Assembly (NCBI GenBank): GCA_032622095.1
Contig: CP136068.1
Span: 122,951,989 to 123,015,988, forward strand
Direction of reading: 5' to 3'
DNA from: Siphonodentalium dalli
Taxonomy: Eukaryota > Mollusca > Scaphopoda > Gadilida > Siphonodentaliidae
Length of the DNA stretch: 64,000 nt
The notes under the pieces are model-generated. The model saw only the letters and a program-made list of their open reading frames with translations, was not told the DNA's origin and ran no database searches. Made by a program: the position numbers and the translations under genes. Shown here in pieces: positions 1 to 64,000 of the stretch (positions are counted from its first letter, which is position 1; every line of letters starts with the position of its first letter).

Positions 1-199
1 TAATTAATGGTTGGAAAATCAAACAAATGAAACAATTTCAAATTATATGTGGTGTAAAATTAACTAATTTTGTGTCAGACATGAAATTTCAGTTGAATAT
101 TTTGACCCCCCCCCATATTTCCACAAACCTGACTATGGGTCGGAAGAGCAGACATATTGCACATTTCTGTATCTGAATCACACGTGCATAAACTGAAGG

Positions 200-437
200 C
201 TCAATGAAGACTAGTTATCCCTTAGGAAATGTTCAGATAATAAGTTGAATAAGCGACCAGGTCGTTTGTGGAACTTATTATCTGAACATTTCCCGCCAAT
301 AAATAGGACTTCTTCAGTACTTGCCATATCTGCTTATTTTTCCTGAAAACCCCTCCAGATGAACAATAGACCATTCTGTGTATAGTTTTATAACTGAGTG
401 GGAGAATCCATTCAGTATAGAAATGGTCAAAGGGTTT
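200..437. mobile_element. M-family MITE
   Basis: Contains the inverted pair GGAAATGTTCAGATAATAAG / CTTATTATCTGAACATTTCC at 226-295 and the M end 'gaatccattcagtatagaaa'. It sits in the presumed 3' flank of VPS26C. The TTAA at its ends is decayed. Confidence 0.7.
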
Positions 438-562
438 CTTGAGCAACATCATTTTCCAAACAGGCCTCCAAATCAAACAGTCTTGTAGGTGGACGACGAG
501 CCGCCATGTACATGGAATGAGGTTTGCCTGTCTTTTAGTCATCAAATCACTCGATCACGGGT

Positions 563-651
563 TCATACAGCCACTCTTGTTAATGTGATCGGGAAATTTT
601 CTGTGACTAGATGGTCATCTTGGAAGACGAGCACAACGTTGACTTCAAATT
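563..651 (-). CDS. VPS26C: VPS26C terminal coding exon (EFEVNVVLVFQDDHLVTENF...)
   Basis: Eighty-nine nt from acceptor tttttttcag to TGA at 565-563. It encodes FEVNVVLVFQDDHLVTENFP and ends ITLTRVAV, matching the vertebrate FEVNIVVLLHPDHLITENFP C-terminus with a tail a few residues longer. No minus-strand AATAAA is evident in the remaining 562 bp, and an M-family MITE occupies 200-437, so the 3' UTR and cleavage site are undefined. Confidence 0.93.
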
Positions 652-3600
652 CTGAAAAAAAGGAAAGTATACTCTGATCAAAGGGAAACTACTCTTAGTC
701 ATCTTGGAGAAATTATAAACTGATAATCTATCTTTCTTGGTACTCTCACCACTGTACAGAACATAAACTGGAATTTGCGATTCCTTATCATGATATTACT
801 AGTCAGGTATGTAGTAATAGTATTGTAATCAAGAATTCTTGGAGCCATAGTATTGTATTTGCAATCAAATACTTTGAAAATTGGAGAGTGTTTTAAATTA
901 CTTTCTGATAACTTGATTATATGTGCCAAAGTATTCTAGATTATTTTTGTAGAAAGTTGATATAAAACATTTCTGACAATAGCATCTATTTGAATGGGGC
1001 CAATGGATAAACATTTGTGGTAAATTAATTGGATGTAATCAAAATGTATTTGATTACTTTTAGAAAAGTATTGTATTTGTAATAAAATACATCAACTGGA
1101 AAATGTATTTGTATTTTTATTGAAAGTAAATACTTAAGGCATGTATTCGCTGTACCCCTGACTCTCACATGCCCTTTCCAGCATTATTGAGAGTGATCAG
1201 AGCAGATCCAGATTTTTTATTTGTCCAAGGATTTTACCGAACCTGTGACTTCTTCGCCATGGAAGGGATCTTTAATGTGTGCATAAACATCGGCTTCCGA
1301 TCTGACCGTTTGCCTAGAATAGTGTCATCCTCTGAGATGACGCTATGAGAGGAGTGGAGGTATGAAATTTACCCAGTATGTTTTTTCAGAAATGTCAGAA
1401 GATTCATTAGCTCTTGAAATCATTTACAGAGCACTGATCGAGGCACTGATAGTTGACTCATGATGTTGACAGTACCGACAATGCAGGTGGCAAAACAAAG
1501 ACTAACTGATACCATATTGGATTTGAACCCCTGATCATGCCGAAAGTGTAGATCCGAGGTCGGCCCAGTAACCAACTGAGCTATCCACTCCTCCTAACAT
1601 ACCGGTACAAATAATGTGTCTTTTTGTGATTAAAAGTACATTAGTTATTTAGAAGACACTGATTACTTCCACTGAATTGGTCTATTTTACGTGGCTACAT
1701 GCATGAAGTTACCCAGGTCGGAAGTGTGCATAAAGTTAACCAGGATCTCCGAAACAAGTATAAAGTTAAAGTTACCCAGGCTTTCTCAGACGAGCATAAA
1801 GTTACCCAGGCTTTCTCAGACGAGCATAAAGTTACCCAGGTTCTCCCAAATGTACATAAAGTTACCCAGGTTCTCCAAAATGTACATAAAGTTACCCAGG
1901 TTCTCCCAAATGTACATAAAGTTAGCCAGTATTTCACAAACCAGCATTAAGTTACCTAGGATCTCCCAAAAGTGCGTAAATTACCCAGGATTTCCAAAAG
2001 TGTATAGTTTCCCAGGATCTCCCAAAAGTGCATAAAGTTACCCAGGATCTCAAGGTCTCGTTTAACTATCACTGTAATATATATCTAACATTTTGCCTAG
2101 TTGAAAGTGCCAACAAGATAGAATTCTCGCGCTTGCTACACTTCGAAACATTCAGAGCATAGCACATGAGAGAACTCTATCTCTATCTAAGATCGCATGA
2201 AGTTTCATCACACATCTGTTCTAGCAAGCCCATAAAAATGTTCCAATTGATTGTATGTATTATTTTTAAAACATGTCCAACATTTATAGAACTTGAGATA
2301 ACTAAGGGGTGCAAATCAAGCCTGAGTTTAGTGTGCCTGTCATTTGCAGAATGAGGTCCCCAGAGGATGAGTTTAGTGATGCTATCCCACATAGAGGGCT
2401 ATCATCCCTAAATTCACCCTCTGGGGACCTCATTCTGCTTAGGCCTCATCTTCTCTGGACAGTTTCTTTATTATCAAATTTCTATAGAAACTTCTTCGCA
2501 TAGATTCTATTTCTCTTTAGTTTAGTTCCTCTACATCCCCAAATTGGCAGACGACACATTGCATAATCAAGGTTCCCAATGGGTGTACATCACAATATTC
2601 ACCATTTGGGAACTTCAATCTGAGTCTATGTCGCCCATAGCAGATGAGGCCATGCTAAGCGGGATAGCATCACTAAATACACCCTCTGGGGACCTCATTA
2701 TGCAAATGACAGGCACCTTATACCCAGGCTTGGGGCAAATAAAAATATCCTGAGTTGGGAATTGGATTTGGCAGAAGGGGCTGTGCAATTTGGATGTGGA
2801 TACTGCACATCAGTGCCAAGAACTCCCTAGGATCCCCAGGGGTGAATTTAGTGACGCTACACCGCATGCATGCGGGCTAGAATCACCAAATTCACCCTCT
2901 GGGAACCTCATTCTGCTTAGGATGCAACTTCTGTGGTTTCTATATTTTCCCAGTTGAAGTTCTCAGGTGATGTTCATTGTTCACGCATTAGTAACCTTGA
3001 TTATGCATTTTATGTTCTGCAAATTAGGGGATATAGAAGCTTCCCAGAAGGGAAAAGTAACTAAAAACAATTTAGCAAGTACATTAGTACTTAGCCCCCT
3101 CAGGTGCCCTTTATTATACACAAAACTACACACAATAGAATTTGACCACAAATTGTCACAAAACCTTAATGAACTTATTCCATGATTTTTAAAGGTACTC
3201 AATCCGATAAAGCACCTCTCAATCAGTCTCAATTACTATTTATTTGGCTTCGGGGGTAAAAAATATTTGATTCGAGTCGAGGAACCCATACATCAAAGCT
3301 CAGAGTGATCAGATATCGATTTTATAAATCTATTATTTTTCACCACCTGGAATATTTAGTGGCCCAGTAAAAGTCGATGAGAAGACCAAATGGCAAACTC
3401 TAAAATCAAGTGTTTTTTTTGATAAATAACAGGTTCTGTCAATTTTATGCTATAGTGGACTGTGGTTAGCATTATTTTTGAGCAATTAATTGATTCTGAT
3501 AACTGAAGCGTCATTTAAAAAAAATTGTTGTTGTTGGAATCTGATGATATGCCATTATGGGGACCATCGAATTGGATTGAGTACCTTTAAGTGGGGAATG

Positions 3601-6600
3601 GCAATGTCACATGTACCACAGTATCGATGACATGATACACCTTGTCACCGAGTTGTGGCCATATTGGACTCAGTGACAAGACTATGGTGATGACAATTGG
3701 CTGTCATAATAACTGTGGTGCAGTTAGGTGTGTCACTGGCCACTGTAAACCCCCAACAAGCATGTTGGGACTCATTAACCATTATACCTCGCACATCGTT
3801 GATTTCCATCTTAATAATTTCCAGACAACCTGTCGAACTTGTCCAAAATCCCCACCTATTAATTTATGGTACCTTAAGGATAGGATAATTTATTTACAAT
3901 ATACACATGAATAATACAATGGAAGTAACACATAAAAGGTAATGTTGTATATTGTTGGGGGTTAGCCTAGCCCTATCGGGCTGTCTTCCTGCTACCCCCT
4001 ATATCACTATAAATAATTGAATCGATGGCTTGTATTTCATATCCACGCACACGTACAGACTATAATCATATACATATAAAAGTATCTAGAACATAGTATT
4101 TAGGGCATATCACAAACAAGTATCGGTGTGGTTGTGAGACAATCCAGACTAGTTATAAGTCCACAATGCTCTCAACTCTATAGAACTGTCAAATTATTAT
4201 GCTAGTACTTATGGCTTTTTGTAAAACTCTACTCCCCTAACACGTCACGGCAATTAGTGGGTGCCAGTTCATGATCCCCTCATGCCGGGGAATGGGTTAG
4301 GTAACTGATATAAATTGTACACTCCGTAGTTGATACCTGTCAGTGTGTTTGCGGTCTGATATGGAAATTCATGGAATTCTAGAACAGAATTTGACCAGCA
4401 TTCTATAATGGAGCCTGAAATGTCACAAAACCTTCAATGAACTTAACCCTTTCAGTGCCAAGTTCGATTTTTGTATCAACCCATATTTCCTTGATCATTT
4501 TTCAAATTTATTGATTAAAATAATGTGATACATTGATGGAAAGAGCTCTTAGGGCTCTTTCCATCAATGTATCACATTATTATAATCAATAAATTTGAAA
4601 AATGATCAAGGAAATATGGGTTGATACAAAAATCAGACTTGGCACTGGAAGGGTTAATTACTTATCCACAGTCAACAGACTGTCAGCACTTGTCAACTGG
4701 AAGCTGGATTAAACAAAACTATTTGGCGCCAATAATATAAGGTGGCAATGAATTCAGCATGCCAATAAATCCCTGTGAAATATTTGAATCCCTGTGAAAT
4801 ATTTGGATGACACATAGTCTGTTAACCTTTTATTCAGTCACACCAAGGGTTCGTCAGCCACACACAAACATTTTTTTTTATATATTTACAGCTGTATTTA
4901 GACAATATTTTTTATCATGTTTATTATATCATATTGTAAATAGCTTTATTTGGTTGGTGCTTACATACTGATTTTTGATATTTTTATGACTTGACCTCTG
5001 TAAATTCAGTGAGATCTAGGGTGCTTCGATGTCCAAATCTGCCAAAATTACCTCCCTGTTTTTCAACGAATCTAGAAGTGTCATATGCGATTAAGGATTT
5101 TGTGAGAAAAGTCAACGGACAAGCTATACTTTTTGTATTAGTTACTTGGTATTTTCAAAGTATCTTTCATGTTGCTTTGAATTTTCAGTTAAATAAACAA
5201 ACTCGTATTTTCACAATTTATAGTTAAAATTTGACAAAAATCAGCTCGAATAATGATGAAAAAAGGTGTTTTTCTAAATTGTGGCCATGTGACACATTTT
5301 CAGGTTGCCCCCTGTTGTTATTGTTGCAAAACACACAAAAATTTATCTTTATAATATAAAAAGGTCATAAATCAGTTTGAAAATAGGCATAAGTCTAGTA
5401 GACTTAAAGTTTTGCTATGGCTGAAGCCCAAAGATGGCTGATGAATCTGATGAAAAAATATAGGGTTATGTTAAATAGCCTTGATAATGTGTAATGATAT
5501 CTTACTAAATGGATCCTTCCACCCAATTCAAACTTGGTCTATTATTGATTTGGAGGGATGTTCAGGAAATATAAGCAGACGACAGATGTTCAACAAATGG
5601 CCCTTTGTTGAACTTATTATCTGATCAATTTCTTAAGGAACTATTCGTCAATGAGAATTTAGTCAATGAGTATTTATTAACTACTCGAAATGAGTATTTA
5701 TTAACTACTCGCCAATGAGTATTTAGTAACTACTCGTCAATGAGTATTTAGTAAAGGGGTTAATAAATCATGGTCATTTTACAGTGAAGAATTCATCCGC
5801 AGGAGTTAGAAGGCAAAAGGACTTTACTCACATGAAGATCACATAGTGAAAACCCTGTGCCAAAGCATTCTATTATATATGCAAGTCTCTCATAAGAAAA
5901 TACACTGGCCCAACTATTAGTAATGCAGACAGTGCTGGAGGTCGAAATGGCTTGGAGTTGTGCCCATAACCGATTGAGCCACCGAGGCCCCTTGCATAGC
6001 TTTTCGCAAACCAAAAACCAACATTTTATAAATATTAACAACAATAAACAAAACTGAAATTCCCAACAACAACTTTTGCCCGACTCGGTCTCTGACTACA
6101 ACTTTTAGTGTGTTCCATATTTTCGCAACCTCATAAAGATGAATGTGGGGATTGTGGGTCATGGGGAATAATAATGAAGTGAAGGACACTAAATTTGGAG
6201 TTGGAAATTGCCAACTTTGATCATGATATTAAAACAGGTTAGCTCTTGAAGTTTATAATGGTGTGTGCTTGCATCATACTGCTGCATGACCCACAGGTCC
6301 TGCACGTGCAATGACAACTGAGTTGACTGACAAGTGACCGTCATCACGTTGATAAATTGATAGAAGGAGATTTTTTCATTCAACTCGATTGATGTGTGTG
6401 CAGCTTAATCTTTGATCTTTCCAGACAGTGCGCTAATGTGACAATGTTGATGTGACTTGATTTTAAACATCAAAGTAACTGGATGCGACTGCGGATTCCA
6501 TAAAATTCCATCGCAGACCTCAAATAAACTGACCCTAACCCATTTCCGGCACTAGGAGATCCTGAACAGGCACGCACTAATTTCCACAACGTGTAAGGGG

Positions 6601-9600
6601 AGTATAGTTTTACAAATCGACAATAAACATACATGTATAAGCTGACTATTCTTCGATTTTCGTACAGTAGGTCGAGTACCGAGTACTGCCTGTACTTGGC
6701 TACAAAACTGGTACCACAAAAACGGTTATTTTCGCTACCGGTTAACAAGCCTGATCATGAGATACTGGGTACTAAAAACCGTCTCTCTTTCTGCAATGGC
6801 TGCCATTATATAATATTAGCACTTTCTATACTAAATGGATTCTCCCACCCAGTTATAAAAGTAAATAATTGGAATGGTCTATTATTCATCTGGAGGAGTT
6901 TTCATGAAAAGTAAGAAGACAGCAGATAATAAGTTCAACAAATGACGTATGATTGACCTACGATCGACATATGAACGGCCTATGATCGACCTATGTTCGA
7001 CCTATGATCAACATATGATCGACCTATGATCGACCTATGTTCGACCTATGATCGACCTATGATCGACCGACCTATGATCAATCGACCTATGATCGACTTA
7101 TGATAGACCGACCTATGATCGACCGACCTATGATCGACCTATGATCGACCTATGTTCGACCTATGATCGACCGACCTATGATCAACCGACCTATGATCGA
7201 CCTATGATCGACCGACCTATGATCGACCTATGATCGACCTATGATAGACCGACCTATGATCAACCTATGTTCGACCTATGATCGACCTATGATCGACCGA
7301 CCTATGATCGACCTATGATCGACCTATGATCGACCTATGATCGACCTATGTTCGACCTATGATCGACCGACCTATGATCGACCGACCTATGATCGACCTA
7401 TGATCGACCTATGATCGACCTATGAACATAATTATTATCTGAACATTTTCTTTGGGATAACTACTCATCAAAAAGTTTTTAGTAGAAAGGGTTAAACTCT
7501 CAACTATCCGATCTGATGTAATTTGAAGCTTATTCTTATTTACCCACGTCAATCACTGAACTCGAACCATCAAAAATCGCAAATGAAATCATGCAGCCCC
7601 AATGCAGTTTACCCTACCCTTGCAAAATTTATTCTTGCTTTTATTTGATACTAAACTCACCTATTTTGAAGTTGTTTGTAGTTAATGAAGGACATGTAAA
7701 CAAACGTGGAAATATCATATATATCGGAATGGGAATACCTCGGCACACATCACCTTCAGCTATCTGGATGTTCTGTATCTCAGTCGCTGAAAAAAAATGA
7801 GTAAACATTTCTTTACTAAATACTCAATGATGTTAAAGTTAAAGTTCCCTTAGAAAATGTTCAGATAATAAGTTAAAGAAATGGCCATATGCAATAGGCC
7901 GTTTGTTGAACTTATTATATGAACATTTCCCACCAATGTATAAGAATCCTTCTGCATTTGTATTATCTATTCGTCCTTCTGTCATCTGCTTATATTCTTG
8001 AACATCCCCCGGATGAATAATAGACCATCCAATATATACTTTCATAACTGAATGGGGAAAATCGATTTAGTAATGTAAGGGTTAAATTCACTCATTTCTT
8101 CAGGATTATTATTATTATTCTCATAATCAGGGTGAAGGAAAGCACAGAAATATGCACACTTTGGAAGTAGGGCTTTCATAAAATATTTTTACCCAGATGC
8201 CTACAAGCATGGACAACTCTTTATATGTCAAAATGATCTATGTGTTATAATGTATAATTAATACAGTATGTTATGTAGTCATGAATATATTACATCCATT
8301 ATACTCCAGTGTTTCAAATATGCACGTTTATTAATTTCAACGAAAATGTTCACCCTGCACGTATATTAGAAAATATTAATACATTAATTGGCACATAACA
8401 GTAGCATACAATCAACATTCTCGGAATAACTTGCCGAAATATGCAGTGTGTAATGTGGAATTAAACAAACCATCTTCTTTCTTTGTGAGTGAACAAAACA
8501 TTCATGCATAAAATTGAGTTACCACTGGCATGCCATTGACATTCTCAGAACAACTTGTTAGAAATATGCAGTGTGAAATTCAGAATTAAGCTAACCATCT
8601 GCTTTTTTGTGAGTGATGCTCCTTTATGTGCAAGTGAATTTCAGTGAAAATAAATTGTCAAATGGGAAAGGCGTTAATGGCATTGGTGACATTCTGTGTA
8701 GGATAGGTGAGGCTCCATTTGTGGCGCCGTTAATATAGCTGTGAACCTTAAATCTACTTGGTTAAATTGCTTGGTATAATCAATTGAATGGTTCATTAAG
8801 TACTTGAAGCAGTCACTGGGTAGGCAACAAAGATTAGATCATTTTTGTGTATTTCATCTACTATGGCTGTTTGTTGAACTTATTATCTGAACATTTCCCG
8901 AGGGAACCACTTGGTTAACATAAGTAGTCACTTGGTAGACACATGAAAGATTTACAGAGTGTGCTGTGTGCATGATTCTGATTTAAATTACAAGGAAACT
9001 CATCTCTTTTGAGTCTTAATCTGAGTGACATAAGATGATAAATACTATTGGCACACATAATAATAGTAAAAATAGTCAAACCAAATCAATAATAAACAAA
9101 AACCATTACAAGAAAATAGTTGCTTTTTAATAAATTGGTTGGCAGACACAACCATTGCAAAAATGTTTAATTTGGGAAAATAATAAAAATACTTCATGTA
9201 GTTTTCTATTTCCCGTTTTTCTTTGAAATCTTATGTCATAAAAAAACAAGAGCATCTGGGGTGTGGCTAAATACAGTTACAAAATTGTTATTAAGTCAGG
9301 TGCCAGTGAATTTTAAGTTGAAAAAGAGCCATAACTTATGTAGATATAATTGGACGGACAAATATTTGAACTTGGCCTGTATAATTGCTGTGCAACACAC
9401 ACACCAACATTGGTTCTGATAAATTAAATTTGTCACAATATTGTCTGCTAACATCAGGTGCATCAATAGACAATAAATAAACAACCAAGTGTGCTCGCCT
9501 TCACAGAGTTATTTATCCTAGACCGGGAACACCCTCCAATTTTGCTCGATAATTATGCCATATTTCCAAATGGTAATTGTAATTTTTGAAACTTCCATAA

Positions 9601-12600
9601 CATGAAATACAATTATAATGTTACATTCGACAGAAAACATCCATTTTAATTGAAACGAGGTCCATAACTTCATCAATAATCATCCATATTTGAGTTTGAT
9701 CTCTGTCCAAACAGTTATACATATATATAAAAACAAAATTTCGCAGTCAAAATATCATCTCAAGATCAGTAGATTGATGTATGGATGAACAAGCATCGCT
9801 AGGGTGTGTCAAAATATGCCCTTTAGCCATTTCAAATTGTACTACCACAAAATAAAATAATAATTTGAGCTTACAAAGAATATCTGATATACCCCTAATT
9901 TCAATGCAAAAATGCGGTCAAATTCTAAGTCGAAAAATGGCTGTAACTCATGTAAAAATAATTGGACAAAACCTATATTCGATCTTGGCCTGTAGTTTTA
10001 GCTGGGGAAACACACATACCATCTTTGGTTCAGATACAATAATCCAAACTTGAGTTATCGGTTGGAAACTGAAATGTTATGAAATCAGTCAAATTCTAAG
10101 TTGAAAAAGGGCCGTAACTTATGTAAAAATAATTGGACGGAACCCATATTCGAACTTGGCCTGTATCTTTAGCTGGGAAATTCACATACCAACTTTGGTT
10201 CAGATCAAATAATTCAAACTGGAGTAATCGGTCGGAAAACAAAAATGTTAACAGAAGGTCAAATTCTAAGTTGAAAAAGGGCCATAACTCATGCATTTAA
10301 ATATAATTGTACGGAACCCATATTCGAACTTGGCCTGTATTGTTAGCTGGGAAATACACATATCAACTTTGGTTCAGATCAAATAATCCAAACTGGAGCT
10401 ATCGATCGGAAACCAAAAATGTTAACGGAGGACGGACGGAAGGTACGACGGACGGATGGACAGACTGATTACATAATACGTCCTTTTTTCAAAAGGGCAT
10501 ATGAAAAACAGATGGATAGAGTTGTCAATTGGCCTACAAATTTTAGTTGAAGGACAAAAATAAGATCATCAAACATTAAGTTGGGATAACTACAGGACGT
10601 TTACCATAGATCTATGAATACACGTGAACTGAACAATGTTATGCAACTCTATTTTCTAAGTCATCATACACAGTTCTCTGAGAAATTAACAGTAGTGTGT
10701 CTGACATTTGCAGAATATAGATCCCCAGAGGGTGAATTTAGCTATCCCTCATGGTGGGGTAGCATCACCAAATTCACCCTCTGGGGACCTCATTCTGCAT
10801 GGCCTCATCTGCTATGGGAGACATAGACAGATTGAAGTTCCCAGATGGTGAATATTGTGATGTACACCCATTGGGAACATCGATTATGCAATGTGTCATC
10901 TGCCAATTTCGGGATATAGAGAAACTAAACTAAAACAGAAATAGAAGAAACTTTCCAGAGAGAAGATGAAGCCTAAGCAGAATGAGGTCCCCAGAGGGAG
11001 AATTTTGTGATGCTAGTGCACTATGCTTGATAGCATCACTAAATTCACCCTCTGGGGACCTCATTCTGCAAATGACAGGCACACTAAACTCAGACTTGCT
11101 TGAATTCTAATTGAATACTCACCGTCCTTTGCATATCCTTCTGCACAGCCACACGTCTCTACTCTCACCAGCTGAATCTCAATTGATTTGATTGGTGCTT
11201 CACATTTCTCTACCACAAGCTGCGATTAAACAGACAGTTATTTACTAGGGGATTGCCAGTCAAAATTAAATGGTCTATAAATGCTCTATATTACTTTTTG
11301 ATGTGCATTTAGTGCTGCTTCCCCCCCCCCCCCCCCCCGCACAGTAGGTTAGCATAACTAAATTAATCATCTGGGGACCTTATACTTAATGTCCTCATCT
11401 GCTATGGGGGACTTTTACTAAGATTTTTTTTCCCAGAAGGTGAAGATGGTGATGTGCGACCTTTGGGTATCTCGATTAAGCATTGTGTCATCTGCCAATT
11501 TGGGATATGGAGAAACAAAACTAGAAAAGAAAACAAACTTTCGAAAGAAGTTTCTAAAGAAAATAAAAATCTTGTTAATTTGATCATAAAGATACATGTA
11601 TTTACCAGAGAAGATGTGGCCTAAGCAGAATGAGATTTCCAGAAGGTGAATTTAGTGATGCTAGCCCGCAGTGCAGGGTAGCGTCACTAAATTCACCCTC
11701 TGGGGACCTCATTCTGCAAATGTCCGGCATCATATTTTCAGGCCTTATCCGGACACCTTTCTCTACAGATTTGGTGGTGTAAAATAATAAACATTCGCAG
11801 AATGAGGTCCCCAGAGGGTGAATTTGGTGACGCAGCGAGCTAGCATCACCAAATTCACCCTCTGGGGACCTCATTCTGCTTAAGCCTCATCTTCTGGGAA
11901 GTATCTCTAGCCTTGAAAATGAGTTTATTTTCCTGTTGGACAGGCATCAAAATAAAACAGAGTACTCACCTCACCAGTAAGTGGATCGGTAACTTTATAA
12001 GACAGAGTACTCACCCCACCAGTAAGTGGATCGGTAACTTTATAAGACAGAGTACACACCTCACCAGTAAGTGGATCGGTAACTTTATAAGACAGAGTAC
12101 TCACCTCACCAGTAAGTGGATCGGTAACTTTATAAGACAGAGTACTCACCTCACCAGTAAGTGGATCGGTAACTTTATAAGACAGAGTACTCACCTCACC
12201 AGTAAGTGGATCGGTAACTTTATAAGACAGAGTACTCACCTCACCAGTAAGTGGATCGGTAACTTTATAAGACAGAGTACTCACCTCACCAGTAAGTGGA
12301 TCGGTAACTTTATAAGACAGAGTACTCACCTCACCAGTAAGTGGATCGGTAACTTTATAAGACAGAGTACTCACCTCACCAGTAAGTGGATCGGTAACTT
12401 TATAAGACAGAGTACTCACCTCACCAGTAAGTGGATCGGTAACTTTATAAGACAGAGTACTCACCTCACCAGTAAGTGGATCGGTAACTTTATAAGACAG
12501 AGTACTCACCTCACCAGTAAGTGGATCGGTAACTTTATAAGACAGAGTACTCACCTCACCAGTAAGTGGATCGGTAACTTTATAAGACAGAGTACTCACC

Positions 12601-15600
12601 TCACCAGTAAGTGGATCGGTAACTTTATAAGACAGAGTACTCACCTCACCAGTAAGTGGATCGGTAACTTTATAAGACAGAGTACTCACCTCACCAGTAA
12701 GTGGATCGGTAACTTTATAAGACAGAGTACTCACCTCACCAGTAAGTGGATCGGTAACTTTATAAGACAGAGTACTCACCTCACCAGTAAGTGGATCAGT
12801 AACTTTATAAGACAGAGTACTCACCTCACCAGTAAGTGGATCGGTAACTTTATAAGACAGAGTACTCACCTCACCAGTAAGTGGATCGGTAACTTTATAA
12901 GACAGAGTACTCACCTCACCAGTAAGTGGATCGGTAACTTTATAAGACAGAGTACTCACCTCACCAGTAAGTGGATCGGTAACTTTACAGAGTACTCACC
13001 TCACCAGTAAGTGGATCGGTAACTTTATAAGAGAGAGTACTCACCTCACCAGTAAGTGGATCGGTAACTTTATAAGACAGAGTACTCACCTCACCAGTAA
13101 GTGGATCGGTAACTTTATAAGACAGAGTACTCACCTCACCAGTAAGTGGATCGGTAACTTTACAGAGTACTCACCTCACCAGTAAGTGGATCGGTAACTT
13201 TATAAGACAGAGTACTCACCTCACCAGTAAGTGGATCGGTAACTTTATAAGACAGAGTACTCACCTCACCAGTAAGTGGATCGGTAACTTTATAAGACAG
13301 AGTACTCACCTCACCAGTAAGTGGATCGGTAACTTTATAAGACAGAGTACTCACCTCCCCAGTAAGTGGATCGGTAACTTTACAGAGTACTCACCTCACC
13401 AGTAAGTGGATCGGTAACTTTATAAGACAGAGTACTCACCTCACCAGTAAGTGGATCGGTAACTTTATAAGACAGAGTACTCACCTCACCAGTAAGTGGA
13501 TCGGTAACTTTACAGAGTACTCACCTCACCAGTAAGTGGATCGGTAACTTTATAAGACAGAGTACTCACCTCACCAGTAAGTGGATCGGTAACTTTATAA
13601 GACAGAGTACTCACCTCACCAGTAAGTGGATCGGTAACTTTATAAGACAGAGTACTCACCTCACCAGTAAGTGGATCGGTAACTTTATAAGACAGAGTAC
13701 TCACCTCACCAGTAAGTGGATCGGTAACTTTATAAGAGAGAGTACTCACCTCACCAGTAAGTGGATCGGTAACTTTATAAGACAGAGTACTCACCTCACC
13801 AGTAAGTGGATCGGTAACTTTATAAGACAGAGTACTCACCTCACCAGTAAGTGGATCGGTAACTTTATAAGACAGAGTACTCACCTCACCAGTAAGTGGA
13901 TCGGTAACTTTATAAGAGAGAGTACTCACCTCACCAGTAAGTGGATCGGTAACTTTATAAGACAGAGTACTCACCTCACCAGTAAGTGGATCGGTAACTT
14001 TATAAGACAGAGTACTCACCTCACCAGTAAGTGGATCGGTAACTTTATAAGACAGAGTACTCACCTCACCAGTAAGTGGATCGGTAACTTTATAAGACAG
14101 AGTACTCACCTCACCAGTAAGTGGATCGGTAACTTTATAAGACAGAGTACTCACCTCACCAGTAAGTGGATCGGTAACTTTATAAGACAGAGTACTCACC
14201 TCACCAGTAAGTGGATCGGTAACTTTATAAGACAGAGTACTCACCTCACCAGTAAGTGGATCGGTAACTTTCAGACACGATGAGTCTAGCTTTCCTCTAA
14301 CTTTGAATTTTGGGACATTCTGTTTCTGAAGAAAAAGTTGAACATCCATTTAGGAAATCTTAAAAATAATTCTCAGATAAAGACATCACAAATATCTCTT
14401 GAAAAAACTGTGATGTTCTAAAAAAAAATATGATGACTGCAAGTACAAATGTAGTCTATTCTTTCGTACCCAGAATTCACGCAGGTCATCCTATAATACC
14501 CGCTGCTGGCAAATATTGAGTAAACCCCGTTGCGGGCACGAGTGAAGAGTTCATTATGTAGGTTTGTTTTGAGGAATTTTTTTTTATTAATTGTTTTTCT
14601 TTAGACACAACTCCGGATCCACGGGGTGCATGGTGAACCCAACTTCAACCAAATGCTAACAGTTCGACGAATAAAGCTCCATAAAGTGACGAAATGCTCT
14701 ATGAAGTATGAGAATAAGCTTCCATGTTTCAATTGTGTGTGTTTTCAGCTCCAAGATGAGTGCTTGGTGTTAAATTTGGACAACGTTATCAACATTCCAT
14801 TGATAGTTTGATACAGATAATTTAGGAGACTAAATCTATTGGAATTTGCTGCATTTAAGTAGGAAAATATTGACAATTGCACAAGACACTCCACAGTGTT
14901 GCGAGTAAACCCCATTGCGGGCATGATTTTTGCCGCATCGGAGTTTACTCCTGCCCGCATTACGTTTTACTTTATCGATGTACGTTATGTTTGGAAAGAT
15001 TTCTTTATTCAAGTTACTTGATAGGGATTTTGGGGTTTTTAGTACCAAAAAACGTCAAGGATAGACTGCTCAACCGTTTCAAAAAAAATTCTCGAGAAGT
15101 GTCTGCAGTGAAAGTTTTGATGCATGAAACTTAAATTTACCCTGACATTCCGAATGCGCTTGACTAAGATTGTGTTTTTCTCGAGAACTGTTATCTGAAT
15201 TATCCCTAAACTCCTGTCACAGCATAAATAGGTATTGCCTATCATATACGTCTTCCATTGGTTAGTATAACTTCTAAATTGACTACTTTTAACTAATTAG
15301 ACTAGCTCTGGTATGGAAAAGTCTAACTGTTATAGCCCGATGTGTGGTTTACTGACACCCGCACCAGGGTTTACTGCCTGCAGTGGGGATTATAGTTTGA
15401 CCAGCGTGAAATTCCTTATATCATAATTTGGTATGCATCTTTATCTTGTCATGAGTCTTTACTCTGGCTATGCCTGATGATATCATACTGCACCAAATTG
15501 CACCAATTAAAACCCTGGTAACTTTTTTGATGTTCTGAGCTTTATAACATTCAAAAGAAAATGCACGTAGGTATATTTCTTAGTTACATATGTAATACAT

Positions 15601-18600
15601 GTTCCTTTTAGACCAAGTCTTCTTGGTCCAAAAAATCTTGGGATATCAGTTGGGTTGATGCTGTTTTGGACCGAATTCCATCCCGTTACTCTTCTTTAAT
15701 GGGCTTTCATTGAAAAGACGTACTACATTTACACGTGGAGTCCTGGCATTAACATGAACTAGTATATGTGATTAATCACCTGACATGTCCGCGAATAATC
15801 TGCCTTCAAAATGATATATCATTTACTGTGATAGAAAAAGGTATAGTGATGATAGAATCATTTAATATATTGTCTACTTTCATTTTCTGATTGCGCGACA
15901 AATCAAAATATTCAAGGCTTTGTTTACTTATAAATCTCAATGCATTGACATTCAACGGACCTCTGATTTACGCATGTTTGAAATCACTGTGCTTTGGAAA
16001 GACCGCCCTCGATGTTCATATATGCAAAGTATCCATTTGACCTAATCCGAAGACATACAAGCAGGATAACACCCACCCATGATTCTGGGCGTAAAGTCCA
16101 TTATAGAAGAGTAACAGGAGGGGATTCGGTCCAAAACAGCATCTTCCCAAAACCATATCAACCCAACCAATATCCCAAGCTGTTTTGGACCTGAAGACTT
16201 GGTCTAGTTCCTTAATAATGGGATTCACAGTACTAGTAGGTGATAGTCCCAGCTCAGGATTGTATAATATGTGACCCGCCATATCAAATCCAGTCGGAAG
16301 TCGGGAATTTTTTACCCTGTGCCAATGCATTCTCTTATATATGCGAGTCGACCATAGGTCGCCTCGCATATATAAGAGAATGCATTGGCTTAACAATTTT
16401 TTATCATGTGTTTTAAATAAATGTTTCTTACAATTTTTAGGACATAAAATAAAATAACATCCATTACCCTGTAGGGAGCCCCACACATATATAGAAGCAC
16501 ATAGAAGAGTGTTGTCTGCTCATGTTTGTCTGGGGCTCTGTATGGGTGAAATTATAAAATTGTTAAAGAATACAAGAACAAATTATTAAAATTGTAAAAA
16601 ATTGTTAGGCCAATGCATTCTCTTATATATGCGAGGCGACCTATGGTCGACTCGCATATATAAGAGAATGCATTGGCACAGGGTAAAAAAATCCCGACTT
16701 CAGACTGGATTTGATATGGCGGGTCACATTTAGGCAAACTTTTAAGTTAATTTTGCTTGCGTTGCTTACAATCATGGGAATTTCCCTGGGTATGAATTCA
16801 ATGTTTATTGGGAAATCGACACACAAAATAAAAAAAAAGAGTTGGGAAATTGACACACAAAGTAAAAAAAAGAGTTGGGGCCACCCACTACAGTGAAATA
16901 CATTATTAAGGAACAGGTACTAACTGAGAAATATATTCCTGCATTGTTTATTCAATGTTATAAAGTTTCCCCGTCAAAAGAGGTCAGAACATCAAAAAGT
17001 TCCCAGGTTTTGAATGGTTGGAATATCATCTATATGGACGTATTCTTAGAGTATTCAAGTGTTTACTCAATGTGCCACACAGCACAAGGGTAAAATATTA
17101 ATCACAAGCCTTGAAGTAGTGTGTCTGACATTAAAGTTTGCAAAATGAGGTCCCCAGATGGTGGAATTAGTGACGCTACACTGCACAGCGGGCTAGCATC
17201 ACAAAATTCACCCTCTGGCCATCTCATTCTGCTTAGGCCTGCTATGGGAGACCTAGGATCAGATTGAAGTTCCCCGGTCCCTAACAGATTACTCTCACGG
17301 AACGCCGTTATGGGTGGCATCTAGTATGCACCCAGTTAGAAATTTGCTGATGGAACAAAGCCAAATATTTGATATTTACAATGGCAATGTAACACAATTC
17401 CAAGATTATCTGGAAATGTTCTGAGATTTCACTCAACTGCATCTTCGAAAGAAAAGAAAAAATCAGACTAATTTAGCTGAATAATAGTAATTTTCAAGTT
17501 CAATATCCATCAGTTATACATACCTCCTTTATATTAGTCAATGTATCTGGACTAATTGCGAAATTCACCGGTTGAATTTTGAACTTTTCTTTCTGTTCCT
17601 AAAATAAATGAGGGCAAAAAATGCTCAGTTTATCTCCTATGTTGTCAATTCAAGTTTTGCATTATCCTCGAGAATATCAAAATAGCGATATGAACTGTAA
17701 AAGTTTATTTGGCAAACATCTGTCCAACAATTAGATAACTAAAAGTAAATTTATCATCCGGAAACTAATATAACCGGCAAATTTTATGTCGCCAAGGACC
17801 ATAACTTACGGCAAAAAATTAATCCACATACCAAATTAAAAAACAATCAGATTACAAAAACTAAAGTTATCATACGGAAACCAAAATAATCGGCAAATTA
17901 TATGTCGACAAGGACCATCCGGAAACCACAAAATTCTAAGTCGAAAAGGGGCCATGACTCCAGCAAAAATGGGCAGACCTGTGTTTTGAGGTGATAAACT
18001 CACATACCAAATTTGGTTTTGATTCGATAGCCCAAAATAAAGTTCTCATCCGGAAACTTTCCGAACGGACGGACACCAGCTAATTTAATTGTCCCCAAAA
18101 AGACTTTATATTTTCTGTTGCCACTTTCTTTCCGACCAATATTTTTTGGTACCACTTTTGAATAGAATATTACCAAAAACAAAAGAAACAAATTAGTCTG
18201 ATGCATTGTTGCCAAAATCTAACTTACGCTTACGATTCATATTTGCTGTATGTCACAGTTTGTGAAAGCTGAGATAAATACGAAGGACATATTTATAATA
18301 ATTTACCTAACGACGTAGACTTCAGGAAGCCTTTCTGACTAATGTTTATCAAATTGGAGTCAATAGCCGTACTCAGTGTTAAAATCGAGTATAAATTTGA
18401 AACCCATTCACCCCAGCGATATAATAAGTCTTTGTGACATAAGCCGCGAATCCATTATACGCTTTCAATTAGGACCCAATTAGCTGTGACACGACCGTAT
18501 ATCAATGTGTATTTTGTTTCCTACCTATTGACTGCAAGGTTTATATGGTAGTCCGATGGGTATCAATTGCCAAAAGCCAAAAAGCTAGGTGTTAATTATT

Positions 18601-19755
18601 GTTGCAAATCAGGATTGTTTTGGTGCAAATTCATTTTTTTATAGCAATTTGCTAAATTGGCAATCGGCAGCGTGAACCCTGATAATAATAATAATGGAGA
18701 ACAAAATTGGAAGAAAAGTTTAAAGGACAGGCCTAAAAAATGGTGCTGGTCATTTTCAGAATGAGGTCCCCAGAAATTGAAGTTAGTGACGCTACCCTGC
18801 ACAAAGGGCTAGCATCACAAAATTCATCCTCTGGGGACCTCATTGGCTCATTGCCTGCATGGCCTCATCTGTTATGGGAGACCTGGACACAGATTTAAGT
18901 TCCCAGATGGTGAATATTGTGATGTGCACCCAATGGACACCTCGATTATGCATTGTGTCGTCTGCCAATTTGCAGATTTAGAGAAACAATACTAAAAATA
19001 AAAATAAACTTTGTGAAGACTGAAGAAGTTTCTAAAGAAATTTAAAGACATATTATGGACTTGTTCGGTGCGAGAAACTGATAGGTTAGTACTCAGGCGC
19101 TATGCCAAGTGTGGGAATATAGCATTCTACTAGCATTACCAAAAATTTCAAAGAAATAAACCATAACGCTCCATAGACATCATTGTCTGAACTACACTTA
19201 ATTGTAAATATTTACATCTTGATTCGGGACACTGCGATCGGCGATAAACTAACGCAAATGATTTCGCCACCGAGAGTCATTGCATTTAATCAATATATAA
19301 GAATGACGTGTGTGTACTTTAAATATGGATTAATATTCGTAAAAATAACTACTTTAAACAATTTTTTTCTCCGGTTCTATTTGAACATCCTATCGGAGTG
19401 TTTCACATCACTTAAAAAACTTGTTAATTTGAAAATAAAGATACTATCCAGAGAAGATGATGTCTAAGCAGAATGAGGTCCTCAGATGATGAATTTATTG
19501 GTGCTAGCCCACTGTGTGGGGTAGCGTCACTAAATTCACCCTCTGGGACCTCATTCTGCGAATGTCTGGCACCATATTTTCAGTCCTGGATGCACTAATT
19601 GTCTCTAAAAATGCAGTTCATTACTCAATTTAATTTTGATATGAAACAGGATGCTAAAATTAACTATTACAAACCTTATATTCCACAATAAATTCACATT
19701 GCTTTTGCAAATCCTTGCTCAGGAGTGATCTTTTCATGTCAACTTTCAAAGAATA
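563..19755 (-). CDS. VPS26C: VPS26C (DSCR3), Retriever complex arrestin-fold subunit; 3' six coding exons
   Basis: Six exons on the minus strand join in phase into 549 nt (182 residues and stop): 19755-19675, 17598-17524, 14325-14245, 11219-11123, 7786-7661, 651-563. All internal boundaries are AG/GT. The product aligns, from memory, with residues of about 116 to the C-terminus of vertebrate VPS26C: DMKRSLLSKDL, VNFAISPDTLTNIKE, VPKFKVRGKLDSS, LVRVETCGCAEGYAKD, TEIQNIQIAEGDVCRG, FPRLFTCPSL, DDHLVTENFP. VPS26C binds VPS35L and VPS29 in Retriever, which works with SNX17 and the CCC complex to recycle cargo from endosomes. The fold is an arrestin-like beta sandwich; the piece here covers the end of the N-lobe and the whole C-lobe. 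The first ~115 residues (MG... start exon included) were not found and should lie above 19755. The intron after exon 14325-14245 opens with a 52-copy satellite made from the exon end. Identification is firm; the transcript structure near the satellite is not. Confidence 0.93.
652..1440. other. VPS26C intron sequence, no feature recognised
   Basis: AT-rich; I see no exon, repeat family or RNA in it apart from a short purine/AT stretch with repeated 'gtatttg' around 1025-1110. Confidence 0.6.
1517..1594 (-). repeat. tRNA-derived SINE head
   Basis: On the minus strand the sequence has an A-box-like TAGCTCAGTTGGTTA and, about 45 nt on, a B-box-like GGTTCAAATCC. The stems are not clean enough for a functional tRNA, and the copy continues into unrelated DNA, so a SINE is more likely. 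Confidence 0.6.
1705..2050. repeat. ~30-bp tandem array, about 12 units
   Basis: Units of 28-31 bp around 'cataaagttacccagg' plus 'ttctcccaaatgta' repeat from 1705 to 2050 with 10-25% divergence. The open frames read through it on both strands are products of its near-triplet period. It lies in the last VPS26C intron. Confidence 0.9.
2317..2735. mobile_element. R-family element
   Basis: Outer ends CAAGCCTGAGTTTAGTGTGC and GGCACC...CCAGGCTTGG are inverted, and inside each lies GCAGAATGAGGTCCCCAGAG / CTCTGGGGACCTCATT. A second inner inverted pair carries 'gacgacacattgcataatc'. No coding sequence. Confidence 0.8.
2825..3020. mobile_element. R-family fragment
   Basis: Diverged inverted pair (CCCCAGGGGTGAATTTAGTG / CACCAAATTCACCCTCTGGG) followed by the R internal sequence 'ctcaggtgatgttcattg'. 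One end is missing. Confidence 0.65.
3189..3590. mobile_element. K-family MITE
   Basis: Terminal inverted repeats TTAAAGGTACTCAATCCGAT and ATTGGATTGAGTACCTTTAA. Its interior (ttggcttcgggggtaaaaaa, gattctgataactgaag) recurs in opposite order at 62864-63308 and in part at 27757-27900. Confidence 0.8.
3591..4442. other. VPS26C intron sequence, no clear feature
   Basis: A weak imperfect palindrome (ccttgtcaccgagt...actcagtgacaag) lies at 3638-3681. Otherwise I recognise nothing. Confidence 0.5.
4443..4657. mobile_element. E-family palindromic MITE without the hairpin cassette
   Basis: TTAA at both ends; ends CCCTTTCAGTGCCAAGTTCG and its complement. The whole element is one near-perfect foldback with a small central loop at about 4548-4552 (agagctctt|agggctctt). 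Compare the copy at 29141, which carries the shared TATATA hairpin instead. Confidence 0.9.
4658..5502. other. VPS26C intron sequence, no feature recognised
   Basis: AT-rich unique sequence, with a short direct duplication 'tccctgtgaaatatttg' at 4769 and 4789. Confidence 0.5.
5503..5763. mobile_element. M-family MITE with a short internal tandem repeat
   Basis: Starts 'actaaatggatccttccaccca', contains the GTTCAACAAATG / CATTTGTTGAAC type pair, and ends in AAAGGGGTTAA. Between 5645 and 5755 the motif 'actactcgNcaatgagtattta' is repeated about four times. Confidence 0.75.
5945..6005 (-). repeat. tRNA-like SINE fragment
   Basis: Minus strand reads GGCCTCGGTGGCTCAATCGG followed by 'TTATGGGCACAACTC', an A-box-like start. 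A convincing B box was not seen. Confidence 0.4.
6822..7495. mobile_element. M-family MITE carrying a GATCGACCTAT satellite
   Basis: Left end 'tttctatactaaatggattctcc', right end 'agtagaaagggttaa' with TTAA. The loop normally between the arms is replaced by the array at 6945-7430. Confidence 0.8.
6945..7430. repeat. 11/15-bp tandem array (cctatgatcga)
   Basis: About 485 bp of cctatgatcga units, with interspersed 15-bp variants gaccgacctatgatc and occasional gttcga. It lies wholly inside an M-family element. Confidence 0.95.
7661..7786 (-). CDS. VPS26C: VPS26C coding exon (TEIQNIQIAEGDVCRG...)
   Basis: One hundred and twenty-six nt, phase 1 in and 1 out, acceptor ttttttttcag, donor ATAG|gtgagt. 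It encodes ATEIQNIQIAEGDVCRG, a PIPIYMIFPRLFTCPSL strand and NNFKI. This is the most conserved part of the C-lobe in VPS26C. An M-family MITE begins about 22 bp upstream of the acceptor, at 7808. Confidence 0.95.
7808..8085. mobile_element. M-family MITE
   Basis: Left end 'ctttactaaatactcaatga', inner inverted pair aaatgttcagataataagtt / aacttattatatgaacattt, right end 'gtaagggttaa' with TTAA at 8082. It ends up 22 bp from a VPS26C exon. Confidence 0.85.
8086..9290. other. VPS26C intron with a two-copy ~125-bp duplication and an M fragment
   Basis: 'cattctcggaataacttgccgaaatatgcagtg' near 8418 recurs with divergence near 8540 (direct duplication). An M-family arm (ttgaacttattatctgaaca) is at about 8870-8910. 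Nothing else seen. Confidence 0.55.
9295..10492. repeat. L-family dispersed/tandem repeat
   Basis: At least three near-tandem units of about 170 bp (9905-10440) plus degenerate ones at 9295-9500. Each carries 'aaattctaagttgaaaaagg', 'attcgaacttggcctgta' and 'ttggttcagatcaaataa', and the run ends in a 'gacggacggaaggtacgacg' simple stretch. Related copies: 17755-18085 and, reversed, 29560-30060. Non-coding, SINE- or satellite-like. Confidence 0.75.
10690..11101. mobile_element. R-family element
   Basis: Two inverted modules (GGTGAATTTAGCTATCCC... and GCAGAATGAGGTCCCCAGAG...) and the usual outer end 'gcaaatgacaggcacactaaactcag'. Its right end is 22 bp from a VPS26C splice donor. Confidence 0.8.
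11123..11219 (-). CDS. VPS26C: VPS26C coding exon (LVVEKCEAPIKSIEIQLVRV...)
   Basis: Ninety-seven nt, phase 0 in and 1 out, acceptor ttaatcgcag, donor GACG|gtgagt. It encodes LVVEKCEAPIKSIEIQLVRV then ETCGCAEGYAKD, nearly identical to the vertebrate LVVESSEAAIRSVELQLVRVETCGCAEGYARD. It follows directly on the PLTGE of the previous exon, which supports splicing out of the whole satellite. An R-family MITE ends about 22 bp beyond its donor. Confidence 0.95.
11321..11338. repeat. Poly-C run
   Basis: About 18 consecutive C residues beside the start of an R-family fragment; length is likely variable or uncertain. Confidence 0.85.
11340..11890. mobile_element. Two adjacent R-family elements
   Basis: A truncated copy (11340-11745, inverted module at 11631-11722) is followed by a compact palindrome at 11798-11881 with arms GCAGAATGAGGTCCCCAGAG and GGTGAATTTGGTGA. 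They lie between the satellite and the LVVEK exon. Confidence 0.75.
11957..14275 (-). repeat. 52-copy, 45-bp satellite made of a VPS26C exon end plus its 5' splice site
   Basis: Tandem array of a 45-bp unit. From the first to the last copy of the marker agtaagtgga (11976 to 14251) is 2275 bp, which equals 47 units of 45 bp plus 4 of 40 bp: 52 units. Read on the minus strand each unit is 27 bp of coding sequence (KVTDPLTGE) ending GAG, then GTGAGTACTC and the rest of an 18-bp intron piece. The four short units (junctions near 12987, 13161, 13381, 13511) lack 5 bp and break the open frame. Substitutions are few: for example gagag for gacag near 13031, 13735 and 13915, and single changes near 12011, 12052, 12797 and 13354. 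The near-identity implies recent expansion or ongoing homogenisation. Open frames on both strands here are by-products of the stop-free 45-bp period. Confidence 0.97.
14245..14325 (-). CDS. VPS26C: VPS26C coding exon ending in KVTDPLTGE, source of the 45-bp satellite
   Basis: Eighty-one nt, 27 codons, phase 0/0. The acceptor is ctttttcttcag; the first donor is GAG|GTGAGTAC at 14244/14245. It encodes KQNVPKFKVRGKLDSSCL followed by KVTDPLTGE (vertebrate LLPKFLLRGHLNST...PLTGE). The last 27 nt plus 18 nt of intron are the unit amplified in the adjoining satellite, so the true exon end cannot be fixed from sequence: any of the array's GAG|GTGAGT sites is an equally good donor. The reading frame stays open through the array to 13510, so readthrough to a distal donor would add whole 15-residue units. 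Confidence 0.92.
14350..15440. other. VPS26C intron sequence, no gene recognised
   Basis: Contains the loosely repeated phrase 'gagtaaaccccgttgcgggc' / 'gcgagtaaaccccattgcgggcatgat' (14517, 14902) and 'tttactcctgcccgca', probably a degraded repeat. No exon-like reading frame identified. Confidence 0.5.
15609..16206. mobile_element. Q-family element
   Basis: Ends TAGACCAAGTCTTCTTGGTC and its inverted partner ...TGAAGACTTGGTCTA, with long subterminal pairing (ttgggttgatgctgttttgg / ccaaaacagcatc...caaccc). Another copy is at 38110-38790. Open frames across it are not gene-like. Confidence 0.75.
16268..16730. mobile_element. D-family MITE (TA target) with paired hairpins
   Basis: Ends TATGTGACCCGCCATATCAA and its complement. 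Two copies of the shared hairpin (16318-16389 and 16610-16679) flank 'ttttatttaaataaatgtttct...gtcctaaaa' type interior. Confidence 0.9.
17104..17330. mobile_element. R-family element, truncated
   Basis: Left outer end 'acaagccttgaagtagtgtg', inverted module at 17143-17232, then R interior 'gggagacctaggatcagattgaag' before losing similarity. Confidence 0.7.
17524..17598 (-). CDS. VPS26C: VPS26C coding exon (EQKEKFKIQPVNFAISPDTL...)
   Basis: Seventy-five nt, 25 codons, phase 0/0, acceptor ttattttag, donor GAG|gtatgt. It encodes KFKIQPVNFAISPDTLTNIKE, matching the vertebrate KGKFTPSPVDFTITPETLQNVKE segment at the start of the C-lobe. An L-family repeat lies upstream in the same intron and an R element lies downstream at 17104. 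Confidence 0.93.
17755..18085. repeat. L-family repeat
   Basis: 'aaattctaagtcgaaaagg', 'gataaactcacataccaaat' and a final 'ccgaacggacggacac' are the L signatures. It lies in the intron between two VPS26C exons. Confidence 0.65.
18730..19589. mobile_element. R-family element interrupted by a G-family repeat
   Basis: R arms at 18757-18843 and 19465-19560; between 19035 and 19360 is an inverted-orientation copy of the G repeat. The outer end 'aatgtctggcaccatatttt' matches that at 11710. Confidence 0.65.
19035..19360 (-). repeat. G-family dispersed repeat
   Basis: Contains 'gtaaatatttacatcttgattcggga' and 'agaatgacgtgtgtg' phrases that recur reversed at 25445-25960 and 26848-27212, and partly at 47938-48180. 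Function unknown; no reading frame shared among copies. Confidence 0.65.
19675..19755 (-). CDS. VPS26C: VPS26C coding exon (YSLKVDMKRSLLSKDLQKQC...)
   Basis: Eighty-one nt, 27 codons, phase 0 at both ends, from acceptor tttgcag to donor AAG|gtttgt. It encodes YSLKVDMKRSLLSKDL and ends CEFIVEYK, equivalent to the vertebrate YTLRCDMKRSLLAKDL...CEFIV stretch that joins the two arrestin lobes. This is the most 5' exon I could find. Confidence 0.92.
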
Positions 19756-19825
19756 CTGCAAAATATAACATGAATAATCTTATTATTAGCCATAGTATAG
19801 CTGGGTTTGACAACTGAGATTTGTT

Positions 19826-19980
19826 AACCCTTCCATGACTGGAGCTTTCTGAAATTTTGCGAAAACCTTGTGCCAATAATGAATTCTCTTAAACAACACA
19901 GCTGGACAACAGATAATACAAGTGCAGAAGGATTCCTATTCATTAGTGGGAAGTGTTCAGATAATAAGTTAAAGATCCTC
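19826..19980. mobile_element. Chimeric S/M MITE fragment
   Basis: Starts with the S end 'gttaacccttccatgactggagctt', runs into a broken hairpin arm and then M-family interior 'acagataatacaagtgcagaaggattcc'. Confidence 0.5.
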
Positions 19981-20092
19981 TATCTCTTCCTGGTCACTTT
20001 CAACAACAACATACCTTCTGTGAAACTCCTTTTTAAGGCCATGATTAAAAGACCTCTGAATTTTCGAATGCCCAGATCAAATTATATACAAC

Positions 20093-20562
20093 ATATTCCA
20101 TATTATTCCACACCCATTGACGTGAGGCACATGTATTCAACGGAATCCCAGCCATTGAATACATATTAGTGTATACAATGTACCTCTAGTGGAATACAAG
20201 GCGGAACTATTCCTGTTGATGTTGACGCCAAGAAAGATTACATTACGTTGATCATCCGCTTCCGGTGATCCCCCCATAATTACTGGTTATTTGTCAGACT
20301 TAAATCAAAATAAAGGTAGCTATAGTAACAATGAAGGTGACATTCATAGATTGAACTTATCTGACTGAACGGTGTAGAATAAATACAGAACACAACTTGC
20401 ATCATAATCTCGAATCTTTTATCGAACTCGTTGCGGATGACGCAAAGTTATATTTCGCTCGAGCTATGCTCTCGCGAAATATATCCTTGCGCCATCCGCA
20501 ACTCATTCGATAAAAGATTCTCGATTAAGATGCGCGTTGTGTTCTGTCTATTTATATACCAT
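20093..20562. repeat. T-family repeat with foldback
   Basis: A block with ends TATTCCAC...GTGGAATA (20093-20205), then 'cttccggtgatc', and a hairpin with arms from 'agaacacaacttgcatcataatctcgaatc' at 20379 to its inverse ending 20550. The same order occurs at 34966-35560. Confidence 0.65.
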
Positions 20563-21150
20563 TTGAAAGAGGAAACTCCAAACATTGTATTATCAACTTA
20601 TCTGGTCAAATAAACTGTGAACATGTTGCTTTTGTCAAGGTACCGAAGTGTGTTCTGTGCTTAATTTTAATTCGATCTATACTTCCAGTTTATTGTTCTC
20701 AATGGAAGGGGAATAACTCTATCTCTTAGTTGTGAATTATGATGAATTCTGGGGTAAATAAAAGGGAACTCTTTGGGTGAATCTGAGAATCTCTATCACT
20801 TGGTGGATACCCCTAGGCCACAGCTGTTCCGTATTCTGGTGGAATATATATATTTTTGGTTCCTCTTCCAAATGGTATATAATATGGAATATTTTGTATA
20901 TAATAAAGTGACTGTACTGCCAGTTTATTATTCTCAACGAAAGGGGGGTAACTCTTCCAAATGGTATATAATATGGAATATGTTGTGTATAATGTGATCT
21001 AGGCATTCGAAAATTAAGTGGGCCTTTAACAGAGTTTTCAAAAGATAGATCTCTAACAAAATTGTGTAGTGTTCTAAAAATAGTTTCTCTAATAAAGTTA
21101 TTATTTTATAATGCTGAACTATACAGAAAGTTTCGGGAAGATACACATCA
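20563..21150. repeat. AT-rich dispersed repeat, partly duplicated
   Basis: 'cttccaaatggtatataatatggaatat' occurs at 20866 and 20957, with 'cagtttattNttctcaa' before each (20696, 20921). Related to 'attatatacaacatattccatattat' at 20069. No gene seen. Confidence 0.5.
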
Positions 21151-21153
21151 TCT

Positions 21154-21394
21154 TTAACCCTTTCTATACCAAATACTCATTGATGAGTAGTTATCCCTTA
21201 GGAAATGTTCAGATAATAAATTCAACAAATGACCATAACTTATTATCTGAACATTTCCCTCAAATAAATATGACACCTTCTTCACTTTTATTATGTGTAG
21301 TCAGCTTAAACCTCTCCAGATGAATAATATACCATTCCAGTTTATACTTCTAAAACTGAATGGAAGAATCCTATTAGTATAGAAAGGGTTTGTT
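21154..21394. mobile_element. M-family MITE
   Basis: TTAA then CCCTTTCTATACCAAATACTC, inverted pair ggaaatgttcagataataaa / ttattatctgaacatttccc, right end 'tagtatagaaaggg'. Confidence 0.85.
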
Positions 21395-21404
21395 AAACAG
21401 AAAA

Positions 21405-21695
21405 TATGTGACCCGCCATATCAAATCCAGTCATAAGTCGGGATTACCCTGTGCCAATGCATTCTCTTATATATGCGAGTCGACCTTAGGTCGCCTCGCA
21501 TATATAAGAGAATGCATTGGCCTAACAATTTTTTACAATTTTAATAATTTTTTCTTGTATTCTTTAACAATTTTATAATTTCACCCATACAGAGCCCCAG
21601 ACAAACATGAGCAGACGACACTCTTCTATATGCTTCTATATATGTGTGGGGCTCCCTGCAGGGTAATGGATGTTTTTTATTTTATGTCCTAAAAA
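21405..21695. mobile_element. D-family MITE cut by the assembly gap
   Basis: Left end TATGTGACCCGCCATATCAA and first hairpin (21453-21522), then the interior to 'gtcctaaaaa', where the N run begins. Its right half is absent from the assembly. Confidence 0.85.
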
Positions 21696-21795
21696 NNNNN
21701 NNNNNNNNNNNNNNNNNNNNNNNNNNNNNNNNNNNNNNNNNNNNNNNNNNNNNNNNNNNNNNNNNNNNNNNNNNNNNNNNNNNNNNNNNNNNNNN
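21696..21795. other. Assembly gap (100 N)
   Basis: Exactly one hundred N, the usual placeholder for a join of unknown size. It cuts a D-family element after its internal stretch 'tttatgtcctaaaaa'; the sequence on the far side is not the rest of that element, so true sequence, possibly including 5' exons, is missing here. Confidence 0.98.
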
Positions 21796-22974
21796 TACAG
21801 CAGCAACCACTATGCCAGGAAGACCAATCGATCTAGTTCAGCCCGATTGGGCTATTATAATTTATAGATCGATCGGTGGTTCATGCACTCTCTGCATTTG
21901 AAATATTGCTAATAAATTCCATTTACAGAAGTCAATAATGCCATTGCAGATAACTTCATCTTAAATTCGACCAAATGTGTTGACGTTTGATAAGAAAGGC
22001 AGGAATTCCCCGATTTGTTTATTTTCAATCGATGAGAAGCATGACGACCTGGATCAGTTCGGAGGTGTGCCAATCGTATTTTGCATGCTGTGAATACCCA
22101 TTCACGCCTATATTTGCAAACAATCTATATATAACATATACACAGTGTGTACACTTTGTTAGTTGCCAATTAATTCTCGATATTTCAATTAGAAAACATG
22201 AGATATCGATGCAAAAATCAAGACATAATCACATTATCTAGTTTGTGTTTTGTTGAATCTACTTTCGGTTATCGACATGCCGGCTATTGTTTTGGCTGTT
22301 CTGTCAACCGTGCGTGCCAGCCGATCGTCGTTTTTCGGGCGGGTTCCGATTTCTTCCGAATATAATTCCATGACCTCTACGCGATGATTCGCGCCGAAAA
22401 TGTGGTTGTATCTGAGAAAAATTTCTTACTCTGACAGCAGTTTTCAACAATTTAATACGGGGTGAATACCGCATCAATAATATGCAACCTTGGGGTTTTA
22501 TTTCTAGTTTTTTATGACCTTTCTTATGGTATACCGGATACAGTTCTGTCTGACATGAAATATATACCCACCGGGAGTGAAGCTAATGACTTTAATTGGA
22601 GTCAATATTAATATTGATTGTACCTGTATAACTTGTTTTGGCTGAAGAAGGCCATGTGGCCAAAAAGTTCCAATACAGTGTTACGTTGTTATTTGTTGGA
22701 TCACCATGAAGTCCCTTTGGGCTGATCGACTATCTATCTTAGTTATATCATCTACAATATGATACCCTAAGGACAGCAGTACTGCTCTAGCTTTTCTGCC
22801 CTAGGAATACAAGCGTGATCTGAGTTGAGGGACATCTCAATAAGCCATTCGATCGATACATGGCCATTTCGATTAGAAATGAGAATTTGTTCACACTCGC
22901 TGAAGCAATTGCATTTGAAGCAATGAATAATCATGGAATACTGAGTCTGCCTCCATTTCTCTGATATATATATA
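21796..22974. other. Intergenic or 5' intron sequence, gene not identified
   Basis: A GC-richer block at about 22275-22440 has a 46-codon minus-strand frame starting at ATG 22373 (MELYSEEIGTRPKNDDRL...) preceded at 22414-22420 by an acceptor-like tttctcag. It is not similar to VPS26C or SLC17 as I know them. It may be a first exon, a transposon remnant or nothing. Confidence 0.3.
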
Positions 22975-23469
22975 TGCCCTAAATAATCGACTCCGTAACC
23001 CTTTACCCAACAGAACGGCCCTGTGCCAATGCATTCTCTTATATATGCGAGTCGACCATAGGTCGCCTCGCATATATAAGAGAATGAATTGGCTTAACAC
23101 ATTAAAAATTATAAAATTGTTAAAGAATGTAAGAAAAAATGGTAAAAAGTGTTTAAAAAAAGATTTATTTTAGGCCAATGCATTCTCTTATATATGCGAG
23201 GCGACCTATGGTCGACTCGCATATATAAGAGAATGCATTGGCACAGGGCATAGCTGTAACTATCACAATGTGGTCAAGGAGCCGGTTCCAATGATATCCA
23301 TATTTGTATGGTTCTATTGAGACAGACGGAAGATATTTTAGGCTGTTGAAGCTTTATTTGGCCGGTTTTGTTGGGTAAAGGGTTAACAACAAGCCATATT
23401 TCCGACTAAATCCTGAAAAATTACCCATAAATCTGCTGTGGTTAAGGAGTCGATTATTTAGGGCATTAC
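22975..23469. mobile_element. N-family palindrome disrupted by a P-family insertion
   Basis: 'gccctaaataatcgactccg' runs into the P element at 22995-23386, after which the N right arm resumes ('acaagccatatttccgactaaatcc') to 'tttagggcatta'. The N left arm is mostly lost. Confidence 0.8.
22995..23386. mobile_element. P-family MITE (TTAA) with paired hairpins
   Basis: Ends CCCTTTACCCAACAGA / TGTTGGGTAAAGGGTTAA. Hairpins at 23022-23095 and 23174-23247 flank 'attataaaattgttaaagaa'; the right part has 'gtggtcaaggagccggttcc'. The left target copy is gTAA rather than TTAA. Confidence 0.92.
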
Positions 23470-24335
23470 CAAAAGTCATATTGGACTCAATGGAGTCCAA
23501 TTTGACTTTTTTTTATCGGGACTCCGTGATGTCACGAAGTAACCTTTGCCAAATGAATCAGTGAAATTGTGATGCGCGCGCAATACTAGGATGGATTTTG
23601 CAGACGTTTCACTTCTGCATTGACCATTATTTTCACTTCCCTGTTCACTGTTCCAATCATGCTTTTTGATGATGAAATACAGGCTTTTATAGAGAATCAA
23701 GTGCCGACAAAAACCAAAAATAACCACAAAAGTTTTATTCCCAAAATTTGGATAAACACACAGATGGATTAATAAAAATGTCATTATACAATGTTGTGTA
23801 CAGAATGTGTTTTTCTTGTACTCATCATGGTTGTGGTGAAAAGTCATATTGAACTTGACACTGCGTGTCTCGTCCAATATGACTTTTCACCACAACCTGG
23901 ACTTGTACAAGAAAAACACATACTGTACACAACATTGTATGATAACTTGCAATTGCCCCCAAGCACTAAACGTCAATCCAACGACAATGAACCACACCCG
24001 GGATGGAAGGGGGTGTTGTGTATTCTGTTCAGGATTCTTTTCATAGAAGACATATCATTGGCATATTGTCCTTAACATCACTTGAATAGCCATTAATATA
24101 CAGAACCTTTCATTAGATATATTGGCATGAAGACAAATTGCCGTTAGACACTATTGTTAGACAATCACTTGAAGACAAGGTTGTGCTGACAATGTCACAT
24201 AGACTATTAACAATTACTGCTACAGAAGAAGTCTCCAGTAGACCGAATATACAAAGTGTTGTGCGCAGATGATAACTTAGCATATCAATGTCTATTATAG
24301 AGACTCAAAAATGGATAATAATTAACAAGCGTCGG
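23470..24335. other. Inverted repeat around 23680-23970 within otherwise unrecognised sequence
   Basis: 'ttgtgtacagaatgtgtttttcttgta...tggttgtggtgaaaagtcatatt' at 23790-23852 is inverted at 23875-23937, a foldback with about 60-bp arms. 'gatgttaaggacaatatgcc' near 24060 recurs inverted with 'acacaacacccccttccatcc' at 25217-25345, suggesting larger arms of the same element. Confidence 0.55.
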
Positions 24336-24425
24336 GTCTCCCTGTGGCCGAGTCGGCAAGTTGGATAGCTCATTGTCATCAACTTTCCAGCGATGGCGTG
24401 GCTTGTTCAATCCATTATAAGTGTG
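24336..24425 (+). repeat. tRNA-Leu-like SINE head
   Basis: GGTCTCCCTGTGGCCGAGTC then 'GGCAAG' resembles a tRNA-Leu A-box region, with GCTTGTTCAATCC as a weak B box about 45 nt on. Confidence 0.5.
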
Positions 24426-24503
24426 ATTCCACTCAAAGAGAGGGTGACCTTATTTGTGTATCTTGGCAAATTTGTCAACTGCTGGCCTCAAAGTATGGTG
24501 CTA

Positions 24504-25041
24504 TAGTAATGCCCTAAATAATCGACTCCTTAACCACAGCAGAATTATGGGTAACTTTCCAGGATTTAGTCGGAAATATGGCTTGTTGCCATTCATCGGA
24601 AAGCTCTCAGTGAATATGCTTTCCGATGAATGGCAACAAGTCATATTGCCGACTAAATCCTGAAAAGTTTACCCATAATTCTGCTGTGGTTAAGGAGTCA
24701 ATTATTCAAGGCATTACTGTAAATCTAGCAATTTATTTATGTTAGTTTTAGGCATGGCATGTCATGGACTGACTCAGTGAGAGTTTTCCAATGAATGGCA
24801 ACAAGCCATATTTCCGACTAAATCCTGAAAAGTTACCCATAATTCTGCTGTGGTTAAGGAGTCAATTATTTAAGGAATTACTGTAAATCTAGCAATTTAT
24901 TTATGTTAGCTTTATAGGCATGGCATGGCTCAGTGAGAGCTTTCGATGAATGGCAACAAACCATATTTCCGACTAAATCCTGAAAAGTTACCCATAAATA
25001 TTATGCTGCGGTTAAGGAGTCGATTATTTAGGGCATTAAGG
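24504..25041. mobile_element. N-family palindrome with its right arm tandemly triplicated
   Basis: A complete N element (24504-24718) is followed by two more right arms (to about 24891 and 25039), each preceded by the same 'aatctagcaatttatttatgtta...ggcatggcat' flank. So a unit of about 160-170 bp has been duplicated in tandem. Confidence 0.8.
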
Positions 25042-25121
25042 TATACTCATTGTGCAGTTAGAAATCACTCCACTGTACATGGAAACCACAGACCCCTGGT
25101 AACCAACTGACCTGTCCTCAA

Positions 25122-25185
25122 AATATGGTGCTGGTCATTTGCAGAATGAGGTCCCCAGATGGTAAATTAAGTGAAGCTACCTGCA
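25122..25185. mobile_element. R-family fragment
   Basis: 'tggtgctggtcatttgcagaatgaggtccccagatgg' only; inverse arm absent. Confidence 0.55.
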
Positions 25186-25363
25186 CAGTAGACTGTATAT
25201 TGTAGCCTATTCAAGTGATGTTAAGGACAATATGCCAATGATACTTGTATGTCTTCTATGTAAAGAATCCCAAACAGAATACACAACACCCCCTTCCATC
25301 CCGGGTGTGGATTCATTGTCATTGGATTGACGTTTAGTGATTTGGTGGTGACATCAGAGTGTA

Positions 25364-25440
25364 GTGGCACGGTGGTTCAGTGGTTTATAGCATGCTCAAC
25401 TCATAATGTCATAATGTTCAAATCCAGCACTCTGCCTTTA
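25364..25440 (+). repeat. tRNA-derived SINE head
   Basis: GTGGCACGGTGGTTCAGTGG (A-box-like) and, 40 nt later, TGTTCAAATCC (B-box-like). It precedes a G-family repeat directly and may be its 5' part. Confidence 0.5.
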
Positions 25441-25444
25441 AAGT

Positions 25445-25960
25445 GATGTGAAACACTCAGGTTGGGTGACCAAACAGATATTGAGAATAATCTTGCTCAA
25501 AGTAGTTATTTTTACGAATATTAATCCAAATTTACAACACACACTGTCATTCTTATACATGTATATTAATTAAATGCAGTGACTCTCAATGGCGAAATCG
25601 TTTTCGTTAGTTTATCGCAGATAGATGCATCCCGAATCGAGTAGTAAATATTTACATTTGAGTGTAGTTCCAGCCTTTTAATTCAGATTGTTTGGCTTCG
25701 GCAATCTGCTACGGCAACCCTTTACCGTGGCCCAGTTTGCTTCAGCAAATGGCTTTGGCATTGCCGTAGCCAATTATGAGGGCTGAGTTCAGACGATGTT
25801 TTCTATGGAATGGTATGGTCGATTTGCTTCAGATTTTCGGTGATGTTAGTAGAATGGTACATTCCTCCAGTTGGCATAGCGCCTGGATACTAACTGATCA
25901 GTTTCACGCACCCAAACAAGTACATAATATGTCTTTAAATATCAAATGCTGCATTGGCTT
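25445..25960 (+). repeat. G-family dispersed repeat
   Basis: Longest G copy: 'gtgatgtgaaacactcag', 'caaagtagttatttttacgaat', 'cccgaatcgagtagtaaatatttac', 'gttagtagaatggtacattcc', 'caagtacataatatgtcttt'. A GGCTTCGGCAAT-type simple repeat is embedded at 25690-25770. The open frame at 25776-26084 is not conserved among copies. Confidence 0.65.
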
Positions 25961-26168
25961 TGGCAATCGATATTTTACTACAGTTTTCGCGGGGGACTCA
26001 CCCGTTGACCGAGTACCCTGTCGTGATATTGTCAGTATGCTAATCCTGATGTGCTCATTAGCTGCTGGGATTGCTTCCTACTAAGTGAGGATTGGTAATC
26101 AATGTCTATAACCCACTGCATATGAAAAAGGTCAGCAAGCTAGCTTTGGTCCATGACATTTATTCCAA

Positions 26169-26279
26169 CAGTAATGCCCTACATAATCGACTCCTTAACT
26201 ATAGCAGAATTATGGGTAACTTTTCAGGATTTAGTTGGAAATATGGCTTGTTGCCATTCATCGGAAAGCTCTCATTGAG
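26169..26279. mobile_element. N-family left half
   Basis: CAGTAATGCCCTACATAATC to 'cattcatcggaaagctctca'; the mirror arm is missing. Confidence 0.75.
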
Positions 26280-26847
26280 AGTCTATGATACTTTTCATCT
26301 TGACAACAATTTGTCTATGCTACTACATGCAACTATTAGTCTACTCAACTGAGTATACGACACATGGTCTATATGACAGTTGGTCACTGCATTTAAATAC
26401 GTTCAGCTCGGGTGTATGACATTTCAAATAATGCCAACTCATCTAGATTTTTTGGCTCAGCATGATCACTGGTTCAGTGAGTGTTAGAAGTCATGACATT
26501 TAGAGTTTTATGGACAAAAGACAGTCTTTTAAATAAGTAGAATTTCTCCATCACACTGTTGCTGTCTGTCAGAATATGCAGACACACGATTGCATATTCC
26601 TTATGTGTGTTGTTTCCATTATGTCTGATGCAACTGTTCCATAAGTGATTAGAGTTTCTATTAGCATGAGATGCATATTACATGACTGCATTAGCGGTGC
26701 AGAACGCACTGAGGAAACACGGTCTTGGAGTGTATCACTGTTTTGTAACCTTGGTCCCACTGAAATTTAAAATGTGCATATTCAAGACGGACAAAAACAC
26801 TGCTGTGTTAAATTTCAGACACAGCATCAGGGACCAGTCAAGAGATT

Positions 26848-27212
26848 TAAAGTGATACGAAATATATAGAAATTGAGAATAATCTTCCTCAAAGTAGTTA
26901 TTTGTTATGAATATTAATCCAAATTGACGATACACACCGTCATTCTCATATATTAATTATATGCCATGACTATCGATGGTGAAATCATTTGTGTTAGATT
27001 ACCGCCGATAGTTGCATCCCGAATCGAGATTTAAATATTTATTATTGGGCGTAGTTCAGCCGATGTTTGCTATTGAGTGGTATGGTCGATTTCTCTGAAA
27101 TTTTCAGTGATGTTAGCAGAATGCTACATTCCCCAGGTTGGCATAGCACCTGAGTACTAAACTTATCAATTCCACGTACCCGAACAAGTACATAATTTGT
27201 CTTTAAATTGGG
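26848..27212 (+). repeat. G-family dispersed repeat
   Basis: Same order of phrases as the copy at 25445, ending 'gtacataatttgtctttaaattgg'. Confidence 0.65.
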
Positions 27213-27231
27213 AGAAGTCACTTCTCGGCGA

Positions 27232-27332
27232 GAGCTTTCCGATGAATGGCAACAAGCCATATTTCCGATTAAATCCTGAAAAGTTACCCATAATTCTGCT
27301 TTGGTTAAGAGGTCGATTACTTAGGCTATAAT
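27232..27332. mobile_element. N-family right half
   Basis: 'gagagctttccgatgaatgg' to 'ggtcgattacttaggct'; abuts the G repeat. Confidence 0.75.
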
Positions 27333-27756
27333 GAGCCTTGATATCTCATACAATTAAAGGGTGACTGTACACCAATTTCAATAGATTCCCAATGATCTAA
27401 TATCGATAATCTATAGAAAAATTATTAATTTGAATCGATATCTTCTTTCAACTTTCAGGTTAACAGGTTTTCTTAAAATCATATTAAATATAAACTTACT
27501 TTATGGCCCCAGCCATATTAAATCTAAGTTCCGAAATTTCCATGTACAAGACGTAATGAAATTAATTCACGGATAGTGGATTGGTTTAAACACGTGTCAC
27601 ACATTGTTTGAAAAATAATGTTTATAAGGGGTGTGAGCTCAAGCCACTCACTGACTATACAATAAAATTAATGACTATCTGGGACTATTATGGATGCAAT
27701 ATAACATTTATTTGTTACATTTGCCAGAAAATTACAAAAATATATATATTTCTCAA

Positions 27757-27905
27757 AGGGGGTACTCAATCCGATCAGACGGTCGCCATATCATCAAGAT
27801 ACAGCAACAACATAATTTCTTGTAGCAGAAAATACCCTTTAGTTATCAGAATCGATTAATTGCAACAAAATAATGCTAACCACTGTCAATATGTTCCATA
27901 TGGGT
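27757..27905. mobile_element. K-family fragment
   Basis: 'ggtactcaatccgatcagac' through 'gttatcagaatcgattaattg' and 'aataatgctaaccactgtca' match 62870-62995; the right end is replaced by an S element. Confidence 0.65.
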
Positions 27906-27909
27906 CCCT

Positions 27910-28716
27910 TTAACCCTTCGATGACTGGACCTTCCTGAAATTTTGCAATTACCATGCACCAATGTATTCTCTTATATATGCGAGTCTTCCATAGGGAGCC
28001 TTGCTTTCTAAGAGAATACATTGACCTAACAATAGTTACGTTGACCATGTAAAGCCAGTGCATTCTCTTAAATACATGTATGCCTCGCATATATACAGAG
28101 TCTTTAACTGGTTTGCTGCTAAATATCCTACATGCACATAATGAAACAGAAAACAGAAAAATCATTGAATTTTATGCTCGGAGTAGATAATTTACTACAT
28201 TTGCACTCTTTTATCAAATTTAAATTGACCCCCAAATATATACATTTGTGATTAAGTTATGAGCCTGGATGTCTCATTATGCTATGGTTATGAGCCTGGA
28301 TGTCTCATTAGGCTATGGTTATGAGCCTGGATGTCTCATTATGCTATGGTTATGAGCCTGGATGTCTCATTATTAGGCTATGGTTATGAGCCAGGTGTCT
28401 CATTAGGCTATGGTTATGGGGCTGGATCTCTCATTAGGCTATGGTTATGAAGTTGTTAGAAGTACCTTTTCTGACAATTTTATTGGTCGGCATCCATACA
28501 AACTTCAAAATGTCCCAATTTAATTATATATGAAACAATATTTCCAAAATATTACCTGACAAACTCTATTTAAATGATCAAATTAAACAAGCAACACAGT
28601 GTTGTCGCCAAAGCCAAGATCTAGGCTCAGCCCTCTCACGTAGGGTTCAAATATGGGCGTTCAGCACTGGACCAGTTAATGCTGCACCAGCGCAGCTCCC
28701 GTCATGAAAGGGTTAA
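27910..28716. mobile_element. S-family MITE (TTAA) enlarged by an internal insertion
   Basis: TTAA plus CCCTTCGATGACTGGACC at the left and 'cagctcccgtcatgaaagggttaa' at the right. Degenerate hairpins at 27957-28035 and 28055-28105; about 600 bp of foreign sequence including a 31-bp array separates them from the right end. Confidence 0.75.
28256..28453. repeat. 31-bp tandem array, about 6-7 units
   Basis: Unit 'tatgagcctggatgtctcat' plus 'tatgctatggt'. One related phrase ('atgagccttgatatctcata') stands alone at 27331. Confidence 0.92.
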
Positions 28717-29140
28717 CAATACTTTTTTTTAATTTTGTTGTGACATTCAATGTTGAAATAAGCAACTCGATCTGTGCCACCTAAAAACAAATATTGATAA
28801 GATCAAGTAATCACATACATGTTGCCTCATTTTTAGCTCCATGGAATTAGAGATGTACTACTGTGACTTTATAGAACAGGCCGGGTCTAGACAGTAATAA
28901 TTCATGATGATGAATTGAATCTGTCATAAGATAAGAATGAGTAGATTTTTCTGATCAATATCACAGTGTTAGTAAAAGCTTGTGTGTGTAGCCGAAAAAC
29001 AAATCATTATCATTTCCCAGTCTGATGGCCATAACAATCCGGAAATATATCGGACAGTATATCATCAAAATGTTTCTTCTTTCTGAGTATTGGAAATTGT
29101 ATATTAAAATGAAGATATAACAATATCTTTGAATCACGTT
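28717..29140. other. Unrecognised AT-rich sequence
   Basis: I see no repeat family or exon here. Confidence 0.5.
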
Positions 29141-29264
29141 TTAACCCTTTGAGTGCCAGGTCCGATTTTTGTATCAACCCATATACCCTGTGCCAATGCA
29201 TTCTCTTATATATGCGAGTCGACCATAGGTCGCCTCGCATATATAAGAGAATGCATTGGCCTAA

Positions 29265-29300
<36 letters not shown>

Positions 29301-29398
29301 TTTTTTACATTTTTAATAATTTATTCTTATATTCTTTAACAGACTTATTGTGTAGGTTTAGGGCCGATGAGATCGGCCCCTGGCACTCAAAGGGTTAA
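29141..29398. mobile_element. E-family MITE (TTAA) with one shared hairpin
   Basis: Ends TTAACCCTTTGAGTGCCAGG and CCTGGCACTCAAAGGGTTAA match the palindrome at 4443, but the middle holds one TATATA hairpin (29190-29261), a T run at 29269-29296 and 'attctttaacagacttattgtg'. Confidence 0.9.
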
Positions 29399-29559
29399 CC
29401 CTCTGACTCAAAACTATTATTATATACCCTTGAAGCAAACTCCATGCAGCGCCCTCTATATACGTTATCACTGCGATATAGTACTGCCTCACGGATGGTA
29501 CTTTGTGGACCGATACATCTATTTTTATGTTTACCCATACCATAGTATGGTAAACATAG

Positions 29560-30060
29560 TGTCGTTGTTCGGATTGACCACTCGCCGTTAGTCCATCCGT
29601 CCGTCCGTCTGTCTGTCTGTAGACACTTTACGCATGGTGCGATAACTCAAATATTTTCTATCTGATCACAACCAAATTTGGTATGTGAGTTTCTTAGCCC
29701 AAAATACAGATCGAGTTCGAATATGGGTTTGATCCGACTATATTTAACTGAGTTATGGCCCTTTTTCGAAAAAATATATTCACTTAAAAAAAATGTTTTT
29801 AGGTTTATTTCCTTGCTCAATTTAACCAAAAAAAAATGAATATGAATAAATAAATACAAATATTTTTTGTTTAAATAATTAAAAAAAAAAAAAAATAATT
29901 TTAAAGTAACAAAATTTGAAAAACTAACACCATTATAACTCTGCCAAGGGTACCCCGAGTCACCACACCAAATTTGCTTTAAATCGGTCCATAATCTTGT
30001 GTTATGTACTGGTAAATTTGTTTGGAGCGACTTTAAACCCAATTCACCAATTACATCCCA
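29560..30060 (-). repeat. L-family repeat, reversed, with poly-A/T tracts
   Basis: Begins with CCGTCCGTCCGTCTGTCTGT and runs through 'caaatttggtatgtgagtttc', 'gttatggccctttttcgaa', and a long A-tract at 29881-29894. The repeat seems built from two L units with an AT-rich insert. Confidence 0.6.
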
Positions 30061-31060
30061 TGCCTTTGGACTACTTATCTATTGATAAGGCTATATTATT
30101 TTCTAATGTCTCTTATGCCAATTGATGTGCAAATAATCTGATAAAGAAAGCTATGGTATCTAATTTAAATAAAGATTCAACAATAAACATCACATGGTAT
30201 TAACAGTAGACATGGACATCTGTGCTGTAGAATGATATCTTCAGGTGGTCTGAGGTCATTATAATTGTTATTGGTTTAATAGAGAAGTCAGTGTTCAACA
30301 TAGACAATTCTTGTGATTTGTTGACAGCTCTGCTATATAATTGATATTAATGCGTCAGCAGTGAGGTGGCTTATCTCTATACTATATTGTTTGTAGAATT
30401 TGATACATTATTATTGTAAACTTAAAATGGACTCTCTTAACCCAAGTATTCCATGTCCAGGCCACCTTTCACATTTAACACAAGACTGTGGTGGTTTAGC
30501 TGTACCAGTGCATTCTCTTATATAAATGCGAGTGACCCATAAATTCCAATAATTTGTGTTATGTACATTTGTCTATAAAGTACATAAAAGTATACTCTAT
30601 AATTCACCACCAAAACTCTCATTTATGATTCCGATCATAGTAATTTACTATCGCCAAGGGATGGGTTAACATCTGCCGATCGTGATCGGCCTCTCGTTAC
30701 ATATCGTCGGAACTATATTTAGTCACCTATTATCTTATTTTGACCACCAAAAGTTTGCAATAATGGTAATTCTTTCAGTATTGTTAAGAACAATATCGAC
30801 TGAGCCAGACATAGACAATTTTAATCCTAAAACATAAGACCTAAGAACATGTAAGAAGTCCTTACCAAATGTCCTTATGGCAGTGATATCTCAGCGGAGC
30901 GATGGGAGATAACTCTGCCTGGAGTTTGCCCTTGAAGCTGTACATGTATAAGTACAGAACGTTCAGGAAATTGATGTATATTCTAGGACAATTCTGGTTG
31001 GCTATGGTACTAAAAAAGTAAATGAGTCACTGTGTAAAATGTGTGACATTCTGGTTTATA
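30061..31060. other. Unrecognised sequence with a hairpin-arm fragment
   Basis: One isolated S-type arm 'accagtgcattctcttatat' lies at 30507-30525. A purine-rich stretch at 30880-30945 looked exon-like but matches nothing I know. Confidence 0.45.
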
Positions 31061-31061
31061 G

Positions 31062-31494
31062 GCAAGCCTGGATATAGTGTTTCTGACGTTTGCAGAATGA
31101 GGTCCCCAGAGGGTGAATTTAGTGATGCTATCCCACAGGGTGGCCTAGCATCACCAACTTCACCCTCTGGGAACCTCATTCTGCTTAGGCCTCAACTGCT
31201 ATTGGAGACCTACAATGTAGGATCAGACTGAAGTTCCCCAGTTGAAGTTGGTGATGTTCACCTCGATTATGCAATGTATCTTCTGAAAATTAGGAAACAG
31301 AACAGAAGGGAAAAATTAAATGAAAACAATGCTAATTTGAGAAAATGGATACTTCCCATAAGATGAGGCCTAAGCAGGATGAGGTCCCCGGAGGGTGAAT
31401 TTTGTGATGCTAGCCCATCTGTGCAGGGTAGCGTCACTAAATTCACCCTCTGGGGACATCATTCTGCAAATGTTATACAGACTATTTCCAGGCT
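31062..31494. mobile_element. R-family element
   Basis: Outer ends 'caagcctggatatagtgt' and 'actatttccaggc'; inverted modules at 31093-31184 and 31376-31467; interior 'gaagttggtgatgttcacc'. Confidence 0.8.
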
Positions 31495-31749
31495 ATATTA
31501 GGTCTCATGATGTCACCCCATTTAGAGGAAAGTTAACAATGCAATCTATGGCGAGTCTGTATGCGACCACTGTTTTATATCCTAAAAGATAAATGGCTTA
31601 TTGATTTTAGATTACTATCACGGTCATACTATGTGGTGGCCATGGTTATGTTGTGACTCATTTCTCAGGTACTATTGTACCAACTATCAGTGTGTCTTGT
31701 TATTGTTTAGAGGCAGGAAGTTTTGGGAGGGGATGACACTGAATGAATT

Positions 31750-31958
31750 TTGACTGCAGCTTCCTGAAATTTTTGCAAAAACCCTGTGCATTCTCTTATA
31801 CATTGTCCTATCAATATTTACATGTACCTTCACCTTGTAAGCCAGTGCATTCTTTTATATATGTGAGGCTGCATGTGGGAGACTCGCATGTATAGAGAAT
31901 GCACTGGCACCGGGTCTTTAATGCTGCACTGGCACAGCTCCCGTAATGAAAGGATTAA
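31750..31958. mobile_element. S-family MITE, diverged
   Basis: 'gactgcagcttcctgaaatt' to 'cagctcccgtaatgaaaggattaa'. Only the second hairpin (31842-31910) is well preserved. Confidence 0.75.
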
Positions 31959-32633
31959 AGATGTTCTATTTCTTCCTGGCAATACTTTCAACAACAACAA
32001 CTTACATGACAGTAGCAACTCTTTGACACATTTGTATTATTGTACCCAAAAAAAATCAGAACATTTGTTATATTACTAATCTTTTAGCAGTCTCATAAGT
32101 GTTTTAAAAGATAGTAATGTTAAATTGGTAAAATTTCCTGTTCCAGTTCAGCAGCCCTGTTAATTAGCGTCAGCTATCTGCTGAGCCAAGGCAAAAAATC
32201 AAATTGGCCAGCTCTTTTTTTAGCTGATGCAAATTTTATAACTTGTCAAAGTTTCATGCAAAATTTGAACAAATTGCTGCATTCATTGTCTTATTGTCAC
32301 ACTGCGGATGTCTGCAGGCAGCGACAATTCATCATTGTTGAATGCCAAGGATCGACTACTGAGATAACAAGGACTATCTTGATAATCAGCAAGTTTTAAC
32401 CAGATCCAACCAAATTCTGCCATTACAATGGACTAAATTCCAAACAGGGTGCGATTTAACTGGATTCACATCACAGTTTGCAATGCAATTCTAATTTCTG
32501 CTAAGCAATTTACAATGAAAAAACATATTGGTAGGGAATGCTAATTTATGCTGTACAAAATCTATCCAGTGCTGCAAAATGCTATACAAATTAAAAAAAT
32601 TAAATTGACCTCTGTCCAAATGTAAACTGAAGT

Positions 32634-34510
32634 TACCCAAGAGAAAATGTTGAGTGAAATTTCACTGAAATAACAGTAAACAAAATTAGTCAAAATTCAG
32701 TGAAATTTCACCAAAATTTCAGTGAAATTTCACTAAAATTTCACCAAAATTTCAGTGAAATTTCACCAAAATAACAGTAAAAAAATTTAATAGTCAAAAT
32801 TTCACTGAAATTTTACCAAAATAACACTAATTAAACAGTAAAATGGTTCCATCATTTCTTGTACTATACTGTTCTGTATCGCATGTCAAATTTTCAACCC
32901 TATATAGAGCTGAGAAATCCAGTTCGATTTTACTGTATGACGTCGATCTTTGTATATGCTGGCCCGCATTGGTCAGTGAGATATATGAAATGTAAATATA
33001 TTTATTATTTATTGACTGTCCAAACATTGAGTCAAGTCTAAAGTTTGATGTCCTCACACACAAAGAATCTATGTGCACAACTGTACGTGCTACAGTGATC
33101 TTGCATCCGCGCGATTCGTAATTTGTTAGCTTATTGCAAATAACACATATTCACTTTCCAGAAACGGCAACTTTTTCAAAAAATCACTGAGAATGTAATC
33201 TTTTTCTTTACCATCTTTATGACGAATTTTGACCGGCTTTTGAAACCAGGCAAATGAAAATTTATTCTTAACTCCAACGTCGTCGTATCGATCGCCTTCT
33301 TTCACAATTGAATTCATAACAATCACTTTTAAAACTTCTAATTTCTTTTGAAAGAGATCGCGAACCGTGAAACTCTTTTGTTCAAAACAAAAGAATGATC
33401 GCGGCAAAAAATATCCCGAAGTCCGTCGAGTCAACGAATATCATTGGCTTGATGTCGAGCGACACCAAAGGAAGCGAATCGAGCCAATGAGAAGCTACGT
33501 ATTAAACCGGCATGGTGGAACCGGTGTTGCCGAAAAAACAACCGGTGTCGCTTTGAATGACCGGACAATTTATGTCGGCCGACTGAGATCGTCGCGAATA
33601 AAAAAAAACATGCCCTTTGCAGTTTTGTATTTGAATAGACACATCGCGGCTTTTCACATTTCACACATAATATAACATCACAAACTTTGTTGGCACAGAG
33701 TAATTTTCTGTTCACGGTGTCTTTCTTAGAACAGTCAGCTATTATTAGTGATGAGGGATGCTCTGAATCAGATGTTTCTTTACCGTACACGTCAGAAAAT
33801 GGCGAGTATTTGTCACTACCAATATCCGCTGACATTCACTCTCTATTTTTACCTGTATTTTACCAAATCCTCTCATTTGAGTAATTGAAAATTGCATCCG
33901 CACAAGATATATATAGTCTTTGATTGTGATAATATATGGACACGAACTTACCGATAATGGAAAAATGTGGCCCATTGATAAATGAAAATTTCATATGCAT
34001 GATTATAATATCCCTTTACTGGAAGCCATTCTCTGTATACTAAATATATACTGCATGCTGTTCACATTTGGGGGTCCATATTTCCATGTAGACACACTTC
34101 TTTAAGATAGAATTGAAAACACAATTTTATTCTTTTTTCTTTTGTCCACCAAGACAATAATAAAACTATATAATGATGTAAAATTAAAAATTTAAAACTG
34201 AAAAGTACTCAAAATCTCACTGAATACTATTTGATCATTTTTTAGTGAAATTTTATATTTAAAACTGAAAAGTACTCAAAATCTCACTGAAAATTGTTTT
34301 ATCATTTTTTAGTGAATGAATTTTATATTTAAAACTGAAAATTTAGTACTCAAAATCTCACTGAAAACTATTTTATCATTTGAGTGAAATTTTAGTGAAA
34401 TTAACTGGAAAAGTTAAAATAAATTTCAGTGAAATTTCACCGAAATTTCAGTGAAATTCACTGAAATGGTGAAATAACACAAAAATTTTGGTCTCATTTT
34501 CTCTTGGGTA
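32634..34510. mobile_element. 1.9-kb DNA transposon with subterminal repeats and a decayed minus-strand gene
   Basis: Ends TACCCAAGAGAAAATG at 32634 and its exact inverse CATTTTCTCTTGGGTA at 34495-34510. Just inside each end is an array of 'cagtgaaatttcaccaaaat' type motifs (32650-32830; 34195-34470). The middle is GC-richer and holds the minus-strand reading frames at 33126-33835. I could not find a convincing target-site duplication. Confidence 0.7.
33126..33835 (-). pseudogene. Transposon-associated cysteine-rich protein, frameshifted remnant
   Basis: Two minus-strand frames overlap by 4 bp: 33835-33431 (134 codons) and 33434-33126 (102 codons). The first contains CDVILCVKCEKPRCVYSNTK, a Cys-x2-Cys...Pro-Arg-Cys-Val-Tyr-Ser pattern that, from memory, occurs in uncharacterised invertebrate and fish proteins linked to transposons. 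The second is Lys/Phe-rich (KLEVLKVIVMNSIV, DGKEKDYILSDFLKKLPFLE). The tail of the first frame (RHKLSGHSKRHRLFFRQHRF) looks frameshifted. No catalytic transposase motif is visible. It lies centrally in the element with TACCCAAGAG ends, so it is probably the residue of that element's gene. Confidence 0.4.
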
Positions 34511-34598
34511 CAGTATATGTGTAGAGCATGCAACTAGTTTTTAGCCAAGGAAACATTTTTGGCATAGACAATTTTTTAGCCTAGACAAATGTATGCTA

Positions 34599-34835
34599 AT
34601 TAGCCCTTCCATGACTGGAGCTTCCTGAAATTTTGTGAAAACCCTGTGCATGTACCGATGTAGGTAGCCTCGCATATATAAGTGAATACTTTGGCCTTAA
34701 AATATTTACCTTGAACATGTAAGCCAGTGCATTCTCTTATATATGTGAGGCTCCCTATGGGAAACTCGCATATATAAGAGAATGCACTGGCACAGGATCT
34801 TTAATGCTGCACCAGCGTGGCTATGAAATGGTTAA
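34599..34835. mobile_element. S-family MITE
   Basis: TTAG/TTAA ends around CCCTTCCATGACTGGAGC and '...ctatgaaatggttaa'. The second hairpin (34725-34796) is intact, the first largely lost. Confidence 0.8.
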
Positions 34836-34965
34836 CAAGACTGACCATTCATGGAAAAAATTGGGGGAAAAAACATTTTAGTCACAGAATCTCATCTTGA
34901 CTGGTATCTGACTCAATATTTGTATTTTATACCCCTCAATACAGAAAGAGCAAGTAGGAGAAACA

Positions 34966-35560
34966 GTCTTTATTCCACACCCATTGACGTGAGTCACATG
35001 TATTCAACGGAATCCCAGCCATTGAATACATATTAGTGTATACCTCTAGTGGAATACAAGCTGGAACTATTCTTGTTGACGTTGTCGCCAAGAAAGATGA
35101 CGTACATTACGTCGATCATCCGCTTCCGGTGATCACCCCATAATTACTGGTTATTTGTCAGACTTAAATCACAATAAAGGTAGCTATAGTAACAATAAAG
35201 GTGACATTCATGGATTGAACTTATCTGACTGAATGGTGTAGAATAAATACAGAACACAGCTTGCATCATGATCTCGAATCATTTATCGAATTCGTTGCGG
35301 ACGGCGCATAGTTACAATATATCCTTGCGCCATCCGCAACTCATTCGAGAAAAGATTCTTGATTAAGACGCACGTTGTGTTCTGTCTATTTATTCCACAC
35401 CCATCGACGTGAGTCACATGTTTTCAATGGAATCCCAGCCATTGAATACATATTAGTGTATACCTCTATTGGAATACAAGCCGGAACTATTCTTGTTGAC
35501 GTTGTCGCCAAGAAAGATGACATACATTACGTCGATCATCCGCTTCCGGTGATCCCCCAT
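34966..35560. repeat. T-family: foldback flanked by direct copies
   Basis: Two direct copies of a ~165-bp block (34969-35140 and 35393-35556, each with TATTCCAC...GTGGAATA and 'catccgcttccggtgatc') bracket the hairpin seen at 20379 (here 35240-35390). Confidence 0.7.
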
Positions 35561-35805
35561 CAATACAGAAAGAGCAAGTAGGAGAAACAGTCTATCTTCT
35601 GAATATCCATAAAATGAATGCATAGGAATCCATGGAATGGGTATTCTTAGTTTCTAATAACTGATAATACCTACAACTGAAGAATAGACTATTCCAATAA
35701 ATATACTTTTAGAACCAATTGTAAGTATCCATTATGTTATCACTTGGTTAATTTGTCAAATGAATTCTAGACTTGATTATATCAAGAAATTCCTTGTATT
35801 TTCAG

Positions 35806-35951
35806 GTTATTTGGCCAACAAATATGGCGGCAAGTACTTATTTGGAGGTGGAGTTTTCGTTACGGCCATTCTTACCATCATCACGCCGTTACTAGTCAAT
35901 TGGAGTGTGTACTGTCTCGTTGTTGCCAGAATCATCGAGGGTTTCTTTGAG
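35806..35951 (+). CDS. SLC17-like exon: GYLANKYGG to RIIEGFFE
   Basis: Acceptor ttgtattttcag, donor GAG|gtatgt; phase 1 in, 0 out. It encodes [19 protein letters not shown] and continues through TM3 to TM4 [10 protein letters not shown]. The family signature GGY(L/I)A..GGK spans its upstream junction. The Arg and Glu residues of TM4 correspond to those tied to substrate and proton handling in this family. Confidence 0.92.
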
Positions 35952-38900
35952 GTATGTTACATTGGTATCATGCAATTTTCACATAATTAATTGTCACACA
36001 TACATGTACTTCAAAGACATATTTTGTACATATTTCACTACTTCAACTAATAATTTAATATCAGTCACTAGACACATGCTGCACAAGGGAAGGGCCCTTT
36101 TATTTATTTTTAGCCAACAATTTTTATCATTTTATCAATTTTCACAGTACATGTATCTCCTATATATTTTGAAGACCTCTGTCTGTATGTATGTCTGTAT
36201 GTATGTCATTGATACAAATCTACGATTCTCGACCGATCGGGACGAAACTTGGTATGTGTGTGTAGTTTGACCAGGCGGTCGTCAACGTCGTATTGGCGAG
36301 CCTGTGCGGCGCCCGCTTCGCGCATGCGCAGACGAGATCTCGGAAACGGGTGTAGCTATCGACTTGAAATTTGGTATGTGAATGTATCTTGCCCCGGATA
36401 CGAATTTTATCGGGTCGCCGAGCCCGTGTGACGCCAGCTTCGCACATGCGCAGACGAGATCTCGGAAAATTATTATCAACCTATTATCAACCTATTGTCT
36501 TCACAGGAACATGACAACAGAGTGCAATTTACTGCACTGTATGTTTAATTTGAGCCTTGAATGTTACAGTAATGCTCTAATTAATCGACCTCTTAACCAC
36601 AGCAGAATTATAGGTAACTTTTCCGGATTTAGTCGGAAATATGGCTTGTTGCCATTAATCGGAAAGCTCTCACTGATTAGCTTTCCGATGAATGCCAACA
36701 AGCCATATTTCCGACTAAATCCTGAAAAGTTACCCATAATTCTGCTGTGGTTAAGAGGTCGATTAATTAGAGCATTACTGTATGTTGATTCAATAAATGA
36801 ATATCTCTCTTACAGGGAGTAACTTATCCATCTATCCATGCTATTTGGTCAAAATGGGCTCCACCATTGGAAAAAACAAAGCTCGCTACATTTGCCTTTG
36901 CAGGTGAAGTATATATGTAGTATATTTATAACTCTTCCATGACTGGAGCTGACTGAAATTTTGCAAAAACCCTGTGCCAATGCATTCTCTTAAATATGTG
37001 AGTCTCCCACAGGGAGCCTCGCATATATAAGAGAACACATTGGCCTAACAATATTTACCTTGACCTTGTAAGCCAGTGCATTCTCTTATATATGTGAGGC
37101 TCCCTATGGATGACTCTCATATATAGGAGAATGCACTGGCACAGGATCTTTAATGCTGCACCAGCATAACTCCTGTCATGAAAGGGTTAATTATATGTAT
37201 GTGAGATATCAAATTGTTGTACAGATTACAGTAATGCCCTAAATAATCGACTCCTTAACCACAGCAGAATTATGGGTAACTTTTCAGAATTTAGTCGGAA
37301 ATATGGCTTGTTGCCATTCATTCTCACTGAGAGCTTTCCGATGAATGGCAACAAGCCATATTTCCGACTAAATCCTGAAAAGTTATCCATAATTCTGCTG
37401 TGGTTAAGGAGTCGATTATTTAGGGCATTACAGTAGATTGCCAACATATCTCACAGGAGTCAGTTCATCATTGTGATTATAAACACATACATGATGGTCA
37501 ATCAATCATACAATTCCATTTTTGTTTTCGTCTGTGTCTTGTAATGAAATGTGTGGCGTTGGGGAATAATTCACTTGGCCAATTCAATTGAAGAGATTAT
37601 TTGAATGAGAATGTGAAGCTTAACCCTTTACCCAACAGAAGGGCCCTGTGCCAATGCATTCTCTTATATATGCGAGTCGACCATAGGTCGCCTCGCATAT
37701 ATAAGAGAATGCATTGGCTTAACACATTAAAAATTATAAAATTGTTAAAGAATGTAAGAAAAAATGGTAAAAAGTGTTAAAAAAAGATTTTGTTTAGGCC
37801 AATGCATTCTCTTATATATGCGAGGCGACCTATGGTCGACTCGCATATATAAGAGAATGCATTGGCACAGGGTATAACTGTAACTATCACAATGTGGTCA
37901 AGGAGCCGGTTCCAATGATATCCATATATGTATGGTTCTATTGAGACAGACCGAAGATATTTTAGGCTGTTGAAGCTTTATTTGGCCGGTTTTGGCCGGT
38001 TTGTTGGGTAAAGGGTTAAATTCATAATATTTGTTTGTGTACTCAGTTCAGGCCAACTCCTTATGTTTATATTCATGAAAAGAATTTCTCTTCCCTTTAT
38101 TTTGCACCCTAAGTCTGCTCGGTCTACAACAGCTTGGATATTGTTGGGTTGATTTTGAACCGAGTCCCGTCCCGTTACTCTTCGATAACAGACTTTGCAC
38201 CCAGACTTGTGGGCAGGAGTCATATTGCTTGTGTGTCTTCAGATTAGATCAAATGAACACTTTGTGTTTTTGGACATTGAGGGCAGCCTTTCCAAAGTAT
38301 GATGATATCAAACATGGATACAGTAATGCTCTAATTAATCGACCTCTTAACCAAAGCAGAATTATGGGTAACTTTTCAGGATTTAGTCGGAAATATGGCT
38401 TGTTGCCATTCATCGGAAAGCTCTCGCCAAGAGCTTTCCGATGAATGGCAACAAGCCATATTTCCGACTAAATCCTGAAAAGTTACCCATAATTCTGCTT
38501 TGGTTAAGAGGTCGATTAATTAGAGCATTACTTGTTTTCAAGAGATTTTTATTTGTCGCGCTATCAGAAGATCTATGTAAACAATATATTAAACGATTGT
38601 ATCATCACTTTTATACCTACCTTTTGCTAATACAGTAAATGACATATCATTTTGAAGACAGATTAATCGCAGACATGTCTTTTCAATGAAAGTCAGTTAT
38701 GGAAGAGTAATGGGATGACTCGGTCCAAAACAGCATCAACCCGACCGATATCCCATCCCAAGCTGTTGTGGTCCGAGAAGACTTAGTCTATATGTGACCC
38801 GCCATATCAAATTCAATCGTAAGTCAGGATTTTTTTACCCTGTGCCAATGCATTCTCTTATATATGCGAGTCGACCATAGGTCGCCTCGCATATATAAGA

Positions 38901-41900
38901 GAATGCATTGGCCTAACAATTTTTTACAATTTTAATAATTTGTTCTTGTATTCTTTAACAATTTTATAATTTCACCCATACAGAGCCCCAGACAAACATG
39001 AGCAGACGACACTCTTCTATATGCTTCTATATATGTGTGGGGCTCCCTGCAGGGTAATGGATGGATGTTTTTTATTTTATGTCCTAAAAATTGTAAGAAA
39101 CATTTATTTTAAAAAAATGATAAAAAATTGTTAGGCCAATGCATTCTCTTATATATGCGAGGCGACCTATGGTCGACTCGCATATATAAGAGAATGCATT
39201 GGCACAGGGTAAAAAAATCCCGACTTATGACTGGATTTGATATGGCGGGTCACATACATGCATGCTACAAAGAAATATTTTCAAGTTGCTATCATACTTT
39301 TTGATTGCACTCATATTCATATTATAACTGAAAGTAGATAGATTTATTTCTAATAACAATTGCATTAAATTCTTTTTTACGTTTTTTCTAGGTTCCTACA
39401 TTGGAACAGTGATTACGTTACCTGTCTGTGGATCACTGGCCGACAGCTCCATGGGGTGGCCTGCTATCTTCTACCTCACAGGTAATTAGGTTAACCATTT
39501 AAGATATATTCAGGGTTCCAGACCTCCAGTTACAACAACATCAGAAAAAGTTTTCAACATTGTTTTCTGCCTGATTCTGTTGAAAAAAATATTGTAAACC
39601 AAATATGCATATATACTAGACTTATAGATACAGTCAAACTTCGTTAAGTCGAATGTTTGTAACTCGAATACCCCACTTAAGTCGAAGCCATCTCTGGTCC
39701 TGGCTGAGCTTGTGTGCAAAGCTAATAGAATAATCACGGTTAAGTCGAAGGGGGATAAGTCGAAATTCCAGCTTAAGACGAAAATAAATTTGGTCCCACC
39801 AGCCAGCTTATAACACTAATTACTATCGTTAAGTCGAAGTGCCGTCTGCGATGCATCGCCATGTAATTTTAACTCAGTGTGCTTCCATTCCATAAAAAGC
39901 TGTGAAGTTTCTCAGAGTCTTTGTCCTAATGCATTATTTATTTAACATATTAACGAGGTGCGTGGGTCAATTTCCACCGTGTGAGGATTAGTATAGTGTT
40001 GACAGACGAAATGAAAAATCATATTTAAACCGCTTGATATAGAGAATAATCTCATTCAGTCATGTCTTTCCAAAACGAAAACGATGTTCCAAACGAAGAA
40101 ATGCGCCATCCGTCTGATGACGGGTAGAAAACATGGATATTAAAAGCATCGAAGAATGGCTTTGTGTAGCGATTGGTGACAAAAGAATGCGAGATGACGC
40201 AATGCATGGCTGTGACCTTGTAATGCGATATATGTTGACGCAAGCAAACACGGCCAACGACCTAATGAAAATGCTGGAAATTAACGATAAACTGAAGAAA
40301 GATTCAACGACCAAATATATGCAGAAACCACTGTCCTTGATCACCAGTCATTTCCAGTCCTGGATCCTAATTTTTGTAAATACTATTCATGGTAACCACT
40401 TCCGGGTCAAATGAAATGTACTTTTGTTATCTCTAACGCGAATTTGTTAATTTTTTGCTGTCATATTCTGTATTTTATTACATTATTCAATAAATAATCA
40501 GAACAAATATCATCCCTTCTGTTGTTTGTGATCAGCATAGTTGCTGACTATTGATCTAGCACGAGTATATAGCGTGCACAAGGTTGAAAACAATTATTTT
40601 CGGGTCGAAATTAATTCGACTAGTTGGAATTTGGAGTCACCAAATGGTCGAAATGGTTAAGTCGAACACATGGATAACTCGAAGTAATCAAACGGTCCCT
40701 TGCGATTAGACTTAACGAAGTTTAACTGTACCAAAGAATATGATTTTCTTAATGAAATATTAATGAAATAATTTTGATTGTCCCTCCAAAACATTGAAAC
40801 TATATGAAATAAATGCATACTACATTCAATATAAAACAAAATAGCATCTTTCATGTGGCGCTTCTCATTCCAAACATGTTATCATGCCTTGAAATAGTGT
40901 GTCTGTCATTTGCAGAATGAGGTCCCCAGAGGGTGAATTTAGTGATGCTATCCCAAACAGGGGATAGCATCACCAAATTCACCCTCTGGGAACCTCATTC
41001 TGCTGAGGCCTCAACTGATGTGAGTGACCTAGGGTCAGATTGAAGTTCCGCAGTTGAAGTTGGTGATGTTCACCCATTAGTCACCTCGATTATGCAATTT
41101 ACCTTCTGCAAATTAGAGGATACAGAAACTTAATAGAAGGGAATAAGTAACTAAAACAATGTTAATTTGAGACTAGATACTCCCCAGAAGATGAGGCCTA
41201 ACCAGATTGATGTCCCCAGAGGGTGAATTTGGCAATGTTGGCAATGCTAGCACGCTGTGCAGGACAGCATCACTAAATCCACCCTCTGGGGACCTCATTC
41301 TGCAAATGACAGACACTATTTGCAGGCTTGGGGAAACCAGCCATTTATGGTACCATCTCCTGGTGTAGTAAATGGAAAATATGTATCAGATGAATATATC
41401 ATTGGTTCAGTCATTGAGTGATCAAATACTTGTTATTTGGCAAATTATACCAACTGTAAGCGAACATTGCGAAGCTTTACCTACTAATCATGCTTGATTT
41501 TCGCAGTGTTTTTCTAATTCATAGTTGGATTACCGGTGTAAATACCAAATTTACTTCCTCAGCTCAAAGCTGACAGATAATAATCATAAGATACCATCTC
41601 TTTACCTAAATGTAGGACTTCTGTCATGACAAAAACATTCTGGGAAGGGCCTTATCCCTGTTTGGGCTCACTTAGGCCTACTTTTGTTTTTTTGGGGACT
41701 AAAAACACATGCACCCCATGGGTCTAAATACAGCTCTAGATATACAGTATGTGAAAGATGAGAGCTGAGTACAATTGTATACACAATGAACCATGCACCT
41801 ATAAGATATTTATGAAACTTCACAGTGAAAAAATCTGTATCATTACATGACTGATTATCAAAGAACTGCATAGCCAAGTATTATCATCATATTGATATTT

Positions 41901-44900
41901 GATATATGTTTAATTATCGGTATGAAAATTAGCGCTGGTACAACTGACTATAAAAATATTCAATGATTATTCTGTTGAACTGATATGCAATATTAATGCT
42001 TGACTGGAGACAGGGAAATAACTCTACTTAATTCTTAATTCCTTTTGCCTATTCCCAGTCTGATTTAAATACAGACTTTTGACCCAGCTATTCCAGAGTT
42101 TGAAACACATAGCAGGGAATCCCATTACTTCCAAGAGCATTATACGTCAGTGCCAGCCAATCACAACATTCCATGTTAAAGCGATGAAGCCAATCAGAAG
42201 TTTGTCGACCCACGATTCCAGTAAACCTCCCCATAACTAAAGAAAAGTGTAATAAATAGAAATTTCTGTCACATTGCTAATTGCACACAGCGTTCACAAA
42301 ATTAGAGATTACGACATCTAATTAAACACTTAAAAGCATCAATGAAAAGTCCAGAATTGACCGATAATATATATAGGTCAAGCAAGGAAAATAGAATTAA
42401 GTATTTCCAAGAATTTCAACAGTTTATATAGCAATTTATCTTACAATATAGCTATATTTCATCAAATACACGCAAAAACGCCTAGGCGGTTTCCGATCAT
42501 GTATCCTGGATGGCAACAAGGATATCGTGGATGGCAACACTGGTGCATGTGCGTTTCGACAACTGGCTTGTTTTCAAAACAAAACGTTTAAATAACCAAC
42601 TAAAAGTCATAAAAATAATATACTTGTGTGCTACGAATGTAAAATAATCAATAATTATTTCAATAAAGTTGACAAAATGTGGAGACCAAAAAGCTCAAAA
42701 TAACCACCCAAAAATGTTTGGAAATAAAAAAAGTAACGAAGTTTACACATTGTTTACAGCGCGCACGAATACGGACTATTTTGACAATTTCTATTTTAGC
42801 GAAGTAGGGAATTCCCCGTAATTCAATACGGTCTTGATCAAAAGCTACTGAACGCATTTTTTATTCGATAAAATACAGAAGGGAAAATCAAATTAATTTT
42901 ATCTTATGTTAATGATATAAAACAGAATACTTACAAAAAGTCCGTGATTTATTGCATTTCCTCTAAATGAAGTTTAATGGGTTATTTTAGTGCGAGTCAG
43001 AACTCGATTGTCGAAGTGTCGGAAAGTTCAAAATTCACCAAAACTCTGAATGGACAGTCATGTCCGGCAATTCCTCTCGCCAACAGGCCCAACACTATCC
43101 AAGGAGATTGCACCAGATTTCTCAGAATTTGACTGATCACAACGTCGCGTGCTGAGAATTGTGTACGTTGTGTGTTGTGCGTAATAAAATAGTTCCTGTT
43201 TTAAATTGAGTTTTATTGCATTTTTATGGGACAAATTGTAAGATAAATTGGTTATCATCACCCTGTGTGTTTCCGAGATCCGTATTCAAGTCTCGCTGCC
43301 TTCTCTGGGTTGTCTATCGACTCGTCCTACGGACTCGTCGATAGACTGCCCAGAGAAGGCAGCTCGACTTGAATACGGATCTCAGAAACACACATGGTGG
43401 TGATAACCTATATGTATTCGTTATTTGCGAAAACAAAACTGTCAATCCTAAAAATATTTTATTGCAAAATGTGCACGGTTACTTTAAACTGCGGGAATTG
43501 CCAGAGAAATCTATCTATAGCGGCGGTAATGGGAAGAGTGTTGAAATTTTTCAGCTTATGGAATGCGTAGAATGTTCAAGAGTCCATATTTCAATCAGAT
43601 ATATGATCTATTCCATGCCTGCTGGTCTATTTTTTATTTAGGAAATTAAATAATTCAGTTAAGGCTGTTGCCAAAAATGTGATGTGTCATTAACCATGAA
43701 ATTCTGTTTCTCAGAAAATAACCTGAATCTGCTGTTTGCAAAAAGACTTTGTAGACTCCAGTAGAAAGTTGCCTTTTATGCCTGGAGAAAGATTACTTCA
43801 TGTCATTTTACAATCAGTTCTTTTGTAGTCAAATAAACTGTAAATACTAAAGGATGTACAGTTCATGTATGTCTCAATTATTTTCAATTTTATCTTAAGC
43901 TAAATCGTAAATTTTGCAATTTGGAAACATTTGCTTGAGAAATTTGTGTTGAAATGTCTATTAAACTTTAGGGTCCCAAGGCCTTCACAGTGGGTAAATA
44001 TGCAAAAATTATCAAAGTCTGTAAAAACATCACCTTCAAAAAGAACATGAAGATAATAGATAAACATTGCTCTTATATTAATTATTGATAGTTCTCCTGT
44101 AACAAAATTTCGCTCATTGAAAGCATTGTTATGTAAACAAAACTGTTACAGTGATTTGTCAACAAACATCGCTAATCACGTAGGAAGTCCAAATAGTTTA
44201 CTCAAAATATTATTTTGATAATATTTTTCAATGCTTTGACCTTTTCTATGATTTAGTGTCAAGGTTTGAATAAACATTGGTATCTTATTATAGTTATTGA
44301 TAGAGATTGGTAATGCCACTGTAATAATGTTTACATAACAATGGTTTCGTTATTGGTGTGTTATTATTAATATAAATAAGACCAAAGTTGATCTATGTAC
44401 TTATTGATGGTACAGTAATGCCCTAAATAATCCACTCCTTAACCACAGCAGAATTATGGGTAACTTTTCAGGATTTAGTCGGAAATATGACGTGTTGCCA
44501 TTCATCGGAAAGCTCTCACTGGGAGCTTAGTGAGAGCTTTCCGATGAATGGCAACATGCCATATTTCAGACTAAATCCGGAAAAGTTACCCATAATTCTG
44601 CTGTGGTTAAGGAGTCGATTATTTAGGGCATTACTGAGTTATTTTACAGCTGTTTATGAAGTTTTTGTTATTTCATGAACCCACTTTGAAGGCTGTTGGT
44701 CCGTTTAAAACTTCCATGACTGCAGCTTCCTAAAATTTTGTGAAAACTCTGTGCCAATGTATTCTCTTATATTTGTGAGTCTCCCATAGAGAGCCTAGCA
44801 AGTATAAGAGAATACAATGGATTAACAATATTTACATTGACCTTATATATAAGAGAATTCACTGGCACATGAACCCTTCCATGACTAGAGCTTCCTAAAA

Positions 44901-47900
44901 TTGTGCGAAACCCCTGTGCCAATGCAATCTCATATATATTTTGAAGACCTCTGTTTGTCTGTCTGTCTGTATGTATGTTTGTTTGTCATTTATACAAATC
45001 TACGATTCTCGACCGATCGGGACGAAACTTGGTACGTGTGTGTAGTTTGACCAGGCGGTGGACGTTGTCGTATAGGCGAGCCCGTGCGGCGCCCGCTCCG
45101 CGCATGCGCAGACGAGATCTCGGAAACGGGTGGAGCTATCGACTTGAAATTTGGTATGTGAATGTATCTTGCCCCGGATACGAATTTTATCGGGTCGCCG
45201 AGCCCGTGCGACGCCAGCTTCGCGCATGCGCAGACCAGATCTCGGAAATGGGTGGAGCTATCGACTTGAAATTTTGTTTTTGAATAGCCCGGACAACGTC
45301 GGGCTCATCGGCTAGTCTTATATATATACGAGTTTCCACATGGCCCATAGGGAGCTTTACAAATATATAAGCCTATTGGCCTAAAAATATTTACTTTGTA
45401 AGCCAACTGGTACATTCTCTTATATGTGTGAGGCTCCCTATGGGAGACTTGCATATATAGGAGAATGCACTGGCACATGTTATTTGATGCTGCACCAGTG
45501 CAGCTCCCTTCATAAAAGGGTTAATAATCAGTTACTTGACTGCTTGACCTAATCCTGAACCTTTATTCTATGCTCTTCTTAATTTTCGTACAGGAATCAT
45601 GGGAGTCGTGTGGTTCCTGTTGTGGTGTTACTTCATTGTAGAAAGCCCCGCCAAACATCCTACAATATCAAATTCAGAGCTCGAATATATTCAACAGTCT
45701 ATAGGTTATACAGAGGAACAAACAAAGGTATATGTTAAAATGATGTTTCAGAGAATGTCTGCAAATAGTGTCTGTCATTTGTAGAATGTGGTTCCCAGAG
45801 GGTAAATTTAGTGACACTATCCCACATGGTGGACTAGCATCGCCAAATTCACCATCTGGGGATCTCTTTCTGCTTAGGCCTCAACTGCTATGGGAGACCT
45901 AGGATCAGATTGAAGTTCCCCAGATTAAGTTGGTGATGTTCCCCCATTAGTCACCTTGATTATGCTTTTAAGATAAGGCTTAAGCAGAATGAGGTCCCCA
46001 GATGGTGAATTTGGTATGCTAGCCCACTGTGTGTGATAGCATCACAAAATTCACCCTCTGGGGACCGCATTCTGCAAATGACAGACACACTTACCTTATT
46101 CTCTGAAACTTGATAAAATAAATAGATTGATCTATGATTTTCAGTTCAGCTTCAGTTATGACATAACACTTTCAGAACAAGAATCCTCCATTTAGAATTC
46201 AATACATGAAATATTAATGTTATCTTCTATCAATGAGTGATTTTATATAAAGGTCCTTACTGATTGTGTTGCGAGTGGTGCGTCGTCTAATTTTGTGTCT
46301 GATGAACAAAGCCTAAAAATATCTGAAAGATTTCTTGTTGGACAAAAGTGATAATGGAAATGTGTTCAGATTTGCCTATATCGTTTTATGTTGAAAGTAT
46401 CGTCACTTGATTTATAAAGTACACAATTCTAGTGGCTAATTGTCATTTGTTTTGATAAGTAAGCATGTGCGATTTTTTGTGACTTTTGATAAATTTTTTG
46501 ATACGCCGGTGAGCAATATGCTGTTAACCTGTTTGCAAATTAACTCTTTCATGACAGGAGCTGTGCTTGTGCAGCATTAAAGACCATGTGCCAGTGCATT
46601 CTCCTATATATATGCGAGTCTGCCATAGGAAGCCTCGCATATATAAGAGTGCACTGGCTTACAAGGTCAATGTAAATGTTGTTTGACCAATGTATTCTCT
46701 TTATATATTCGGGGCTCTTATGGGAGTCTTGCATATTATATGTGACCCGCCATATCAAATCCAGTCGGAAGTCGGGATTTTCTTACCCTGTGCCAATGCA
46801 TTCTCTTATATATGCGAGTCGACCATAGGTCGCCTCGCATATATAAGAGAATGCATTGGCTTAACAATATTTTATCATGTTTTTTAAATAAATGTTTCTT
46901 ACAATTTTTAGGACATAAAATAAAAAAACATCCATTACCCAGCAGGGAGCCCCACACATATATAGAAGCACATAGAAGAGTGTCGTCTGCTCATGTTTGT
47001 CTGGGGCTCTGTATGGGTGAAATTATAAAATTGTTAAAGAATACCAGAACAAATTATTAAAATTGTAAAAAATTGTTAGGCCAATGCATTCTCTTATATA
47101 TGCGAGGTGACCTATGGTCGACTCACATATATAAGAGAATGCATTGGCACAGGGTAAAAACAATCCCGACTTCCAACTTGATTTGATATGGCGGGTCACA
47201 TATATGAGCATGCATTGGCACAGTTTTTTGGCTAAATTTCAGAGATCTGATCTGTTATTACTTATGATTGTACTGTTGATACTGATGTAACATTTTCAGA
47301 ACATGAAGCCTCCATGGGGCAGCATCCTCGCATCGCCAGCTGTATGGGCAATCGTCATGGCCCATACAGCTGAGAATTGGGGCTTCTATACATGGCTGAC
47401 AGAGCTGCCCTCATTTATGAGACATGTCCTCCATTACCAGCTCTCTATTGTAAGTACACCTCAATGGGGCTTGTTTTTAACTTTCTATACTAAATGAATT
47501 CTCCCACTCAGTTATAAAAGTATACAATAGAACGGTATATTATTCATCTGGAGGGGTTTTCATGAAAAATAAACAGACGAGAGAAAATACAAGTACAGAA
47601 GTAGTCCTATTTATTGGAGGGAAATGTTCAGATAATAAGTTATGGACGTTTGTTGAAATGTTGAACTTATTATCTGAACATTTCCTAAGTGATAACTACA
47701 CATCAATGAGTATTTGGTAAAGAAAGGGTTAAGAAAGAAACAGGAATTTTATTTTTAAAAAGAGCATGCCACTTTAAATACATATAAATACATGTAAATG
47801 CATGCTTATTTTAGTTAATCAAACTGATTAGTGAGAACCCAGACACTGTGCTAACTGAAAAAATGTGACAATCAACTAATATTGTTGAAAATTCCAACCT

Positions 47901-50900
47901 GTTTGATACCATATCAGAAAATAAAATGTTTGAAGTACGCACACATGTCAATATTTACACCTTGATTCCAGACAATTATTCCAACTGCAATTATTCAGCC
48001 AATGAGAGTCACTGCATATAATTTTTATGGCACATAAAAATGGCATACTATGCGGCTAATTTTGTTATAGATTTTATGAGAATAACCAGTTTGAGCAATT
48101 ATTTTCTATTCCCCAGCAGACTGTTCCAAATCACATTAACATTTTATCTAATGACATAATGCTACACAAGGGAGATATCAGAATACATCTTCACTTCAAA
48201 CAGCCATAATTCACAAACTCCTAAATTGATTCCTAAAATTCCATCTCCAATCTAGTGCTGAAACGGATATCCGAATATCCGGTTGACAACCGGCTACCAT
48301 CGTCAACCGGTTGAACTACGATCAGCCGGTTAACCGCTATGTAATACACACATGCAATGCCACTGATAAAAACTAACGTGTTCATGTCCTTAATCGGCAT
48401 AGACTGATAACAGTAGCTTTTAAACACGGGTACTTTATCAATTTTGCTACAAACGTTATCACTCAGAGGGGTATACATTCGAAATTACGCATATTAAAAG
48501 TCAAAATCTGGTGCCAGATCAAGTCTTCCATGAATGGCAGATTACATAGTCTGGCATTGGTGGCTAAACATCAAAGATGCATGACGTCATCTTTGATGTT
48601 CCGATGTCCGGTAAAACATGTGTACTGACGCCACTGGGTCATCGGCATAGATCAATACAATCGTTTTCACTGCAGTATACGGCGTGGTCATTTGACATCT
48701 ACTCTCTGACTGACTACTTGTAGATAGTATCATGGATACCCAAGAAATGAGCAAATCAGATGTCTGGGCACAAAGAGAAATTGGCAGAATGCAAACTCTG
48801 AGAACCAACCCTATTTACATACGCTCGGTCTTTACTTCTAACATGAAGTTCAAATGAATGGTGTTTCCCTGCAGTCGGACTTATTTGCATCCTAATGACT
48901 AATTCTCAGCATTTGATTGTCTTCTAACAGAAAACACTGTTTTCAGCAGGTTTTCAGCTGTTTTTTAGATTTTCATTTGTTAACTACATAAAGTTTACAA
49001 ACGTCATAATTGTGTTTATCGGTCGTTAGTCATCCTATCCATCTCAAATCGCCAAAGAACACCCAGCGGTTAGAATACCTGAGTCACATGACTTAATAAT
49101 CGGCCAGTCCCGCAATCGCTATAATGGCAATAAAAAACTGTCGATATTTGCATGTACGAACATGTATATAGGTCACACAATATTCTTCCCAAAACGAGAA
49201 CGATAACAAGTCAGGTAGCAGTCGCAACTGCCGTACAAACAGGTCAAGCATGACATGTCTATTTATAAACAATGCGAGTTTTAGTTCACTGTGTCATCTG
49301 CCAAGTTGTCAACATGTGGCTTTGTGACGTTCATGTTTGGTGATTTACATTCGTTTAATACAAGCTCTGTCTGTGTAAACATTACGCGAGTTTGCCATAC
49401 AGTTAATAAATCAAATTATGCTGATATATTGGTACAAATTATAGTATAAATAATCAGTATAAAGTCATAGGTTGAAAATAGCGGATAACCGGTTATTATC
49501 CGGTTACACATCATGGTTAACCGGCTACAAAAATAGGTCAACCGTTTCAGCACTACTCCAATCTCTTAATTGAAAGCTGTATTATACAAAAAAGTCACAT
49601 AATCCAGTGCATAATCCTAAAGAAAGTTTAGAAAGTTTCTTTTTCTTTTTTAGTTTTGATTCTCTATATCCCCAAATTGGCAGACAACAAAATACATAAT
49701 CGAGGTGCTCGATGGGTGCACATCACCATCTGGGAACTTAAATCTGAGTCTAGGTCTCCCATAGCAGATTAGGCCATGTAGAATGAGGTCCCCAGAGGAT
49801 GAATTTGGTGATGCAGCCCACTGTGCAGGGTAGCGACACTAAATTCACCCTCTGTGGACCTCATTCTTCAGGCCTAATTGTACCTAATTATAGTGTCCGT
49901 CCATCCATATGTCCTTCTTCTTATATATCTCAACCATGGGTTATATGATATCAATGAAATTTGGTATGCAGGTTTGTCATCAGGAGGGCTTTCAAAAGAG
50001 GGTTCACTGACATTGTCCACATTTTCCGTTCAAGAGTTATCCCACTTTGTTTATCTAAAAATGTTTGATTTCCATCCGTCCGCTCATATATCTCAACCAT
50101 GGGTTATCGGATCTAAATGAAATTTGGTAGCAGGTATGGCATCAGGAGGGCTTTCAAAAGAGGGTTAATTTACATTGTTCTCATTTATCCCTCTTTCTTT
50201 ATTGGAAAATGTTGGATTGCCATCCATAAGAATTGTCCAGTAATTTGTTCGCTCATCACATTATTTTTTCACAATTTGGTTTCCAACCTGCCCATATTTC
50301 AATATTCATCATGGGGGTATCCCAGCATCCGTGGTGCAACCTCTTGTTGGTATTGGCATAAAGAGCTTATAAAAAGTTGTTACTTATTAGATGTAAGAGA
50401 GATATTGCTTTAAACATTTATGTATGTATTCCAGGGCGGTTTTATCGGAGCGATGCCCTATTTGGTAATGGGGCTTATTGTACTTGGAGGTGGTCAACTC
50501 GCAGACTTCCTGAGATCACATTTCAGTTTGTCAACAACTTACGTAAGGAAAGTGTTTACCTGTGGAGGTTAGTATGCTTTGATATCTCTTATCTATTAGG
50601 ACAGAAACCAACAGGCTATAGAGTTGTATACAGTAATGCCCTAAATAATCGACTACTTAACCACAGCAGAATTATGGGTAATTTTTCAGGATTTACTCAG
50701 AAATATGGCTTGTTGCCATTCATTGGAAAGCTCTGATGCAAACTTGTGATGCCATCTGTAAGGGCTTTAACCTTACAGACTTTCGTGGATAAATTATAGT
50801 CTGAAATTTGGCTGCAGCATGAATCAGCCGAGAGGTTCCAAAATGAGATAGGTCAATTCTCCTTATGCTTTTAGCTCAACTTGACGAAGCAAAGTTGGAG

Positions 50901-53900
50901 CTGTTGCCATGGGTTGGCATCCAGCCATCCCAAAATACTCTCAAATAGAATATTTCAATGTTTAGTTGGTGAAGCCTATAACTTGATTACTAGTAAGCAA
51001 TTGGCAGTTTGTTACATAGTGGGCTAGTATCACCAAATTCACCCTCTGGGGACCTCATTCTGCTTACACCTCAGCAGAATGAGGTTCCCAGAGGGTGAAT
51101 TTGGTGATGCTAGCCCGCTATGCGGGGTAGCATCACTAAATTCACCCTCTGGGAACCTCATTCTGCAAATTACAGACACACTATATCAAGGCTTGCTCCT
51201 ATTGAATACTCTATTTGCACAGAATACATGATTTTATTTTAACCCTTTACCCAACAAACCGGCCAAAACTGGTCAAATAAAGCTTCAACAGCCTAAAATA
51301 TCTTCGGTCTGTCTCAATAGAACCATACAAATATGGATATCATTGGAACCGGCTCCTTGACCACATTGTGATAGTTACAGTTATACCCTGTGCCAATGCA
51401 TTCTCTTATATATGCGAGTCGACCATAGGTCGCCTCGCATATATAAGAGAATGCATTGGCCTAAAAAAAATCTTTTTTTTAACACTTTTTACCATTTTTT
51501 CTTACATTCTTTAACAATTTTATAATTTTTAATGTGTTAAGCCAATACATTCTCTTATATATGCGAGGCGACCTATGGTCGACTCGCATATATAAGAGAA
51601 TGCATTGGCACAGGGCCGTTCTGTTGGGTAAAGGGTTAACCAGCATTTTGAATTTTCTTTGCAGCTTTCATGATCCAGGTTATATTTATGATACTAGCGG
51701 GATACACATCTAACGCGATAGCTTGTATGACTTGTCTGACCATCGCAGTCGGTCTCGGCGGATTTGCATGGGCTGGATTTAGCGTCAACCACCTTGATAT
51801 TGCTCCACAGGTATGGGTAGCTACTTCTCAATATATTCTTGGTGCAAACTCAAAACTAGTTGGATTGGGTAATTAACCAATTCATTACTGAATGAATTAT
51901 CCAATTCAGTTAAAATATATTGCAGCTTAATTTTATTTACCCTACAGTATTTTTAACAATAGTTATGTAAAGTATATTTCTGCTGTTTGTAAAACAAAGA
52001 TATGTAATACAGAGTGGCTTTCGTTTAGACAGTGTTGCTTATAAAATAACTGTAACAGTAATGTTTACATAACAACAATTTCAACATCGAAATCGCATTA
52101 CTGTAGAATGATTGATAAAGAGGATTAGAAAATACCAAGCCTTGAAATAGGGTGTCTGTCATTTGCAGAATGAGGTCCCCAGAGGGTGAATTTACTGATG
52201 CTACCCCACATAGCGGGCTAGCATCACCAAATTTACCCTCTGGGGACCTCATTCTGCTTACACCTCAACAGAATGAGGTTCCCAGAGGGTGAATTTGGTG
52301 ATGCTAGCCCGCTATGCGGGGTAGCATCACTAAATTCACCCTCTGGGGACCTCATTCTGCAAATGACAGACACCCTATTTCAAGGCTTGGAAAATACTTT
52401 GGATGAGTTAACCCTTCCATGACTGGAGCTTCATGAAATTTTGTGAAAACCCTGTGCCAATTCATTCTCTTATATATGCGAGTCTCCCTCCCATGGGGAG
52501 CCTCGCATATATAGGAGAATAAATTGGCCTAAGAATATTTACCTTGACATTCTAAGCCAGTGCATTCTCTTATATATGTGAGGCTCCCTACGGGAGACTC
52601 GCATATATAAGAGAATGCACTGGCACAGCATCTTTAATGCTGCACCAGCACAGCTCCCGTCATGAAAGGGTTAAATCATATATGTATATAAACCTTTAAA
52701 AATGAGTTTTACATTGACATATAATAAAAATTGCAACAAATATTAGATGTTCATTCTAAAAATTTTATTTATAATATATTCTATTTGAAGTTTAATGAGT
52801 CATGCGTGCTGCATGATGTCTCATTTATATATCATTTATTTTTCTTCAGTATGCCAGTATTTTGATGGGCCTTTCTAACACATTTGCCACTATTCCTGGT
52901 ATAGTGAGTCCTGGCTTGACTTCTGTCATAGTAACAGACAAGGTAACTATATCAATGAGTTTTTATATGCCCGATTTGAAGAAACAGGACATATTATGTT
53001 ATTGGTCCATCCGTCTGTCTGTCCATTCGCTTTATCGTTTCCGATGATAACTTTAGTAAGTCTGAACTGAATGGAATTAAATTTAGTATATGAGTTATGC
53101 TCCTGTGAATATTTCATTTGCTTCCGAAACGAATAGCATTAATATTCGCAAATCAAATAGAATATCGAATCCAATATAATCAACGATGAATCATAGCATG
53201 CAAACTTTCAAGTAGAAAAACTTGATTCTATCGCACATGCGACTGTCAAATGATTGAATTTTGTCAACTAGAAATAGTGACTACTTGAAAACGGTGATTT
53301 AAAAATTTAGTACATCAATAATAATTGTCCCAATCAGATCATTGCCAACCGAATGAACCGATATGCTACATTACTAGTCATTATAAGATGCCTGATAACC
53401 GATAAATGCAATTTATTGTAGCCAGCAGTTATGCCTAGTGACCTGTAGATGTGAATGGAAATAATGCACTTTTTTGCCCTGGAAAACAGGGATGGTGGAC
53501 ACCGTGGGGTTGTTGGGAAGTGATTCCGTATGAAATATATTGTATTGTAACTCAAGTTAAACAAATTCTGTAAAGTTTGTAACACACATTGCATTGTATT
53601 ATTGATAATACGTGCTCAGAAAACTCTTCCAATGTACGTATCAGATCTCCGAGAAACTATTTTTAAATTTGCAAATTACGGAATGGGACAGGGCTCACGT
53701 GACAGATGTTTTATGAGTAGGCCCTATTATATAACCATCTAAATGTATTACACGTGCGGCATGCAGACGTTTCAGCCTTCCCCAAATAAGACCGCATCAA
53801 TCAACTCTCTATTGAATGAAGTCATGAATGCCAAGGGCTAAATACTCAGCAATTAATAAAATAAACAGTGTTTTTACTCTGCTGATGACCTTGACTCTTA

Positions 53901-54932
53901 TGTGGATCAGTGCTCACGCTGCCGTGAGCAAATTTTGCAAATTGCGAAAGAAAAACAAAAGTGACTCAACAAAATGTGCTAGTGGCTAAAGAAAGTGGCT
54001 CAAAGAATTTGGGTGTGTGGCTCTTAAATTAACTGCCGTCGGACAGTAAAGTTTAACAATCAGGCAACACTATCCGGCCACGAGACAGTCTGAATGAAAG
54101 CACTCGCTAATTGATTCTCGGCTTATGCCACAGCGGCTGGTTGTAATTGTATCGCATACAGTGATGGGATTCCTACTTCTACTCGATAGAAACACACATT
54201 CAGTGTATTGCTTTCACATCTCCAAACATTAGTGAAACAATGAAAGGACACATATCCTATATCAGACTTTGCATAAACACTCTATTGTGTACCCATATCG
54301 ACTGTGGAATGTGAGAGGGCCTTCTCGTACGAACATTTAGTCAAAGATAAATGGCGAAACAGACTTTCTGTTCCACATTTAAATTTATTAATGAAAATTG
54401 CAATTGAAGGCCCTCCAATGTTAGACTTTAATTTTGGTAAAGTATTTAATAAATGGGCAGATGTAAAATCTCGCAGAATTTTCAACGTTTATTAATATTG
54501 TTGTTTTACCTACCAGAACCTGTTATATTTAATACATTAGAATAAATATTTGAATTAATTAGCTTGTGTTGTTCTTTGAATATGTTTAAATAAAAGTGGC
54601 TCCAAAAATATGAGTTGAAAAAATGTGGCTCGAGTAAATGAAAAGTGGCTCCAAAAAATTCACAAGTGGCTCAAGAAAATTTTGGGCCAGTGTGTACACT
54701 ATTGTGGATGAAGAACTCCAATGGATCTGTCATTGACATTATTTGATGAACATTTTTCTTTCAGACGGATAGTGGCTCGTGGCAGATTGTATTCTTCATT
54801 GCTTCTGGGATTTACTTAATCGGAGCGATAGTGTACGGCATGTTTGCATCTGGTTACCGGGAGCGATGGGCAGATATTCCGCATGGATACACATCTCATA
54901 TGGAAGACGATGAACATATGGATCATGAGTGA
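35806..54932 (+). CDS. SLC17-family transporter (sialin/VGLUT-like), nine 3' coding exons
   Basis: Nine exons join in phase into 1148 nt (382 residues and stop; one base of the first codon lies in a missing upstream exon): 35806-35951, 36816-36903, 39392-39481, 45594-45727, 47300-47449, 50435-50567, 51665-51810, 52850-52942, 54765-54932. All boundaries are AG/GT. SLC17 proteins are 12-TM major facilitators carrying organic anions (sialic acid, glutamate, ATP) in synaptic, secretory or lysosomal membranes. Family marks: [13 protein letters not shown] in TM4, [80 protein letters not shown] and [11 protein letters not shown]. The loop ESPAKHP is VGLUT-like, while ENWGFYT and FATIPG are sialin-like, so the substrate cannot be assigned. 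TM1 and the first luminal loop (roughly 100 residues) are missing. The short acidic/His C-tail ends DDEHMDHE. Confidence 0.93.
36165..36480. repeat. GC-rich dispersed repeat (cgacgaaacttggtatgt type)
   Basis: Begins with 'tgtctgtatgtatgtc', then 'gaccgatcgggacgaaactt' and two units of about 130-140 bp with 'gcgcatgcgcagacgagatc'. Recurs at 44930-45310. The open frames through it are compositional. Confidence 0.75.
36567..36780. mobile_element. N-family palindrome with TA target
   Basis: TA|CAGTAATGCTCTAATTAA ... TTAATTAGAGCATTACTG|TA; arms of about 100 bp pair almost perfectly around 'gctctcactgattagctt'. It ends 34 bp before an SLC17 exon acceptor. Confidence 0.92.
36816..36903 (+). CDS. 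SLC17-like exon: [19 protein letters not shown]
   Basis: Eighty-eight nt, acceptor tctcttacag, donor GCAG|gtgaag; phase 0 in, 1 out. It encodes [20 protein letters not shown] and [10 protein letters not shown], the cytoplasmic loop after TM4 that is among the best conserved in SLC17. An N palindrome ends 34 bp upstream. Confidence 0.95.
36926..37190. mobile_element. S-family MITE
   Basis: 'actcttccatgactggagct' to 'ctcctgtcatgaaagggttaa', two diverged hairpins (36976-37046, 37074-37142) separated by 'caatatttaccttgaccttg'. Confidence 0.85.
37229..37433. mobile_element. N-family palindrome
   Basis: CAGTAATGCCCTAAATAATC at the left and the inverted copy at the right; the centre has lost part of one arm ('gttgccattcattctcactg'). 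Confidence 0.88.
37620..38019. mobile_element. P-family MITE (TTAA) with paired hairpins
   Basis: TTAA at 37620 and 38016. Hairpins at 37645-37717 and 37797-37868. An internal 11-bp duplication (ttttggccggt) near the right end distinguishes this copy. Confidence 0.93.
38110..38790. mobile_element. Q-family element with an N element nested in it
   Basis: Left 'taagtctgctcggtctacaa', right '...gtggtccgagaagacttagtcta', with subterminal pairing as in the 15609 copy. The N element at 38321-38532 sits between the arms. Confidence 0.75.
38321..38532. mobile_element. N-family palindrome, near perfect
   Basis: CAGTAATGCTCTAATTAATC to 'gattaattagagcattact'; both arms share the variant 'ctttggttaagaggtcg', so they have been kept identical to each other. 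Confidence 0.92.
38791..39256. mobile_element. D-family MITE (TA) with paired hairpins
   Basis: TATGTGACCCGCCATATCAA at the left and GGCGGGTCACATA at the right. Hairpins at 38842-38912 and 39135-39206; interior 'ggggctccctgcagggtaat'. It follows directly on the Q element. Confidence 0.92.
39392..39481 (+). CDS. SLC17-like exon: [17 protein letters not shown]
   Basis: Ninety nt, acceptor cgttttttctag, donor ACAG|gtaatt; phase 1/1. It encodes [19 protein letters not shown] and [13 protein letters not shown]5 and the start of TM6. The pogo-like element begins 150 bp downstream. Confidence 0.93.
39631..40728 (+). mobile_element. pogo/Tigger-like DNA transposon, internally deleted
   Basis: TA|CAGTCAAACTTCGTTAAGTC at 39631 and the inverse GACTTAACGAAGTTTAACTG|TA ending 40728: TIRs of about 23 bp with TA target, CAGT start and subterminal 'ttaagtcgaa' repeats typical of pogo-type elements. 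At 1098 bp it is too short for an intact transposase. Confidence 0.85.
40133..40414 (+). pseudogene. Remnant of a pogo/Tigger-type transposase C-terminus
   Basis: Ninety-three codons ([20 protein letters not shown]...), with helical [20 protein letters not shown] and [20 protein letters not shown] resembling the C-terminal region of Tigger-class proteins, where the DDE catalytic part is followed by short helices. Just upstream, 40065-40130 in another frame reads MRHPSDDG, so the frame is broken. No helix-turn-helix or DDE motif remains. The assignment rests mainly on the surrounding TIRs. Confidence 0.5.
40888..41333. mobile_element. R-family element
   Basis: Outer ends 'gccttgaaatagtgtgtctg' and 'cagacactatttgcaggc', inverted modules at 40915-41004 and 41206-41301. 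Confidence 0.8.
41340..43240. other. SLC17 intron sequence, no feature recognised
   Basis: Nearly two kilobases without a repeat family, RNA or exon that I can support. A short direct repeat 'gatggcaacaNgg / gatggcaacactgg' is at 42510-42542. Confidence 0.5.
43248..43412. repeat. Long hairpin (single-copy palindrome)
   Basis: Arms of about 78 bp ('ggttatcatcaccctgtgtg' ... inverse '...acacatggtggtgataacc') meet at 43324-43334 (gtcctacggac). Few mismatches. No other copy in the window and no clear flanking duplication. Confidence 0.85.
43413..44412. other. SLC17 intron sequence, no feature recognised
   Basis: The open frame at 43369-43641 overlaps the hairpin arm and has no recognisable similarity. 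'gtttacataacaa' recurs at 44148, 44328 and 52061. Confidence 0.45.
44413..44636. mobile_element. N-family palindrome
   Basis: TA|CAGTAATGCCCTAAATAATC to 'gattatttagggcattactg'; centre 'agctctcactgggagcttagtgagagct'. Confidence 0.9.
44705..45524. mobile_element. Composite S-family region split by a GC-rich repeat
   Basis: Two S left ends (44710 'cttccatgactgcagcttcc'; 44875 'cccttccatgactagagctt') and one right end ('gcagctcccttcataaaagggttaa'). The GC-rich repeat at 44930-45310 is inserted in the first hairpin arm. Confidence 0.7.
44930..45310. repeat. GC-rich dispersed repeat
   Basis: Same family as 36165-36480: 'tctgtctgtctgtatgtatg', 'gaccgatcgggacgaaactt', and 'gcgcatgcgcagac' twice. 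Confidence 0.75.
45594..45727 (+). CDS. SLC17-like exon: [20 protein letters not shown]
   Basis: One hundred and thirty-four nt, acceptor ttttcgtacag, donor AAG|gtatat; phase 1 in, 0 out. It encodes [15 protein letters not shown] and [22 protein letters not shown]6 and the central cytoplasmic loop. An R-family MITE starts about 35 bp after the donor. Confidence 0.94.
45761..46092. mobile_element. R-family element
   Basis: 'tagtgtctgtcatttgtagaatg' to 'tgcaaatgacagacacac'; inverted modules at 45780-45872 and 45978-46072. It starts about 35 bp after an SLC17 donor. Confidence 0.78.
46540..47242. mobile_element. S-family MITE (reverse) with a nested D element
   Basis: TTAACTCTTTCATGACAGGA at the left; the last hairpin arm is interrupted at 46739 by the D element and resumes after 47202 ('tatgagcatgcattggcacag'). 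Confidence 0.75.
46739..47202. mobile_element. D-family MITE (TA) with paired hairpins
   Basis: TATGTGACCCGCCATATCAA / GGCGGGTCACATA, hairpins at 46790-46861 and 47083-47152. Its right end is about 98 bp before an SLC17 exon. Confidence 0.9.
47300..47449 (+). CDS. SLC17-like exon: [20 protein letters not shown]
   Basis: One hundred and fifty nt, acceptor acattttcag, donor ATT|gtaagt; phase 0/0. It encodes [19 protein letters not shown] and [18 protein letters not shown]7 and its following loop. An M-family MITE starts 28 bp downstream of the donor. Confidence 0.95.
47477..47732. mobile_element. M-family MITE (TTAA)
   Basis: TTAACTTTCTATACTAAATG / 'gtaaagaaagggttaa'; inverted pair gaaatgttcagataataagt / cttattatctgaacatttc. 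Confidence 0.9.
47938..48180 (-). repeat. G-family fragment
   Basis: 'caatatttacaccttgattccaga', 'agccaatgagagtcactgcat' match the reversed G copy at 19200-19290. Confidence 0.5.
48253..49555. mobile_element. hAT-type non-autonomous element with exact 8-bp target duplication
   Basis: Direct repeats CTCCAATC at 48245-48252 and 49556-49563 flank ends TAGTGCTGAAACGG (48253) and its inverse CCGTTTCAGCACTA (to 49555). Subterminal 'ccggttaaccgg'-type motifs crowd both ends. TIR and TSD size fit the hAT superfamily (TAG.GCTGAAACG ends are common in animal hAT elements). No intact transposase; a short frame [16 protein letters not shown] at 48733 is at most a remnant. Confidence 0.9.
49600..49876. 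mobile_element. R-family element, reversed and truncated
   Basis: 'ccccaaattggcagacaaca', 'ggtgcacatcaccatctggg' and inverted module at 49776-49868. Confidence 0.72.
49890..50200. repeat. Two-unit ~155-bp repeat
   Basis: 'tatatctcaaccatgggttat', 'aaatttggtatgcaggtttg' and 'tcaggagggctttcaaaaga' occur twice (49922 and 50086). Resembles the L and GC-rich families in the 'gaaatttggtat' phrase only. Confidence 0.7.
50435..50567 (+). CDS. SLC17-like exon: [20 protein letters not shown]
   Basis: One hundred and thirty-three nt, acceptor tgtattccag, donor GGAG|gttagt; phase 0 in, 1 out. It encodes [39 protein letters not shown] and TCGG: TM8 and the loop with the family STT.VRK motif. A half N palindrome starts 64 bp after the donor. 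Confidence 0.94.
50631..50735. mobile_element. N-family left half
   Basis: TA|CAGTAATGCCCTAAATAATC to 'cattggaaagctct'; mirror arm absent. Confidence 0.8.
51010..51200. mobile_element. R-family element, compact
   Basis: Three R arms: 51028-51063 and the full palindrome 51069-51167; outer end 'gacacactatatcaaggcttg'. Nearly the same arrangement is at 52137-52389. Confidence 0.78.
51239..51639. mobile_element. P-family MITE (TTAA), reverse orientation
   Basis: TTAACCCTTTACCCAACAAA at 51239 and TGTTGGGTAAAGGGTTAA to 51639; hairpins at 51387-51460 and 51540-51612. Only 25 bp separate it from an SLC17 exon. Confidence 0.93.
51665..51810 (+). CDS. SLC17-like exon: TM9-TM10 and NHLDIAP
   Basis: One hundred and forty-six nt, acceptor ttctttgcag, donor CAG|gtatgg; phase 1 in, 0 out. 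It encodes [34 protein letters not shown] and NHLDIAPQ, the diagnostic SLC17 motif. A P-family MITE ends 25 bp upstream of the exon, so the polypyrimidine and branch region abuts the element's end. Confidence 0.95.
52137..52389. mobile_element. R-family element, complete
   Basis: The best preserved R copy: outer inverted ends CAAGCCTTGAAATAGGGTGT / ACACCCTATTTCAAGGCTTG enclose two inner palindromes built on AATGAGGTCCCCAGAGGGTG. No coding content. Confidence 0.88.
52408..52674. mobile_element. S-family MITE (TTAA), well preserved
   Basis: TTAACCCTTCCATGACTGGA ... CAGCTCCCGTCATGAAAGGG TTAA; hairpins at 52455-52527 and 52556-52624. It directly follows the R element. Confidence 0.9.
52850..52942 (+). 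CDS. SLC17-like exon: [20 protein letters not shown]
   Basis: Ninety-three nt, acceptor tttttcttcag, donor AAG|gtaact; phase 0/0. It encodes [19 protein letters not shown] and [14 protein letters not shown]11. The FATIPG run is typical of the sialin branch. Confidence 0.95.
53908..54701. mobile_element. hAT-type element containing a transposase C-terminal remnant
   Basis: Ends CAGTGCTCACGCTG (53908) and, inverted, TAGTGTACACACTG (54701) flanked by ATGTGGAT (53900-53907) and TTGTGGAT (54702-54709), a 7/8 match target duplication. Subterminal 'agtggctcaaNaaa' motifs lie at 53970-54030 and 54595-54680. Confidence 0.8.
54298..54495 (+). pseudogene. hAT transposase C-terminal dimerisation domain remnant
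   Basis: Reads ..[39 protein letters not shown] and [18 protein letters not shown] to a TAA stop. The pattern ERAFS..HLVK.KWRNRL...L..LM.I.IEGP is that of the hAT family C-terminal dimerisation region found in ZNF862/KIAA1586-like genes and hAT transposases. Everything upstream (BED finger, RNase H-like core) has been deleted, so the fragment cannot be functional alone. It sits inside a hAT-type terminal repeat pair. Confidence 0.8.
54765..54932 (+). CDS. SLC17-like terminal exon, TM12 and acidic/His tail
   Basis: One hundred and sixty-eight nt from acceptor tttctttcag to TGA at 54930-54932. It encodes [31 protein letters not shown] and a tail ending EDDEHMDHE. The hAT remnant at 53908-54701 ends 63 bp before this exon. 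No clear polyadenylation signal follows within the unique sequence; an S-family fragment starts near 55027. Confidence 0.95.
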   Translation, partial: TDSGSWQIVFFIASGIYLIGAIVYGMFASGYRERWADIPHGYTSHMEDDEHMDHE

Positions 54933-55026
54933 TGCCATTACTCTGCAGATCACACTCAGTGATTCATACAAGCCAGTGAACTGATAAAATATCAGGGAGT
55001 GCTGAATAGAAGGCAGAAAGCATGGC

Positions 55027-55105
55027 TTTAACTCTTTCATGATTGGTGCAGCATTAAAGACCCTCTGCCAGTGCATTCTCTTATATATGTGAGGCCCCCA
55101 GTATC
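55027..55105. mobile_element. S-family fragment
   Basis: 'ttaactctttcatgattggtgcagcattaaagaccc' and one arm to 'tatatatgtgaggc'; the rest is missing. Confidence 0.65.
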
Positions 55106-55458
55106 AAAATAACTACCCATCAATGACTATTCAGTTACCAAAGGTTCAAAAAGACTAATGGAATTGCTTGCATTTATTCAATGCTGGCTTATTTGCCCCT
55201 TTAACACGTTCACTGCTGACACCCAATCAATTACATGCAATAAGTACGAGATAACTCATTGTCGGCGGTGAACATGTTAAGCCCACATACTTCATATTTA
55301 TAGAATCTCTCAAGTTCAGTGACCTTGATATTATATGGTGCGGTATAATACAGTCTGAGGTGGCATAGGTTTCATATCTGATGGTTCATACGAGCTGATG
55401 AACTTATAAAATCTATCCAATATTATAGTGTGATGATGCCTGTACAAGCATGGAAGTA
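55106..55458. other. Intergenic sequence downstream of SLC17, nothing recognised
   Basis: Contains M-like phrases 'aactacccatcaatgactattcag' (also at 56150), otherwise unassigned. Confidence 0.45.
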
Positions 55459-55674
55459 CAGTAATGCTCTAAGTAATCGACTTCTTAACCACAGCAGAAT
55501 TATGGGTAAATTTTCAGGATTTAGTCGGAAATATGGCTTTCCGATGAATGGCAACAAGCCATATTTCCGGAGAGCTTTCCGATGAATGGCAACAAGCCAT
55601 ATTTCCGACTAAATCCTGAAAAGTTACCCATAATTCTGCTGTGGTTAAGAAGTCGATTACTTAGAGCATTACTG
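55459..55674. mobile_element. N-family palindrome with rearranged centre
   Basis: TA|CAGTAATGCTCTAAGTAATC ... 'ttacttagagcattactg'|TA; the centre has a duplicated 'gatgaatggcaacaagccatatttccg'-type stretch. Confidence 0.88.
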
Positions 55675-55722
55675 TACTATTACGAAGGTTAACGGGAGCA
55701 CTGAATGGCAAGGGGTACAATC

Positions 55723-55941
55723 TTAACCCTTCCATGACTGGAGCTTTGTGAAATTTTGCCATAGGGAGCCTCGCATATATAAGAGAATACATTGGCCTAA
55801 CATTATTCACCTTGACCTTGTAAGCCAGTGCATTATCTTATATATGCGAGGATTCCTATGGGAGACTGCATATATAAGAGAATGCACTGGCATAGGATCT
55901 TTGATACTGCACCAGTGCAGCTCTCGTCATGAAAGGGTTAA
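55723..55941. mobile_element. S-family MITE
   Basis: TTAACCCTTCCATGACTGGA to 'ctctcgtcatgaaagggttaa'; the first hairpin lacks its left arm. M-like sequence ('gaatggattctcccattcag') follows at once to about 56180. Confidence 0.82.
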
Positions 55942-56514
55942 CTCTTATATTTCTGAATGGATTCTCCCATTCAGTTGTAAAAGTGTATAATGGAATGGTC
56001 TATTCTTCATTTGTAGGGATAGCAGGCAGAGAAACCCCTTAATTTGCAGGGATGTTCAACTGATGAGTTAAAAAAATCAGGTTATGGCTTTTTATTGAAA
56101 TTATTAGTTGAGTTGAGACTTCCTACAAATTAAATGATTACTTCAAGTAACTACCCACCAACGACTATTCAGCTATCAAAGGTTCACATTTTCATATTTT
56201 TCAATGGAATTTTGGGGCTTTATTCAGTGCTGGTTGAGGAGCGGATGGTACCCCTTCATGCCCACCTGCTTTGACATCCCTTGGGAGGCCTCTTGTGATA
56301 AATTTATAGAATCTCTTATTAAGTGACCTTGATATTATATGGTACGTTATAATATGGTCAGAGGTGGAATGGTCTTCATATTCCATTGGTTTAAACTTCA
56401 AAGCAGGCGATATCAGCCCATGTTTCAATCTCTGAAAATACTTTTCAACCATTATTTACTGCTGTTATCATGTTCATTACTGCAGTATTTACAAAGTTTT
56501 AGAATAGTGAAAGT

Positions 56515-56772
56515 GTTTTCATAATTGGAGCTGCGCTGGTGCAGCATTAAAGACACTGTGCCAGTACATTCTCTTTTATATCTCAGTCTTCCATAGGGAG
56601 CCTCGCATATAGAAGAGAATGCACTGGCTAACAAGGTGAAGGTTAATATTGTTATGCCAATGTATTCTCTTAAATATACAAGGCTTCCTGTGGGAAACTC
56701 ACATATATAAGAGAATGCATTGGCAAGGGGCTTTTTCAAAAATTCAGGAAGCTGCAGTCATTAAAGCGTTAA
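56515..56772. mobile_element. S-family MITE, reverse
   Basis: 'gagctgcgctggtgcagcattaaa' to 'ctgcagtcattaaagcgttaa'; hairpins at 56561-56632 and 56655-56724. Confidence 0.78.
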
Positions 56773-56972
56773 GCTGCAAAGCAGGCGATATAAGCCCATG
56801 TTTTAATCTCTGAAAACACTTTTAAACCATTATTTACTGCTGTCCTTCATGTTCCTTACTGCAGTATTTACAAAGTTTAGAATAGTTAGAGTCTTTCTCA
56901 CAACCCTACAATTATTACACCCATTTTAATTTTATTAGCGAGTTTTGGATTGAAAACTTCTTACTTCAGCTG

Positions 56973-57210
56973 TTAACCCTTTCATGACGGGAGCTGCGCC
57001 TGACCCTGTGCCAGTGCAATCTCTTATATATCCGAGTCTCCCATAGGGAGCCTCCCATATATAAGAGAATGAACTGGCTTACAAGTTCAAGGTAAATATT
57101 GTTAGGACAATGTATTCTCTTATATATGCAAGGCTCCATGTGGGAGACTCGCATATATAAGAGAATGCATTGGCACAGGGTTCAGGAAGCACCAGTCATG
57201 GAAGGGTTAA
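56973..57210. mobile_element. S-family MITE, reverse
   Basis: TTAACCCTTTCATGACGGGA / 'caccagtcatggaagggttaa'; hairpins at 57009-57080 and 57107-57176. The sequence between this copy and the previous one includes a ~90-bp direct duplication ('tcaaagcaggcgatatNagcccatgtttN', 56398 and 56776). Confidence 0.85.
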
Positions 57211-57373
57211 GAACCATCAGACTATACTATTCCTTAAGGTGTGGCTGCAAATCTTATCCATTGGTAGCTCAGCTGTAGTTTGTAGTTTTCGCATAGCTGT
57301 CTGACTACTAGATATTTTCCCATCTTGAGTACAGTGAATTCTTATCTCTTTATGCTTGACGAGTGAAAGATTT

Positions 57374-57640
57374 TTAACCCTTTCATGACTGGATCGAGCT
57401 TCCTGAATTTTTTTGCGAAAACCCTGTGCCAATGCATTCTCTTATATATGTGAATCTCCCATAAAGAACTCGCATATATAAGCGAATGCGTTGGCCTAAC
57501 AGAATTTACCTTGACCTTGTAAACCAGTGTGTTCTCTTATACATGCGAGGCTCCCTGTGGGAAACTGCAAATAAAAGAGAAGGCACTGGCACAGGGTCTT
57601 TAATGCTGCACCAGCGCAGCTCCCGTCATGAAAGGGTTAA
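57374..57640. mobile_element. S-family MITE
   Basis: TTAACCCTTTCATGACTGGA ... 'cagctcccgtcatgaaagggttaa'; two hairpins. Confidence 0.85.
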
Positions 57641-58689
57641 TCTAAACCTTTCTATTGTTTGATCAAGAGTTCTTATTGTGGGTTTAGCAGCTACATGTAC
57701 ATGTATTGCACAAAATACTTTTTTAAGCTGAAATACTGCCAAATTATCTTTTGTGTGTTAGATATTATTGTGTGATTGGTGTATCAATGGTGTGGTTGAT
57801 GTTGATATGTCATTAGATTTCAATATTATTAATTTCAGGCTGATCGTGAGTGATATGAGTGTTGTCATTTGAGAATCTGGTGTAAATTTGTATACAAATA
57901 TAAAATAATATTATAAGTTTATCAGGTCCAGATGTCTCATGCACAAACCTGGCCATATTTAAATTTGCGCAATTAACAACAATTGGTGAAGGGAATGATC
58001 AATTTCCAAAAAATAAGTGATTTGATAAGTGAGTTTGAAAATTATTCAAAAACTATACCAAACTGTTCACTAAACATCTATTTTTGTCTAAAAAATTATT
58101 TTCTGATGAAAACTGGTGAATATTCTTTTATCATCCTATTCAAATCAACATTTGGGAAAGAAATAAGTTTGCTTTCTGTTTATATAATAAAATTCTATGA
58201 TATTTTTTAACTGATTTAGCTTGGTTTGCATGTTATGCGCAAATCAGAAAATGTAGTCAGATTTGCTTGTGAGCCATATCTGGTTCAATTGGAAAACTTA
58301 AATTTTGTAAAGTTATTTGTTTGCAGAATGTTATTTTGTAATCCCCAATGTATGGTAGGAGACTTGAACCCTTCGACAGGTGAGTATGTCATATATGACA
58401 TCATATCCATGGGTGAATATATTATTGCCAATAAACTGAGTTATATTGTACCAATCGTATTGTAATAAATAAATAATGCAGACAACTTTATTAAAAGCAC
58501 AGATCATTGTAAATAATAAAAATAACATATATCCACATAATATCCATGTAAAGTTTCCTTTTGGAAGATGAGTTTTCGAAGTTATGAACATGGTAACATA
58601 TTACCCTCAAACTACCGTAAACGACATGATGACATTTGGAATTGAAAAAGCTTTCAACATTGCAGGAATGTTCAGGAAATAAGTTCAAC
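57641..58689. other. Intergenic AT-rich sequence, nothing recognised
   Basis: About one kilobase; several short open frames, none resembling a known protein. Confidence 0.5.
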
Positions 58690-58958
58690 TTAACCCTTTC
58701 ATGGCAGGAGCTGCGCTGGTGGAGCATTAAATATCCCGTGCCAGTGCATTCTTTTATACAACGTATATGCGAGTCTCCCATAGGGAGCCTCCCATATAAA
58801 AGAGAATGTACTATCTTACAGGTCACAATAAATATTGTTTAGCCAATGTATTCTCTTATATATGCGAGGCTCCCTATGGGAGACTCGCATGTATAAGAGC
58901 ATGCATTGGCACAGGATTTTCGCAAAATTTCAGGAAGCTCCGGTCATGGAAGGATTAA
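58690..58958. mobile_element. S-family MITE, reverse
   Basis: TTAACCCTTTCATGGCAGGA / 'ctccggtcatggaaggattaa'; hairpins at 58739-58812 and 58842-58913. Confidence 0.85.
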
Positions 58959-60459
58959 TACCTGAACTTGAAGGTTGCATGATTGAACTAATTAGCTGAA
59001 CATCCCAACTAATAAATAAATGAGAAACAAGTAACTATTAACAATAATTTTATATCAAAGTGTTAATATTTAGCAATAATTTGAGGAAAACATTGCCTTC
59101 AGAGTAGATACTTAGTACATTACCAGGTCATGCACATCATGGATTTAACTATAATAGTTGAATAATAATATCGCCGTTTGTTAATTTTCTAAAAGTGGCA
59201 TAACCCAATATCATATTTCACAAAAAAGAATCAAAAACAACAGTGTCGTAGTAAATCGGTTTGTTTGTTTTTGTGACAAAATAACATGTCGAGATCCATT
59301 CGAATGATTTATCATGATGTCACTTGATATGGAATTCAATTAACATTCAATAACTATTGTTATCAAAGAATGATTGTCTCCATGTTAATGTCATTTAGAA
59401 AGCCATAGTACTTATCAAATAAAATAAATTGGCGCAAAAGTTTACATAACAAATTTGATCTGGATAGGATACTGTTAATTTGCTTCTGTATTGTTAAGAG
59501 TGCAAAATGCGCGATCACATAGTTTCCAAAAAAACTGGAAGCAATGGATTTCGCCCTGTTAATATAACTATTATAGCTGAATATAACTAACGTATAGTAG
59601 CTAAATCTAGGATGTGCTGACCTCACCTTTAATTTTATATTTTTTTTCATTTATTATCCCGTATTTACTATTAGTTCTAATATACTCCACATATGCTATG
59701 TTTGTGCTGTGGGTCTTGTTCCTTCCACTTGACTCACTGATCGTAATTATCATTCCATGACAGTTGTAATGATCTTTTAAAAATATTTCATGCTATTTTT
59801 ATTACGATATGCAATTTGGAAAATTTAAATTTGCTTCCGGGTTTATGAAACTGAATTTTTCAATAAATACGAGAGATACGATGCCGTGATATGGCGTGAT
59901 TGGTTTAGATGGGTAAGTAAGCAATTCTGCTTATAATGATGTATAATATATACATTCTACCTACCGTTGAGTGTATTTTTGAAGCGCAAGTCAGTGTAAA
60001 AATCTGACTCACTGACCCACTGACCCACTGACACCATCTCCAATGAGTGATTTTAACAGCTGGTGCTCATAACCTGAAATTTTCTGAACCAATTTTTACA
60101 TGGGATACATCAGATTGAAGAGTAATATATGAGCAATTTATGTAACAAAAATTAATTTTGTGTATTTTGAACCTGTTTGTGGACTTTGAAAAAATTATAT
60201 AAAATTAGGCCCAGCCAAGTGGGATATCATTCTATAGGATTAAGTGTTATTGGGGGTGGGGTCAATTTTTGTTATGGGGACCTGTGAGATAATATACATG
60301 GGTTTGATTTTCATTAGAACATACATTCCATTATTTGAGTCCTACATTATAAAGACATAAGTTGGTATACATAAAACATAAAATATCATTTATCATATCA
60401 ATTGAGTTTACAATTATCAATTTACCTTTAATACATTCCAATTATTTATATTCATCAGT
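58959..60459. other. Intergenic sequence, nothing recognised
   Basis: Fifteen hundred bases with only a short direct repeat 'tgacccactgacccactgacacc' at 60011. No exon or repeat family identified. Confidence 0.5.
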
Positions 60460-60474
60460 TAGCAATAGATCTAG

Positions 60475-60966
60475 ATCATGCCATGAATCTCTACTCTGGC
60501 TAACGCCCGTAGAGATCCACCAGTACAAAACATGGGAACTTTTTGACGTTTTGACCAGTATAACACAGGGAACCTAATAAAGTTGAAAAATATCTCGTTG
60601 AATATATTTCTTAGTTATTATCTGTTCCTTTATAATGTACTTCACTGTATGTGAATGTCCCAATTCAAAATTGCATGATTTTCCATGGTATTTGTGAGCC
60701 GATATCGCAATAAACAATGGATTAATTAGCCAGGAGAAATTCCATAATTGTAAGCTACGCAAAGCAAAATCGCTCACAAATTTATTTAAATCGTAAAAGT
60801 TTGAATTGGGACCTTCACCAACAGTGAAGTACATTATTAAGGAACAGATAATAACTAATAATTATATTCCCTGTGTTATTTTTTCGACTTTATAATGTTC
60901 CCTGTGTTACACTGGTGGAATATGATCTATACAGGCATTAGCCAGAGTAGAGATTATGGCATGATT
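60475..60966. mobile_element. Foldback element with 15-bp direct flanks (B family)
   Basis: Direct repeats TAGCAATAGATCTAG at 60460-60474 and 60967-60981 enclose inverted ends ATCATGCCATGAATCTCTAC / inverse ending ATGGCATGAT. A second inner pair (attatctgttcctttataatg / inverse at 60823) makes the arms about 200 bp long. Same arm sequences occur at 15445 and 16900. Confidence 0.75.
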
Positions 60967-60981
60967 TAGCAATAGATCTAG

Positions 60982-61416
60982 TCTTTTTAGTATTATTATT
61001 TATGTTAAAATCTGCCATATATTCTATTTTCTCTATATATTTTTATTATCCTGTTCACTCTGGTTTCTGTTTCATTGTTCTACACATTCATTCCATATTA
61101 ATCCTTATTTTTTATGTGAGACGTATTACCACCGATGCCGTTGGAGCATAAGTTATGGTATGATATCCACTCATTTGATTTATAATAGCTCACAACATGT
61201 CCGATTAATTACCGATTGCTGTTTATTAGAATTGGGTACGATATGAATATTCAATTGATACCCGTCTTATTTCATATGCTGCGGGCTAATTGGTGAGATA
61301 GTTTGTTTACATCAAGTTGTTTGTAACTTCTTACTTTTGTGAAGGTAGCTAAAAGTTCATCAATTTCACAACCCAATGACCCAACCGACTTAGCTGAAGC
61401 TGACAACATCAAAACT
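60982..61416. other. Intergenic sequence, nothing recognised
   Basis: No exon, RNA or repeat family seen. Confidence 0.5.
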
Positions 61417-61806
61417 TTAACCCTTTACCCAACAGAAGGGCCCTGTGCCAATGCATTCTCTTATATATGCGAGTCGACCATAGGTCGCCTCGCATATATA
61501 AGAGAATGCATTGGCTTAACACATTAAAAATTATAAAATTGTTAAAGAATGTAAGGAAAAATGGTAAAAAGTGTTAAAAAAAGATTTTTTTTAGGCCAAT
61601 GCATTCTCTTATATATGCGAGGCGACCTATGGTCGACTCGCATATATAAGAGAATGCATTGGCACAGGGCATAACTATAACCATCACAATGTGGTCAATG
61701 AGCCGGTTCTAATGATATCCATATTTGTATGGTTCTATTCAGACAGACCGAAGATATTTTAGGCTGTTGAAGCTTTATTTGGCCGGTTTGTTGGGTAAAG
61801 GGTTAA
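61417..61806. mobile_element. P-family MITE (TTAA) with paired hairpins
   Basis: TTAACCCTTTACCCAACAGA / TGTTGGGTAAAGGGTTAA; hairpins at 61443-61515 and 61597-61668. Confidence 0.93.
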
Positions 61807-61890
61807 AAGAAGGATTAGATGCACAGCTTTGGGATCGTAAGAAATAATTTGATGATTGAAAACCAGTCTGTGTTAGCATACACTCAGATT

Positions 61891-62132
61891 CAAGTCTGAG
61901 TTTAGTTTGCCTGTCATTTGCAGAATGAGGTTCCCAGAGGGTGAATTTAGTGATGCTATCCAGCAAAATGGCAGACGACACATTGCATATTCGAGGTCCC
62001 CTATGGGTGTACATCACAATATTCACCACTTGGGAACTTCAATCTGAGTCAATGTCTTCCATAGCAGATATGGCGATTCACCCTCTGGAGACCTCATTCT
62101 GCAAACGACAGGCACACTAAACTCAGGCTTGC
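61891..62132. mobile_element. R-family element, internally deleted
   Basis: Ends 'caagtctgagtttagtttgc' / 'gcacactaaactcaggcttg'; arms gcagaatgaggttcccagag and ctctggagacctcattctgc survive, the first palindrome's second arm is gone. Confidence 0.75.
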
Positions 62133-62394
62133 TCAGATCTGAAATAGTAGCGAAAAATTCCCATGAAAAGAATTAATATTCCCCTATATAAAATTTTGAA
62201 GCCAATTTTGACAAATATGATGATATTTTTATAACTATAGATTTATAATAAAATAATTACATCTCTATTTTCCGAAATGTTTTTACATTGGTAAATAATT
62301 GGTGATAATTACATTATGGCGGAAATAAACATTAAGTGTAGAATTATCACCACAACATTCAATACCACACAAGATATACACAGAACGACACGAG

Positions 62395-62736
62395 TGTGTT
62401 AATGGGTTTGCTGCACGAGTGTTAGCGTGGAAAGATAGAATGAGAGGCATAGCCTCGAGTTCTATCCTTCCACGATGGTACAAGTGCTGTGTCAAACCCA
62501 TTATCACACATGTTGTTCCATGTTTATTACACATCACCCATCCTAAATTCCGTGCATTAAAAAAAATACAGGCTTACGAGGTTTATTTAGGCACATACAG
62601 GGCTTGTTTCGTCAAGTATGATGTTGTTTTATTTTATAGTTCTGGTTTCATGGTTGAGGCAATAGTCATTTCACATCAACGAGATGCGTATGGAACGTAC
62701 ATTCCATACAGATTTGTAAATAAGGAACGACAATAA
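62395..62736 (+). pseudogene. Possible C-terminal fragment of a retrotransposon protein
   Basis: A frame of about 105 codons contains ILPRWYKCCVKPIITHVVPC, then HPKFRALKKIQAYEVYLGTY. The pattern 'L..WY.CCVKPII.....P.LLH......L.KIQ' loosely resembles the thumb/connection part of non-LTR reverse transcriptases (…VRPILEY…W…..L..IQ…). No YADD box or endonuclease is present. It could equally be a random frame. Confidence 0.3.
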
Positions 62737-62863
62737 CACTACCGGTACTTCCAGGAACAAGCATGTAATAAAGAGATAGACTATCTATAGATGCATCTTC
62801 AGGTTGGTACTGGGATGTAAATATAAGTAATAATCTCGAATCCTAACATAATTAATCTGCAGT

Positions 62864-63308
62864 TTAAAGGTACTCAATCTGATTCGACGGTCCCCATATC
62901 ATCAGATTCCAACAACAACAATTTGTTTTGAAATGCCGCTTCAGTTATCAGAATCGATTAATTGCCCAAAAATAATGCTAACCAGAGTCAACTATAGTAT
63001 AAAATTGCCCAAAATCTGTTATTTATCAACGTTTTGTTCAACGAAATTTTGCCAGTTGTCAAATATCTGACACAAAAAAGCCACTGGATTTTAGAGTTAT
63101 CGATCTTCATCCACTATCTGGTCAGATAAGTTCTTCTCGTCGGCAGTTTACTGGGCCACTTGAAATTAAAATAATAGATTTCAAACATCGATATCTGATC
63201 ACTCCTAGCTTTGATGGGTGGGTTCCTCGACTCAAATCAAATATTTTTTACCCCCGAAGCCAAGGAAATAGTAATATGCGAGCGTTAATTCGGATTGAGT
63301 AACTTTAA
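62864..63308. mobile_element. K-family MITE
   Basis: TTAAAGGTACTCAATCTGAT and the inverse ATTCGGATTGAGTAACTTTAA. Interior is the reverse complement of the copy at 3189, with ctcctagctttgatgggtgg in place of the homologous stretch. Confidence 0.82.
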
Positions 63309-63563
63309 GGGCATCATACAATATTGATGTCATTCAATACATTGCCTTTAAACTGTAATTGCATTGGGAAACGGAGATTATTCCTTTAAAAATAATTTGT
63401 TTTTCATCATGTAAACCTATCGTCTCAAAAGTATAAAGGCTCAACGTGTCTCAATGATTAATTTTGACCTTTGTTCTAATAGTCCTAAGTTGTGTAGTGT
63501 TTTATTAGTTTGACTTCGTAGTTTTTAAAACATAAACTCATGAAAATGTTCAACTACTTTATT

Positions 63564-63963
63564 TTAACCCTTTACCCAACAAACCGGCCAAAACCGGCCA
63601 AATAAAGCTGCAACAGCCTAAAATATCTTGGGTCTGTCTCAATAAAACCATACAAATATGGATATCATTGGAACCGGCTCCTTGACCACATTGTGATAGT
63701 TACAGTTATGCCCTGTGCCAATGCATTCTCTTATATATGCGAGTCGACCATAGGTCGCCTCGCATATATAAGAGAATGCATTGGCCTAAAAAAAATCTGT
63801 TTTTAACACTTTTTACCATTTTTTCTTACATTCTTTAACAATTTTATAATTTATAATGTGTTAAGCCAATGCATTCTCTTATATATGCGAGGCGACCTAT
63901 GGTCGACTCGCATATATAAGAGAATGCATTGGCACAGGGCCCTTCTGTTGGGTAAAGGGTTAA
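63564..63963. mobile_element. P-family MITE (TTAA), reverse orientation
   Basis: TTAACCCTTTACCCAACAAA / TGTTGGGTAAAGGGTTAA; hairpins at 63714-63785 and 63866-63937. Very close to the copy at 51239. Confidence 0.93.
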
Positions 63964-64000
63964 GCAGCTGTCATTAAATATTTTTTGCAGAGGTGGATAT

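Follow-up and report, generated by a model that had tools for sequence, protein, structure and literature searches.

Which 5′ splice site is used when the same strong donor is offered dozens of times in a row? A coding exon of Siphonodentalium dalli raises this question. In the 64,000-nucleotide stretch of DNA analysed here (the window), the end of this exon and the donor that follows it are repeated in tandem at the start of the next intron. Such a row is a natural experiment on 5′ splice site choice, for which predictions differ: exon-centric proximity points to the first donor, and intron-centric proximity to the last.

The VPS26C array and its reading frame

The gene is VPS26C, as a sequence-only reading of the locus had proposed: the exons on either side of the array together encode 59 residues with a match to human VPS26C (PDB 8p0x_P; E 5.9e-20), in which TGE directly adjoins LVVE. 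The exons were located by tblastn with human VPS26C serving as the query; those for residues ~1 to 117 were not found by this search within the window. Each of the exons flanking the array had one match in the assembly, in a search that may miss copies. The assembly was also searched for a VPS26C retrocopy, which would preserve the joined exons of the mRNA, and none was found. The features of the locus are as follows (a slash in a motif marks the exon-intron boundary).

19755-19675, from 7786, and from 651 (the last), minus strand: other VPS26C exons, edges judged by eye
17524-17598, minus strand: exon upstream of the array exon (EQKEKF...NIKE), 75 nt, phase 0, placed by tblastn with its edges taken from the sequence
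14245-14325, minus strand: array exon, 81 nt, 27 aa, ending in phase 0 at TGE, with the native donor
11952-14271, minus strand: tandem array of 52 units, by TRF and unit-by-unit parse
13512-13551, minus strand: first 40-bp unit, without CTTAT, leading into a TAA
11952-12086, minus strand: three edge units on the intron side, all variants, one with a GTGTGT donor, one with a GGG/GTGAGT donor, and the last merging into single-copy intron
11123-11219, minus strand: exon downstream of the array (LVVEK...), acceptor AG at 11221-11220

The array exon ends in ...AAAGTTACCGATCCACTTACTGGTGAG, followed across the boundary by GTGAGTACTC, and this sequence is repeated head-to-tail as far as 11952. The last 27 nt of the exon form the exon part of unit 1, each unit being made up of these 27 nt and the first 18 nt of the intron. 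TRF reported a period of 45, 52.0 copies, and 97% matches. In the unit-by-unit parse, 48 units were 45 bp long and the other 4, starting at 13551, 13421, 13201, and 13026, were 40 bp long; 40 of the 52 units are identical. The 45-bp unit of 27 plus 18 nt in 52 copies had been described in the earlier reading and was borne out; the array limit that it had placed at 11957 is only a few bases off. GAG/GTGAGT is exact in 50 of the 52 units, and the two exceptions carry GAG/GTGTGT (unit from 12086) and GGG/GTGAGT (unit from 12041). With a Shapiro-Senapathy-type matrix, the standard donor scores 93.5 of 100 and the two variants 82.7 and 86.0. No other occurrence of GAGGTGAGT was found on the minus strand of the window. 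A search of the 2.23-Gb assembly (9 sequences adding up to 2,226,750,531 bases, N50 264.3 Mb, one haplotype) with a double unit returned 24 matches, all inside this array, although such a search does not prove absence elsewhere. The array is confirmed to lie in VPS26C and to be built from an exon end and its splice signal.

Past the native donor, 16 extra donors lie in frame and translation is open from the exon throughout, confirming the 16 additional copies that had been claimed; each in-frame copy contributes VSTLSYKVTDPLTGE. The first 40-bp unit, said earlier to break the frame near 13511, does more: it reads GTG AGT ACT CTG TAA and brings an immediate stop codon (13512-13510). In a rough simulation of random arrays, with parameters of our choosing, the frame was open by chance in fractions of 0.31 (phase 0), 0.26 (phase 1), and 0 (phase 2), about a fifth overall, so that the open frame in VPS26C needs no selection.

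Repeated exon ends elsewhere in the genome

For a partial census, the assembly was searched for three AGGTGAGT with spacers of 10 to 40 bases. This pattern gave 653 forward and 1037 reverse matches, versus 448 and 69 for the pattern read backward, and the corresponding pattern of three AGGTAAGT gave 1168 and 769, versus 636 and 685; as matches chain within arrays, these totals are not array counts. Among the matches listed, at least 21 arrays (AGGTGAGT) and at least 11 (AGGTAAGT) were distinguished by eye, one clustered family being counted once, and part of the sequence of each of the 32 was retrieved. In the stretch that holds the 21 arrays, the backward octamer yielded 11 arrays among the matches listed, of which five are one dispersed family and one is the other strand of census array L030. 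A narrower pattern of three GAGGTGAGT gave 103 forward and 209 reverse matches versus 159 and 10 for the backward control, and its excess is thus not on both strands. It contributed at least seven further arrays among the matches listed, all fetched in part.

An exon end was called when the peptide read open as far as the first donor and had a match in a known family. Among the 39 arrays inspected, exon ends were recognised in eight further genes (nine arrays, NIDO occurring twice). The remaining arrays are without homology support, and several were only partly fetched; L026 starts right at the limit of the sequence retrieved, and L013, L016, L021, and L033, among others, have similar units before the first exact donor, which makes their exon status putative. 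The eight genes, with their matches and what is read past the first donor, are listed here.

Rab2: PDB 1z0a (Rab-2A), E 2.1e-11, and Pfam Ras, E 4.5e-5; GE, then stop
USP47: USP47_C, E 6.2e-12; R, then stop
NIDO, two near-identical copies: NIDO, E 8.7e-12; VS, then stop
F-lectin: 3cqo (FBP32), E 3.3e-7, with Pfam at just E 0.077; GE, then stop
M1 aminopeptidase: Peptidase_M1_N, E 2.7e-16; VSHHDHV, then stop
USO1/p115: Uso1_p115_C, E 8.8e-9; VSHNKYKDKLRKPVLS, then stop
Nucleoside transporter: Nucleos_tra2_C, E 1.2e-7, 32.1 bits, just under the cut-off of 32.3; VSMPGMDNTRGE, then stop
PTP-like: HCHAGL motif only, which we take to be PTP-like, the best PDB match being at E 0.27 with no Pfam match; stop 15 aa past the first donor

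In the PTP-like array, with units of 47 and 29 bp, the exact donor occurs 48 times. The aminopeptidase exon is flanked by repeats on both sides, with ~6 units of 37 bp at its donor and, at the opposite end, ~11 degenerate units of 34 bp in which the acceptor and the beginning of the exon recur.

We considered whether donors are preferred seeds for arrays. Homology-supported exon ends were found in 5 of the 32 census arrays (L005, L014, L017, L024, and L031) versus 2 of 33 single AGGTGAGT octamers (L057 and L067), with a Fisher p of 0.26, or 0.42 when the near-identical L014 and L017 are collapsed. L005 was counted by its PDB match alone; by Pfam over the cut-off alone, the counts are 4 of 32 arrays versus 2 of 33 single octamers (Metallopep, STT3). 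Comparison of five single-octamer peptides with the PDB gave none below E 0.01. The single octamers were sampled by means of an unrelated downstream anchor (33 of 38 matches fetched, five repeats of listed sequences being dropped), and the near-identical L040 and L047 were both retained. In both sets, the scanned peptides were of at least 20 aa and open up to the donor, some having been trimmed or omitted by eye. Preferential amplification of real donors thus shows no significant excess in this small census, and given this p value we do not claim donors as preferred array seeds. Some further octamers appear coding by eye, e.g., L040 and L068.

Kinship with amphioxus mirages

Arrays across exon edges have a precedent in amphioxus. 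Tandem repeats across exon/intron boundaries, termed mirages, are described there in Adh3 and the globins (PMC3087553), and TnC and PGBD5 were added as mirage genes (PMC3902484). Given these reports and the other arrays of the present genome, the idea that no case of such a kind had been described is not supported; the sequence-only reading knew of none for a donor of this gene. Amphioxus mirages affect both 5′ and 3′ boundaries, the authentic exon is retained, and many units bear splice signals (PMC3087553, PMC3902484). Similarly, the VPS26C unit spans an exon/intron boundary (27 plus 18 nt), a splice signal recurs in its units (GAG/GTGAGT in 50 of 52), and one end of the array is occupied by the authentic exon (14325-14245), still intact. 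Other genes in the same genome are likewise affected, on the donor side (eight) and on the acceptor side (aminopeptidase). The 45-bp unit falls within the 10 to 72 bp of the Adh3 mirage units, and the two haplotypes of amphioxus BflGb6 have 6 and 3 units versus 52 in VPS26C. Unlike the amphioxus mirages, the VPS26C array is stop-free in frame over 16 units. The amphioxus genome is also smaller, at ~0.5 Gb versus 2.23 Gb here. Searches with the models for molluscan haemocyanin (PF14830), annelid linker (PF16915), and arthropod cuticle (PF00379) returned no match, a result that does not establish that these domains are missing. At the level of sequence, where every feature compared was found, the VPS26C array is a large and tidy member of the mirage kind, one of several in this genome. 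A literature search made without the gene name returned no published report of such an array in VPS26C.

In the amphioxus draft genome, one mirage had been assembled aberrantly (PMC3087553), and the length given here for the VPS26C array is that of the assembly. It is nevertheless highly improbable that we are dealing with an assembly artefact and a true array of much smaller or greater length. The variant units are irregularly scattered, N is absent inside or near the array (the sole N run of the window is at 21696-21795), and the genome has further arrays of this class that are independent of it.

Zhuo et al. (2007) reportedly treated human arrays and intron gain by tandem duplication. The Rogers model of intron gain, named in PMC3087553, invokes tandem duplication of AG/GT segments. 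The VPS26C array resembles that situation in its direct tandem repeats bearing splice signals but merely lengthens one intron, with no sign of a new one. Variable tandem repeats at exon-intron boundaries, some with alternative-transcript support, are also described for human segmental duplications (PMC2812944); those repeats concern recent paralogues and have a mean of 4 copies of 30 bp, whereas the VPS26C exons were found once.

Exon-edge minisatellites in an animal other than amphioxus would show that the class is not confined to amphioxus. A broader proposal, which we regard as speculative and unlikely to hold, is that mirages are widespread here, outside cephalochordates, at perhaps dozens of exon edges on both the donor and the acceptor side, and that leaky donor choice at the few loci with a frame-preserving, stop-free unit, VPS26C first, would generate a length ladder of a conserved protein, differing between individuals.

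Donor choice in VPS26C

The VPS26C array is most probably a mirage-type minisatellite, the exon being spliced from the first donor, after 14245, and the others being removed with the intron. A short stretch at the exon/donor boundary would have been duplicated in tandem and then amplified and homogenised, we infer, by slippage or unequal exchange. Unit 1 would have stayed with the intact exon, leaving the other 51 units within the intron. The introns flanking the 81-nt exon measure 3198 and 3025 nt, as computed from the exon edges, and we propose that with ~3 kb of intron on both sides this exon would be recognised as a unit (exon definition). The donor closest to its own acceptor, i.e., the first, would then be used, and the later ones would be excised with the intron. 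We also propose that the array persists because splicing ignores its units.

An experimental counterpart is provided by Carranza et al. (2022), whose exon-defined minigenes, with flanking introns of 365 nt, carried a pair of identical CAG/guaagu donors separated by 52 nt and were spliced exclusively from the upstream one (PMC9225289). The VPS26C locus is close to this minigene in donor spacing, equal strength, and intron setting, but 52 donors rather than 2 compete. Their genome-wide data show for long introns an upstream lean of ~60% that concerns near-equal-strength donors only; without a strength filter, the lean is downstream in every class. A preference for the intron-proximal donor had emerged from the classical studies that they cite (PMC9225289). 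Under exon definition, use of the first donor is most likely in VPS26C RNA.

The other exon-end arrays are informative in this respect. In seven of the eight genes an in-frame stop intervenes before a further exact donor is reached. In the remaining gene, the transporter, use of the second donor, at 31 nt and ahead of the stop, would shift the frame, and the third is past the stop. Productive splicing there must thus start from the first donor, and an intact protein is possible in those eight genes from the first donor only. The second donor yields in-frame copies in none of the eight, in contrast to VPS26C, the only one of the nine whose unit keeps the frame and meets no stop over 16 copies.

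This property is what a functional ladder of in-frame isoforms would need, with donors 2 to 17 used appreciably to give VPS26C proteins with 1 to 16 extra VSTLSYKVTDPLTGE copies. The 16 extra donors share the nine bases of the native one, and three arrays of putative exon status likewise read open: L082 (27-bp unit, 71 copies) over 270 aa, and L009 (24-bp unit) and L030 (27-bp spacing) to the limit of the retrieved sequence. However, later donors lead to stops or a frame shift in the eight other arrays, amphioxus mirages reportedly leave splicing undisturbed (PMC3087553), the exon-centric proximity rule (PMC9225289) designates the first donor, and chance alone produced open frames in our simulation. 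An in-frame ladder is therefore unlikely as the main outcome, and we doubt that the later donors contribute appreciably. The sequence-only reading had presented the ladder as an equal alternative to reliable use of one donor among dozens; the stops in seven arrays and the frame shift in one take away this equality and favor the latter branch.

The retention of a near-consensus donor in 50 of the 52 units might also suggest a bank of decoys for U1 snRNP, kept because the downstream donors tune splicing or block premature polyadenylation of the long intron. We consider this very improbable, since homogenisation alone accounts for the sameness of the donors and exon ends are not significantly enriched among the arrays of our small census (see above). 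For the preferred reading, splicing from the first donor, the arrays in Rab2, USO1, USP47, VPS26C, and other genes would let RNA reads decide directly.

An explanation of donor choice by RNA structure was rejected: in each of the 3 stretches folded, the predicted stability was no better than that of shuffled sequences (z -0.93, -0.12, and -0.19). The GAGTACTC of the donor is self-complementary; in the fold predicted for two units, adjacent donors pair with each other.

Other features of the window

Two long open frames run antisense to VPS26C and arise from its 52-unit array; there was no sign that either frame (388 or 270 aa) is a gene. A repeated hairpin-like element, which we describe as MITE-like, has three copies close to this array and likewise within VPS26C. 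An 11-bp tandem array is found inside a VPS26C intron, where it does not lie at an exon edge. The window contains one run of N, and no N-terminal exons of VPS26C were found within its 64 kb.

11844-13010, + strand, antisense open frame of 388 aa
13471-14283, + strand, antisense open frame of 270 aa
about 11795-11880, 11625-11717, 11000-11070 and 52166-52360, hairpin-like element (CAGAATGAGGTCCCCAGAGGGTGAATTT plus inverted copy)
6944-7425, 11-bp tandem array (unit GACCTATGATC, about 43 copies)
21696-21795, run of 100 N

Arrays at other exon edges in the assembly

On C1 (G000:C1:250507700-250511800, L074), 48 exact TAG|GTAAGT donors follow a PTP-like HCHAGL exon, in units of 47 and 29 bp. An array of more than 3 kb, among the matches listed, adjoins the end of a USO1/p115 exon (G000:C5:43585900-43588300 and on, L083/L087). 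A single M1 aminopeptidase exon (G000:C5:222010113-222011900, L084/L089) is flanked on its acceptor side by about 11 degenerate 34-bp units and on its donor side by about six 37-bp units.

Arrays on C6 and C4

A 42-bp array with GAG|GTGAGT within its unit (G000:C6:2299400-2302400, L085/L088) has 72 copies in the 3 kb examined, all of which it occupies, and starts outside that stretch. On C4, 27-bp units reach 71 copies (G000:C4:19105786-19109700, L082/L086, and L081). Their reading frame is open for 270 aa, with VSDNSTDDE-like repeats, and they may represent coding repeats or an open mirage, i.e., a minisatellite across an exon/intron boundary. A similar exon with a similar array occurs at a second place on C4.
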